64,000 bases of DNA from Pseudomonadota bacterium. Its GTDB lineage: Bacteria > Pseudomonadota > Gammaproteobacteria > Burkholderiales > Gallionellaceae. Positions 1-64,000 of this stretch are shown here, piece after piece. Numbering within the stretch: position 1 is the first letter of the stretch; each line of letters opens with the position of its first letter. A program made the position numbers and the translations under genes. The notes below the pieces were generated by a model. The model had not been told where the DNA came from. It did no database searches and worked only from the letters and a program-made list of their open reading frames with translations. The stretch covers positions 32,500 through 96,499 of the forward strand of contig JAJZTF010000012.1 in the NCBI GenBank assembly GCA_021821945.1, given 5' to 3'.

Positions 1-4
1 CGGC

Positions 5-910
5 GTGGAGAGCTTACCCATCGTCCTGCCGGACGGCGAGAAATACAAGACTTCGGAGACGCTAAACCTGATCTATGACGCGCTTCTTGCGAGTCGCTGT
101 GAGAGAAAGACGCCGCTGATCGCGCTAGGCGGAGGCGTGATCGGCGACATGACGGGCTTTGCGGCCGCGACCTATCTGCGCGGCGTGCCTTTCATCCAGA
201 TACCCACGACACTGCTCTCGCAGGTCGATTCGTCGGTCGGCGGCAAGACCGGCATCAATCATCCCCTTGGCAAGAACATGATAGGCGCATTCTATCAGCC
301 AAGACTGGTGCTCGCCGACATCGGGACGCTGGACACATTGCCCGACAATGAGCTGTCGGCAGGACTGGCGGAGGTGATCAAATATGGCCTGATCCGCGAC
401 CTGCCCTTTCTCGAATGGCTTGAACAGAACATGGAAAAGCTGCTGGCGCGGGACAGGGATGCGCTGCAGCATGCGGTGTTGAGAAGCTGCGAGAACAAGG
501 CGGAGGTGGTGGCCGCTGACGAACGCGAGAGCGGGGAGCGCGCATTGCTGAATCTGGGCCATACCTTTGGCCATGCGATAGAGACCGGGATGGGCTATGG
601 CGTATGGCTGCACGGTGAAGCGGTCGCTGCAGGGACCGTCATGGCAGCCGAGCTGTCCAGCAGGCTTGGATGGCTGAGCGACAAGGATGTGGCCCGCGTG
701 CGCGCGCTGCTGCAGCGGGCAGGACTGCCGGTCGCATCCCCGGATCTCGGCATGGAGAAGTATCTGGAATACATGGGCCACGACAAGAAGGTGGAGGGGG
801 GAATGCTGCGCTTCGTGCTGCTAAGGCAGCTTGGAAAGGCGGAGCTGACGGGCGATGTGCCCCGCGATCTGATCGAGAAGACGATAGCTGCCTGCACGGG
901 AAAATCATGA
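5..910 (+). CDS. aroB: 3-dehydroquinate synthase (5' end truncated by window edge)
   Basis: [50 protein letters not shown] and [11 protein letters not shown] motifs; homology by recognition. Confidence 0.95.
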
Positions 911-2043
911 CTGGCCTTGCCGGATATGCGGTCGACGAGACCAATTCGCGCGGCAGGAGGTTTCCGGAAAAACCGCCGGAAGGCCGCAGCGAATTCCAGA
1001 GGGACAGGGACCGCATCATCCATTCGGGCGCTTTCCGCCGCCTGGAGTACAAGACACAGGTTTTCGTCAACCATGAAGGGGATCTCTTCAGGACGCGCCT
1101 GACCCACAGCATAGAAGTGGCGCAGATTGCGCGCTCGATTGCCCGCCACCTGCACCTCAACGAGGACCTGGCGGAGGCGATTTCCCTGGCGCACGACCTC
1201 GGCCATACGCCCTTCGGACATGCGGGGCAGGATGCGCTGAATGAATGCATGAAGGACTACGGGGGATTCGAGCACAACCTGCAGTCTGTCCGCGTAGTGG
1301 ATGTGCTGGAAGAGCGCTATGCGCAATTCGATGGCCTGAACCTGTGCTTTGAAACCAGGGAAGGCATACTCAAGCATTGCAGGCTGGAGAAGGCGGCTGA
1401 AATGGGCGAGCTTGGCGAGCGCTTCATCAGGAATCAGCGCCCGTCCCTCGAGGCCCAGATCGCCAATCTGGCCGACGAGATTGCCTACAACAACCACGAT
1501 GTGGATGACGGCCTGCGTTCCGGGCTGATCACGCTGGAGCAGCTCGAAGCCGTACCGCTGGTTGCAAGGCATCTCATGGATGTGCGCGCGGCCTATCCCG
1601 ATCTTTCCGGTCGCCGCGTGGTGCACGAGATGGTCCGGCGCATGATCAACACGCTGGTGACGGATCTGATACGCCAGAGCGCTGCCAACATCGAGGAGCA
1701 GGGACTCGAGACCCTGGATGACGTGAGATTTGCGCCGGCGCTGGTTGCATTCAGCGAGGAGCTGAACCGTGAACAGCGCGAGCTCAAGAAATTCCTGCAT
1801 CTGCACCTCTACAGGCATTACCGCGTGATGCGCATGAGCTCGAAGGCGCAGCGCATCGTTCGCGATCTGTTCGGCGTCTTCATGGATGACGTCAGGCTGT
1901 TGCCCACGCAGTTCCAGGCCAGCGCAAACGAGTCGCAGATGAACAGGGCAAGGGTGGTTGCCGATTACATCGCCGGCATGACCGACCGCTATGCGATCCG
2001 CGAGCACAGGCGCATCTTCGCGGTTGAAGAAGATCCTGTCTGA
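907..2043 (+). CDS. dgt: deoxyguanosinetriphosphate triphosphohydrolase-like protein (HD domain)
   Basis: ATG at 907 overlaps the aroB stop (ATGA). HD motif [14 protein letters not shown]. The ORF track start at 670 is over-extended into aroB. Confidence 0.9.
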
Positions 2044-2168
2044 ACGCGGCGCATGATGAAGGGCAGCCGGACGCCTGAGCCTTGAAGCCGCGAAAGAATT
2101 GCTGCTTAAATCGCGCTTTGGGTGTAAAGTCGCGCCCCAATTCCAGGGATGACTGAACAGGATACGAG

Positions 2169-4034
2169 ATGAGCGAGAACAAGCAGAGACTGCCCACGCT
2201 GGTGCTGGGCTCGATCGGCGTGGTGTTTGGCGATATCGGCACCAGCCCTCTATATGCGCTGCAGACAACTTTTACGGGGTCCTCGCCTCTGCCCGTGGTC
2301 GAGGCCAACATCCTTGGCGTGCTCTCGCTGATGTTCTGGACCATCATGCTTCTGGTGTCATTGAAGTATGTCACCATCATCATGCGCGCAGACAACCATG
2401 GCGAGGGAGGGTCGCTTGCCCTGCTCTCCATGGTCAGCGAACTGACATCGAAGAGCCCGAAAACCAAATGGTTCGTCACGTCCATAGGAGTGTTCGCGGC
2501 TGCGCTTTTCTTCGGCGACGGGATGATCACCCCGGCGATCTCGGTGCTTTCCGCGGTCGAGGGGCTGGATCTCGTTTCCCATCAATTCAAGGCTTACATA
2601 TTGCCGATCACCTTCGTCGTGCTGACCGGCCTTTTCATGCTGCAAAAGCGCGGCACGGCGACGGTCGGCATGGCGTTCGGGCCCATCATGATCCTTTGGT
2701 TTTCATGCATAGGCATTTTCGGCATCCATGCCATTCTGCAAAGCCCCCAGGTGCTGTGGGCGATCAATCCGTATCATGCATACCGTTTCATGGCGGCAGA
2801 CCCCTGGCTCGCATTTCTGGCGCTGGGCTCGGTGGTGCTCGCGATCACGGGCGGCGAGGCGCTGTATGCGGACATGGGGCACTTTGGAAAATACCCGATA
2901 AGGCTTGCATGGTTCGGCTTCGTGCTGCCGGCGCTGGTGCTCAATTATTTCGGCCAGGGCGCCTTGCTGCTGCACAACCCCAAGGCGATAGAGAATTCGT
3001 TCTATATGCTGGCGCCGGCCTGGGCGCTGGTGCCCATGGTGCTTTTGGCCACCGCAGCCACCGTGATCGCATCCCAGGCCGTGATCTCGGGCGCGTATTC
3101 CCTGGCAAACCAGTCGGTGCAGATGGGCTTCATGCCGAGGATAGAGGTGCGTCAGACTTCGGACAAGGCGCAGGGGCAGATCTATGTGCCCTTCACCAAC
3201 TGGGTGCTATACATTGCCGTCATCTATCTGGTCTTCACGTTCCAGAGCTCGAGCAACCTGGCTGCGGCCTATGGAATCGCGGTGACCGGAACGATGACGA
3301 TCACCACCGTGCTGATCACCTTCGTGATGGTGCTGTACTGGCGCTGGCCGCTGCTGTTGATCATCCCGCTGATCACCGTGCTGTTCACTGCGGACATGAC
3401 CTTCTTCGCGGCGAATGCGATGAAGATACCCCAGGGAGGATGGTTCCCGCTGGGGATAGCGGGGCTCTCGTTTACCGTGCTGACGACCTGGAAGCGGGGA
3501 AGGAAGCTTCTGTTCGACGAGATTTCCCGCCAGTCCGTGCCTATGCAGGTGATCCTCGATGATGCGGAAAACTTCACCCGGGTCGAGGGAACCGCAGTCT
3601 TTCTCACCAACGTCGGGGAAGGCGCGCCTTCCGCCCTGTTGCACAACATCAAGCACAACAAGGTGCTGCATGAGCGAAACATACTGCTCACCGTGATTGT
3701 CGAGGACAAGCCTTATGTCACCCAGGGCAACCGCTTGCTGATCAACGAGATGGGCAAGGGATTCTACAGGGTGAGAATCTTCTACGGCTTCATGGACAGG
3801 CCAGATCTGCCCGAGGCCTTGAACTCATGCGCGGCGCTGGGGCTGCCCTTTGACATGATGAGCACTTCCTTTTTCATATCCCGCGCGATGATCGTGTCCT
3901 CCGCGAATCCAGGCATGGTCAAGTGGCGGGAGAGGCTGTTTTTGGTGCTCTCCAAGAATGCGATGAATGCTGCGGACTTCTTCAAGATCCCGACCAACCG
4001 GGTGATCGAGATGGGGACGCGCATCGAGATATGA
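2169..4034 (+). CDS. kup: Kup-family potassium uptake transporter
   Basis: N-terminus LGSIGVVFGDIGTSPLYALQTTF and multiple TM segments. Confidence 0.95.
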   Translation: MSENKQRLPTLVLGSIGVVFGDIGTSPLYALQTTFTGSSPLPVVEANILGVLSLMFWTIMLLVSLKYVTIIMRADNHGEGGSLALLSMVSELTSKSPKTKWFVTSIGVFAAALFFGDGMITPAISVLSAVEGLDLVSHQFKAYILPITFVVLTGLFMLQKRGTATVGMAFGPIMILWFSCIGIFGIHAILQSPQVLWAINPYHAYRFMAADPWLAFLALGSVVLAITGGEALYADMGHFGKYPIRLAWFGFVLPALVLNYFGQGALLLHNPKAIENSFYMLAPAWALVPMVLLATAATVIASQAVISGAYSLANQSVQMGFMPRIEVRQTSDKAQGQIYVPFTNWVLYIAVIYLVFTFQSSSNLAAAYGIAVTGTMTITTVLITFVMVLYWRWPLLLIIPLITVLFTADMTFFAANAMKIPQGGWFPLGIAGLSFTVLTTWKRGRKLLFDEISRQSVPMQVILDDAENFTRVEGTAVFLTNVGEGAPSALLHNIKHNKVLHERNILLTVIVEDKPYVTQGNRLLINEMGKGFYRVRIFYGFMDRPDLPEALNSCAALGLPFDMMSTSFFISRAMIVSSANPGMVKWRERLFLVLSKNAMNAADFFKIPTNRVIEMGTRIEI

Positions 4035-4044
4035 GGCCTTCTTC

Positions 4045-5850
4045 CTAGAATTCGAGCCTGGTCTGGTCGGTGCCGGGATGGTAAAGCCTCACCGCATTGC
4101 GGCCGCTGCGCTTTGCATCATACATCGCGAAGTCCGCGTTCTTGAGCAGCGTATCCTCGTCCAGGCCGTGTTCGGGGTACATGGAAACGCCGATGCTGCA
4201 GGAGATGGACAGTTTTCCGGCCGGGGAATCAAAAGGCTGGCAGAGCATGTGACGTATCTTGTCGGCCACGATGGCTGCCTGCTGCTCTGATTCCACGGAG
4301 GGCAGGAGCACGATGAATTCATCCCCGCCAAGACGCGATACCGTGTCCGATTCGCGTATGGAGTCATGAATCCGTTTTGCGGCCTCCATCAGAAGCAGGT
4401 CGCCTATGGCATGGCCGTGAATGTCGTTGATCGGTTTGAATTCGTCGAGATCGATGAACATCAGCGATACGTGCGATTTCTCGCGCCTTGCCGAAGCCAG
4501 CGCCTGGGCGATTCTGTCGCTTAGCAGCTGGCGGTTGGGCAGGCCGGTCAATGCATCGTGCTTGGCGAGCCTCGTGAGCGCATCGTTCGCATCCTGCAGT
4601 TGCCGCGTGCGCTCCTCTATCTTGTCTTCCAGTGTGGCATTGATTTCATTGATTTCCGCTATCTTCTGGTGGATGGCGTTGTTCATGCTGATGAAGCTTC
4701 CCGTGAGTTCGCCCAGTTCGTCGCCGCGATGTTCGCGCATCAGGTCGAGCTCCTGGCCTAGCGTCTGTTTTCCGCTTGCGACATCCTTGAAGATTTTGCT
4801 GAGCAAGGTAAGCGGGCGGGATATGGAATTGGCCAGATACCAGGCAAGCGGGAACACGATCAGCAGGCTTGCCAGGGAAATCATGAAAAGGATGCGCACC
4901 ATCTCGAGTATGTTGCCGTGGACGGTTGCGTCGGACTGCAGCGCCGCGATCGTGCCGACGAGATGATCGCCGGTGTAGAGCGGGATCAGGATCTGCTGGA
5001 AACGCTCATCGCCTATCGATATCGTGTTGGAGGCGGATGAGCTTCTGCTCGCGCCTGTCCAGTCGGGTTTCCGGTAGGCGGGCAGGTTGCCGCTGCTGTA
5101 GCCGCTTGCCGTGAAAAGATTGATCCTGATGTCGGTCAGGCGGCCGATGTAGTCTACGAAATCGCGATCGAGCGACTGCACCATCTCGATCGTGCCGAGC
5201 CGTCCGGTTTGCGTATTTCCGGAGGCGGGGTCCAGGGTTTCTCCCATGATAGGGACGATGTCCTTTATGGCAAGCGAATTCCCGACGACCGCATATTGCA
5301 CGCCGTCAGGCTGTGCCGGATTCAGTTTCATGCTCAGGCCGGGAATGCTGTCTGTCTTTTGCAGATCCTTCTGGATCAGTTCCTCACCTGTCTTCACCGG
5401 CGAGGCCAGGATATGAGACCTGTCGACAAACCCTGCAAGATTGCTTTTAAAGGATGAGAAGGCGAGCAGATTGCCCTTTCCGTCATAGATCGCGATTTGC
5501 GTGAGCTTGGCCACCCTGCCTATCCTGTTGATGTCCGTGACCAGTTGCTGGTAGGTGTTGAACAGGATGTCGCGGTTCGTGTCCAGCTCGGCGTACTGTC
5601 CGAGATACCAGATCGTCGAACCTAGATTCTTCTGGTCAGCGAGCTGCTTCGATGCATCCATCATCATGACCTTGCGGTCGTTCAGGTTGTCCGTGATGAT
5701 CTTTCTGGCCCTTTCCAGCAGCGCCCTTGATTGGTCGTGGTATTGTCGGCTGATCACGACGGATACCGCGATCATGGAGGTGGATGTCATCACGAGGCTG
5801 ATCAGGAATGCGCCCAGGAGCAGTTTGTATTTGAGGGGCGGAAATTTCAT
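4045..5850 (-). CDS. membrane-bound diguanylate cyclase (periplasmic sensor, HAMP-like, GGDEF)
   Basis: N-terminal TM, large extracytoplasmic region, second TM plus HAMP-like segment, SRLGGDEFIVLLPS active site with upstream RESD (RxxD I-site spaced 5 residues from GGDEF). Confidence 0.9.
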   Translation of the reverse strand: MKFPPLKYKLLLGAFLISLVMTSTSMIAVSVVISRQYHDQSRALLERARKIITDNLNDRKVMMMDASKQLADQKNLGSTIWYLGQYAELDTNRDILFNTYQQLVTDINRIGRVAKLTQIAIYDGKGNLLAFSSFKSNLAGFVDRSHILASPVKTGEELIQKDLQKTDSIPGLSMKLNPAQPDGVQYAVVGNSLAIKDIVPIMGETLDPASGNTQTGRLGTIEMVQSLDRDFVDYIGRLTDIRINLFTASGYSSGNLPAYRKPDWTGASRSSSASNTISIGDERFQQILIPLYTGDHLVGTIAALQSDATVHGNILEMVRILFMISLASLLIVFPLAWYLANSISRPLTLLSKIFKDVASGKQTLGQELDLMREHRGDELGELTGSFISMNNAIHQKIAEINEINATLEDKIEERTRQLQDANDALTRLAKHDALTGLPNRQLLSDRIAQALASARREKSHVSLMFIDLDEFKPINDIHGHAIGDLLLMEAAKRIHDSIRESDTVSRLGGDEFIVLLPSVESEQQAAIVADKIRHMLCQPFDSPAGKLSISCSIGVSMYPEHGLDEDTLLKNADFAMYDAKRSGRNAVRLYHPGTDQTRLEF

Positions 5851-6968
5851 TGCCTGTCCGGATGGAAGGAGAGCACGGGATCGTAATGCGCCGGTGCGAT
5901 GGAGCTTTCGAAATCGTAGGTGGCAAGGTTTTTCCGATCGAGCAGGCCGAGCCTGACCAGGATGGTGTCAGGCAGTTTGGGGCCCCTGCCTTCGAGGTAA
6001 TTCACTGCGGCATCGGTGACTATGCGCGCCTGGCTCACGCCCTTTGTATCGGCCGCCGCCTTGATGTACCCCTTCCGGATCTGGTCGGCGATTTCCCTCG
6101 TGAGATCATATGCGACGATGCTGACCCTGTTCTCGAGCCCAGCCATCCTGACCGGCAAGACTGCCGCAGGCGCGCAGCCGGTGCAGCCCAGGATGTAATC
6201 AAGCTTCTTCCCGTGCTCTGCAAGCACCTGGCCGGCCAGCCTGGATTGTTCGACGAGGTCGCTGTCTCCATAAAGGATGCTCACGATCCTGACCTTGATC
6301 GGTGCGCGATTGGCGGCTTCCTGGCTTCCCTCCACCTCACCCTTCACCCAGCCGGCATCGGCAGGACCCGGGAGCAGGGCGACGTTCACCGACTTCAAGC
6401 CGCGCCTCGTTGCGTCCCTGATCACCCATTGCATCGCGGTGCTTCCCATGCCCTTCAGCGATGAAGTCACCTTGAGGGTCAGCTTGTCGCTGGTGCTGTC
6501 GTTGGCGAGCTCAAAAACAGGGATGCCCCGTGCCCGGGCGCGGGCTATGGACGAATTGTTGGCGGTATGGCTGATCGGCGAGATGACGATCGCATCGTAT
6601 TTCTTCGCGATGGCCAGATCCATGGCGTGCAGCTGGCCAATCAGGTCGTCGTATCCGTCGGATGGCAGGATGTCGACCGAGATGCCGAGCCTCCTTGCCT
6701 CGCTGATCACCCCGTAATCGCATCCGACCCAGTAGGGATCCTTGAGGTGCGGGAAGAGGAATGCAATTTTCCATGGCTTGCTTGCCGGAGCCGCCATCGG
6801 GAATTTTTCTTCGATCGCCCTATCCCTGGCGAGCGCTTCGTCCGCCGATTTATAGCTTCCGGGAGGGGAATAAATCGCGGTGACCGGTATCGGGTCAAAT
6901 CCAAATGCGGGAGATGCCGCATTGAGCAGCACCGCGCAACAGATGATTTGTAAGTTCCTGACTGGCAT
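5847..6968 (-). CDS. TorT-like periplasmic substrate-binding protein
   Basis: Signal peptide; PBP1 fold motifs; WKIAFLFPHLKDPYWVGCDYGVISEA and C-terminal SSIAPAHYDPVLSF resemble E. coli TorT; 4-bp overlap with the downstream GGDEF gene. Confidence 0.8.
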   Translation of the reverse strand: MPVRNLQIICCAVLLNAASPAFGFDPIPVTAIYSPPGSYKSADEALARDRAIEEKFPMAAPASKPWKIAFLFPHLKDPYWVGCDYGVISEARRLGISVDILPSDGYDDLIGQLHAMDLAIAKKYDAIVISPISHTANNSSIARARARGIPVFELANDSTSDKLTLKVTSSLKGMGSTAMQWVIRDATRRGLKSVNVALLPGPADAGWVKGEVEGSQEAANRAPIKVRIVSILYGDSDLVEQSRLAGQVLAEHGKKLDYILGCTGCAPAAVLPVRMAGLENRVSIVAYDLTREIADQIRKGYIKAAADTKGVSQARIVTDAAVNYLEGRGPKLPDTILVRLGLLDRKNLATYDFESSIAPAHYDPVLSFHPDRQ

Positions 6969-7107
6969 ATCGTTTCAACTTGCTGTTCCTGTATTTTTGT
7001 TTCAGCCATTCCGATAGCCGTGAAGCGATATTAAACATATTCCGGCCCGGATACAACGCGAATTTGCCGCCTTCTTGCAAAGCCGATGACAGGCCGTTCC
7101 AACAGGC

Positions 7108-7113
7108 TATAAT
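7108..7113 (+). promoter_or_regulatory. candidate -10 box (TATAAT) for psiF
   Basis: TATAAT 73 nt upstream of the psiF ATG; -35 (GATGAC) is weak. Confidence 0.4.
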
Positions 7114-7185
7114 GGGCGCGTTTTGGCATGCGGCTGAAACATCCCAACCCGGTGGGATAAAACCAACTCAATTGTGGAGAAACTC

Positions 7186-7497
7186 ATGAATAAAGTGATT
7201 GCATTGGCTTTTTTGGGAATTTCTGTCGCACTGTCCGCGCCTGCGTTCGCAGGATCCCAGCAGGAGAAGATGAAGGGCTGCAATGCCGAGGCCAAGGGAA
7301 TGAAGGGGGAGGAGAGGCGCGCCTTCATGAGCAAGTGCCTGAAGAAGGATTATGTGCTGAAGTCTGACGCCGCTGCGGCATCCGCAGCGCCGGCAAAGCA
7401 GCAGGACAAGATGAAGACCTGCAATGCGGATGCGAAGACCAAGGGGCTGAAGGGGGATGAACGCAAGGCATTCATGAAGGACTGCCTGAAGAAGTGA
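7186..7497 (+). CDS. psiF: PsiF-repeat protein (two PsiF repeats, secreted)
   Basis: Signal peptide plus two copies of QxKMKxCNAxAKxxKGxERxAFMxxCLKK. Confidence 0.9.
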   Translation: MNKVIALAFLGISVALSAPAFAGSQQEKMKGCNAEAKGMKGEERRAFMSKCLKKDYVLKSDAAAASAAPAKQQDKMKTCNADAKTKGLKGDERKAFMKDCLKK

Positions 7498-7509
7498 TGC
7501 CTCTTTGAG

Positions 7510-7537
7510 CCGGGAAGGGCGTTTTCGCCCTTCCCGG
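7510..7537. terminator. perfect 12-bp hairpin between convergent genes (no T-tract)
   Basis: CCGGGAAGGGCG-TTTT-CGCCCTTCCCGG directly between the psiF stop and the stop of the minus-strand gene. Confidence 0.5.
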
Positions 7538-7538
7538 A

Positions 7539-8039
7539 CTAATCCAGCAATTCCTGTATCCGCAGGTTTGCGTCCTGCAGTTTCTTGAAGAGCGCGATCA
7601 GCAGCGCCTTGTCCATGTAATCCTTTGCCTTCGCGTCGCTGCGCAGGATTTCGATGCCGGTCTTGTCGAGTTCGGCTGCGACCACTTGATCGTCGGCGAT
7701 GACCGTCGCGGAGCGGGAGATCTTGTCGTTGCTAAAGAATGCGCCTTCCCCTATGCATTCCCCGCTGACGATGTTTCCTACCTCTTTTTCGTTGCAATAG
7801 GCTGTCGTTGTGCCCAGGAGCACCACATAGAAGGTGTCGGTCGGCTCCTTCTCGCGCGTCAGCCTGTCGCCGGCTGAAAAACTGCGGATCCTGACCAGCT
7901 TCGAGATGGATTCCAGATATTCGTTCGGGATGGGATCGAAGAAGGAGCATTTGCGCAGCTCCAGGAAGCGTTCCTTGGAGTCCTCCAGCTGTCTGATGAA
8001 GCTGGCAAGGCTCGTCTCAATGTCGTCTGTCTCGTCCAT
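7539..8039 (-). CDS. cyclic nucleotide-binding domain protein
   Basis: cNMP-binding fold pattern: IRSFSAGDRLTREKEPTDTFYVVLLGTTTAY...IGEGAFFSNDKISRSATVIADDQVVAAELD. Start assigned at MDETDD; ORF is open to 8123. Confidence 0.75.
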   Translation of the reverse strand: MDETDDIETSLASFIRQLEDSKERFLELRKCSFFDPIPNEYLESISKLVRIRSFSAGDRLTREKEPTDTFYVVLLGTTTAYCNEKEVGNIVSGECIGEGAFFSNDKISRSATVIADDQVVAAELDKTGIEILRSDAKAKDYMDKALLIALFKKLQDANLRIQELLD

Positions 8040-8162
8040 GTTCCCGCCCGGGTGAGTCATGAAAGCGCGCGAATCGGATTGGCCGGCACACGCGCATGCC
8101 TTTCGCAGAGCGAAACTTATCACAAGCCTGGCGCCGTGTCTTGCGGCGAAAACGGCTCCGGT

Positions 8163-8191
8163 TTGATGAGGCCTCCCTAATCCGCTATAAT
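8163..8191 (+). promoter_or_regulatory. candidate sigma-70 promoter of carAB
   Basis: TTGATG-N17-TATAAT, 69 nt upstream of the GTG start. Confidence 0.65.
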
Positions 8192-8260
8192 GTGCAGCGA
8201 TCTTTGCGGGTTGAGCTCACGGTTCTTCCCGCTTCTTTATGTCTATCTTGGGAGCTTCTG

Positions 8261-9394
8261 GTGACGCAAACGAATCCTGCCATACTTGTGTTAGCCGATG
8301 GGACGGTGTTTCGTGGCGTGGCCATAGGCGCTGCCGGCAGCAGCGTGGGCGAAGTGGTCTTCAACACCGCGATGACGGGATATCAGGAGATACTCACAGA
8401 CCCTTCCTATTGCCGCCAGATCGTCACGCTGACCTATCCGCACATAGGCAATGTCGGCACGAACGGCGAGGATGTCGAATCCCGCCAGGTTTTCGCAAGC
8501 GGCCTTGTCATCCGCGATCATTCGCTTGTGATGAGCAGCTGGCGCGGGCAGAAGCCTCTTTCGGATTATCTCAGGGACAACAACGTGGTGGCGATCGCCG
8601 GCATAGACACGCGTCGTCTTACGCGCATATTGCGCGAAAAGGGTTCGCAAAACGGCTGCATCGCGACCGGAGAAAACGTGGAGGCGGCGCTCGAAGCCGC
8701 TCGCGGCTTTGCAGGGTTGGCCGGCATGGATCTGGCAAAGGAAGTGAGCTGCGACAGGCCCTATGAATGGGTTGAGACCGAGTGGAATCTCGGTTCCGGC
8801 TATGCGGCCCAGAAAGCTGCCGAATTCCATGTCGTGGCATACGACTTCGGCGTGAAGCGCAACATCCTGCGCATGCTTGCATCGCGCGGCTGCAGGATCA
8901 CCGTGGTGCCGGCGCAGACGCCGGCCAGGGAAGTGCTGGCAATGAAGCCTGATGGCATATTCCTCTCGAACGGCCCGGGAGATCCCGAGCCTTGCGATTA
9001 TGCGATCTCGGCGACCCGGGAGATATTGGCGACGGACATCCCGCTTTTCGGCATCTGTCTTGGTCATCAGATCATGGGGCTGGCGGTGGGCGCGAAGACG
9101 GTGAAGATGAAGTTCGGCCACCGCGGCGCAAACCATCCCGTGCAGGATCTGGCCAGCCGCCGCGTGATGATCACGAGCCAGAATCACGGCTTTGCGGTGG
9201 ATGCCGCGACATTGCCATCGCACGCGCGCGCAACGCATGTCTCGCTGTTCGACGGGACGCTTCAGGGTTTCGAGCTGGCAGACAAGCCCGCATTCTGTTT
9301 CCAGGGGCATCCCGAGGCGAGCCCCGGACCGCACGACGTGGACGGACTGTTCGATAAATTTGTTGAAAAGATGAAAGGAGCAGGTAGCCGGTAG
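8261..9394 (+). CDS. carA: carbamoyl-phosphate synthase small subunit
   Basis: GTG start ([19 protein letters not shown]); class I GATase motif [15 protein letters not shown]; adjacent carB. Confidence 0.95.
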
Positions 9395-9408
9395 CACGCT
9401 ACAGTCCT

Positions 9409-12400
9409 ATGCCAAAACGTACCGACCTCAAATCCATACTCATCATCGGCGCAGGCCCCATCGTCATCGGGCAGGCATGCGAATTCGACTATTCCGGCGC
9501 GCAGGCCTGCAAGGCGTTGCGCGAGGAGGGCTATCGCGTGGTGCTGGTGAACTCGAATCCCGCCACGATCATGACCGATCCCGACATGGCGGATGCGACC
9601 TATATCGAGCCCATCACCTGGCAGATCGTCGAGAAGATCATCGCGAAGGAAAGGCCGGATGCGATCCTGCCGACCATGGGCGGGCAGACCGCGTTGAATT
9701 GCGCGCTCGATCTTGCAAGGCACGGCGTGCTCGAGAAATACAAGGTCGAGATGATAGGCGCGTCCCGCGAGGCCATAGACATGGCCGAAGACCGCGAGAA
9801 ATTCAAGCAGGCGATGACGCGCATAGGCCTTTCGTCCGCGCGTTCGGCGATCGCGCACAGCATGGAGGAGGCATTGCAGGTGCAGCAGGTGATGGGTTAT
9901 CCGACCATCATCCGGCCTTCCTTCACGATGGGCGGAAGCGGAGGCGGCATCGCATACAACCGCGAGGAATTCGTGACCATCTGCGAAGGCGGGCTCGAGG
10001 CTTCGCCCACCCGCGAACTCCTGATCGAGGAATCCCTGCTCGGCTGGAAGGAATACGAGATGGAGGTGGTGCGCGACCGCAACGACAACTGCATCATCAT
10101 CTGCTCGATCGAGAACCTCGACCCGATGGGCGTGCATACCGGGGACTCGATCACGGTTGCCCCCGCCCAGACCCTGACGGACAAGGAGTTCCAGATCATG
10201 CGCGATGCATCCCTTGCGGTGCTGCGCGAAATCGGCGTGGAGACGGGCGGCTCCAACGTGCAGTTCGCCATCAATCCGGACAACGGGCGCATGGTGGTGA
10301 TCGAGATGAATCCCCGCGTATCGAGATCGAGCGCGCTGGCATCCAAGGCGACCGGCTTCCCGATCGCGAAGGTGGCTGCCAAGCTTGCGGTGGGATATAC
10401 GCTGGACGAGCTGCAGAACGACATCACGGGTGGCGCCACGCCTGCCTCCTTCGAGCCCACGATAGACTACGTGGTCACCAAAATACCGCGCTTTGCATTC
10501 GAGAAATTTCCCCAGGCGAACGACAGGCTGACCACGCAGATGAAATCGGTGGGCGAAGTGATGGCCATAGGGCGCACTTTCCAGGAGTCCTTCCAGAAGG
10601 CGCTGCGCGGCCTCGAGGTCGGGGTGAACGGGCTGGATGCCAGATTCTCGAATCTCGAAGAGATCGCGGCCGAGCTCGGCAATCCGGGACCGGCCCGCAT
10701 CTGGGCCGTTTCCGACGCTTTCCGCCTCGGCATGAGCGTGGAGGAAGTTTTCAGCATCAGCAGGATAGACCGCTGGTTCCTGGTGCAAATCGAGGATCTG
10801 GTGCGCCAGGAGTCGGCGCTACTTGGGCGCTCTCATCGCGACCTCGATGCATCCGAAATGCGCTCACTGAAGCGCAGCGGGTTTTCGGATGCGAGGCTTG
10901 CCCACCTTCTGGGCACGGATGCGGAAACATTGCGCGCCTTCCGGCATGGGCTGGGCGTGCGCCCGGTGTTCAAGCGCGTGGACACCTGCGCTGCGGAATT
11001 TTCCACCGACACCGCCTACATGTATTCGACCTATGAGGAGGAATGCGAAGCGCTGCCCACTGACAAAAGGAAGATCATGGTGCTGGGCGGCGGTCCCAAC
11101 CGCATCGGACAGGGCATAGAGTTCGACTATTGCTGCGTGCATGCGGCGCTTGCGATGCGCGAGGACGGCTATGAAACCATCATGGTCAACTGCAATCCGG
11201 AAACCGTATCCACCGATTACGACACATCGGACCGCCTGTATTTCGAGCCGCTGACGCTTGAAGACGTGCTGGAGGTGGTCGAGGTCGAAAAGCCCGCTGG
11301 CGTGATCGTGCAGTATGGCGGCCAGACACCGCTCGGGCTTGCCCGGGGCCTGGAAAGGAACGGCGTTCCCATCATAGGCACGACGCCTGACATGATAGAT
11401 TGCGCGGAAGATCGCGAGCGCTTCAAGCGGATGCTCAACGGGCTGGGTTTGAAGCAGCCGCCCAACCGCACTGCAAGCACCGTGGCTGAAGGGATTGCGG
11501 GGGCTCGGGAAATTGGCTATCCCCTGGTGATGCGGCCATCCAATGTGCTTGGCGGGCGCGCGATGGAGATCATCCACGGGCAGGCCGATCTCGAGCGCTA
11601 CATGCGCGATGCGGAGGCGATGTCCCTGACCTATCCCGAGCGCATGCCCATATTGCTCGACCGTTTCCTGAACGATGCGATCGAGGTGGATGTGGATGCC
11701 GTATCCGACGGGAAGGACGTGATCATCGGCGGCATCATGGAGCACATAGAGGAGGCGGGCGTGCATTCTGGCGATTCTGCCTGCTCCCTTCCGCCATTCA
11801 GTCTGCCCAAGGCCATGCAGGACGAGCTGCGCAGGCAGACTTTCCTGATGGCGCGCGCGCTCAATGTGGTGGGACTGATGAATGTGCAGTTCGCGATCCA
11901 GGGTGAGACCGTCTATGTATTGGAGGTCAATCCGCGCGCATCCCGAACCGTGCCCTTCGTGTCCAAGGCGACTGGCGTTCCGCTAGCCAAGATCGCGGCG
12001 CGCTGCATGGCAGGGCAGACGCTTGCCCGGCAGGGCATCACTGCGGAAGCGGTGCCGGCCTATTATTCCGTGAAGGAAGCCGTATTCCCGTTCATCAAGT
12101 TCCCGGGCGTGGACACGATACTCGGCCCCGAAATGAAGTCCACCGGCGAGGTGATGGGCGTGGGTGAGACCTTCGCAGAGGCTTTCGTGAAGTCGCAGCT
12201 TGCGGCGAGCGTCAAGCTTCCGAGGGAAGGGAAGGTGTTCATCAGCGTCAGGGATGCGGACAAGCAGGGGGCAGTCGATGTGGCGCGTTCCCTCGAAGCG
12301 CTGGGATTCACGCTTCTTGCGACCCGCGGAACCGCAGCGGCGATCGCTGCGGCAGGCATCAGGGTGTCCGTCGTGAACAAGGTTGCGGAAGGACGACCGC

Positions 12401-12633
12401 ACATCGTGGACATGCTGAAGAACGGCGAGATCAGCCTGATCGTCAATACCGTGGACAGCAGGCCTGCAGCGATGCGTGACTCCTATTCGATAAGGCATGC
12501 GGCCTTGCAGGGCCGGGTGACTTATTACACCACGCTGGCCGGCGCACGAGCCGCCTGCATAGGCATGCATCACCTGCAGGATCTGCAGGTTTACGATGTC
12601 CAGTCCCAGCATCGAAGAAGTGCTGGCCAATAG
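9409..12633 (+). CDS. carB: carbamoyl-phosphate synthase large subunit
   Basis: 1074 aa; [42 protein letters not shown]; duplicated ATP-grasp halves. Confidence 0.98.
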
Positions 12634-12689
12634 CCCGCATCGGGTTTGAAGAACATGCGACCGAGGTTCATAAATGAGCGAGTTTGTGT

Positions 12690-13166
12690 ATGAGTAAAAT
12701 TCCATTGACTCTGGTGGGGGCGGAGAAACTGCGCCAGGAACTGCACCGCCTCAAGACGATAGAGCGCCCCTCCGTGATCAACGCGATTTCAGAGGCGAGA
12801 GCGCAGGGGGATCTTTCCGAAAATGCCGAATATGAGGCGGCAAAGGAGAAGCAGGGGTTTGTCGAGGGGCGCATCATGGAGCTCGAAGGAAAGCTTGGCA
12901 GCGCGCAGATCATCGATCCCAAGACGATCAATGCGGACGGCAGATGCGTGTTCGGTTCGACCGTGATACTGGAAGACATCGAGAGCGGCGAAGTGGTGAC
13001 TTACCAGATCGTCGGCGAAGACGAGGCGGACATCCGCGAGCGCAAGATATCGATCGGCTCCCCGATTGCAAGAGCGCTGATCGGAAAATACAGCGGCGAC
13101 GTCGCCGAGGTTCAGGCGCCGCATGGCGTGCGGGAATACGAAGTGGTCGAGGTGCGCTACATCTAG
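12690..13166 (+). CDS. greA: transcription elongation factor GreA
   Basis: LTxxGxxKLRxEL, [23 protein letters not shown]. Confidence 0.97.
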
Positions 13167-13172
13167 CGGAAG

Positions 13173-13526
13173 CTATCCGCGGCTGCCCAGCTGCTTCTTG
13201 GTCAGCGGCTTCTTTCCCCTGTGTCTTGGCATCTGGCGGATCTCGATCTTGTGGGCCTCGGGGTTGGGCTTGAAGATCACGAGTATCCTGCCGATATGCT
13301 GAACGGGTGCCGCCTCAAGCCTTTGGCAGATCTCGCTCAGCATGGCTTCGCGTTCCGGGCGCTCGGCCATGACGCGAATCTTGATCAGCTCGTGGAGTCT
13401 CAGGGTCTTGTCGATTTCCTGCAGGACGGAATCCGTCAGGCCTGCATTGCCTATCATCACGGTGGGCTTTAATTGATGCGCTCGGCCCTTCAAGGCAAGG
13501 CGTTCGGATACGGTCAGGGCGGTCAT
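13173..13526 (-). CDS. yhbY: YhbY/CRS1-domain RNA-binding protein
   Basis: LKGRAHQLKPTVMIGNAGLTDSVLQEIDKTLRLHELIKIRV. Confidence 0.93.
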   Translation of the reverse strand: MTALTVSERLALKGRAHQLKPTVMIGNAGLTDSVLQEIDKTLRLHELIKIRVMAERPEREAMLSEICQRLEAAPVQHIGRILVIFKPNPEAHKIEIRQMPRHRGKKPLTKKQLGSRG

Positions 13527-13563
13527 GATTTCCTCTAAAACATTCGGTTTGCGATTTTAAACG

Positions 13564-14184
13564 ATGAAGCCTTCCAAAACCAGCAAACAATGGATGCGTG
13601 AACATGTCAGCGATCCCTTCGTGCAGCAGGCGCAGAAGGAGGGCTATCGCTCGCGCGCGGCCTACAAGCTTCTGGAGATCGATGAGCGGGACCATCTTTT
13701 CAGGCCTGGACTGGTGGTTGTGGACCTCGGGGCGACGCCTGGCGGATGGTGCCAGGTGGCGGCAAAGCTCGTCGGGGAGACCGGAAAGGTTATCGCCCTC
13801 GATCTGCTTCCCATGGAACCTTTGCGCGCTGTCGAGTTCATACAGGGTGATTTTCGCGAAGCAGAGGTATTGCAAAAACTCGAGTCTTGCCTGCAGAATA
13901 GGCGGGTAGGGCTTGTGATTTCGGATATGGCCCCCAATTTCAGCGGTGTGGCGCAGCTGGATCAGGACCGTGCGATATATCTTGCAGAGCTTGCGATGGA
14001 ATTTGCCCTGAAGCATCTGACACCGGATGGGAGCTTTCTGGTCAAGGTTTTTCAGGGTTCGGGATTCGAGGCTTTTGTGAAATCGATGCGCAGCCACTTT
14101 TCCAAGGTGGTCATCCGCAAGCCCAAAGCATCCAGAGACCGAAGCAGTGAAGTGTATCTGCTGGGTTCCGGAGTGCTTGAGTAA
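13564..14184 (+). CDS. rlmE: 23S rRNA (uridine-2'-O-)-methyltransferase RlmE
   Basis: [37 protein letters not shown]. Confidence 0.95.
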
Positions 14185-14241
14185 TCAGCCGATACATAGT
14201 CTAATGGCATACCTCGGCAGTGCATATTAAGGAATTATCTC

Positions 14242-16143
14242 GTGAACAATTTTAAGAGTATTGCAATCTGGCTGGTCGTGGCGCTGGTCCTGATGACCGT
14301 GTTTAACCAGTTCAATTCACGCCAGCAGATGACGGCCCAGTCTCATCTGGACTATTCCCAGTTCCTGGATGAGGTCAAGAAGGGCGAGATAGCCAAGGTG
14401 GTCATCGAAGGGCGTACGCTGAATGCGACGACGACAGAAGGCAAGCATGTCACCACTTATGCGCCCAGCGATCTGTGGATGGTTTCGGATCTCCTCAAGA
14501 ATGGCGTCAGTGTGGAAGCCAAGCCGGAGGAGGAGCAGTCCTTCCTGATGAGCGTGTTCGTCTCTTGGTTCCCGATGATTTTGCTGATCGCGGTCTGGGT
14601 CTTCTTCATGCGCCAGATGCAGGGCGGCGGCAAGGGCGGCGCCTTTTCCTTCGGCAAATCGCGCGCGCGCATGCTGGATGAGGCGAAGGAGCGCGTGACC
14701 TTCGCGGATGTCGCGGGCTGCGACGAGGCCAAGGAGGAAGTCTCGGAACTCGTGGACTTCCTGCGCGACCCGACCAAATTCCAGAATCTGGGCGGGCGCA
14801 TTCCCCGCGGCGTGCTGATGGTGGGAAGCCCTGGAACCGGTAAGACCCTGCTCGCAAAGGCGATCGCGGGTGAAGCCAAGGTGCCTTTCTTCTCGATCTC
14901 GGGTTCCGATTTCGTCGAGATGTTCGTGGGCGTGGGTGCGGCGCGCGTGCGCGACATGTTCGAGCAGGCGAAGAAGCAGTCCCCCTGCATCATCTTCATC
15001 GACGAGATAGACGCGGTGGGCCGCCAGCGCGGCGCCGGACTTGGCGGCGGCAACGACGAGCGCGAGCAGACCCTGAATGCCCTGCTGGTCGAGATGGACG
15101 GCTTCGAGGGCGCCTCCGGCGTGATCGTGATCGCCGCGACCAATCGGCCTGATGTGCTGGATGCGGCATTGCTCCGCCCGGGCCGCTTCGACCGTCAGGT
15201 CGTGGTGCCTCTGCCGGATATCCGCGGTCGCGAACAGATACTGACGGTGCACATGCGCAAGGTGCCATGTTCTCCGGACGTCGATGCGAGCGTGCTGGCA
15301 CGCGGTACGCCCGGCATGTCGGGCGCGGATCTTGCGAACCTGGTCAACGAGGCCGCCCTTTTTGCCGCCCGTCGCGCCAAGCGCTTTGTCGAAATGGACG
15401 ACTTCGAGGCGGCCAAGGACAAGATCTTCATGGGAGCGGAGCGCCGCTCCATGGTGATGCCGGAAGAGGAACGCCGCAACACGGCCTACCACGAGGCGGG
15501 CCATGCGCTGGTCGCTAAGCTGATGCCCAAGACGGATCCCGTGCACAAGGTCACGATCATCCCGCGCGGCCGCGCGCTGGGCGTCACGATGCAGTTGCCT
15601 TCCGAGGACAGATACAGCATGGACAAGGAACGCATCCTGTCCACGATTGCGGTGCTGTTTGGCGGACGCATCGCGGAGGAAGTCTTCATGCACCAGATGA
15701 CGACGGGCGCTTCGAACGACTTCGAGCGCGCAACCGACATGGCGCGCAAGATGGTCACCCAGTGGGGCATGTCCGATGCGCTGGGCCCCATGGTTTATGG
15801 AGAAAACGAGGGCGAGGTTTTCCTCGGGCGCTCGGTCACGACGCACAAGAACATCTCCGAAGCGACCATGCAGAAGGTCGATACCGAGATACGCCACATC
15901 ATCGACAAGCAGTATGCGCTGGCGCGCAATCTGATCGAAACGCACCGCGACAAGATCGAGGCGATGGCTGCAGCGCTTCTGGAATGGGAAACGATAGACG
16001 CGGAGCAGATCGAAGACATCATGGCGGGCAATCCGCCGAGACCCCCAAAGCCCAGCCAGGCAAAGCAGGCGCCCAAACCACCCAAGGACGAGACGCCTTC
16101 TGCGCCGGCGGTCACGCCCACGCAGCCCGCGCAGGAAATGTAA
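14242..16143 (+). CDS. ftsH: ATP-dependent zinc metalloprotease FtsH
   Basis: [28 protein letters not shown] zinc motif, two N-terminal TMs. Confidence 0.98.
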
Positions 16144-16203
16144 AAGACAGCGAATGGGGAAGCGTGGAGGGAAAACCCTTCTCTCTCCCCCTTCTCTCTT
16201 CCC

Positions 16204-17028
16204 ATGTATTTCCACTGCGGCCTCTACCGGTTTGACCTCTCCCGCCCGCTGGTGATGGGCATCCTCAATGTCACGCCCGATTCCTTCTCTGATGGCGGCA
16301 TGTACAGCAAGCGCGATGTCGCGATAAGCCGCGCGATGCAACTCATCGAAGAAGGGGCGGACATCATCGACGTCGGAGGGGAGTCGACCCGCCCAGGTGC
16401 CGAACCCGTATCCTTGCAGGAAGAGCTGGACCGCGTTCTTCCCGTCGTCGAGGCATTGAAGGGAGTGCCGGTCTCGATCGACACCTTCAAGCCTGAAGTC
16501 ATGAAGGCCGGCATCGCTCTGGGGGCGGCGATGATCAACGACATAGACGCGCTGCAGAACCCGGATGCGATGGATGCCGTTTCCCGAAGCGATGCGGCTG
16601 TATGTCTGATGCACAAGAAGGGCAGTCCGAAGACCATGCAGCATCAGCCGGATTATGGCGACGTTGTTTCCGAGGTGATGGAGTTTCTGAAGATCCGCAT
16701 GGATGCGGCGTTGACCTCGGGGATCGCGCCCGACCGGATCGTCATCGATCCGGGATTTGGCTTCGGCAAGACATTGGAGCACAATCTGAAGCTGCTGCAC
16801 AATCTCGCGGAATTTAAGAAATTGAACGCACCTCTGCTGGCCGGACTTTCGAGAAAATCCATGCTGGGTGCAATCACGGGGCAGGATGCGGAGCACAGAA
16901 TGGCCGCGAGTCTGGCGGCCGCATTGATCGCAGCCGAACGGGGTGCCGCAATTCTGCGCGTGCACGATGTGCGTGCGACGGTGGATGCAATTAAGGTCTG
17001 GGACGCGGTAAACAGGGGGAGAGCATGA
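16204..17028 (+). CDS. folP: dihydropteroate synthase
   Basis: [49 protein letters not shown]. Confidence 0.96.
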
Positions 17029-18377
17029 GCAGAAAATATTTTGGCACGGATGGCATACGCGGCAGGGTCGGAGAATTTCCGATCACGCCGCAGTTCGTGA
17101 TGGCGCTGGGCTATGCCGCAGGGCGTGTGCTGGCGGGGGCCGAGCATACGGCCGGCGAGCGGTCAGCCGTGCTGATCGGAAAGGATACGCGCATCTCGGG
17201 CTACATGCTGGAGTCGGCGCTTCAGGCTGGGCTCATCGCCGCAGGTGTGGACGTATACCTTGCAGGCCCGGTTCCCACGCCTGCGGTGGCCTACCTCACA
17301 CGCGCATTGCGCCTGCAGGCCGGGATCGTGATCTCGGCCTCGCACAATCCGTTCGAGGACAACGGCATCAAGTTCTTTTCGGCGAGCGGCAGCAAGCTCC
17401 CGGACAGCGTGGAGCAGGAAATCGAGGCTGGCATGGACCAGCCCATAGAAATCGAATCCTCCGACCAGCTTGGCAAGGCCAGGCGACTGGAAGATGCGGT
17501 CGGGCGCTACATCGAGTTCTGCAAGGGGACCTTCCCTTCCGCGATGAACCTGCGCGGGATGAGGATAGTGGTGGACAGCGCACACGGCGCGACCTATCAC
17601 ATTGCGCGCAACGTTTTTCACGAACTGGGCGCGGAAGTCTTTGCGATAGGCGTGCAGCCTGACGGAAAGAACATCAACGACGGATATGGTGCGACCTCGC
17701 CTGCCAATCTGCAGAAGGCCGTGATCGAACATCATGCCGATCTTGGGATCGCGCTGGACGGGGATGGCGACCGGCTGGTGATGGTGGATAACGAAGGCCG
17801 GCTTTATGACGGGGATCAGCTGCTTTATGTGATTGCGAGGCACAGGAAGGAACAGGGCAAGCTGCAGGGAGGTGTGGTCGGCACGTTGATGACGAATCTG
17901 GCATTCGAGCACGCGATGAAGCAGATGGACATTCCATTCATGCGCGCAAAGGTCGGAGACCGGTATGTGATGGAGCTGCTGCAGCAGCAGGGATGGCAGC
18001 TCGGCGGGGAAAACTCAGGGCACATCATCTGTCTGGACAAGCACAGCACCGGGGATGGCATCGTGTCGGCGCTGGAGGTGCTGCATGCGCTTTGCACCAA
18101 GAAGATGGGGCTGGCCGAGGTGGCGAGCGGCCTTGCGCTTTACCCGCAGATACTCGTCAATGTGAGGATCGCCAAGGGCGTTGATTGTCTTGCAAACCCG
18201 AAAGTGCGGGATGCGGTCACGCAGGCGGAGCGGGAACTCAATGGCAGCGGGCGGGTGCTGCTCAGGCCTTCCGGGACGGAGCCGCTGCTGCGCGTGATGG
18301 TGGAAGGCGAGAACAGGAGCCTGGTCGAGCAGTGCGCAAACCGTATCGCGGATGAAGTGAGGCTGGCGTCAAGCTGA
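17025..18377 (+). CDS. glmM: phosphoglucosamine mutase
   Basis: [48 protein letters not shown]. Confidence 0.97.
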
Positions 18378-19268
18378 TCAGGCTGACGCCTTGAGGCAGC
18401 CGGAGAGCTTTTCCGGACGCCAGTTTTCCACGCCCCAGGCCAGCATTTCATCAATGCGGCGAAGATGCCTGGGCGGCTGCTGTCTCAGGAAAACCAGCGC
18501 ATCGTAAAGGGCGGAAGGAGTTTTTTCGACAGGACTTGCCAGCGTCTGTTTGCTTAGCTTCTCGCCTTTTTCGTTCACCGCGACTGGCAGATGCATGTAC
18601 TTTGGCGTGGGGAGTCCCAGCAGCCTTTGCAGATGCATCTGGCGCGGCGTCGAATGCAGGAGGTCCGCGCCCCGCACCACATGCGTGATCCCCTGCTCCG
18701 CATCGTCCACGACAACGGCCAGCTGGTAGGCAAAGAAACCGTCAGCGCGCCGGATCACGAAGTCGCCGACCTCGCCTTCCAGCCCCTGGGATATCGTGCC
18801 CTGCAGCATGTCCTCAAAAACGATGGGCTCATCATGCGTGCGCACCCGCCATGCCCTGCCTTCGCGATCATGCGGGATGCCGTCCCTGCAGGTTCCGGGA
18901 TAGACCGGGCCCTCTATGCCGTGCAGCGCGGAATCCAGGATCTCGCGCCGCGTGCAGCAGCAGGGATATGCGGCGTTCATGCCGCGCAGCCTGTGTAGCG
19001 CATTCTCGTAGGCCGGATTGCGCAGGCTCTGGTAAATCACGGGCTCGTCGCTTACGAGTCCAAAGCAGGCGAGCGTATCCACGATGTCTTCAGCGGCACC
19101 AGGGACGGAGCGCGGGACATCCAGATCTTCCATGCGCAACAGCCAGATGCCGCCACGATGTTTTGCATCCAGATAGCTTGCAACCGCCGCCACAAGGGAG
19201 CCGAAATGCAGCGGGCCTGTGGGAGAAGGGGCGAAGCGGCCGCGATAGCCGCCCGCCGCGTCAGGCAG
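18378..19268 (-). CDS. gluQ: glutamyl-Q tRNA(Asp) synthetase; 5' end assigned to a putative CTG start
   Basis: GYRGRFAPSPTGPLHFGSLVAAVASYLDAK class I aaRS N-terminus plus KLSKQTL. The HIGH-type motif lies upstream of the first ATG/GTG/TTG-initiated frame (19193); no ATG/GTG/TTG exists between the preceding in-frame stop and the motif. Confidence 0.85.
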   Translation of the reverse strand: MPDAAGGYRGRFAPSPTGPLHFGSLVAAVASYLDAKHRGGIWLLRMEDLDVPRSVPGAAEDIVDTLACFGLVSDEPVIYQSLRNPAYENALHRLRGMNAAYPCCCTRREILDSALHGIEGPVYPGTCRDGIPHDREGRAWRVRTHDEPIVFEDMLQGTISQGLEGEVGDFVIRRADGFFAYQLAVVVDDAEQGITHVVRGADLLHSTPRQMHLQRLLGLPTPKYMHLPVAVNEKGEKLSKQTLASPVEKTPSALYDALVFLRQQPPRHLRRIDEMLAWGVENWRPEKLSGCLKASA

Positions 19269-21510
19269 CGACAGACTCTTCCTCGAACTCGAGGACGATC
19301 TTGTCGTCCTTCACATCCACGGTCACCTTGCCGCCATGGGCGAGCTTGCCGAACAGGAGTTCGTCGGCGAGAGCCGCCCTTATCTTGTCCTGGATCAGGC
19401 GTGCCATGGGACGCGCACCCATCAGCGGATCGAAACCCTTCTCGGCGAGATGCGCCTTCAGCGCATCGGTGAAGGCGGCCTCGACCTTCTTGTCGTGGAG
19501 CTGTTCCTCGAGCTGCATCAGGAACTTGTCGACCACGCGCAGGATGATTTCCTGGCTCAGGGGCGCAAAGGAGATGATCGCGTCCAGACGGTTCCTGAAT
19601 TCAGGCGTGAACAGGCGCTTGATGTCTGCCATCTCGTCGCCTGCGGATGACGTCTTGGTGAAGCCTATCTGCGTCTTGTTAAGCGCCTCGGCACCTGCAT
19701 TGGTGGTCATGATGATCACGACGTTGCGGAAATCCGCCTTGCGGCCGTTGTTGTCGGTCAGCGTGCCGTGATCCATCACCTGCAGCAGGATGTTGAACAC
19801 ATCCGGATGCGCCTTTTCGATCTCGTCGAGTAAGAGGACGCTGTGGGGCTGTTTGGTGATCGCCTCGGTGAGCAGCCCGCCCTGATCGAAGCCGACATAG
19901 CCTGGAGGCGCGCCGATCAGGCGCGATACGGCGTGGCGTTCCATGTATTCGGACATGTCGAAGCGGTGCAGCGGCATGCCCATCGCAAAGGCCAGCTGGC
20001 GCGCGACCTCGGTCTTTCCGACACCCGTGGGGCCGGAGAAGAGGAAGCTGCCTATCGGCTTGTTCGGATTGCCAAGACCACTGCGCGACATTTTGATCGC
20101 GGTGGCCAGCGCGTCGATCGCCGCATTCTGGCCGAACACCACTGCCTTGAGGTCGCGGTCCAGCGTCTTCAAGGCATTGCGGTCGTCGTGGGAGACGGTG
20201 CGCGTCGGGATGCGCGCGATCTTCGCGATGATCTCCTCGATTTCATGCTTGCCGACCACCTTCTTCTGCCTGGATTTGGGCAGGATGCGCTGGGCGGCGC
20301 CGGCTTCGTCCAGGACGTCGATCGCCTTGTCCGGAAGATGGCGGTCGTTGATGAATCGTGCGGAGAGTTCGGCGGCGCTGGTGATCGCGGCAGAGCTGAA
20401 CTTGATGCTGTGATGCTGCTCGAAGTGCGATTTCAGGCCTTTCAGGATCTCTATGGTCTGCTCGACCGAAGGCTCGGACACGTCGATCTTCTGGAAGCGG
20501 CGCGAGAGCGCGGAATCCTTTTCGAATATGCCCCTGTATTCCTGGTAGGTTGTGGCGCCTATGCATTTCAGGGCGCCGCTGGAGAGCGCAGGCTTCAGCA
20601 GGTTGGATGCATCCATGGTGCCGCCGGATGCCGATCCTGCGCCTATCAGCGTGTGTATCTCGTCGATGAAGAGAACCGCGTGGGGCGCATCCTTCAGCTC
20701 CTTCAGCACGGATTTCAGCCTCTGCTCGAAGTCGCCGCGGTATTTGGTTCCGGCAAGCAGTGCGCCCATGTCCAGCGAATAGACATGCGCATCCTTGAGG
20801 ATGTCAGGCACGCTGTCTTCTATGATGCGGCGAGCAAGCCCCTCCGCGATGGCGGTCTTTCCGACCCCCGCCTCACCGACCAGCAGCGGATTGTTCTTGC
20901 GGCGGCGGCAAAGCGTCTGGATCACGCGCTCGAGCTCGAGCTCGCGGCCTATCAGCGGATCTATCTTGCCAGACAGGGCAAGCGCATTGAGATCCACCGT
21001 ATAGTGCTTCAGCGCGCTTTCCTCGCTTGCCGGCTGCTCTGCTGCCGGCTCCTGTGTGGACGCGGGAGCGGCCTGGGGCTCCTTGACGATGCCGTGGACG
21101 ATGTGGTTCACCACGTCCAGGCGGTTGATGTTGCGCTCGGTCAGGAAATGCACCGCATGGGAATCCTTCTCGCCGAACAGCGCTGCGAGTATGTTCGCAC
21201 CCGAGACTTCCTTCTTGCTGGCGGATTGCGCATGAAGAATGGCGCGCTGTATCACGCGCTGGAAGCCCAGCGTGGGCTGCGTGTCCATCTCGCCATCGCC
21301 AGGCACGATGGGCGTGTTGCTGTCTATGAATTCGGTCAAAGTCTGACGCAGCTCTTCAATGTCCACATGACAGGCGCGCAAAACCTGTGCGGCGGAGGCA
21401 TTGTCAAGCATGGCGAGCAGCAGATGCTCCACGGTGATGAACTCGTGGCGCTTCTGGCGCGCTTCGACAAATGCCAGATGCAGACTCACTTCTAGATCTT
21501 GAGCAATCAT
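19261..21510 (-). CDS. clpA: ATP-dependent Clp protease ATP-binding subunit ClpA
   Basis: [35 protein letters not shown]; two AAA+ modules. Start at 21510 rather than ORF start 21669. Confidence 0.97.
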
Positions 21511-21511
21511 T

Positions 21512-21820
21512 TCAAATTTCCTCCATACCGCATCGCAAAGGATGACCGTGTTGTTGTGCAAACTCGCTGACCTGGGTGACCTTGGTCTCGGCGACATCGC
21601 GGGTATAAACGCCGCAGACCGCCGAGCCCTGGTTGTGTATTTGGAGCATGAGCTGTTGCGCGCGTTCACTGTTCAGCGAAAAAAAACGCCGCAAGACCTC
21701 TATGACAAATTCCATCGTCGTGTAATCATCGTTAAACAAGAGCACCTTGAACATGCCGGGGGGCTTGGTCTTAGCACGCTCGGGTGCAAGTGCCGTATTG
21801 CTGTCTCGTTCCTGGGACAT
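21512..21820 (-). CDS. clpS: ATP-dependent Clp protease adapter ClpS
   Basis: MFKVLLFNDDYTTMEFVIEVLRRFF, VCGVYTRDVAETKV; directly upstream of clpA. Confidence 0.95.
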   Translation of the reverse strand: MSQERDSNTALAPERAKTKPPGMFKVLLFNDDYTTMEFVIEVLRRFFSLNSERAQQLMLQIHNQGSAVCGVYTRDVAETKVTQVSEFAQQHGHPLRCGMEEI

Positions 21821-22018
21821 ATTTCTTATGCCGTATTCTGACACCATCATGGTTACCTATGTTAGCGATTAACGCTACTTTTTCAAGCCTGTTTTGTAGA
21901 TTGAAAATCATTAATTTGACAATTTTGACAAAACGGGGGTTAAATACAAACTGGTGTTTGATTCGAAGTATCTGCAGGACAGGTTTTGCCGTGTGCGATC
22001 TTAGATTCAAACAGTTTT

Positions 22019-22037
22019 CGGGGGGGCCCCGTTTTTT
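22019..22037 (+). terminator. terminator-like hairpin plus T6 inside the csp 5' leader
   Basis: CGGGG-GGG-CCCCG followed by TTTTTT, 19 nt before the csp ATG; no upstream plus-strand gene. Confidence 0.5.
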
Positions 22038-22056
22038 ATAGTAAGGAAGTTATCAC

Positions 22057-22260
22057 ATGGCAACTGGCACAGTTAAATGGTTCAACGACGCAAAGGGTTT
22101 TGGTTTCATTACACCCGATGACGGCAGTGAAGACCTGTTCGCGCATTTCTCTGCAATCAACATGAGCGGTTTCAAGTCGCTCAAAGAAGGTCAGAAGGTC
22201 ACCTTTGAAGTTGTTCAGGGTCCAAAAGGCAAGCAAGCTTCCAACATCCAGACTCCTTAG
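22057..22260 (+). CDS. cold-shock-domain protein (CspA family)
   Basis: [34 protein letters not shown] (RNP1/RNP2 motifs). Confidence 0.97.
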
Positions 22261-22282
22261 TAGTACTGCAGCATGCTGGAAG

Positions 22283-22306
22283 AACCCGGCGGAGCCGGGT
22301 TTTTTT
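22283..22306 (+). terminator. Rho-independent terminator after csp
   Basis: AACCCGGC-GGA-GCCGGGTT followed by a T-run. Confidence 0.85.
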
Positions 22307-22382
22307 ATGCGTGTCGAAGGCGCATTCCCCATCCAAAGCCGACACATGGCGCTATAATTTCCCCCTGACTTGAGGGGGTGCG

Positions 22383-24563
22383 ATGAATAAAGTCCTCAAA
22401 TACGGCCTGTTTGCTGCGGGTTCCATCCTGGCGGCTGCCGTGGCAACCATGGGGTATCTGGTTGCAACTTTCAACCCCAACGAATACAAGGATGAAATCA
22501 TCCGCGCGGTGAAAGACGGCAGCCAGCGCACCCTGCATCTCGACGGGGACATCAGCCTGCGCGTCTTCCCCTACATAGGCGCAAGCCTGGAGCGGGTTTC
22601 CCTTTCCGAATACAGGAGCGAGCAGATCTTCGCCTCGGTGGATACGGTCAAGGTGTCGCTCGAGCTGTTTCCCCTTTTCAGGCACGAACTGATCGTGGAC
22701 GACGTGATCGTGAAGGGGCTTGCCGCAAACATCGTGAGGCACAAGGACGGCACGACCAACCTGGACGATCTTTTCGGGCAGAAGAAGGAAGAGAAAAAGA
22801 CGCCTGTCAGGTTCGATGTCGCATCGGTGCTGGTCAAGAATGCCCGCATCTCCTACCTTGATGAGGGGGCTGGCGAGCAGTATGCGCTGAATCTCGAGAA
22901 ACTGGAGACGGGGCGCATCGCACCAGGCGTACCGGTGAAGGTCGAACTCGCCGCGGATGCCAGGGGCGCGAAGCTCGACCTCAACGCGAAACTTGCGGGC
23001 ATCCTGGACTTCGATCCTGAAAAAAAGCGCTACGGCATGGCTGACATCAAGCTCATGGTCACGGGCTCGGCACAGGACTACTCCGGCATCAAGCTGACCG
23101 CCTCCGGCGACATGGGTGCGGATCTTTCATCCGGGGCATTATCCGCAAAGGGCTTCGAGCTCAATGCATCCGGCAGAAAAGGAGGTTCTCCATTCGAGGC
23201 GAAACTTTCGCTGCCGGAATTGTATGCGGCCAGGGACAGGCTGTCCGCGCGGCAGATGAGGCTTGATGCAAAGCTCGACAACGGCAATCTGGTCGCAGGA
23301 GTCGCCTTGCAGGATCTTTCGGGCAATGCAAAGTCATTCGGCGCCGGCAAGCTTCTCCTTGATGTTGCGCTGCAGATGCCAGACCAGGCCATCAATTTCA
23401 AGCTCTCCTCCCCGGTCTCGGGTAGCCTGGATGCCGGAAGGCTGGACCTCAACCGGCTGGATATCGCGGTCAACGGACAGTTCGACACCCTGCCCGGAAA
23501 ACCCGTGAGCAGCCAAATGAAGGGAAGTGCGAGCATCGATGTGAAGAACCGGGTTTTGCAGGCGTCGCTTGCGGGAGGATTCCTGCAAAGCAGGGTCAAG
23601 GCAAAAATCGGTGTATATGGTTTTCCTGATCCGGAAGTGAAATTCGATGCGGATATCGACCAGTTCGATGCCGATCTTTACATGCCCAGGAGGGCAGGGC
23701 AGGGCGAGAAGCCCTTCGACCTGTCCTTTCTGCGCGGCCTGAATCTTGACGGCAGCCTGGCCCTTGGCAGGCTCACCGTTCAAAACATCAAGGCAGGCGA
23801 TGTGAAGCTCAACATTGCGGCGCACCGCGGGAGTCTTCTCGCAAGCCCGATTTCTGCGAAACTTTACCGGGGAAGCGTTGCCGGCAGCCTGGGTGTTGAT
23901 GCAAAGGACGTCCCTTCCTTCAGGGTCGATGCGAATCTGAACGGGGTAGATGTGGCGGCGCTGACGCGTGACGCAGCGGACTTCGACATGCTGGAAGGAA
24001 GCGGAAACTTGGCGGCGAAGGTTGCGATGCAGGGCAACAGGGTGAGCGTCATGAAGAAGACGATGTCGGGAAGCGTCTCGCTGCACCTTGCGGACGGCGC
24101 GATCAAGGGGATCAACATCGCGCAGAAGCTGCGCGATGCGAAGGGCATGCTGACAGGCCAGCAGACGCAGAATGCGGACCAGCGCCAGAAGACGGACTTT
24201 TCGGAACTCAGGGGGACATTCGATATCGCCAAAGGGATCGCGCACAACGAGGATCTGGCGCTCAAGTCGCCGCTGCTGCGCGCAACCGGTTCCGGCGACA
24301 TCGACATAGGCGAAAGCCGCATGAACTACCTTGCAAGAGTCACGCTCGCAGGAACGCTGGAAGGGCAGGGCGGGCGGGAGAACGTGCGCGGCATCACCGT
24401 TCCCGTGCGGATCGAAGGCCCTTTCTCGGGGCTCAGGTACACGCTGGATTTCGGCGCGATGGCGAACGAGGCCGCAAGGCAGAAGCTGGAGGAGGCAAAA
24501 CAGAAGGTCAGGAGCAGGGCGGAGGAGCAGCTGAAGGACAGCCTCAAGGGGCTCTTCAAATAA
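22383..24563 (+). CDS. AsmA family protein
   Basis: N-terminal TM; FNPNEYKDEIIRAVKDGSQRTLHLDGDISLRVFPYIGASLERVSLSE; long repetitive beta region. Confidence 0.88.
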   Translation: MNKVLKYGLFAAGSILAAAVATMGYLVATFNPNEYKDEIIRAVKDGSQRTLHLDGDISLRVFPYIGASLERVSLSEYRSEQIFASVDTVKVSLELFPLFRHELIVDDVIVKGLAANIVRHKDGTTNLDDLFGQKKEEKKTPVRFDVASVLVKNARISYLDEGAGEQYALNLEKLETGRIAPGVPVKVELAADARGAKLDLNAKLAGILDFDPEKKRYGMADIKLMVTGSAQDYSGIKLTASGDMGADLSSGALSAKGFELNASGRKGGSPFEAKLSLPELYAARDRLSARQMRLDAKLDNGNLVAGVALQDLSGNAKSFGAGKLLLDVALQMPDQAINFKLSSPVSGSLDAGRLDLNRLDIAVNGQFDTLPGKPVSSQMKGSASIDVKNRVLQASLAGGFLQSRVKAKIGVYGFPDPEVKFDADIDQFDADLYMPRRAGQGEKPFDLSFLRGLNLDGSLALGRLTVQNIKAGDVKLNIAAHRGSLLASPISAKLYRGSVAGSLGVDAKDVPSFRVDANLNGVDVAALTRDAADFDMLEGSGNLAAKVAMQGNRVSVMKKTMSGSVSLHLADGAIKGINIAQKLRDAKGMLTGQQTQNADQRQKTDFSELRGTFDIAKGIAHNEDLALKSPLLRATGSGDIDIGESRMNYLARVTLAGTLEGQGGRENVRGITVPVRIEGPFSGLRYTLDFGAMANEAARQKLEEAKQKVRSRAEEQLKDSLKGLFK

Positions 24564-24679
24564 TGCCATCTGGTCCAGTTTTTCCGTCGGACTGAACCTT
24601 CCGTTCGTCGGAAACGCGCCGGACAAAACCGATGTGCTTTCCGCTTGTCACCTGATTCCTGCCTATCAGCGGAATCTTA

Positions 24680-24694
24680 TGGAAAGCGACTTGC
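24680..24694 (+). promoter_or_regulatory. candidate sigma-54 (-24/-12) promoter of the pil operon
   Basis: TGGAAAGCGACTTGC: GG-N10-GC spacing, ~43 nt upstream of the pilE ATG. Confidence 0.4.
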
Positions 24695-24736
24695 GCTTTC
24701 ATTATGCTGCAACTCCGAACATTCCCAGAGACGATC

Positions 24737-25123
24737 ATGAAATCCAGATTCCAGGGCGGTTTCACGCTGATAGAGCTGATGGTCGTGGTTGCCATCGTGG
24801 GCATCCTGGCGCTGATCGCCTATCCCAGCTATCAGGATTCCGTGCGCAAGGGGCATCGCGGCGATGCACAAAGCTATATGATGAGCCTGGCGCAGCTCGA
24901 GCAGCAGTACTTCACCGACAACCGCTCCTATGCGGGATCGGTGGCGGCGCTGAATTCCTCCGTTCCCGCATCGGTGTCGCCCTTCTATACGGTATCGGTG
25001 GCGGTGACTGCCGGGCCTCCTCCGGGCTATACGATCACCGCGACTGCGATCGGCTCCCAGGCTGCGGACGGCAACCTGACGCTGGACAACTTTGGCACCA
25101 AGACGCCGAGCTCATCATGGTGA
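24737..25123 (+). CDS. pilE: type IV pilin / PilE-like protein
   Basis: Prepilin motif [27 protein letters not shown]. Confidence 0.93.
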
Positions 25124-25572
25124 TGCGGCTGCAACATGGATTCACGATGGTGGAGATGCTGGTGACGCTGATCATCGTCGGCATACTGGCGGGGCTTGCC
25201 GCGCCTGCGTTTACCTCGCTTGTCGCGAGCCAGAACATCAAGACATCTGCATCCATGCTCCAGTCTTCGCTGCTTGCTGCGAGGTCTGAGGCCCTGAAGC
25301 GAAATACCGACGTCATCGTGTCTCCGATTGGCGGCCAGTGGGCGTCGGGCTGGACGGTTGCAGTGTCGGCAACCGGGGAGGTTCTCACGAACAACAACAA
25401 GGCCTCGCAGGCCGTGATCGCCGGACCCTCCGGCATCACATACAACAACGCGGGCCGCGTCTCGTCCGGAGGCGGAGGGTCGTTCAAGTTCTCCTCCGCA
25501 GCGACCAGCGACATACGCTGCCTGAACATCGGGCTTTCCGGCATGCCCACGATCACGATATCGGGGTGCTGA
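25123..25572 (+). CDS. fimT: FimT/GspH-type minor pseudopilin
   Basis: HGFTMVEMLVTLIIVGILAGLAAPAF; position in pil operon; could start 6 nt upstream at 25117. Confidence 0.85.
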   Translation: MRLQHGFTMVEMLVTLIIVGILAGLAAPAFTSLVASQNIKTSASMLQSSLLAARSEALKRNTDVIVSPIGGQWASGWTVAVSATGEVLTNNNKASQAVIAGPSGITYNNAGRVSSGGGGSFKFSSAATSDIRCLNIGLSGMPTITISGC

Positions 25573-26129
25573 TGATGAAAACTTTGAAGTCAATTCAGGC
25601 AAAGCAGGGCGGCTTCATGCTGCTGGAGGTGCTGATCAGCATCATCATCCTTGCCTTCGGCCTGCTTGGCTTGGCCGGACTGCAGCTCAAGGTGCAGGGC
25701 TCCGAGACCGAGTCCTATCAGCGTGCCCAGGCGATATTGCTGACCCAGGAGATGGCGAGCATGCTAAGCGCGAATCGCGCAAATGCGTCCAGCTATGTGA
25801 CCAGCTCTCCGCTTGGAACCGGGGATGGCGAGCCGTCGAGCTGTACCAATCTGACCGGCGTGCAGCTCGACCAATGCACCTGGAGCAATCAGCTCAAGGG
25901 CGCATCCGAGGTGAATTCGGGAGCCAACGTGGGTGCGATGACGAATGCGGTTGGCTGCATCGAATCTCTGGGCGGATCTCCCAGCGTGTACCGGGTGACC
26001 GTCGCATGGCAGGGCATGACGCAGTTGAGCCCGCCTGCGCTGACCTGCGGGCAGAATCTCTACGGTAATGACGGCAATCGCCGGGCCATTTCCTCTCTCG
26101 TCACCATAGCCAGCCTGACAGCGCCATGA
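25572..26129 (+). CDS. pilV: type IV pilus modification protein PilV
   Basis: GGFMLLEVLISIIILAFGLLGLAGLQ; ATGA overlap with fimT. Confidence 0.9.
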   Translation: MMKTLKSIQAKQGGFMLLEVLISIIILAFGLLGLAGLQLKVQGSETESYQRAQAILLTQEMASMLSANRANASSYVTSSPLGTGDGEPSSCTNLTGVQLDQCTWSNQLKGASEVNSGANVGAMTNAVGCIESLGGSPSVYRVTVAWQGMTQLSPPALTCGQNLYGNDGNRRAISSLVTIASLTAP

Positions 26130-27100
26130 ACAGCCAAGCAAGAATCAAGGGATTTTCCCTTATCGAACTGATGATAGGCATCACCCTGGGACTGCTCGTG
26201 GTGGCGGGCGTCGGCACCATCTTCGCGAACAACTACAGGACGCGGGTGGAAACCGAGAAGACCAACCTCCAGATAGAAAACGGGCGCTATGCGGCGCAGC
26301 TTCTGGCCGACGAGATGCGCATGGCGGGCTATTACGGCGAATTGGATCCCACGAGCCTCCCCACTCCCCCAACGCTGCCCGATCCCTGCGATACCACCAA
26401 TGCGACGCTGGTTTCCGCAGTCGCCCTGCCGGTCCAGGGGGTGGACAATGCGGCTGTTGCGCCTACCTGCATATCGGATCTGAAACCGGGCACGGACATC
26501 TTTGTCGACAGGCGCGCGAGCGGCTGCGTGCAGGGAACCCCGGGCTGCGCCGCCGGAAACTATGTATATTTCCAGGATTCGCTTTGCAGCACATCGGCCG
26601 GCCAGTACCTCATCAGCTCGAACACCGGAAGTCTTAACCTGACGGCCAAGGACTGCGCGACGACTGCCGACATCCGTTCCTATCGCACCAACATCTATTT
26701 CGTGGCGCAGAATGATCAGCCGGGAGACGGCATACCCACGCTCAAGGTTGCCGAGCTCGGCAGCGCGGGATACACCATCACGCCGCTGGTCGAAGGGATA
26801 GACCAGTTCCAGATCGAATACGGCATAGACACCAACGGCGACAGCATCCCCGATGTCTATGCCTCGGATCCTGGGGCATATGGAGGTTGCACAGGCGTTG
26901 CCTGTCAGACCAACTGGAGAAACGTGGTGACGGCAAGGCTTTACATCCTGGCAAGGAACACCCAGCCCAGCGGGGGATACACCGATACCCATGTGTATAC
27001 CGCAGGCGGCAACACCTATGGTCCTTACAACGATGCCTACAAGCGCCATCTTTATACCAGCCTTGTGAGGTTCAACAACATAGCCGGGAGACTGGAATGA
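26126..27100 (+). CDS. pilW: type IV pilus assembly protein PilW
   Basis: KGFSLIELMIGITLGLLVVAGVGTIF; position between pilV and pilX. Confidence 0.9.
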   Translation: MNSQARIKGFSLIELMIGITLGLLVVAGVGTIFANNYRTRVETEKTNLQIENGRYAAQLLADEMRMAGYYGELDPTSLPTPPTLPDPCDTTNATLVSAVALPVQGVDNAAVAPTCISDLKPGTDIFVDRRASGCVQGTPGCAAGNYVYFQDSLCSTSAGQYLISSNTGSLNLTAKDCATTADIRSYRTNIYFVAQNDQPGDGIPTLKVAELGSAGYTITPLVEGIDQFQIEYGIDTNGDSIPDVYASDPGAYGGCTGVACQTNWRNVVTARLYILARNTQPSGGYTDTHVYTAGGNTYGPYNDAYKRHLYTSLVRFNNIAGRLE

Positions 27101-27666
27101 AAAAACAGCGCGGGTTTTCCCTGCTCGTCAGCATGATCATGCTGCTTTTGATGACGCTGCTTGCGATCGCCTCCTTCCACATGGGAAGCAGCCAGACTGC
27201 GGTCGTAGCGAACGCCCAGCACAAAAACGAAGGCATGGATGCGGCAACGCAGGCGATAGAGGAGGTCGTCAATTCCAGCAACTTCACGCAGAATCCCGCG
27301 GCAGCCATCCCCAACACCAACTGCACGGCAGGCGGCGGAGCGAACACCTGGTGCGTGGACAGCAATGGCGATGGCGTCCAGGATTTCACGGTGACCATGC
27401 CTGTTCAGCCCAAGTGCGTGGAAGCCGCACCGATACAGAACAGCCAGTTGAACCTGCAGAATCCGGATGATCTCGCGTGCTCGTCAGGCACGCAGCAGAA
27501 TTTCGGCGTGACCGGAGGAAGCAATTCCGGCAATTCGCTGTGCGCCAATTCGACCTGGGAGATCACGGCGCAGGCCAATGATCCGGCGACGGAAACCAGC
27601 ACCACGGTCACGCAGGGCGTGAGCATGCGCATTCCTGTAACCGCCATGACCAACAACTGTCCGTAA
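27097..27666 (+). CDS. pilX: type IV pilus assembly protein PilX
   Basis: MKKQRGFSLLVSMIMLLLMTLLAIASF; 4-bp overlap with pilW. Confidence 0.88.
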   Translation: MKKQRGFSLLVSMIMLLLMTLLAIASFHMGSSQTAVVANAQHKNEGMDAATQAIEEVVNSSNFTQNPAAAIPNTNCTAGGGANTWCVDSNGDGVQDFTVTMPVQPKCVEAAPIQNSQLNLQNPDDLACSSGTQQNFGVTGGSNSGNSLCANSTWEITAQANDPATETSTTVTQGVSMRIPVTAMTNNCP

Positions 27667-27676
27667 GGAGAGGAAG

Positions 27677-30600
27677 ATGAATTCCAAAATGATCCTGAAG
27701 CGCCTGCCGTTTCTCCTGCTGGCTTCAAGCATGACAGCAAAGGCGATGGATATCGATCTTTACACGCTGAACAGCGGCACCAACAATCCCGCGCCCAACG
27801 TGCTCATCGTGCTGGACAACACCTCCAACTGGTCTAGGCAGGATCAGCACTGGCCGGACAGCGGAATCAACCAGGGTCAGGCCGAAGTTCAGGCGATACA
27901 GAACGTCCTGCAAACTCTCAATGCGAATGTGAATGTGGGTCTTCTGGAATTCGTCACCGGCGGCAATTCGAACGACAACGGCGGGTTCGTGCGTCAGGCC
28001 ATAGCACCCATGGGACCGAACCAGAACAACGGTCCGGCGAACTTGAGCGCTTTCTCAGCCAAGCTCACCACCATTTTCAACAACACCACCTCCAGCACGG
28101 AAAAGCAGAACTCGGGCGAGGCCTACGGCAACCTGATGTACGATGCCTACAATTATCTGGCGGGGAAAACGCCGTTTGCCGCGAGTGCCGACGTGGTGTC
28201 CTCCATCGCCGACTCGAACGGCTACAGCACGAACTATACGCAGTTCAAGACGCCGCTCACGAGCGATGACGGATGCGCGACCACCTACATCATCTTCATC
28301 GGCAATCCGAACAGCAAGGGGCCGGTCAAGGACCTTGCCGCGAATACGACGGCCCTGTCCGGTCTGGGCGGAAACACCGCCCAGCTCAATCTGCCGAATT
28401 TCACGGTGTCGGCGACTGGCACGGGCCTTGCGACCGATGTGCCGACCGGGACTTCCACGCTGGACACCAATCCCTTCAATGCGGACGAGTGGGCGCGCTT
28501 CATGTACCAGAACGGGGTCAACGTGGGCGGCACCGTCTATAACGTCAACACATACACGATAGATGTCTGGTATTCGGCGCCCAATGCGCAGCAGAGCGGG
28601 CTATTATCGAGCATGGCGAGAAACGGCGGGGGAAAATATCTGGTCGCCAACAACGAAAGCCAGATCGCATCAGCCTTGCAGTCCATCTTCTCGGAAATAC
28701 TGGCGCGCAACTCGGCATTTGCCTCGGCCAGCCTGCCGATCTCCGCGACCAACCGCGCGCAGAACGACAACCAGGTCTATATCGGGATGTTCAGGCCCAA
28801 TCCCAATTCCCTGCCGCGCTGGTTCGGCAACATGAAGCGTTACCAGATCGCCAACTTCTCGGGGCAGGCCAACCTCGCGGACGTGAACGGGCTGCCTGCG
28901 ACAGACACGACCACCGGGTTCATCACGCCCTGCGCGGTCAGCTGGTGGACAACTGATTCGTTGAATTACTGGGCGAACGTTTCAGGAGGCACGATAAGCC
29001 CACGAGTCTTCTTCACATCCGCCAACACGCCGGGGCTTTCCTGGGGAACCCAGGGGGATGACACCAATCTTGCCAAGAGCATCTGTTCGCTCACCGGAAC
29101 CAATGTGTATTCCGATACCCCGGATGGCCCCATCGTCGAGAAGGGCGGTGTTGCAGAGATGCTGCGCAATGCGACCAGCCGCAACATCCTGACCCAGTCT
29201 GGCAACTCACTGGTGCCATTCAATACGGCGAATGCGGCGATCTCGTCGAACACCACCATCAATGCAAACATCGTGAATTTCATATCAGGCCAGGATGTCA
29301 CGGGGGAGATCAATGCGACCGCATCGACTGCCAACCGTCCTTCGATACACGGCGACGTGATCCATTCCAAGCCTATCCCTGTGGACTATGGCGGTACGAC
29401 CGGCATCATGGTTTTTTACGGGGCCAACGACGGCACATATCATGCCGTGAATGCGGCGACCGGGACAGAGTCCTGGGCATTTGTCGCGCCGGAATTCTTC
29501 CCCAACCTTGAGCGGCTGATGGACAACACACCGGCGATTTCATCGACATCCCCCAAGGGATTCTATTTCGATGGTTCCACGGGAATCTATCAGAATGCCA
29601 ACAATTCCAGCGTGTGGATATATCCCGCGATGCGCCGCGGCGGACGCATGATCTATGCATTTGACGTGAGCACGCCTTCCAGCCCTGCCTTCCTCTGGAA
29701 GGCGGGATGTCCGGCTGTAGGCAGCAACACCGGATGCACTGCAGGTCTTGCCAACATAGGGCAGACCTGGTCCACGCCTTCTGTCGCCATCCTGCCAGGC
29801 TATTCGACCACCAAGCCTGTCGTGATCGTCGGCGGAGGTTATGATGCATGCGAGGATGCGGATACCAGCACGCCGAGCTGTTCTGCACCCACCGGAAATG
29901 GAGTGTATGTGTTCGATGCGCAAAGCGGCGCGCTGCTTGCATCCTTTGCCACGGTGCGCAGCGTCGCGGCAGACGTGGCACTGGTGGACATCAATTACGA
30001 CGGCAATGTGGATGCGGCCTATGTGGCCGACACCGGAGGCAACATATACCGCATAGACTTTTCGGATCCTGCGAATTCCTTTGCTCCAAAGGCGGCTGCA
30101 AACTGGAACATCACCAGGGTTGCCTACACGAACGGTTCTGGCAGGAAGTTCCTGTTCGCGCCGGCAGTGCTGCCCTACAACAATCAGGTATACGTTGCGC
30201 TAGGTTCGGGCGATCGCGAGCATCCCCTGATCACCAACTATCCCTACAAGACGCCGATCAAGAACCGCTTCTATGTCTATCTCGACAATCCGAACAGCGG
30301 CTCCACCACACCGGTCAACCTGGACGGCGCGAGCATGCTTAACAGCACGACAGACCCGGGTTGCGGCAACAGCCAGGTGCTGCCCAATGGCGCCTATTCC
30401 GGCTGGTACATGGATCTGACCGCCTATGGGGTGGGCGAGCAGGTGGTGACTTCCGCGCTGATCACGGGCGGGCTCGTCACCTTCAGCACCAACCGGCCGG
30501 TGAGCAGCGTCAACAGTTGCGCAAATCCATTGGGCGAGGCGCGCGGCTACTGGGTCAACCTGCTGAACGGGTCTGGCGCTGTCGGCACGACTGGCGCAGT

Positions 30601-30853
30601 CTGCACGCCGATAGGCGGGGTGGATGCGAACGGCAATGCCATCTCGCGTTCGACGACCTTTGTCGGCGGCGGCCTGCCTCCATCTCCGGTGGTTGGCAAC
30701 GTCAACGTCAATGGATCGGTCGAGACCGTGGTGATAGGTGCGGCACAGAAAAATGGCGGTGCGAGCACGGCGATCTCCGGACAGAACATAAAGCCGCCGA
30801 TCTCGACGCGCCGCAAGCGGGTCTACTGGCGCATCAACGGCGACAACCATTAG
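27677..30853 (+). CDS. pilY1: PilY1-like type IV pilus tip adhesin
   Basis: 1058 aa; N-terminal vWA-like region (NVLIVLDNTSNWS), C-terminal beta-propeller motifs including DINYDGNVDAAYVADTGGNIYRIDF; last gene of pil operon. Confidence 0.9.
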   Translation: MNSKMILKRLPFLLLASSMTAKAMDIDLYTLNSGTNNPAPNVLIVLDNTSNWSRQDQHWPDSGINQGQAEVQAIQNVLQTLNANVNVGLLEFVTGGNSNDNGGFVRQAIAPMGPNQNNGPANLSAFSAKLTTIFNNTTSSTEKQNSGEAYGNLMYDAYNYLAGKTPFAASADVVSSIADSNGYSTNYTQFKTPLTSDDGCATTYIIFIGNPNSKGPVKDLAANTTALSGLGGNTAQLNLPNFTVSATGTGLATDVPTGTSTLDTNPFNADEWARFMYQNGVNVGGTVYNVNTYTIDVWYSAPNAQQSGLLSSMARNGGGKYLVANNESQIASALQSIFSEILARNSAFASASLPISATNRAQNDNQVYIGMFRPNPNSLPRWFGNMKRYQIANFSGQANLADVNGLPATDTTTGFITPCAVSWWTTDSLNYWANVSGGTISPRVFFTSANTPGLSWGTQGDDTNLAKSICSLTGTNVYSDTPDGPIVEKGGVAEMLRNATSRNILTQSGNSLVPFNTANAAISSNTTINANIVNFISGQDVTGEINATASTANRPSIHGDVIHSKPIPVDYGGTTGIMVFYGANDGTYHAVNAATGTESWAFVAPEFFPNLERLMDNTPAISSTSPKGFYFDGSTGIYQNANNSSVWIYPAMRRGGRMIYAFDVSTPSSPAFLWKAGCPAVGSNTGCTAGLANIGQTWSTPSVAILPGYSTTKPVVIVGGGYDACEDADTSTPSCSAPTGNGVYVFDAQSGALLASFATVRSVAADVALVDINYDGNVDAAYVADTGGNIYRIDFSDPANSFAPKAAANWNITRVAYTNGSGRKFLFAPAVLPYNNQVYVALGSGDREHPLITNYPYKTPIKNRFYVYLDNPNSGSTTPVNLDGASMLNSTTDPGCGNSQVLPNGAYSGWYMDLTAYGVGEQVVTSALITGGLVTFSTNRPVSSVNSCANPLGEARGYWVNLLNGSGAVGTTGAVCTPIGGVDANGNAISRSTTFVGGGLPPSPVVGNVNVNGSVETVVIGAAQKNGGASTAISGQNIKPPISTRRKRVYWRINGDNH

Positions 30854-30862
30854 CGGGAAATG

Positions 30863-31261
30863 CTAGCGCATCCTGATGATGCCGGTTGCAAGCGATATCT
30901 CGCGCAGGAAGCAGAGCAGGGCCAAGGTGAGCGCTGCCATCGCGGCGATGAAGAAGAGGGAGACAGTCCCGGAAGGGTCGCGGTTCAGCTCTGATCCGAT
31001 GAAGAGCGCCGCGATCACGATGCAGACGAACAGGGCGGAGATCGTGCAAAGGCTGATGGACCAGTGTATCCAGCGCGCCCGCAGCACGAGGACTTTCATC
31101 TCGTCTCCGTGAGTGTCCCAGTCTACCGAGCGGAATCTGTCTATCACGCGTCCCAGCCTGCCGGACAGCACGCTCAAGAATGCCCCGACGCCTGTCAGGA
31201 GGAATACGGGCGCGACTGCCTGCTGTATCGCATGCGCCGCAACGATGAGTTCAGCATGCAT
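30863..31261 (-). CDS. DUF2721 family membrane protein
   Basis: IQQAVAPVFLLTGVGAFLSVLSGRLGRVIDR plus C-terminal TM segments. Confidence 0.8.
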   Translation of the reverse strand: MHAELIVAAHAIQQAVAPVFLLTGVGAFLSVLSGRLGRVIDRFRSVDWDTHGDEMKVLVLRARWIHWSISLCTISALFVCIVIAALFIGSELNRDPSGTVSLFFIAAMAALTLALLCFLREISLATGIIRMR

Positions 31262-31329
31262 GTTTCTTTTCCTTTTTCGGCCATTCTAGCACGGGAATGC
31301 GCAAACTGCATTCCGCATATAATGCATCC

Positions 31330-32337
31330 ATGTCCTCTGATCGCGCCTCGTTCTCGTCTTCCCTGATCGCCTGGCAGCAGAGCCACGGGCGCAACGACCT
31401 GCCATGGCAGGGAAAAGACCCCTATCGCGTGTGGCTATCCGAGATCATGCTGCAACAGACCCAGGTTGCGACGGTGATTCCCTATTATCTCCGCTTCGTC
31501 GACGCATTCCCGAGCGTCGGGGCTTTGGCGCAGGCAAGCGAAGATGCGGTGCTTGCCTGCTGGAGCGGGCTTGGCTACTACGCGAGAGGGCGCAATCTGC
31601 ACAAGGCTGCCAGGATGATCATGGCGCTTCACGGCGGCGTGTTTCCCAAAAGGCATGAAGACATCCTGAACCTGCCGGGGGTGGGGAGATCGACTGCGGC
31701 GGCGATCTCGGCCCAGGCATTTGGCGAAAAGCGCGCGATACTGGACGGAAACGTCAGGCGCGTGCTCGCCCGCCATTGCGGAATAGCGGGGCATGGCAAG
31801 GCGGTGGAGGATGAGCTCTGGAGGATCGCAGAGTCTTTGCTCCCTGACCGCGATGTTGCGATCTACACTCAGGCGCTGATGGACATGGGGGCCATGCTCT
31901 GCAAAAGGAGCAGCCCGATGTGCGGTTCATGTCCAGTAAGGACCGGATGCGTTGCTTTCGACACGGGCCGCGTGCATGAGCTGCCCACGCCAAAGCCCAG
32001 GAAAAGGCTGCCGGAGCGCCATGCCAGATTCCTGATCGCCCTGAACGATGGAATGATCATGCTGGAAAGGCGCGGATCCAGGGGGATATGGGGAGGGCTT
32101 TGGAGCCTGCCACAGCTCGAAGACGGGATTGATCTTCATGACTGGGAGATAGTCGAGCGCATCGAAATGCCGGGGCTCGTTCACACCTTCACGCATTTCA
32201 GGCTTTGCATTTCCCCTGTTGTTTTGAGGCTGAGTGAAAGACCAAAGCACCAGGGGGAACATGCGTGGATGAGAGTGGATGAGGCATTGCAGGCGGCTAT
32301 CCCTGCGCCGGTCAGGAATTTGCTCCTGAGCCTCTAG
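31330..32337 (+). CDS. mutY: A/G-specific adenine glycosylase
   Basis: LPWQ..DPYRVWLSEIMLQQTQV, LPGVGRSTAAAI, C-X6-C-X2-C-X5-C Fe-S motif. Confidence 0.97.
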   Translation: MSSDRASFSSSLIAWQQSHGRNDLPWQGKDPYRVWLSEIMLQQTQVATVIPYYLRFVDAFPSVGALAQASEDAVLACWSGLGYYARGRNLHKAARMIMALHGGVFPKRHEDILNLPGVGRSTAAAISAQAFGEKRAILDGNVRRVLARHCGIAGHGKAVEDELWRIAESLLPDRDVAIYTQALMDMGAMLCKRSSPMCGSCPVRTGCVAFDTGRVHELPTPKPRKRLPERHARFLIALNDGMIMLERRGSRGIWGGLWSLPQLEDGIDLHDWEIVERIEMPGLVHTFTHFRLCISPVVLRLSERPKHQGEHAWMRVDEALQAAIPAPVRNLLLSL

Positions 32338-32339
32338 CC

Positions 32340-33326
32340 TCAATCTTCATTCATCACAAGTACCAGTGCGCCCTGCACTTTCCCGCCGCGAAGAAGTTCC
32401 AGCGCCTTGCCCGCATCGCCGAGCGCGAATTCCTGCACATGGGTCTTTATTCTTAGCCTTGATGCGATATCAAAGAAGGCCTTGCCATCAGCGCGAGTCA
32501 GATTGGCGATCGAGCGCACCATGCGTTCCCCCCACAGGATCCGGTAAGGAAAGGCCGGGATCTCGCTCATGTGTATGCCGGCGCAAACGACGGTCCCGCC
32601 TTTTGCGACGTGGCTCAGTGCCTCTGGCACAAGTTCGCCGGCAGGCGCAAAGATGATCGCGGCATCCAGCTTTTGAGGCGGGACCGATGAGGAATCCCCG
32701 GCCCATGCAGCGCCAAGATCCAGCGCGAAGCGCTGTGTCGCCTCATCATGGGGTCTGGTGAACGCATGGATTTTCCTTCCCTGCCAGACCGCAACCTGGC
32801 AGATGATGTGTGCGGCGGCACCAAATCCATATATGCCGATTCTATCCGCGTTCCCGCAGGCCATCAGGGCGCGGTAACCGATGAGCCCCGCACAGAGGAG
32901 CGGGGCTGCCTCCGCATCGGTATAGCCATCCGGCAGCGCAAAACAATAGCGCTCGTCGGCGACAGTGTACTGCGCGTATCCGCCATCCAGTGTATAGCCC
33001 GTGAAGCGCGCATGATCGCAGAGATTCTCCCGGCCGTCTTGGCAATACCGGCAGTGTCCGCAGGTTCCCGCAAGCCACGGCACGCCCACTCTCTGGCCCA
33101 TGGAAAACCTGAACGCCCCTTCGCCGTTTCCTTCCACGATGCCAACGATCTCATGGCCGGGAATCAGGGGCATCTTCGGATTCTCAAGTTCGTGGTCGAG
33201 AATGTGCAGATCCGTGCGGCAGACGCCGCAGGCCTGAACCCTGATCAGGACTTCACCCGGCCCGGGAGCGGGTTTTGGAATGTCCCTCGGATGGAGTCCG
33301 GACTGGTCGAGTATCATCGCCTGCAT
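32340..33326 (-). CDS. zinc-dependent alcohol dehydrogenase (MDR superfamily)
   Basis: CGVCRTDLHILDHEL, structural Zn lobe CGHCRYCQDGRENLC. SD GGGAGGAG supports the ATG at 33326. Confidence 0.9.
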   Translation of the reverse strand: MQAMILDQSGLHPRDIPKPAPGPGEVLIRVQACGVCRTDLHILDHELENPKMPLIPGHEIVGIVEGNGEGAFRFSMGQRVGVPWLAGTCGHCRYCQDGRENLCDHARFTGYTLDGGYAQYTVADERYCFALPDGYTDAEAAPLLCAGLIGYRALMACGNADRIGIYGFGAAAHIICQVAVWQGRKIHAFTRPHDEATQRFALDLGAAWAGDSSSVPPQKLDAAIIFAPAGELVPEALSHVAKGGTVVCAGIHMSEIPAFPYRILWGERMVRSIANLTRADGKAFFDIASRLRIKTHVQEFALGDAGKALELLRGGKVQGALVLVMNED

Positions 33327-33343
33327 TTCTCCTCCCATTTTGT

Positions 33344-34429
33344 TCAATGCGTGAAGGCGCGGCCGGCCAGCTCACGCAAACGTTCATACAGTTTTCTTTC
33401 CTCCGCGTTGAGCCTTTCCGGAACATGCACCGCGATCTTGAGAAAAAGGTCCCCTGTCTCGTCGCTGCCGAATTTCGGAAGACCCTTTCCCCTGATGCGC
33501 AGCATGGAATATGGCTGCGTGCCGGGAGGGATGGTCACGCTGATGGTGCTGTCCAGGGTAGGCACATCTATTGTCTGCCCCAGGACCGCATCGGTCACCG
33601 TGATCGTTTCCTGGCGCAGCAGATCCGCCCCCGAGCGTTCGAAGCGCGGATCGTGGAGCGCATGCACTGCGATCAGGAGGTCGCCTGGAACGCCCGCAGC
33701 GCCTGGCATGCCCTTGCCAGGTATGCGCAGTTCCATGCCTTCCTCGACCCCTTTGGGGATGGTCACCGTCAGCGTTTCCTCCTTGCTGATTTTTCCGCTG
33801 CCGCGGCATGCATTGCAGGGATGATCTATCAGGGTTCCCCTGCCGTGGCATGTCGGGCAGACGCTGATGCGCTGGATTTCCACGGATTCCTGGCTTTGTC
33901 TGGAAACGACGCGACCGGAGCCCTTGCATGTGGGGCAGGTTTTGGGGCTTGCGCCGCCTTCGCTGCCAGTTCCTTTGCATGCGGAGCATGCGGCGGGGCG
34001 TTCTATCGTGATCTCTTCGGGGCCGCCGGTTGCGATAAGCGCAAGCGGAATGGAGAGCGCCATCCGGATGTCCTGCCCCTTCCCGGAATCGGCATGGCGG
34101 CGGAAGAACCGGTCGAAGATGCTGCCCGAACCAAAATCCAATCCGCCAAAGAGGTCTTCCAGATCGATGCCGCCGAACAGATCCTCCTGGCTGAAGTCAG
34201 CAACGCCAGGGAATCCGCGCGCATCGTATTCCGCGCGCTTTTTCGGGTCTGACAGCACCGCGTAGGCCTCTGCGATCTCCTTGAAGCGTTCTTCTGCGCC
34301 GGGTTCCTTGTTGCGGTCCGGATGGTATTTCAGGGCGAGCGTGCGGAATGCGCTCTTGACAGTCTTTTGATCGGCATCTCTTGCAATGCCGAGCACCTCG
34401 TAATAGTCGCGTTTGTCATGAGCGGTCAT
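33344..34429 (-). CDS. DnaJ-type co-chaperone (paralogue)
   Basis: J-domain with HPDR; short G/F region; four CxxCxGxG zinc repeats. Confidence 0.92.
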   Translation of the reverse strand: MTAHDKRDYYEVLGIARDADQKTVKSAFRTLALKYHPDRNKEPGAEERFKEIAEAYAVLSDPKKRAEYDARGFPGVADFSQEDLFGGIDLEDLFGGLDFGSGSIFDRFFRRHADSGKGQDIRMALSIPLALIATGGPEEITIERPAACSACKGTGSEGGASPKTCPTCKGSGRVVSRQSQESVEIQRISVCPTCHGRGTLIDHPCNACRGSGKISKEETLTVTIPKGVEEGMELRIPGKGMPGAAGVPGDLLIAVHALHDPRFERSGADLLRQETITVTDAVLGQTIDVPTLDSTISVTIPPGTQPYSMLRIRGKGLPKFGSDETGDLFLKIAVHVPERLNAEERKLYERLRELAGRAFTH

Positions 34430-36833
34430 TTTCACCGGATCTGCGGTGCTTTTCGGCAAACGACCGCCTGATCTCGTTCAGCTCTGCCAGGCGGGTAGCA
34501 ACCCTGCGGTTAAGGCTGCCTTCGGGGTAGACGCCATTCTGGTCCGGCGTGCCAGCCGGCAGTCCGGTCAGAAGCGCTATGGCCTGGTCTGCGTCTTCCA
34601 CCGCATAGATGAAGAATTTTCCGTCCTTCGCGGCTTCCACCACATCTTGTCGCAGCATCAGATGCTCCATGTTGGATGAGGGGATCAGAACGCCCTGTTC
34701 TCCTGTCAGGCCGCGCGCATTGCAGATGTCGAAGAATCCTTCGATCTTTTCGTTGACTGCGCCTATCGCCTGCACTTTGCCGAACTGGTTCACGGATCCC
34801 GTGACCGCAAGCGACTGGCGTATGGGTGCCGAAGCCAGGTTGGAGAGCAGCGCGCAGAGTTCTGCAAGAGAGGCGCTGTCGCCTTCTATCATGCCGTAGG
34901 ACTGCTCGAATACCAGGCTTGCAGAGAAGGAAAGCGGCAGCTTTCCGCCGTGACGCGATGCAAGGAAGGATGAGAGGATAAGCACGCCCTTTGAATGCGT
35001 GGCGCCGGACAGTTTGACCTCTCGCTCGATGTTGATCATTTCGCCGTCACCCAGCCTTGTGGTCGCCGTGATCCTGGTCGGCTGGGCAAATGCAAAGTCT
35101 CCAAGCGTGATCACGGAAAGCCCGTTGATCTGGCCGGTTGCAGAACCTTCGGTGTCTATCATCAGGATGTTGCGCAGGATCGCCTCCTGCAGCCTTTCCT
35201 TGAGGCGGCCCTGGCGGAAAAGCTGTGCATCGATGGCGCGCTGCACATGGATTCTTCCGACCTGATCCTTTTCCTCTTCGCGCGCCCAGTGATCGGACTC
35301 GCGCAGGATGTCCAGCAAGCCCTGCATGTGGGTTGACAGGCGGTGCGCATCGTCCGCAAGACGCGCAGCATGTTCTATTGCGCGTGCCACCGCATGGCAG
35401 TCAAAGGGAAGCAGGGATTCACGGCGCGCCAGGGTCGCGATCAGCCGCGCATACACCTTGTGGGTTTCGCCGTTTCGCTCCATGCGCTCCTCGAAGTCGG
35501 CGGCCACCTTGAATAGCTCCCCGAAGTCGGGATCGTATTCCTGCAGCAGGTAGTAGAAAAGGCGGTCGCCGAACAGGATCACCTTGACGCTCAAGGGAAT
35601 GGGTTCGGGCTCTAGCGACACGGTGCTGACAAGGCTGTACATCTGTCCCAGGGATTCGATGCGTATCTTGCGCGACTGCAGGGCGTGCTTCAGCCCCTCC
35701 CATGCAAATGGCTGGGACAAAACCTTGCGGATGTCGAGCAGCAAATAGCCCCCGTTTGCCTTGTGAAGCGCACCCGGCTTGATCAGCGTGAAGTCGGTGA
35801 TCAGCGCACCGAACTGTGCGAGATGTTCTATTCTTCCGACCAGGTTGCTGTATGTCGGATGGTCTTCGCTGATGATGGGAGCACCGTGCTTCTGCCCGTT
35901 TATCGCCAGCAGATTCACGCGATAGCGATTGAAGTTGGAATGCGAGACGATGGTCATGTCACCAATCCTCGCGGCATTTTCCTGCCTGCGGAAATCCTCG
36001 ATGTTATCCAGCATGTCCTGCTGCACCTCGTCCAGATATTGCAGGATCTGGGCAGAGTCGGCATGGGATTTTTTGATCTCGTCTATCGAGTGATTGATCG
36101 CGAGCAGTGCGGTATCCCGGTCCAGCTGCTTGATTCTTTCGTGGCGTTCCCGGCGCCATTGGGGGACCTGCCTCATGAGCTTTTCGAGGCGGGATTGCAG
36201 CGCGGCGATGATGTCCTCTATGCGCTTCCTTTCCTCTTCGGGGAGCTGTTCGTACTCTTCGGGCGGGATGACTTCATGATTTCTGGTCGGCGCGAATGCA
36301 AATCCCTCAGGGGTGCGCAAGAGCGCGATTCCCTGATTCTGTGCATCGTCGCCCAGGTCCTTGAAGAGCTTTTCCTGGCGCGTGTTGAATTCCTCGCGTA
36401 TCGCTTCTGCCTTGGCGTGGTACTCCTCGCTTTCCAGAAGCGAGGGAATCGCGTTCTTCAGGTATTCAACCAGCTTTTCCATGTCTGCCTGAAGCGCAGA
36501 TCCCTGGCGTGGCGGAAGGCGGATCGCAATCGGCTTGTGGGGGTGGGCGAAATTGTTGACGTAACACCAGTCGTCCGGTTCTTCTTCGCTGCCCGCCCTT
36601 TTCTCCAGCAGTTGCAGCACCATGCTGCGCTTTCCTATGCCGGCGGGCCCGAGAACGAAAAGGTTGTACCCCTCATGGCGTATGCCAGTGCCGAAGCGCA
36701 GCGCATCCATCGCGCGCATCTGGCCTATCGTTTCGGAGATGTCCTCGAGCTCCACCGTGCTCCCGAATCCGAGCTCTTCCGGATCGCACGAGAGATAGAG
36801 CTGGCTTGCCTGAAGTGGTGGATGGTCGGTCAT
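34416..36833 (-). CDS. Lon-like AAA protease (YcbZ/LonH-type)
   Basis: Walker A GPAGIGKRS, Lon-type Ser (EGDSASLAELCALLS) and Lys (GAVNEKIEGF) dyad; overlaps dnaJ by 14 nt. Confidence 0.88.
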   Translation of the reverse strand: MTDHPPLQASQLYLSCDPEELGFGSTVELEDISETIGQMRAMDALRFGTGIRHEGYNLFVLGPAGIGKRSMVLQLLEKRAGSEEEPDDWCYVNNFAHPHKPIAIRLPPRQGSALQADMEKLVEYLKNAIPSLLESEEYHAKAEAIREEFNTRQEKLFKDLGDDAQNQGIALLRTPEGFAFAPTRNHEVIPPEEYEQLPEEERKRIEDIIAALQSRLEKLMRQVPQWRRERHERIKQLDRDTALLAINHSIDEIKKSHADSAQILQYLDEVQQDMLDNIEDFRRQENAARIGDMTIVSHSNFNRYRVNLLAINGQKHGAPIISEDHPTYSNLVGRIEHLAQFGALITDFTLIKPGALHKANGGYLLLDIRKVLSQPFAWEGLKHALQSRKIRIESLGQMYSLVSTVSLEPEPIPLSVKVILFGDRLFYYLLQEYDPDFGELFKVAADFEERMERNGETHKVYARLIATLARRESLLPFDCHAVARAIEHAARLADDAHRLSTHMQGLLDILRESDHWAREEEKDQVGRIHVQRAIDAQLFRQGRLKERLQEAILRNILMIDTEGSATGQINGLSVITLGDFAFAQPTRITATTRLGDGEMINIEREVKLSGATHSKGVLILSSFLASRHGGKLPLSFSASLVFEQSYGMIEGDSASLAELCALLSNLASAPIRQSLAVTGSVNQFGKVQAIGAVNEKIEGFFDICNARGLTGEQGVLIPSSNMEHLMLRQDVVEAAKDGKFFIYAVEDADQAIALLTGLPAGTPDQNGVYPEGSLNRRVATRLAELNEIRRSFAEKHRRSGENDRS

Positions 36834-38687
36834 TTATGGATGGCGGCTTTCCTTGTATTCTGCATCTACGACCTTGCCCCTGTCGGAAGGCGTCCCGCCT
36901 TCCCAGCGCGTTTCTGCATAGGGTTCTCCCTTGCCCGCCTTTCCGGTCTGGGCATAGATCACGGCTCCCGCCTCCTGGAGAAGCTTGTTCAGAGAAGCTG
37001 CACGTTCGGTCGCGGAGGCTGCCTCTTTTCTGAGCAGTGCATCCTTGGTCTCGCGCAGTCCCGTCTCGATGCGTGTCTTGAGCTCGTCGGTCAGCTTGAA
37101 GGCATAGTTGGCGAGCAGCTTTTCGGCCTCGTAGCATGTGGCATCCGCTGCGTTGAGTTTTTCCGCATCACTCCGGCGAACCTTGTCTGCCTCGGCAAAC
37201 CGATCGGCATCCTCCATCATGCGCTTCTTGTCCTCCTCTGAAAGCCGGGTGGATCCGGATATGCTGATGGATTGCGACTTCCCGCTCGCCGTATCCACTG
37301 CGGACACGCTCAGTATTCCATTGGAGTCGATATCGAAGGTCACCTCTATCTTGGGGGTGCCGCGGGGGGCGGGAGGGAGCCCGTCAAGCTTGAATTCTCC
37401 AAGGCTGGTGTTGTCGCTGGACATCGGCCTCTCGCCCTGGAACACATGTATCATGACGCTGGTCTGCATGTCGGACGCGGTGGTGAATGTCTCGGTTTTC
37501 CTGACCGGAACAGGCGTGTTGCGCGGGATCAGGGCCGTTGCGATGCCGCCTAGCGTCTCGACGCCCAGGGTCAGCGGCGTGACATCCACCAGCACGATCC
37601 CGCCGACCTCGCCTCCCAGCACGCCAGCCTGGATCGCGGCGCCTGCGGCCACGCACTCCATCGGGTCCACGCCCATTTCCGCATGGCGCCCGAAAAGCTG
37701 CTCGAAATAGTTGCGCACGGACGGCATGCGGGTGGGGCCGCCCACGAACACGATGCGGTCCACTTCCTTCGGCGTGATGCCGGCGTCGCGCAGCGCCTGC
37801 TCCACGGGTTTCTGGCAGCGTTCGATCACGGGATGCACGAGACGCTCAAGTTCTGTGCGGTTGAGGTCCATTTCGAGGTGGCGGGGTTCGCCGTTCACGG
37901 TCGCAAGATAGGGCAGGCTGAGATGTGCCGTGACGCTGGTCGAAAGCTCGATTTTTGCCGCCTCTGCCGCTTCCAGCAGCCGCGCCGCGGCACGGCTGTC
38001 CGTTCTGACATCGAAGCCTGTGGCCATCTGGAAGCGCTCTGCAAGATGCTCGTATATCTTCTGGTTCATGTCGGTGCCGCCAAGCTGGGTATCTCCGCTT
38101 GTGGCCTTGACCTCGAACACGCCATTGCCGAATTCCATGATGGTAACATCCAGCGTGCCGCCGCCGAGGTCGATCACCGCGATGCGCAGTTCCTGTCCCA
38201 GCCTGTCCAGGCCATAGGCGAGCGATGCGGCGGTGGGTTCGTTGACCAGCCTCAGGACTTCGAGTCCTGCGATGCCGCATGCATCGCGGGTCGCGGCGCG
38301 CTGATTGTCGTCGAAATACGCTGGCACAGTCACGACGGCCTTCTGGACGGGCTCGCCCAGGAATGCCTCTGCATCCCGCTTGATCTTCTGCAGCAAGAAT
38401 GCGGACAGCTGTTCGGGAGAATACTCATGGTCCTTCAGCCTTATGGTCTCGCGCTTCCCCATCTTGCGCTTGAAGCCGGTGGCCGTTCCATCCGGGTTTG
38501 CGCTGGCCTGGCGGCGTGCAGGCTCGCCTATCAGCATCTCTCCGTCCTTGGTGATCGCAACATAGCTCGGGAATGCCTTCCCGCCTACGCTGACCCCTTC
38601 AGAGCTCGGAATGATCACGGGGCGCCCGCCGCGCAGCACCGCTGCCGCAGAATTTGATGTGCCAAGATCGATTCCGATGATGTTCAT
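36834..38687 (-). CDS. Hsp70/DnaK-type chaperone (paralogue)
   Basis: IGIDLGTSNSAAAV, VIDLGGGTLDVTI, IVFVGGPTRMPSV; C-terminal VVDAEY; stop abuts the Lon-like ATG. Confidence 0.93.
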   Translation of the reverse strand: MNIIGIDLGTSNSAAAVLRGGRPVIIPSSEGVSVGGKAFPSYVAITKDGEMLIGEPARRQASANPDGTATGFKRKMGKRETIRLKDHEYSPEQLSAFLLQKIKRDAEAFLGEPVQKAVVTVPAYFDDNQRAATRDACGIAGLEVLRLVNEPTAASLAYGLDRLGQELRIAVIDLGGGTLDVTIMEFGNGVFEVKATSGDTQLGGTDMNQKIYEHLAERFQMATGFDVRTDSRAAARLLEAAEAAKIELSTSVTAHLSLPYLATVNGEPRHLEMDLNRTELERLVHPVIERCQKPVEQALRDAGITPKEVDRIVFVGGPTRMPSVRNYFEQLFGRHAEMGVDPMECVAAGAAIQAGVLGGEVGGIVLVDVTPLTLGVETLGGIATALIPRNTPVPVRKTETFTTASDMQTSVMIHVFQGERPMSSDNTSLGEFKLDGLPPAPRGTPKIEVTFDIDSNGILSVSAVDTASGKSQSISISGSTRLSEEDKKRMMEDADRFAEADKVRRSDAEKLNAADATCYEAEKLLANYAFKLTDELKTRIETGLRETKDALLRKEAASATERAASLNKLLQEAGAVIYAQTGKAGKGEPYAETRWEGGTPSDRGKVVDAEYKESRHP

Positions 38688-38696
38688 GTCGACTCC

Positions 38697-39005
38697 TTAT
38701 CGAGAGGGTGACAGCGCGTGGTCGGACTGCCGGTGGCCGGGTTCCGGGAAACCGTAATACCGTTGATTCAGGTAATGCGCGACATCGGTGATTTCTTCCT
38801 GGCTCCATTGCAGATCGATGTTGGATTCCCAGCGCCGCACCTGGGCCAGCAATGTTCCCCAGTCGGTCGCAATTTTCCTGTTGCGCTGATGCATCTCCGG
38901 CCCGTGGCAGGCATGGCAATGCGTTTGGTAAAGCAGCTCGCCTCGCTCGGCGCTGGCTGCGGCCTGGTAAGAAAGCAGAAAACTGAGCAACAGCATCCTT
39001 TTCAT
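38697..39005 (-). CDS. small secreted class I cytochrome c
   Basis: Signal peptide; CHACH haem motif; C-terminal VAHYLNQRYYGF. Confidence 0.85.
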   Translation of the reverse strand: MKRMLLLSFLLSYQAAASAERGELLYQTHCHACHGPEMHQRNRKIATDWGTLLAQVRRWESNIDLQWSQEEITDVAHYLNQRYYGFPEPGHRQSDHALSPSR

Positions 39006-39061
39006 GCAGGCCTCCCGGTCAAGCGCGGAATAAAAAGCATGGCGGGTCTTCCGCCATGATC

Positions 39062-39322
39062 TCAGTCATTTGTCGATGCTTTCCAGCTGTTGGATCCCTT
39101 GTACGCAGTGGAGCGCCTGTGCGATTTCTTCACCGCAGGGGATTCGCATTCGGGCAGCGCCATTGCGGGAGTCCACGATTTGCTGTGCACGCAGATGCCA
39201 TGATCGTCCCTGACGAAATTGCCGTATCTGTCGGTCACATAGCCATTCGTTGCGGTATGGCCGCCGGCCATGGCCAGGGTTGAAAACAGGCCAAGCGCAC
39301 AAAATAGAATGAGGGGTTTCAT
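39062..39322 (-). CDS. small secreted protein resembling the N-terminal segment of OmpA-family proteins
   Basis: Signal peptide then NGYVTDRYGNFVRDDHGICVHSKSWTPAMALPECE, similar to the segment preceding the OmpA domain in betaproteobacterial OmpA-family proteins; no OmpA_C domain follows. Confidence 0.6.
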   Translation of the reverse strand: MKPLILFCALGLFSTLAMAGGHTATNGYVTDRYGNFVRDDHGICVHSKSWTPAMALPECESPAVKKSHRRSTAYKGSNSWKASTND

Positions 39323-39352
39323 GATGTCTCTCCTGTCGGTCAGGTTGGCTCA

Positions 39353-39850
39353 TCAGCGTTCCCAGTTCACGCGCAGCAGATTTTGTTCGGAGTTGTAGTG
39401 GTATTCCAGCTTTCCCTGATAGGCATGATGCAGCGCTTCTCCTATGCCGCGTGCAAGATGTATGTCCGTTGTGGTGAGCAGCGTGTTCTCTGGTTTCGCT
39501 TCGATTGCCATGATGCGCTGCAGCGGATGTTCTTCGCGTTCGCGCTGTTCATGGTGGCGTACGAGGCTCATGATCTCGTCGCGATGCGAGTTGAGGAATT
39601 CGCCCTTCAGAGTGACGAACCCGGCCGGAAAATGATCGTTCATGCGGTGGCATGCGGGGCAGGTGACGCGATGCGCATCCTTGGGCGCTGCAAGCCACTG
39701 CCAGCGGCCCTCGTGAAATACTGCCCCGCACTGCGTGCAGACTGACGGTTCGTGCAGTTTCCCCTTCTCCTTGTAGGCATCGTGCACATGTTCCTGGAAA
39801 AGGTTGTCGTGGCGGGCGACTTTTCCAAAGCCGGATGAAGTGTAGCTCAT
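39353..39850 (-). CDS. zinc-ribbon protein, possibly BCAM0308 family
   Basis: CTQCGAVFHEGRWQW...VTCPACHRMNDHFPAGFVTLKGEF; SD AAGGAG before ATG at 39850; family assignment from memory. Confidence 0.6.
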   Translation of the reverse strand: MSYTSSGFGKVARHDNLFQEHVHDAYKEKGKLHEPSVCTQCGAVFHEGRWQWLAAPKDAHRVTCPACHRMNDHFPAGFVTLKGEFLNSHRDEIMSLVRHHEQREREEHPLQRIMAIEAKPENTLLTTTDIHLARGIGEALHHAYQGKLEYHYNSEQNLLRVNWER

Positions 39851-39871
39851 GGGACGCTCCTTAAGCTCGGA

Positions 39872-39887
39872 TCGTGAAGGATCACGA
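39872..39887. repeat. inverted repeat TCGTGA-AGGA-TCACGA in stress-operon promoter/leader
   Basis: Perfect 6-bp arms, 4-nt spacer, 22 nt upstream of the first gene's ATG. Confidence 0.7.
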
Positions 39888-39916
39888 CCAAAACATACGC
39901 CCAAAATCCTGTGGAG

Positions 39917-39936
39917 TATATATGCCGAAATATATA
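39917..39936. repeat. inverted repeat TATATAT-GCCGAA-ATATATA in stress-operon promoter region
   Basis: Perfect 7-bp arms, 6-nt spacer. Confidence 0.7.
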
Positions 39937-39955
39937 GGCGGCGCCTGGCGATGCT

Positions 39956-41935
39956 TCAGGAGAGAGGGGGAATTCCCTCGTGCAGGCGCTGCTCGGCGAG
40001 CTTCAATGCTTCTGGAAGGCCAAGCAAAACAAGCACGTCCCCTGTCTGCAGGATCATTTCCTCATGGGGTTCTGCGCCATGCACGTTGTAGCGGCGCAAT
40101 GCCTTGACCTCGACGTTCAGTGTCTCGAGTTCCGCTTCTCGCAGGCGCATGCCGACAAAGGCGGAATCCATCCTGAGCAGCACGTTCATGAAACGCGGCT
40201 GAAGCTCGTCGCTGATTTCCTCGATTCCGGAATTCTGCAGGTAGCCGTTGAACATCGCATAGCGGCGGGCGCGGTTTTCCTGGACGTGGCGGACGACGCG
40301 GTTGAGCGGCACGCCTGCGAGCAGCAGCGCCTGGGATGCGAGCATGATGCTGCCTTCCAGCACTTCTGCAACGACCTCTGCAGCGCCGGCGTCCTTCAGC
40401 ATGTTCACATGGCTGTCGTCGTTGGCGCGCACCACGACGGGAAGGTCGGGGCGCAGCTCCTTGACATGGCGCAGTATGGAAAGCGCGGAGTGCCTGTCCT
40501 CGTAGCTCACCACCAGCACCTTGGCGCGCATCAGACCCGCCGCCATCAGCACTTCGCGCTTTGCCGCATCCCCATAAACCACGCTCTTCTTCGCGGCCGA
40601 CGCTTCCCTCACCCGGCGCGAGTCCAGATCGAGCGCGATGAAGCGCAGGTTCTCCTCCTCCAGTATGCTTGCAAGCTTCTGCCCGCTCCTTCCATAGCCG
40701 CAAAGGATCACATGGTCCTTGGTCGACATGCTCTGGATCGCGATCTGGTGCATCTGAAGCGCGCGATATGTCCAGTCTGCAGCGGATATGCGCCGCGTGA
40801 TCGCCTCTCCGTGCTGGATCAGGAAGGGCGCTGCCAGCATGGAAAGCAGCATCGCGGCGAGCGTGATCTGCATCAGGTTGCCGTCAAGAAGACGTGAACC
40901 GTATGCCAGGGTCAGTAGAACGAAACCGAATTCACCGGCCTGTGCCAGGCCTATGCCGCTGCGCACGCCGACTCCCCAGTTGTCGTCGAAGGCGCGGGCC
41001 AGGACGGCAATGATCAGGGCCTTGAGGGCAATCAGGAGAAGGAGTGCGAGCAGCACCCATCCCAGGTTTTGGGCCACGCTGGAGATGTCGAGCATCATGC
41101 CCACCGTGACAAAGAAAAGGCCCAGCAGCACGTCGCGGAACGGCTTGATGTCCTCCTCCACCTGGTAACGGTATTCGGTCTCGGAGATCAGCATGCCGGC
41201 GACAAATGCGCCAAGCGCCAGGGACAAGCCTGCCGACTCGGTGAGAAAGGCAAGTCCCAGCGTGATGAAGAGCATGTTGAGCGTGAAGAGCTCGGAAGAC
41301 TTCTGGCTTGCGACTACGTGCAGCCAGCGGCGCATCACATGCTGGCCGAACACGAGCAGCACGAGCAGCACCAGTGCGGCTTTCAGTATCGCATAAACGA
41401 GCGTGGCGGTCAGATCTCCGGGAGGGCTCGCAAGGGCGGGGATGATGATCAGGAGCGGGACGACGGCAAGGTCCTGGAACAGCAGCACGCCCATCATCTG
41501 CTGGCCATAGGGAAGGTTGAGCTCTGCCCGCTCGACCAGCATCTTGCTGACGATCGCGGTGGATGACATCGAGAGTATGCCGCCCAGCGCGAGCGAGGCT
41601 CGCCAGTCCATCCTGAATGCCCAGCCGGCTAACATAACCAGCAGCATCGTGGCCAGCACCTGCGCGCCGCCCAGTCCGAACACCGTGCGCTGCATCGCCT
41701 TGAGCCTGGTCAGGCTGAATTCCAGCCCTATGCTGAACATCAGGAACACCACGCCGAATTCTGCGAGATGCCTCGTGCTCTCGGTGTCGGCGATCCACCC
41801 CAGCGCATGGGGGCCTATCAGGATGCCGACCGCAAGGTATCCCACCATCACCGGCAGTTCCAGGATGCGGCACACCACGACCACCATCACGGCGGTGGCA
41901 AGCAGTATCAACACGGGCGAGAGCGGGTTTTCCAT
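39956..41935 (-). CDS. kefB: CPA2-family cation:proton antiporter with C-terminal TrkA-N domain (KefB/KefC-like)
   Basis: Multi-TM antiporter domain, then HVILCGYGRSGQKLASILEEE Rossmann motif and a TrkA-C-like end. Confidence 0.88.
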   Translation of the reverse strand: MENPLSPVLILLATAVMVVVVCRILELPVMVGYLAVGILIGPHALGWIADTESTRHLAEFGVVFLMFSIGLEFSLTRLKAMQRTVFGLGGAQVLATMLLVMLAGWAFRMDWRASLALGGILSMSSTAIVSKMLVERAELNLPYGQQMMGVLLFQDLAVVPLLIIIPALASPPGDLTATLVYAILKAALVLLVLLVFGQHVMRRWLHVVASQKSSELFTLNMLFITLGLAFLTESAGLSLALGAFVAGMLISETEYRYQVEEDIKPFRDVLLGLFFVTVGMMLDISSVAQNLGWVLLALLLLIALKALIIAVLARAFDDNWGVGVRSGIGLAQAGEFGFVLLTLAYGSRLLDGNLMQITLAAMLLSMLAAPFLIQHGEAITRRISAADWTYRALQMHQIAIQSMSTKDHVILCGYGRSGQKLASILEEENLRFIALDLDSRRVREASAAKKSVVYGDAAKREVLMAAGLMRAKVLVVSYEDRHSALSILRHVKELRPDLPVVVRANDDSHVNMLKDAGAAEVVAEVLEGSIMLASQALLLAGVPLNRVVRHVQENRARRYAMFNGYLQNSGIEEISDELQPRFMNVLLRMDSAFVGMRLREAELETLNVEVKALRRYNVHGAEPHEEMILQTGDVLVLLGLPEALKLAEQRLHEGIPPLS

Positions 41936-42018
41936 TTTTCAGTGCAATGTTGCAGTCGCCCCGATGATGCCGCACTCATGCAGAGTTTGCAAAGCGGAAA
42001 TATGTGTTGAGCCTCTGC

Positions 42019-42285
42019 TCATTCATAGTGTGTCCACATGCGCAGGACACGAACCGTTTTCTCTTTGGTAAAGACCTCGTACACAATGCGATGCTGAATA
42101 TTGATTCGCCGGGAGTATGCGCCAGCAAGATCACCGACCAACTTTTCGAAGGGTGGCGGATTTTGAAATGGGTCGTCGGCAAGAACTTCGAGCAATTCTT
42201 GTGCCTTTGGTTTAAGGCCGCTTGCAGCAAGCTTTTTTGCGTCCCTCATGGCTTGCCTGGCATAAACAACCTCCCATCTCACCAC
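42019..42285 (-). CDS. yoeB: Txe/YoeB family toxin
   Basis: GTG start overlapping antitoxin stop; YSRRINIQHRIVYEVF...VLRMWTHYE. Confidence 0.92.
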   Translation of the reverse strand: MVRWEVVYARQAMRDAKKLAASGLKPKAQELLEVLADDPFQNPPPFEKLVGDLAGAYSRRINIQHRIVYEVFTKEKTVRVLRMWTHYE

Positions 42286-42521
42286 TTTAGTGTTTTCGAG
42301 CTTTTTGCGAGGGGCTCGGCCATCCCTGCCTTGATTGATTCGCGCATGCCAGGAACGGCCAATAGATACAGGGTTTCCTGAATTGCGTTCCAATCTTCCG
42401 CGGAGAGCAGAACGGCGCTGCTGCGTTTGCCGGAAATAATGATAGGCTCGTGAGATTCCGCCGTTTGGTCGATGAGTCGATACAGGTTTGCGCGAGCTTC
42501 GCTGGCGGTAATTGCGTTCAT
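42279..42521 (-). CDS. yefM: YefM/Phd-family antitoxin
   Basis: MNAITASEARANLYRLIDQTAESHEPIIISGKRSSAVLLSAEDWNAI. Confidence 0.93.
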   Translation of the reverse strand: MNAITASEARANLYRLIDQTAESHEPIIISGKRSSAVLLSAEDWNAIQETLYLLAVPGMRESIKAGMAEPLAKSSKTLKW

Positions 42522-42546
42522 TTCTTGTTCCTTCAAAGAAGCGTTC

Positions 42547-42574
42547 ATGGTACGCTATTGCGTACGCTTGTCAA
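42547..42574 (-). promoter_or_regulatory. candidate yefM-yoeB promoter with operator-like inverted repeat
   Basis: Minus strand TTGACA-N16-TACCAT; perfect inverted repeat GTACGC-AATA-GCGTAC (42550-42565) across spacer and -10. Confidence 0.5.
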
Positions 42575-42596
42575 GCATGGGAATTAGCACATCTGT

Positions 42597-43682
42597 TCAG
42601 CCTTCTGCGGCGATCTGATCGGAGAGTTGTCTTGCCAGTTGCAGCAATTCTGCGCTGTTCTCAAGGCCATCGATGAAGCGTTGCGGAATTCCTGAAAGTC
42701 CTGTCATTGCGCCCGTCAATGCGCCGGCGAGTATCGCGCGCGCCTGGTTCTGCCCGCCACCGTTGACTGCGTGAAGGACGGCGGATTCATAGTCATCCGG
42801 GAATCGCGCCGCGAGATAGTAGGCGGCGGGGAACTGGTGATACACGGCGCAGGGCATGCCATACACCAGAGATGCCTTCCATGCGGGCTCTATGCATATG
42901 CCAGGATCGCGTGCAGCGCGCGCGATGCAGGAAGGCGTGAGCAGCGCATCGGGTGAAGGGAATTGCCCAGCGCAAGGCGCATCGGCTGCATCCTTCCTGG
43001 GCATCTGCAGGTTGCCCGTCGTGACTGCATGGAAGGGCAACTCGCCGCTTTTAACACGCGCCATCAGCTTGTCTGATGTCTCTTCATCCAGTCTGTGGCC
43101 TTCCACCAGGAGGCCCAGCACGGCGCAGAAGGCGACGGTCATCGCGACCACGGTGCCGTCGGTCTGGGTAAGCACCGTGTTGCGGGCAACTGCGGAGGCC
43201 AGCGCCGACGGTCTCATTGCATGGCGCACCGCAATGGCAACAGCCCTTTCGGCGGCCTCCGTCGTGTCGGCATTGCCGCTGACCTTTCCCCAGGGCAGCC
43301 CCTGCAGCCTGCGCTTCTTCCATGCCTCGCGTATGGACTGGCTGGTGTAGCCGCCGGGGCCGTTCATCGGCGTGCCGTCTATCAAGGGGAAGAAATCCCG
43401 GTCCATGCGCAGGCAGAAATCCGCCTCATCGTAGCCTCGCTGTTCAACCAGAGATTCGAGCGTCAGGCGCAGCAAAAAACCTGCCTGTGACGATTGTCCT
43501 GCTGCGAGGCCCTCGTGGTAGCGCCCGGGCTTGGGATCGGTATAGCCGTCGACCCACTCGCCGTATTCACGGCGCAGTTCGTCGAGGTCGTAGTACCAGT
43601 GGGGGCCCAGTGCCAGCGCATCGCCTATGAATGCGCCCAATAGCGCGCCCATGGCGCGGTCCTGCAGGGTCGAAGCTGACAT
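42597..43682 (-). CDS. ADP-ribosylglycohydrolase-family protein (J1-crystallin/SelJ-like, non-canonical metal site)
   Basis: GALLGAFIGDALALGPHWYYDLDEL...FLLRLTLESLVE...NGGGQNQARAILAGALTGA. Confidence 0.8.
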   Translation of the reverse strand: MSASTLQDRAMGALLGAFIGDALALGPHWYYDLDELRREYGEWVDGYTDPKPGRYHEGLAAGQSSQAGFLLRLTLESLVEQRGYDEADFCLRMDRDFFPLIDGTPMNGPGGYTSQSIREAWKKRRLQGLPWGKVSGNADTTEAAERAVAIAVRHAMRPSALASAVARNTVLTQTDGTVVAMTVAFCAVLGLLVEGHRLDEETSDKLMARVKSGELPFHAVTTGNLQMPRKDAADAPCAGQFPSPDALLTPSCIARAARDPGICIEPAWKASLVYGMPCAVYHQFPAAYYLAARFPDDYESAVLHAVNGGGQNQARAILAGALTGAMTGLSGIPQRFIDGLENSAELLQLARQLSDQIAAEG

Positions 43683-43779
43683 GGGAACTCCCGTGGATTG
43701 TCCAGCCGGTTGAACCGGATCAGGATCGCTATAGTAACCCTGACAGCCGCTTGGCGGGCGACCTTGCTATAATGCACGT

Positions 43780-44766
43780 ATGGATAAATCTCATGCAGTT
43801 TCCCAAAAGTCCCTTGATCTTGGCCGCAAGGTTCTCGACATCGAGGCGTCCGCCGTGCAGGCGCTGAGTTCCCGTCTTGACGAGAGTTTTCTTCATGCGC
43901 TGGAACTGATCCTGAATTGCGAGGGAAGGGTGATCGTGAGCGGGATGGGAAAATCCGGACACATCGCCCGCAAGATCGCGGCGACCATGTCGAGCACCGG
44001 AACCCCTGCCTACTTCGTCCATCCGGCCGAAGCGAGCCATGGAGACCTTGGCATGGTGGCAAGCTCCGACGTGTTCATTGCGCTTTCCAATTCTGGAGAG
44101 AGCCAGGAACTCATGACCATCGTACCCATCATCAAGCGCCAGGGTGCGAAGCTCATCAGCATGACCGGGAATCCTTCTTCGAGTCTTGCAAAAGTTGCAG
44201 ATGTCCATCTCAATGCGGGCGTGGACAGGGAAGCCTGCCCGATGAACCTTGCGCCGACAGCCAGCACCACCGCGTCCCTGGCCCTGGGCGATGCACTTGC
44301 GGTCGCACTGCTGGACGCAAAGGGCTTCAACGAGGAGAACTTCGCGCGTTCCCATCCCGGTGGAAGCCTGGGAAGGCGCCTCTTGACCCGCGTCCGGGAC
44401 GTGATGCGCACGGGAAGCCGCATGCCCATGGTGCGTGAGGACGCGATGCTGAGCGATGCGCTGATCGAGATGTCCCGCAAGGGAGTGGGGATGACCGCGA
44501 TCGTGGGAGGGGAGGATGTCGTGAAGGGCATCTACACAGACGGTGACCTGCGCCGGACGCTGGAAAAGAATCTCGACTTCAGGAGTACGCCCGTGCAGAG
44601 CGTGATGTCGAAGAGTCCGCGCTGCATAGGCCCTGACAGCCTCGCGGCGGAGGCGGTGCAGCTGATGGAGCAGCACAGCATCAACCAGATGCTGGTGGTC
44701 GATGAAATGCACCGGCTGATTGGCGTATTGAACATGCATGACCTTTTGCATGCGAAGGTGATCTAG
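43780..44766 (+). CDS. kdsD: arabinose-5-phosphate isomerase (SIS + CBS domains)
   Basis: GMGKSGHIARKIAATMSSTGTPAYFVHPAEASHGDLGM; two C-terminal CBS domains; next to kdsC. Confidence 0.96.
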   Translation: MDKSHAVSQKSLDLGRKVLDIEASAVQALSSRLDESFLHALELILNCEGRVIVSGMGKSGHIARKIAATMSSTGTPAYFVHPAEASHGDLGMVASSDVFIALSNSGESQELMTIVPIIKRQGAKLISMTGNPSSSLAKVADVHLNAGVDREACPMNLAPTASTTASLALGDALAVALLDAKGFNEENFARSHPGGSLGRRLLTRVRDVMRTGSRMPMVREDAMLSDALIEMSRKGVGMTAIVGGEDVVKGIYTDGDLRRTLEKNLDFRSTPVQSVMSKSPRCIGPDSLAAEAVQLMEQHSINQMLVVDEMHRLIGVLNMHDLLHAKVI

Positions 44767-45309
44767 ATGACGGCGAACTCGACTGCAAGCGGATTTCTGA
44801 ACCGCGCGAAGCTGGTGAAGCTGATAACCTTCGACGTGGATGGCGTGCTGACGGACGGCGGGCTCTATCTCTCGGATTCGGGGGAGGAGTTCAAGCGCTT
44901 CAATTCGCTGGACGGACATGGCATCAAGATGTTGCGCGCAAGCGGCGTGGAAGTTGCGATCATCACCGCGCGCACATCGCGCTGCGTCGAGCTTAGGGCA
45001 AGGAATCTCGGCATATCCCATGTCTATCAGGGCGCCGAGCGCAAGCTCGATGCGATGGTTGATCTTCTGAACAGGCTTGACATCCCCCGCGATGCCGCTG
45101 CCTACATGGGGGATGACGTGGTCGATCTGGTCGTGATGCGCCATGTTGGACTTGCGATCAGCGTGCCGGAGTCGCCCGAGATCGTGCGGGAGCATGCGCA
45201 TTACGTGACCCGCCGCAGCGGAGGGCACGGCGCGGTGCGCGAGGCTTGCGAGCTGATCATGTCGGCGCAGGGAACGCTGGAGGCGCAGCTGGCGCCTTAT
45301 CTCAAATGA
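44767..45309 (+). CDS. kdsC: 3-deoxy-D-manno-octulosonate 8-phosphate phosphatase
   Basis: TFDVDGVLTDGGLY, MGDDVVDL. Confidence 0.95.
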   Translation: MTANSTASGFLNRAKLVKLITFDVDGVLTDGGLYLSDSGEEFKRFNSLDGHGIKMLRASGVEVAIITARTSRCVELRARNLGISHVYQGAERKLDAMVDLLNRLDIPRDAAAYMGDDVVDLVVMRHVGLAISVPESPEIVREHAHYVTRRSGGHGAVREACELIMSAQGTLEAQLAPYLK

Positions 45310-45887
45310 GGATAAGCTCGAAGTCCCGCTACTGGCTGCCTCTTCTGCCGCTGCTCGCGTTGCTGGCCTCTGTCTACTGGCTGGACAAGCAGGTCAGGAT
45401 GGAGGCTGTGGCGACCGCCAATGTTCTGCGGCATGATCCGGACGGGATCATGGATGACTTCTCTGCGGTCAAGATGGATCTCAAGGGGGTGCCCAGCACG
45501 CTGCTTTCCGCAAAGCAGATGCGGCATTATCCGGACCACGACACGACCGAGCTCGATCTGCCCGATCTCACGATGCTGGGATCGGAGCATCCTCCGGTGC
45601 ACGTCTCGTCAAAACGCGGCAATGTTTCAAGCCACGGGGACGAGGTGATATTCAGGGACAATGTGGTGGTGACGCGGGACGCTTCAGCCAGGCAGTCAGC
45701 GATGACGCTGCGCACGGAATATCTTCGCGTGCTGCCCAACCAGGACTGGGCGGATACGGACAAACCCGTCGTCCTGTCGGATGCCTACGACACGATACAT
45801 GCGACCGGACTCGAGATGAACAACAAGACGCAGATACTGAAGCTGCTGGCAAACGTGAGAAGCGTGCATCTTCCCCATGTTAAATAG
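45306..45887 (+). CDS. lptC: LPS export ABC transporter periplasmic protein LptC
   Basis: Single N-terminal TM; ATGA overlap with kdsC; lptA/lptB follow. Confidence 0.88.
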   Translation: MRISSKSRYWLPLLPLLALLASVYWLDKQVRMEAVATANVLRHDPDGIMDDFSAVKMDLKGVPSTLLSAKQMRHYPDHDTTELDLPDLTMLGSEHPPVHVSSKRGNVSSHGDEVIFRDNVVVTRDASARQSAMTLRTEYLRVLPNQDWADTDKPVVLSDAYDTIHATGLEMNNKTQILKLLANVRSVHLPHVK

Positions 45888-46416
45888 ACTATTCCTTTTG
45901 CTCTTCTTGCTGCTTCTGGTTCCGTCAAGCCGTGCCGAGAAGGCGGATCGCGACAAGCCCATAAATATCGATGCGGACAAGGCAGAGGTGGACAACGCAA
46001 AGCAGACCAGCACTTTCATCGGCAACGTCGTGGTGACCCAGGGAACCATGGTGATACGTGGCGACAAGATGGTCGTGACGCAGGACAAGGATGGATACAA
46101 GCACGGCACCGCATACGGCAATCCGGCGAGCTACAGGCAGAAGCGGGAAGGCCTGAATGAATATGTGGAAGGTTATGGCGACCGCATCGTATACGATACG
46201 CGCGCCGATACCGTCGATTTCTATGAGCATGCGAAAGTGAAGCGCGGGAACGACGAGGTTCGAGGGGAGCATGTGACCTACAACTCGAATACTGAGATAT
46301 TCCAGGCGAACGATCAGGGAAGCACGGGCGCGCCCCAGAGGGTGCATGCGGTGCTGTATCCTAAGCCGAAACCCGCAAGCGGGGTGAGCGCGGAACCCGT
46401 AACGGAGAAAAAATGA
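45877..46416 (+). CDS. lptA: LPS transport periplasmic protein LptA
   Basis: [32 protein letters not shown]. Confidence 0.92.
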
Positions 46417-47135
46417 GCGAGTTGCGCGCTGTAGGCCTCAAGAAAAAATACGGACTGCGCACCGTGGTGCACGATACCTCCCTCTCGGTCGACAGCGGGG
46501 AAGTGGTCGGCCTGCTGGGCCCGAATGGCGCGGGCAAGACGACCTCCTTCTACATGATCGTGGGCCTTGTCGCGGCGGACGGAGGAAAGATAACCATAGA
46601 CGGACAGGACATCACGCGGTTTCCGATACACCGGCGCGCGAGGCTTGGACTTGGCTATCTGCCTCAGGAGGCGTCGATTTTCCGGCGCATGACGGTGGCG
46701 CAAAACATACAGGCGGTGCTCGAGCTTCAGGAGCTGTCGGATGAGGAAATAAGCGCCAAGCTCGAGTCCTTGCTCGATGATCTCAACATACAGGCGATCA
46801 GGAACAATGCGGCGATCAGCCTGTCCGGCGGCGAGCGCCGCCGGGTCGAGATTGCGCGGGCGCTGGCCACCAATCCCCGCTTCATATTGCTGGACGAGCC
46901 CTTTGCCGGCGTCGACCCGATCGCGGTGCTGGACATCCAGAAGATCATACGCTTCTTGAAGGAGCGCAATATCGGGGTCCTGATCACCGACCACAATGTG
47001 CGGGAGACGCTGGGCATATGCGATCGCGCCTACATCATCAACGCGGGATCGGTGATGGCGGAAGGCAAGCCCGATGAAATCATTTACAATGAGGGTGTGA
47101 GGAAAGTCTATCTGGGCGAGAACTTCAAGCTTTGA
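46413..47135 (+). CDS. lptB: LPS export ABC transporter ATP-binding protein LptB
   Basis: [48 protein letters not shown]. Confidence 0.97.
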
Positions 47136-47160
47136 GGTATGGCCGGATCGGGAATTCAGG

Positions 47161-48573
47161 ATGAAAGCCTCTTTACAACTTCGCATGTCGCAGCAGCTGA
47201 CGCTCACGCCCCAGCTGCAGCAATCCATTCGCCTTCTCCAGCTGTCCACCGTCGACATGCAGCAGGAAGTCGCGCGCATGCTCGAAGAAAATCCCATGCT
47301 TGAGCTGTCCGACGAGATCTCGTTCGGCCAGGCCGAGTCGCCCACGGAGGGCGGGCAGGAGGGGCAGAGGGAGGCTGGCGAGGAGGAACAGGAGGTCCAT
47401 GGCGACGACGTGATGGACTGGAATGGCGCACCCCACGGCAGCGACGACGAGAACGAGGATTACCCGGAGCATGCTGCGCTGCAGGCCAGCATGCGCGAAC
47501 ATCTGCATGCGCTGCTTGCGGTGAGCAAGTACGACGAGCGCGACAGGCTCATCATAGGCATGCTGATCGATGCGCTGGACGAGAGGGGCTACATGACGCA
47601 GGACCTGGCTGAGCTTGCCGAGCTGCTGCGGCAGAACCAGCCGGATGACGAGCAGGCGATCACGCTCGACGACCTCGAGACGGCTCTTGTGCAATTGCAG
47701 TACCTGGACGGGCCGGGAATTGGCGCACGCGATTTGAGCGAGTGCCTGGCCTTGCAGCTCAAAGCCCTGCCCGAGGATACGCCGGAGCGCGATCTGGCTC
47801 TGCGTCTGGTCACCCAGCATCTGGATCTCGTGGCGGCCCACGATTTTGCAAGGATCAAGAAATCCTTGCGCTGCACGGATGATCAGCTGCGTGCAGCGCA
47901 GAATCTGATCCTGAGACTGAATCCCAAGCCGGGCGAGGCTTTCGACAGCAGTGTCGCGGATTTCGTCGTGCCCGACGTCATCGTGGAGAAACGCGGGGAT
48001 AAGTGGCGGGCGAGGCTCAATTCGAGCGCGATGCCGAAACTGCGCGTCAATCAGCTTTATGCGAGCCTTTTGCATCAGCGCGACGAAAAAGGCTCCATGT
48101 CGGCGCAGCTGCAGGAGGCGAGCTGGCTCGTCAAGAGCCTGCGCCAGCGCTTCGAGACCATACTGCAGGTGGCTCAGGCCATCGTCGAGCGGCAGGGCGC
48201 ATTCCTTGAGCACGGCGAGATCGCGATGCGCCCGCTGGTGCTGCGCGAGATCGCCGACGAGCTTGAATTGCACGAGTCCACAGTCTCGCGCGCGACCACG
48301 CAGAAGTACATGCGCACCCCGCGCGGCATCTACGAATTCAAATATTTCTTTGGCAGCGGTCTGGTCACGGAAAGCGGCGGCATCTGTTCTTCGGCATCGA
48401 TACGTGAACTGATCAAGCAGTTGGTCAGCAGCGAAGACCCATGCAAGCCGCTGACGGACGGGCGCATGTCGGAAATCTTGGCGCAGCAGGGTTTTAAGGT
48501 TGCCCGCCGCACCATAGCAAAGTACCGGGAGGCGATGCACATACTCCCGGTGAATCTCCGTAAATCACTCTAA
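47161..48573 (+). CDS. rpoN: RNA polymerase sigma-54 factor
   Basis: LRMSQQLTLTPQLQQSIRLLQLS; RpoN box ARRTIAKYRE. Confidence 0.98.
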   Translation: MKASLQLRMSQQLTLTPQLQQSIRLLQLSTVDMQQEVARMLEENPMLELSDEISFGQAESPTEGGQEGQREAGEEEQEVHGDDVMDWNGAPHGSDDENEDYPEHAALQASMREHLHALLAVSKYDERDRLIIGMLIDALDERGYMTQDLAELAELLRQNQPDDEQAITLDDLETALVQLQYLDGPGIGARDLSECLALQLKALPEDTPERDLALRLVTQHLDLVAAHDFARIKKSLRCTDDQLRAAQNLILRLNPKPGEAFDSSVADFVVPDVIVEKRGDKWRARLNSSAMPKLRVNQLYASLLHQRDEKGSMSAQLQEASWLVKSLRQRFETILQVAQAIVERQGAFLEHGEIAMRPLVLREIADELELHESTVSRATTQKYMRTPRGIYEFKYFFGSGLVTESGGICSSASIRELIKQLVSSEDPCKPLTDGRMSEILAQQGFKVARRTIAKYREAMHILPVNLRKSL

Positions 48574-48588
48574 TGCAAGGAGCATAAA

Positions 48589-48915
48589 ATGAACCTCCAC
48601 ATCACCGGACATCATCTCGAAATCACGCCAGCCATCCGCGAATATGCGACCGGCAAGTTCAGCAAGATCAAGCGTCATTTCGACCATGTGATGGACGTCA
48701 ACATCATCCTCTCCGTCGAAAAGCTGAAGCAGAAGGCCGAGGCCACCGTGCACATGAGCGGGAAGGACCTGTTCGCCGAATGCGAGGATGAGAACCTTTA
48801 TGCCGCCATCGATGCGCTGGTGGACAACATGGATCGCCAGGTGAAGAAGCACAAGGACAAGCTTTCCGCGAGACGCCATGACGAAACCGGCGGCCATGCC
48901 GCGGCAGAAGAATAG
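48589..48915 (+). CDS. hpf: ribosome hibernation promoting factor (short form)
   Basis: MNLHITGHHLEITPAIREYATGKFSKIKRHFDHV; downstream of rpoN. Confidence 0.95.
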   Translation: MNLHITGHHLEITPAIREYATGKFSKIKRHFDHVMDVNIILSVEKLKQKAEATVHMSGKDLFAECEDENLYAAIDALVDNMDRQVKKHKDKLSARRHDETGGHAAAEE

Positions 48916-48956
48916 AATCAGGGGGCTGGAACGCCCCTTGCTCAGGGCATAGAAAG

Positions 48957-49418
48957 ATGAACCTAATCAGCAAAATCCTGACGCCGGAAAACATCTTGCT
49001 GGATGCCGAATCGACCAGCAAGAAGCGCGTGTTCGAGCGGGCCGGTCTGCTTTTCGAAAACCAGATGAAGATCTCGCGCAGCCAGGTTTTTGAGAGCCTT
49101 TTTGCGCGTGAAAAGCTGGGATCGACCGGGCTCGGTCAGGGGGTGGCGATCCCGCACGGGCGCATACCCAGGCTGAAGGAGGCGACCGCGGCCTTCGTCA
49201 AGACCGCCCATCCCATCCCCTTCGATGCGCCAGACGGCCAGCCTGTCAACCTGATCTTCGTGCTGCTCGTGCCGGAGCTTGCGACGGACCTGCATTTGCA
49301 GATTCTTGGCGAATTGGCGCAGATGTTCAGCGATCCTTCCTTTCGGGAAAGACTCAATGCATGCGAAGATGCTGCCTGCATCCACCGGGCTTTCCGGGAA
49401 TGGAACGGTGAGGCATGA
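48957..49418 (+). CDS. ptsN: PTS IIA-like nitrogen-regulatory protein
   Basis: GSTGLGQGVAIPHGRIPRL phospho-His site; rpoN-hpf-ptsN context. Confidence 0.93.
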   Translation: MNLISKILTPENILLDAESTSKKRVFERAGLLFENQMKISRSQVFESLFAREKLGSTGLGQGVAIPHGRIPRLKEATAAFVKTAHPIPFDAPDGQPVNLIFVLLVPELATDLHLQILGELAQMFSDPSFRERLNACEDAACIHRAFREWNGEA

Positions 49419-50353
49419 GCCAGATAAGCGTCAGGCAGCTGTTCGAGCACAAGCAGGTCCGCCTGGAGCTTAGCCATGTCGCGGGCGACGACGGCACCAA
49501 CCGCATCATAGACAGCGAGGCGGTGGACTCGTTGAACCGGGAGATGGTGAGCCATCTGAGCCGGATACATCCGAGCTGGGTGCAGGTGCTGAGCGAGACG
49601 GAGATCGATTATCTCGACAATCTGACGCTGGAAGAGCGCGAGGAAGTGTTCGCGCAGGTCGAACAGAACGGCACGCTCTGCCTCATCGTTGCCGGCAGCA
49701 CCAGAGTGCCGTCGGATCTCATCGATTTTGCCAACCGCTCCGGAATCCCGCTTTTTGCATCGACCAAGGCCAGCGTGCACCTGATGTGGCTGATCCGCCA
49801 TTATCTGGCCAAGGAGCTTGCAGAAACCACCACGCGCCACGGCGTTTTCCTGGACGTGCTGGGGGTGGGCGTGATGATCACGGGAGAGAGCGCGGTAGGA
49901 AAGAGCGAGCTCGGACTCGAGCTCATCACGCGGGGGAGCGGTCTGGTTGCTGACGACGTGGTCGAACTGCACCGCATCGCGCCCGATACGCTCGAGGGGA
50001 GATGCCCGGAATTGCTGCGCGACTTCCTCGAGGTGAGGGGGCTCGGGATGCTCAACATACGCACCATGTTCGGCGAGACATCGGTCAGGCGCAAGAAGAG
50101 CCTCAAGCTGATCGTGTATCTGCACCAGACACAAAACGGCGACCTGTCCAGGATGGACCGCCTGCCTCTGGTTGCGACCCACCAGGAGATACTCGGCGTA
50201 AAGATCAACACGGTCAACATACCCGTCGTGGCAGGAAGAAACCTGGCCGTTCTCGTGGAGGCGGCTGCGCGCAACTTCGTTCTTCAGCAGCGCGGCATAG
50301 ACACCATGCAGGAATTCATCAGCAGGCACGATCAGTTTCTGACGGGTGACTGA
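49415..50353 (+). CDS. hprK: HPr kinase/phosphorylase
   Basis: [47 protein letters not shown] signature. Confidence 0.97.
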
Positions 50354-50354
50354 G

Positions 50355-51194
50355 ATGCAGCTCTTTCTGATAAGCGGGCTGTCCGGATCCGGCAAGAGCG
50401 TTGCGCTCAAGGTGCTGGAGGACAGCGGTTTTTATTGCGTGGACAATCTCCCGGCCGAGATTCTGACGACGCTCACCGATTACCTGCTGTCTGCCGGATA
50501 TGACAAGATGGCGGTCAGCATAGACGTGCGCAGCGCCAACAGCGTCCAGAGGCTGCCCGAGATGCTCTCCGGCCTCAAGCGCAACGACCTCGAAGTCCAT
50601 CTGCTTTTCCTGGATGCAAAGACGGATACGCTGGTCAAACGCTTTTCCGAGACGCGCCGCATGCATCCCCTGAGCGATGGCGTTCGCACGCTGCCCGAAT
50701 GCGTGCAGTACGAACGCGAGCTGCTGGCCGGGATCAGCCAGATCGGGCACCGCATAGACACGAGCGAGCTCAAGGCCAATGCGCTTAGAAACTGGATAAA
50801 GCAGTTCATAGAGCTGGATGGAACGCGGCTGACGCTGCTTTTCGAGTCTTTCGGCTTCAAGCAGGGCATTCCTCTGGATGCCGATTTCGTCTTCGATGTG
50901 CGCTGCCTGCCCAACCCGTACTACGATGTCCAGCTGCGCCCGCTCACAGGGCTGGATGGGCCCGTGATCGAGTTTCTCGAAGGCACGCCGCTCGCCCAGG
51001 ACATGTTTTCCGACATCTGCCGCTTCCTGGAGCGCTGGCTTCCGCATTTCATATCGGACAATCGAAGCTATCTGACCATCGCGATAGGTTGCACCGGCGG
51101 CCAGCACAGATCGGTTTACATCAGCGAAAAGCTGGCCAGACATTTTAACCTGGCCCACCAGCAGGTATTGCTGCGCCATCGCGAGCTTTCCTGA
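50355..51194 (+). CDS. rapZ: RNase adapter protein RapZ
   Basis: [47 protein letters not shown]. Confidence 0.97.
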
Positions 51195-51580
51195 TGAAAT
51201 CCGGGATGCAGGTTTTTTGCCACATCAAACCCGGTGACTGGCTGACGATGTGCATCGGGTGCGTCGTCGTCGTATCGCTTGCGCTCAAATTATGGAACGG
51301 CGAGCTTGCCGACAAGGTCGTGATTAAGAGCCGGGGAAAGCTGTTTCTGGAAGTGCCGCTTTCCCGCAACCAGCGCATCGAAGTGCCAGGATACATGGGC
51401 ATCAGCCTGGTCGCCATCGAGAACCGCAGGGTGCGCATCGCATCTGACCCAGGCCCCCGCCAGTATTGCGTGAGGCAGGGCTGGCTGAAGCAGGCGGGCG
51501 AGATCGCCCTTTGCCTGCCAAACCAGGTGAGCGTCGAACTGGTTGGAAGCCACAAGCGATACGACAGCCTCAACTATTAG
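51194..51580 (+). CDS. NusG domain II-containing protein
   Basis: N-terminal TM; SRNQRIEVPGYMGISLVAIENRRVRIASDPGPRQYCVRQGWLKQAGEIALCLPNQVSVEL pattern typical of NusG_II/DUF1312. Confidence 0.8.
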   Translation: MKSGMQVFCHIKPGDWLTMCIGCVVVVSLALKLWNGELADKVVIKSRGKLFLEVPLSRNQRIEVPGYMGISLVAIENRRVRIASDPGPRQYCVRQGWLKQAGEIALCLPNQVSVELVGSHKRYDSLNY

Positions 51581-51589
51581 GAAAGAGGA

Positions 51590-52188
51590 ATGAGGATGGA
51601 GAAATCAGGATTGAGGATCGCGGATCGGGCGGAGAACCCGTGTCATTCCACTATGCCCGATCCCCAATCCAGTATCCTGCTACGCACCACGGCAGAAGAC
51701 CATCACATCGCGCGTATGGCCGCCGTCGCGCTTGGCCTTGCGATCATAGAGGGCGCGATTCCATCCCCTCTTCCAGGTGTGAAACCGGGACTTGCCAACA
51801 TCGTGACGCTGATCGTGCTGTCGCGCCATGGTTGGCGGGTGGCGGCCTGGGTCTCGCTGCTCCGTGTGCTTGCGGGAAGCCTGCTGTTCGGCAATTTTCT
51901 GGCCCCCGGATTTTTCCTGAGCCTGTCCGGCACGCTGCTGAGCCTGCTGGCGCTGGGGCTTGCGATGCATCTGCCAGGCCGCTGGTTCGGCCCGGTGAGT
52001 CAGAGCATAATCGCAGCCTTTGCGCATATCTCGGGGCAGATGATGGTGGTGTATCTTTGGCTGATACCGCAGGCAGGGATCGCCTATCTGATTCCGGTGT
52101 TCGCCGCCGCTGCGCTGGTGTTCGGCACGGTGAACGGCGCGATCGCGGCAAGCTTCATGGAGGAGCGGGAAATGCGGGAGTTCAAGGT

Positions 52189-52192
<4 letters not shown>
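51590..52192 (+). CDS. Gx transporter family protein
   Basis: Multi-TM; ALGLAIIEGAIPSPLPGVKPGLANIVTLIVL; SD GGAAAGAGGA supports start at 51590. Confidence 0.75.
51606..51679. repeat. imperfect 25-bp inverted repeat (RIADRG/RIEDRG-type repeat) at the 5' end of the Gx transporter ORF
   Basis: CAGGATTGAGGATCGCGGATCGGGC (51606-51630) vs reverse complement of 51655-51679 CAGGATACTGGATTGGGGATCGGGC: 20/25 identical. Confidence 0.7.
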
Positions 52193-55100
<2,908 letters not shown>

Positions 55101-55211
55101 TTAATTTATTTTTCCGATAGTTAAAGTAAATCATGAGTCCGGATTCTGCTATCCGTTGCCGGGAAGCCCCTGCGCTGAGGGCTTTCCGGCTTGCAGCGCG
55201 CACTATGGGCG

Positions 55212-55634
55212 TTAGGCGGGTTCCTGTATCACCTCGAAATCATGGGTGATCTTTGCGGTCGCGCCCAGCATGATGGAGGCTGAACAGTATTTTTCGGCGG
55301 AGAGCCTGATCGCCTTCTCGACAGCCTCGGGTTTGACATTGCGTCCCCTGACCACGAAATGCATGTGTATCTTCGTGAACACCTTGGGGTCGCTTTCGGC
55401 TCGCTCGGCATCCAGCTCCACATAGCAGTCGGTGATATCCTGGCGCCCCTTTTTCAGGATGGTCACCACATCGAAACTGGTGCAGCCGCCGGCGCCCATC
55501 AGCAAAAGCTCCATAGGGCGGGGCCCCAGATTGCGTCCTCCGCTGGCGGGAGCACCATCCATCAGTACGCCATGGCCGCTTTCGGATTCTCCGAGAAAGG
55601 AGACTTGTTCTACCCATTTGACGCGTGCTTTCAT
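55212..55634 (-). CDS. OsmC family protein
   Basis: PMELLLMGAGGCTSFDVVTILKKGRQ, SAEKYCSASIML. Confidence 0.92.
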   Translation of the reverse strand: MKARVKWVEQVSFLGESESGHGVLMDGAPASGGRNLGPRPMELLLMGAGGCTSFDVVTILKKGRQDITDCYVELDAERAESDPKVFTKIHMHFVVRGRNVKPEAVEKAIRLSAEKYCSASIMLGATAKITHDFEVIQEPA

Positions 55635-55647
55635 GTTTTTTCCTTGG

Positions 55648-56403
55648 CTATTGAGAAAAGATCGATCTTGCGCGATACCAGAGCATGCCGACTGTCTCGT
55701 GGACAAATATCGAGCTTTGTCGCAGCGACTTTGCGCGCGGGAGGAAGGTCAGCAGGTCGGTATGATAGCGCGTCGTGTAGCCTGCGGGCGCCTCGATGAC
55801 TTCGAATCCTGCGCGGCGGAATGCGCTGGCAGCGCGCATCATGTGCGATGCGTGCGTGACCAGGCATATCCTTGTGATGTGCTCCTTTTGCAGGATGAGA
55901 AAGGAGTTGCGCGCGTTTTCATAGGTGTTGTCGGAAGCGGCCTCGACCCATCGCACGGGCACGCCGAAATCCTGTTCGAGCGCTGAGCGCATCTGCAGGG
56001 CTTCGGCGACGGAATTGCCAAGCGGCCTGCCGCCCGTGACCAGGACTGGCAGGTGCAGCTCGCGTTCCAGTCTTGCGCCATAGCGCAGGCGCGCCAGCGT
56101 CTCCTCGTTGACTGTGTCCTCTCCGGAATACTCGGGCGCATGGAAATAGGTTCCGCCGCCCAGTATCACGATCGCCGATGCACTCCTGGCCTCTGTCATA
56201 TCCACTGGCGTGGGCTCGATCAGGCGCATTGCGCCTTCGCTGAAATACGGCGTGGAGGCAAGCAAGAGCAGGATGAAGGCCGTGATGCCCAGTCCTCGGG
56301 CTATTCTGTAACTCCGGAAAAAATAGCCCGCCGCGATCAGGATCAGCAGGCTGAGCGGCGGCAGCAGAAATGTGGCGATAAGATTGGTCGCGAACCAGGA
56401 CAT
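55648..56403 (-). CDS. YdcF/ElyC-SanA family (DUF218) membrane protein
   Basis: Two N-terminal TMs; AIVILGGGTYFHAPEY, LPVLVTGGRPLGNSVAEA, LVTHASHMMRA. Confidence 0.85.
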   Translation of the reverse strand: MSWFATNLIATFLLPPLSLLILIAAGYFFRSYRIARGLGITAFILLLLASTPYFSEGAMRLIEPTPVDMTEARSASAIVILGGGTYFHAPEYSGEDTVNEETLARLRYGARLERELHLPVLVTGGRPLGNSVAEALQMRSALEQDFGVPVRWVEAASDNTYENARNSFLILQKEHITRICLVTHASHMMRAASAFRRAGFEVIEAPAGYTTRYHTDLLTFLPRAKSLRQSSIFVHETVGMLWYRARSIFSQ

Positions 56404-56652
56404 GGATGGCTTTGATCTGTGCAAAGCGGTCATTCTATATCAGCCGGGGATGAGCGATCCGACAGGAGAGCCCGGATTTGGCCGGTGCGGTTGCCGATAG
56501 GACTGATTAAAGGTAATATTCCTGCCCTTTCGCTTTTGTAATTGGCGTAGGCAGTACGCATGGCGACTCGTGTCGTCATTTTTTTGCTTTCATTCGGGCG
56601 CGGCGTAGGCGCAGGCAGGTGCTTGCGAATTGCGTGTCCGGAACTGATTTGA

Positions 56653-59600
56653 TTGAGGGATGCTGTGGTTAATTTGCCTGAGCAACAAGGTTTGTATGAT
56701 CCGCGCCAGGAGCGCGATGCATGTGGCGTGGGATTCGTTGCCCACATCAAGGGTAAGAAGAGCCATGACATGGTCAGTCAGGGGCTGCAGATACTGGAAA
56801 ACCTGACGCACCGCGGGGCGACGGGCGCCGATCCTCTTGCGGGCGACGGGGCGGGGATACTGTTGCAGATTCCCGATGGTTTTTTCCGCAAGCAGAATCT
56901 GGGCTGGCAGTTGCCCGAGGCGGGAAGCTATGGCGTGGGTATGCTGTTCTTGCCAAAGGATGCTGCGGCACGCGCGGCCTGCGAGACTCTGGTTGCAGAA
57001 ATGATCGCCGAAGAAGGCCAGAAGCTGCTTGGCTGGCGGGATGTTCCGGTGGACAGCAGCATACTCGGCGAGGGAGTGAGACTCGTGGAGCCTGTCATGC
57101 GGCAGGTATTCATCGGTCGCGGTGCGGGTTGCGCCGATGAAGATGCCTTCGAGCGCAAGCTGTTCGTGATCCGGAAGATCGCAGAGCATGCGGTGAGCAA
57201 CAGGCTGGGAAGCTGCGGCTTCTACATCTCTTCCATGTCGGCACGCACCATAGTCTACAAAGGCATGCTGCTGGCAGACCAGGTGGGGAAATATTATGCC
57301 GATCTTCGCGACGAGAACGTGGTCAGCGCGCTCGCACTCGTGCATCAGCGCTTTTCCACCAACACCTTCCCGACCTGGAATCTCGCCCATCCTTTCAGAA
57401 TGATCGCGCACAACGGGGAGATCAACACGGTGCGCGGCAACGTGAACTGGATGAAAGCCCGCCATGCCGCGATGTCGTCTAAATTGCTGGGCGAGGATCT
57501 GGAAAAGCTGTGGCCGCTGATCGTGGACGGGCAGTCCGACTCGGCATGCTTCGACAACGCGCTTGAATTGCTGGTAGCCGGCGGCTACTCGTTGCCTCAT
57601 GCGATGATGCTGCTGATCCCCGAGGCATGGGCCGGCAATCCGCTGATGGACGAGGAGCGCCGCGCATTTTACGAGTACCACGCTGCATTGATGGAGCCAT
57701 GGGATGGTCCTGCTGCAGTGGCCTTCACCGACGGGCGCATGATAGGCGCGACGCTGGACAGGAATGGCCTGCGCCCTGCGCGCTATCTGGTCACCGATGA
57801 CGATGTGGTGCTGCTGGCGTCCGAAATGGGCGTGCTCAACATCCCGCAGAACAAGGTGGTCAAGAAATGGCGTCTGCAGCCGGGCAAGATGTTCCTGATC
57901 GACATGATCGCAGGGCGCATCATAGATGACGCGGAGTTGAAGAAGAGCATCTCCACGGCCAAGCCATACCGCAAGTGGATAGAGGAGTCGCGCTATTTCC
58001 TGGGCGATCTTCCGCTGGTCGAAGGCAATCCCGGGCTCAATGCCTCTTTGCTCGATACGCAGCAGGCATTCGGCTATTCCCAGGAGGACATCAAGTTCAT
58101 CCTGACGCCGATGATCAATGCGGGCGAGGAGCCTACCGGCTCCATGGGGAACGATGCGGCGCTTGCGGTGCTTTCCAACAAGAGCCGTTCCTTCTACGAT
58201 TATTTCAAGCAGCTCTTTGCCCAGGTCACCAATCCTCCGATCGATCCGATACGCGAGGAGATCGTGATGTCGCTGACCTCTTTCATCGGCCCCAAGCCGA
58301 ATCTCCTGGGCGTGGATGAGACGCAGCCTTCGATGCGCCTGGAGGTGCATCAGCCTGTGCTCTCCAATGATGACATCGCCAGGCTGAAGGGCATAGATGG
58401 TCTGACCGGCGGGCGCTATCGCTCGCAGGTGCTCGACATGACTTATCCCGTGAGCATGGGTGCTGCGGGGTGCGAGGCTTCCATCAGGGCGCTCTGCGCG
58501 GCCGCGGACAAGGCGGTGGCCGGCGGCTACAACGTGCTGATCCTGTCCGACCGAGCGATGTCGGCCGATCGTGTGGCGATCCCCGCGCTGGTCGCCTGTT
58601 CGCGAGTGCACCAGCATCTCGTCAAGGAAGGGCTGCGCACAAGCACCGGACTCGTGGTCGATACGGGTTCCGCGCGGGAGGTTCATCACTTCGCGCTGCT
58701 TGCAGGCTATGGCGCAGAGGCGATATGCCCCTGGCTGGCATTCGAGACCATAGGGAATCTGTCCCCGGGTCTGGATCCCAAGGAAGCCAAAAAGCGCTTC
58801 ATCAAGGCGATCAACAAGGGCCTGATGAAGGTGATGTCCAAGATGGGAATATCCACCTACCAGTCCTATTGCGGGGCGCAGATTTTCGAGGCGATAGGCC
58901 TGAATTCCGCTTTCGTCGCCGAATATTTCACGGGCACCGCAACCCAGATAGAGGGCATAGGCCTGACCGAGGTGGCGCAGGAGGCGCTGCGCATGCACAG
59001 CGATGCATTCGGCAGCGATCCCGTGCTTGCGAATGCGCTCGATGCGGGCGGCGAATACGCTTATCGCGTGCGCGGCGAGGAGCACATGTGGACGCCGGAT
59101 TCCATTTCGAAGCTGCAGCTTGCCACGCGCACCAACAGCGCCTCGACATACAAGGAATACGCAAGGCTGATCAACGATCAGGGCAGGAAGCTGAAAACGC
59201 TGCGCGGGCTGTTCGAGATCAAACCCGCAGGTCCTGCAATACCGCTGGACGAGGTCGAGCCCGCGAAGGAAATCGTCAAGCGCTTCGCCACCGGCGCGAT
59301 GTCGCTGGGTTCGATCTCGACCGAGGCGCACAGCACGCTTGCGATCGCGATGAACCGCATCGGCGGAAAATCCAATACCGGCGAGGGCGGCGAGGATGCC
59401 GCGCGCTTTGGCGTGCTGAAGGGCGGAGAGATGCTCTCGGACATCGTCGGCAAGAACCGCATCGAGGCCGACCGCGAGCTGAAGGCCGGCGATTCGTTGC
59501 GTTCCAAGATCAAGCAGGTGGCATCCGGCAGGTTCGGCGTCACTGCGGAATACCTTGCCAGCGCGGATCAGATCCAGATCAAGATGGCACAGGGTGCGAA

Positions 59601-61305
59601 GCCGGGCGAAGGCGGCCAGCTTCCCGGACACAAGGTTTCCGAATACATCGCGAAGCTGAGATTCTCGGTTCCGGGCGTGGGGCTGATTTCCCCGCCGCCG
59701 CATCACGACATCTATTCGATCGAGGATCTGGCGCAGCTGATCCACGATCTCAAGAACGCGAATCCTTCCGCGTCGATTTCCGTCAAGCTGGTGTCTGAAG
59801 TGGGCGTGGGCACGGTTGCTGCAGGCGTATCCAAGGCCAAGGCCGACCACATCGTGGTATCGGGTTACGATGGCGGCACGGGCGCATCCCCCTTGTCTTC
59901 CATCAAGCACGCGGGAGCGCCATGGGAGCTTGGCCTTGCTGAGGCACAGCAGACGCTGGTGCTGAACCATCTGCGCGGTCGCGTTGCCCTGCAGGTCGAT
60001 GGCCAGCTCAAGACCGGGCGGGACGTGCTGATAGGCGCGCTGCTGGGTGCGGATGAATTCGGTTTTGCGACGGCGCCCCTGGTGGTCGAGGGCTGCATCA
60101 TGATGAGAAAGTGCCATCTCAACACCTGCCCTGTCGGCGTTGCAACCCAGGATCCTGTGCTGCGCCGCAAATTCACGGGCCAGCCGGAGCATGTGGTGAA
60201 TTACTTCTTCTTCGTTGCGGAAGAGCTGCGCGAATTGATGGCGGGCATGGGCATACGCAAGGTGGATGATCTGATCGGACGCAGCGACCTTCTTGAGATG
60301 AACCACGGGATCGCGCACTGGAAGTCGCAGGGACTGGATTTCTCAAGGGTGTTCCATCAGGTTGACGTGCCTGCAGGCATAGCGCGCCGCCATGCCGAGT
60401 CACAGGATCACGAGCTGGAGAAGGCGCTGGACAATACGCTGATCGCGAAGGCAAAAGTTGCGCTCGAGAACAGGACGCCTGTCGTCATCGAAAGCCAGAT
60501 CAGAAACGTAAACCGCACGGTCGGCACGATGCTCTCGCATGAGGTCGCAAAGCGTTATGGCCATGCAGGATTGCCTGCCGACACGATACAGGTGAAATTC
60601 ACCGGAACCGCCGGACAAAGCTTCGGCGCATTCCTTGCGAAGGGTATTTCTTTCGAGCTCAAGGGCGAAGGCAACGACTATGTCGGAAAGGGCCTGTGCG
60701 GCGGCCGCATCAGCATCAGGCCTCCTGAGGATGCAAAGCTGGTCGCGCACGAAAACATCATCGTCGGCAATACCGTGCTTTATGGCGCCACAACCGGCGA
60801 ATGCTATTTCAGCGGGGTCGCAGGCGAACGCTTCGCGGTCAGGAATTCCGGCGCGATCGCTGTCGTCGAGGGGGTCGGAGATCATGGCTGCGAATACATG
60901 ACCGGCGGCATGGTCATCGTGCTCGGTCAGACCGGGCGCAATTTTGCGGCGGGCATGTCGGGCGGCGTCGCATTCGTGCTGGATGAGACGGGTGACTTCA
61001 AGCAGCGCTGCAATCTTTCCATGGTCGAGCTCGAGCCGGTGGAAGCCGAGGTAGCGGGTCTCGACGTGACCGATGCACTGCCGGAGAGCCATGGAAGGGT
61101 GCATTTCAATCATCTCAACAAGGCCGACGAGCATGCGCTGCGCGAACATGTCGAGAAGCATCTGCTCTACACCGGAAGCGAGCGCGCTAGACTGATACTC
61201 GAGAACTGGCCTGAATATCTGCCGAAGTTCACCAAGGTGATGCCGACGGAATATCGCCGTGCCTTGCAGGAGCAGGCGGCGCAACAACAAAAGGATGCTG
61301 CATAA
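56653..61305 (+). CDS. gltB: glutamate synthase large subunit
   Basis: [12 protein letters not shown]-terminal Cys amidotransferase; 1550 aa; [26 protein letters not shown]. Confidence 0.98.
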
Positions 61306-62759
61306 TGGGTAAGCCTACTGGATTCATGGAATACAAGCGCCTGTCGGAGGCGAGTCTGCCGGTCGAGGAGCGCCTTGCAAACTACAAGGAATTCGTGCTG
61401 CATCTGACAGACGAGGAGGCCAAGGTGCAAGGCGCACGCTGCATGGACTGCGGCATTCCCTTCTGCACTTCCGGCTGCCCGATCAACAACATCATTCCCG
61501 ACTGGAACGACCTGGTCTACAAGGGAAAATGGCGCGAGGCGCTGGATGTACTGCATTCGACCAACAATTTTCCCGAATTCACCGGCCGTCTGTGCCCTGC
61601 GCCCTGTGAGGCGGCATGCACGTTGAACATCAACGACGATGCTGTCGGCATCAAGTCCATAGAGCATGCGATCGTGGACAAGGGATGGGAGCAGGGGTGG
61701 ATTGCGCCGCAGATCCCAACGGTCAAGACCGGGAAGAAGGTGGCCGTCGTGGGTTCTGGCCCCGCAGGCATGGCATGCGCCCAGCAGCTTGCTCGCGCGG
61801 GCCACAGCGTGACGCTGCTGGAAAAGAACGATCGCATCGGCGGGCTGATGCGTTACGGCATTCCCGATTTCAAGATGGAGAAGTCGCACATCGATCGCCG
61901 CATCGAACAGATGAAGGCGGAAGGCGTCGAATTCAGGACATCGGTGTTCGTGGGAAGCGAGTGCGAGACGAATGTCCTCAACCTGGCGACTGAAAATGTT
62001 TCACCCGAATCATTGCTTGCCCAGTACGATGCCGTCGTTCTTGCCGGCGGTGCCGAGACGCCGCGCGACCTCAAGGTGCCGGGGCGGGAGCTTGCCGGGA
62101 TATACAATGCGATGGAATTTCTGCCGCAGCAGAACCGCGTCGATGCGGGGGATGTCCTGCCCGAACAGATCAGGGCGACGGGCAAGCACGTGGTCGTGAT
62201 CGGCGGAGGCGACACGGGTTCCGATTGCGTGGGCACATCGAACCGTCAGGGCGCATTGTCGGTGACGCAGATAGAGCTGATGCCGCGCCCGCCCGAGCAG
62301 GAAAACAGGTTCCTGGTCTGGCCCAACTGGCCGATGAAGCTCAGGACATCGAGCTCGCATGAAGAGGGATGCAGCCGCGACTGGGCGATAGCAACCAAGT
62401 CATTCTCCGGAAGCAACGGCCGCGTCGAGAAACTCAACGCGGTTCGCGTCGAATGGGTGGACGGCAGGATGGTCGAAATTGCCGGCAGCGAGTTTGAGCT
62501 GAAGGCGGATCTGGTCTTTCTGGCGATGGGTTTCGTGAGCCCCATGCAGAAGATGCTCGATGCCTTCGGGATCGAAAAGGACGCCCGCGGAAACGCGAAG
62601 GCCGACACCGATTGCTACCGCACCAGCGTGGATCGGGTATTCGCTGCAGGCGACGTGCGCCGCGGCCAGTCGCTGATAGTCTGGGCGATACGTGAAGGGC
62701 GCCAGTGCGCCCGGGCGGTGGACGAGTTCCTGATGGGGTCGTCCGTATTGCCGCGTTGA
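61305..62759 (+). CDS. gltD: glutamate synthase small subunit
   Basis: [28 protein letters not shown]; two Rossmann GxGxxG motifs. Confidence 0.98.
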
Positions 62760-62786
62760 TACGGCACACAAAACTTTGGGTCAGCC

Positions 62787-63851
62787 ATGAATTTCAAATT
62801 GAAGAATGATGCCTTTCTGCGCGCATTGCTGCGCCAGCCGACCGAATACACTCCCCTCTGGATGATGCGTCAGGCAGGGCGATTTTTGCCTGAATACAGG
62901 GAGACGCGCAAGCGCGCAGGCAGTTTTCTGGGGCTTTGCAAGAGCCCGGATTTTGCGACCGAAGTGACGATGCAGCCCCTGGATCGTTACCCGCTGGATG
63001 CGGCGATCTTGTTTTCCGACATATTGACCGTGCCGGATGCGATGGGGCTGGGCCTTTATTTTTCGGAAGGTGAAGGACCAAAATTCGAGCGCCCGTTGAG
63101 AGATGAGGCGTCCATCATGGCTTTGAAGGCGCCCGATGTGGAGCGTGATCTGAGATATGTGACCGATGCAGTCTCGCAGATCAGGAAGACGCTGGATGGC
63201 CGCGTTCCGCTGATCGGATTCTCGGGCAGCCCTTTCACGCTTTCCTGTTACATGGTCGAAGGCGGCAGCAGCGACGACTATGCGAGGGTCAAGACGCTGA
63301 TGTACAGCGAGCCCAGGCTAATGCATCGCATCCTAGAGGTGACGGCAGGGGCCGTGATCGCCTATCTGAATGCGCAGATAGAAGCGGGTGCGCAGGCCGT
63401 GATGATTTTTGACTCCTGGGGCGGGATGCTGTCCCATTCCGCCTATCATGAATTTTCGCTGCCCTACATGCAGCGCATCGTGGAAGGCCTGATCAAGGAA
63501 AAGGATGGGGTGCGCATCCCCAACATCGTTTTCACCAAGGGCGGCGGGCTGTGGATAGAGAGCATCGCGCACACGGGATGCGATGCGATCGGCCTCGACT
63601 GGACGATGGATATCGGGGTCGCGCGCCAGAAGGTGGGCAGCAAGGTTGCGCTTCAGGGAAATCTCGATCCCGCAGTGCTGTTCGCGCCACCCGATGCGAT
63701 ACGTGCGGAAGTGGAGAGGGTATTGAGCAGCTATGGTTTCGGCAGCGGACATGTGTTCAATCTCGGGCATGGCATTTCTCAGCACACCGATCCTGATCAT
63801 GTGGCGGCCATGGTTCAGGCGGTGCACGAGCTGAGCCGCAAGTATCACTGA
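62787..63851 (+). CDS. hemE: uroporphyrinogen decarboxylase
   Basis: [10 protein letters not shown]-type motif ([16 protein letters not shown]), [18 protein letters not shown]. Confidence 0.98.
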
Positions 63852-63896
63852 GACATCTGCACGGTCGACATTTTTTAAATTTATTTCAGAAATATG

Positions 63897-63924
63897 TTGA
63901 CGTTCGGGAATGAATGTCTATAAT
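63897..63924 (+). promoter_or_regulatory. strong sigma-70 promoter, probably rRNA operon P1
   Basis: TTGACG-N16-TATAAT preceded by an A/T-rich UP-like tract (63869-63895). Confidence 0.8.
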
Positions 63925-63950
63925 GCGCACCTCTTTCGCCGGTGGGCGAC

Positions 63951-64000
63951 GATCTTTAAAAATGAGCTAGATAATCGATGAGTGTAGGTGCTTGGTTTTT
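63951..64000 (+). other. rRNA operon leader (boxA-like GATCTTTAAAAA, then pre-16S leader); 16S rRNA expected past the window edge
   Basis: GATCTTTAAAAATGAGCTAGATAATCGATGAGTGTAGGTGCTTGG resembles betaproteobacterial pre-16S leaders. Confidence 0.7.

Follow-up and report, generated by a model that had tools for sequence, protein, structure and literature searches.

The gene pair and its products

We analysed a stretch of 64,000 nucleotides (the window) from a contig of a Gallionellaceae genome. A first-pass annotation had described two minus-strand genes overlapping by 4 bp, and reading of the sequence confirmed both ORFs and the overlap, an ATGA that holds the stop of the upstream gene and the start of the downstream one. 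The upstream gene encodes a periplasmic binding protein (PBP) and the downstream gene a membrane receptor. The features of the pair, with the evidence for each, were the following:

5847..6968, minus strand: class-I PBP, 373 aa, TorT-related (Peripla_BP_4); Pfam, NCBIfam and fold match
6897..6968, minus strand: putative signal peptide of the PBP, residues 1-23/24, MPVRNLQIICCAVLLNAASPAFG; read by eye
6720..6734, minus strand: PBP motif YWVGC, with Y79 and W80 at the cleft by homology, and C83; subfamily alignment
6174..6185, minus strand: PBP CxxC motif, C262-T-G-C265, a subfamily signature; alignment
5847..5850, minus strand: ATGA, the 4 bp shared by the PBP stop codon and the receptor start codon; read from the sequence
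4045..5850, minus strand: membrane receptor of 601 aa, a predicted diguanylate cyclase by its GGDEF output; ORF, Pfam and motif reading
5755..5823, minus strand: first transmembrane segment of the receptor, residues 10-32, LLLGAFLISLVMTSTSMIAVSVV; hydrophobic stretch
4915..5754, minus strand: extracytoplasmic sensor domain, a diverged dCache_3; profile-profile comparison, alpha/beta element order and weak Pfam matches in relatives
4828..4899, minus strand: second transmembrane segment, residues 318-341, VRILFMISLASLLIVFPLAWYLAN; hydrophobic stretch
4684..4836, minus strand: HAMP linker, borderline at 24.4 bits against a cut-off of 25; Pfam
4096..4566, minus strand: GGDEF domain, 2.1e-49; Pfam
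4345..4356, minus strand: RESD, a canonical RxxD product-inhibition site (I-site), residues 499-502; motif reading
4315..4329, minus strand: GGDEF active-site motif, residues 508-512; motif reading

A Pfam scan matched the PBP to Peripla_BP_4 (PF13407, 1.1e-30, 107.5 bits against a gathering threshold of 35.1), and the only other Pfam family matched was Peripla_BP_1. With NCBIfam, the protein passed the lenient TorT model NF008185 (PRK10936; 211.9 bits, cut-off 200) and failed the strict equivalog TIGR02955 (155 bits, cut-off 310). Note that, with one model passed and half the cut-off reached in the other, automatic naming may label such proteins TorT. The folds nearest to the structure model of the PBP (pLDDT 82.8) were 4yhs (TM 0.81/0.90), whose annotation is that of a solute-binding protein of an ABC transporter, and TorT (3o1h/3o1i). 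In a profile alignment Y79, W80 and Y106 corresponded to aromatic residues of TorT, whereas Leu171 fell at Trp140 and Asp288 at a tyrosine, both residues of the presumed TMAO box of TorT.

The alignment of the 78 subfamily members (see below) showed that Y79 and W80 were present in all of them and C83 in 71, the remaining 7 having Val or Ala at that position. Both cysteines of the CxxC motif were found in 78 of 78 members, a count that is biased toward CxxC, as this region was one of the two search keys in the scan of named genomes; the motif was also present in members from profile searches that lacked the key, wherever the stretch covered the site. CxxC and C83 are both absent from TorT and 4yhs. 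The aromatic and acidic positions of the cleft were as invariant as CxxC.

The receptor showed the two transmembrane segments, the GGDEF domain and the RESD I-site that had been annotated from the sequence at first reading. RESD lies five residues upstream of GGDEF, the canonical I-site spacing, and RxxD was conserved in 31 of 31 GGDEF-bearing receptors compared; with an intact GGDEF motif and this I-site, the protein is a predicted diguanylate cyclase. The HAMP linker recurred in 30 of 40 homologous receptors, matched there at E values of 0.01 or less.

The extracytoplasmic region had been called Cache-like rather than TorS-like, and this assignment held. Profile-profile comparison matched the sensor to dCache_3, as a double domain, with 95.3% probability (E 2.4e-8, 230 columns), using a dCache_3 profile made from members of that family within the same order; the CHASE4, GGDEF and PBP profiles gave 0.1-2.4%, and a CHASE4 identity of the sensor was rejected at 2.4%. 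The Pfam model dCache_3 (PF14827) had no match in the window receptor at E up to 1; weak dCache_3/CHASE4 matches were present in relatives, those to PF14827 in 3 of 40. A search of the PDB with the full receptor model returned GGDEF-containing structures only among the 50 matches listed, so the sensor was not classified that way and the profile-profile comparison served instead. Solved structures compared with the N-terminal part of the receptor gave only marginal, implausible sequence matches, and none by profile. The AlphaFold secondary structure of the sensor was alpha/beta and not all-helical. The sensor of TorS is all-helical (PMC8534201); a helical bundle of that type was ruled out here by the alpha/beta model together with the dCache_3 profile match. 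LuxQ, the receptor of the PBP LuxP, has a double PDC fold (PMC8534201), and the dCache_3-like receptor domain of the window belongs to this fold class.

No tor reductase genes had been noticed in the window, and no tor genes were found beside the pair. The best match to a BisC/TorA-family reductase in the whole genome, at 106 of 1018 bits, was nowhere near the cut-off. The PBP was the single Peripla_BP_4 protein of the genome and the receptor domain was likewise present in one copy; four BPD_transp_2 permease matches lay in two adjacent pairs away from the gene pair, and no permease adjoined the PBP. The genome, of 2.47 Mb, had 41 GGDEF matches, 40 of them over the cut-off, so that its c-di-GMP network is large for a genome of this size. 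No Rfam family was found in the window, and promoter and terminator scans gave results not usefully above chance.

Distribution of the pair and orphan binding proteins

Among the 150 genomes nearest to that of the window (its own included) 14 had a match, 12 of them close, and in the order as a whole 28 of 399 genomes matched, with a clear gap between the subfamily (>330 bits) and transporter-like PBPs (<210 bits). In a wider sample of the class all matches except the window's own scored <200 bits. The scan of named genomes yielded 78 loci in Gallionella, Sideroxydans, Zoogloea, Undibacterium, Silvimonas, Thiobacillus, Duganella and others, with three Methylobacter MAGs among the hosts; no relative was found in viral contigs.

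The pair had been expected to be conserved in relatives if it works as a unit, and it was. Forty-six loci, the window included, carry a full-length PBP and lie outside a clade of orphan PBPs described below; in 45 of these, sampled mostly from MAGs and with some near-duplicates, a homologous receptor gene followed directly downstream on the same strand, in many cases with the 4-bp overlap. The sole exception (L130) stops at a contig edge, and two extra loci with partial PBPs (L129 and L131) also have the receptor. Such recurrence indicates that the arrangement is not due to chance. No other neighbour recurred beside the pair beyond the close relatives of the window, so that the two genes are the unit, and no conserved neighbour of the pair offered a clue to the ligand. 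In relatives without the pair, no trace of the cassette was found within 1.5 kb of kup.

Two irregular arrangements were observed. At L022 (positions 8069-9352, genome G055) the PBP and receptor genes are separated by a long ORF on the plus strand that resembles a transposase by eye, apparently a naturally disrupted pair. In genome G010 (L019/L063) the receptor gene appears as two ORFs and is therefore frameshifted or misassembled.

The orphans, 32 PBPs with no receptor domain in the adjoining stretch, grouped in the tree as a single, modestly supported clade; they came mostly from Oxalobacteraceae (Duganella, Rugamonas and Pseudoduganella), with Andreprevotia and genome G207 in addition. The receptor domain was absent genome-wide from all 16 orphan genomes searched out of 32 (L085, L088, L091, L092, L093, L096, L099, L102, L103, L105, L106, L109, L117, L119, L122 and G207), which means that the PBP can serve without the receptor, at least there, and the clade counts against the reading of PBP and receptor as one unit. 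One Duganella orphan (L111:1666-15260) lies near genes for a TonB receptor, a tryptophan halogenase, an SBP_bac_3 protein, a LytTR regulator with His_kinase, an MFS transporter and a GH1 beta-glucosidase, and parts of this neighbourhood were common to up to 13 orphan loci. The beta-glucosidase, TonB receptor and tryptophan halogenase were considered as clues to the ligand and dropped, since other orphans lack them.

Exchangeable outputs, proposed mechanism and alternatives

Pfam and motif reading of 40 receptors revealed different outputs behind the same sensor: GGDEF only in 11, GGDEF-EAL in 20, a histidine kinase in 8 and a truncated protein in one (L073). The PBP tree requires at least 8 changes of output. 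Pairwise distances of the PBPs correlated with those of the receptor domains (r=0.87 for 39 pairs and 0.90 for 30 pairs), values uncorrected for the species tree and to which co-inheritance contributes, and hardly followed those of the GGDEF domains (r=0.25); this contrast is the informative part of the result. At L076 (positions 745-1494) the PBP and a kinase-type receptor are preceded by an ORF whose start resembles that of a response regulator, an arrangement that suggests a cassette in complete two-component form.

From the family and fold of the PBP, the secreted protein would bind a small-molecule ligand in the cleft between its lobes. The conservation of the pair and the correlated divergence suggest that either the occupied or the empty form would then dock on the adjoining receptor at its dCache_3-like domain in the periplasm. 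The docking state may pass through the second transmembrane segment to the HAMP linker, a coiled coil and the output module; passage of signals through HAMP is established for HAMP receptors generally. In the window, where the GGDEF domain has an intact motif and I-site, the input would set c-di-GMP synthesis, with probable product feedback at RESD, and this PBP/dCache front end would drive GGDEF-EAL or histidine kinase outputs in relatives.

The pair had previously been read as a TorT-like protein wired in one operon to a Cache receptor and to c-di-GMP synthesis. The link from PBP to receptor drew support from the conservation of the pair and the correlated divergence; its restriction to c-di-GMP did not stand, as relatives carry the same front end on GGDEF, PAS-GGDEF-EAL or histidine kinase modules. 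That reading is thus partly supported and, on present sequence comparisons, would have to be broadened: the pair would be an input cassette whose outputs can be exchanged, and not specifically a c-di-GMP relay. The name TorT-like marks a family resemblance and no more: the strict TorT model, a TorS-type sensor and the reductase were all missing.

It is very improbable that the PBP is a true TorT sensing TMAO, with TorS replaced by a diguanylate cyclase, even though it passed the lenient model, has TorT among its nearest solved folds and shares three aromatic residues with it. Against this count the failure in TIGR02955, the Leu171 and Asp288 substitutions in the presumed TMAO box, the lack of a BisC/TorA-family reductase over the cut-off in the genome, the sensor that is not a TorS helical bundle and the CxxC that TorT lacks. 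Given the strict model, the apparently incomplete TMAO box, the CxxC and the missing TMAO-type reductase, the PBP is, as far as sequence can tell, a relative of TorT and not a TorT. We give equally little credit to a role in transport, in which the PBP would be part of a transporter, or would work with one encoded at another site, and would adjoin the receptor gene only incidentally or secondarily. The nearest relatives outside the subfamily (L026 and L027) do adjoin ABC transporter genes, the ORFs that follow the PBP being recognisable by eye as ATPase and permease-type, and orphan PBPs persist without the receptor; but the receptor is paired in nearly every locus outside that clade, transporter genes do not recur next to the pair, and the only Peripla_BP_4 protein of the genome has no permease adjoining.

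A further possibility, which we consider unlikely, is that the cassette senses redox state or a thiophilic metal or metalloid via Cys262, Cys265 and Cys83 and not a conventional organic ligand. The invariance of CxxC, also in members retrieved without the motif key, and the frequency of C83 are in its favour, as are the probable location of CxxC in a cleft-lining loop (from alignment to sugar-binding relatives) and the fact that several hosts belong to genera of iron oxidisers (Gallionella and Sideroxydans). However, seven members have Val or Ala in place of C83, the aromatic and acidic positions of the cleft are equally invariant, as expected for an organic ligand, and CxxC may simply be a structural disulfide.

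We consider it highly probable that the PBP and the receptor form one bipartite sensory unit, in which the ligand of the PBP would act through docking on the dCache_3-like domain to govern an exchangeable output. More tentatively, the pair may represent a previously undescribed cassette, almost confined to betaproteobacteria as sampled, in which a CxxC class-I PBP would pass on a common and as yet unrecognised signal, either an organic ligand or the redox or metal state at CxxC, to one dCache_3-like domain plugged into cyclase, cyclase-phosphodiesterase or kinase outputs; we hold this fuller version possible rather than probable.

Comparison with known systems

Few PBP-controlled c-di-GMP enzymes appear to have been described, such as NspS-MbaA and ArtI-STM1987, in the part of the literature consulted, and judging by titles it contains no TorT-like PBP paired with a diguanylate cyclase. 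To these the cassette adds a PBP and a receptor that come from different families. With one input module and three kinds of output it also constitutes a natural domain-swap series, which makes "same signal, different response" testable, and it indicates that proteins named TorT by the lenient model need not be TMAO sensors.

TorT-TorS of E. coli and Vibrio shares with the window pair the PBP family Peripla_BP_4, TorT being a close solved fold. TorS is an all-helical kinase receptor, whereas that of the window is dCache_3-like with GGDEF; the window PBP has the added CxxC, and no TMAO-type reductase was found in its genome. In Salmonella, according to the portion consulted of a review (PMC8846402), the periplasmic binding protein ArtI is needed for signalling via the dCache diguanylate cyclase STM1987; ArtI binds arginine and is of another PBP type, and a two-gene cassette is not described in that portion. 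The RsbQ-PAS module (PMC3183031) is likewise a bipartite sensor of two adjacent genes with diverse outputs, including diguanylate cyclase and histidine kinase, although it combines a hydrolase with a PAS domain in place of a PBP with an extracytoplasmic Cache.

The cassette is like NspS-MbaA and LuxP-LuxQ in logic and is built from other families. NspS-MbaA, known from Vibrio cholerae and Sinorhizobium meliloti (PMC8967002, PMC9993111), also has overlapping PBP and receptor genes and a secreted PBP that controls a TM-periplasmic-TM-HAMP c-di-GMP enzyme, and its GGDEF-EAL output is that of 20 of the 40 receptors scanned here. NspS is a PotD-type polyamine PBP, in contrast to the TorT-related class-I protein of the window, and MbaA is a GGDEF-EAL protein without RxxD, in contrast to GGDEF alone with RESD. 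LuxP-LuxQ of Vibrio harveyi resembles the window pair in that a class-I PBP works together with a receptor of the double-PDC (dCache) type; LuxQ acts as a hybrid kinase for AI-2, whereas the window output is GGDEF, and the kinase-type relatives of the window receptor have the logic of LuxQ.
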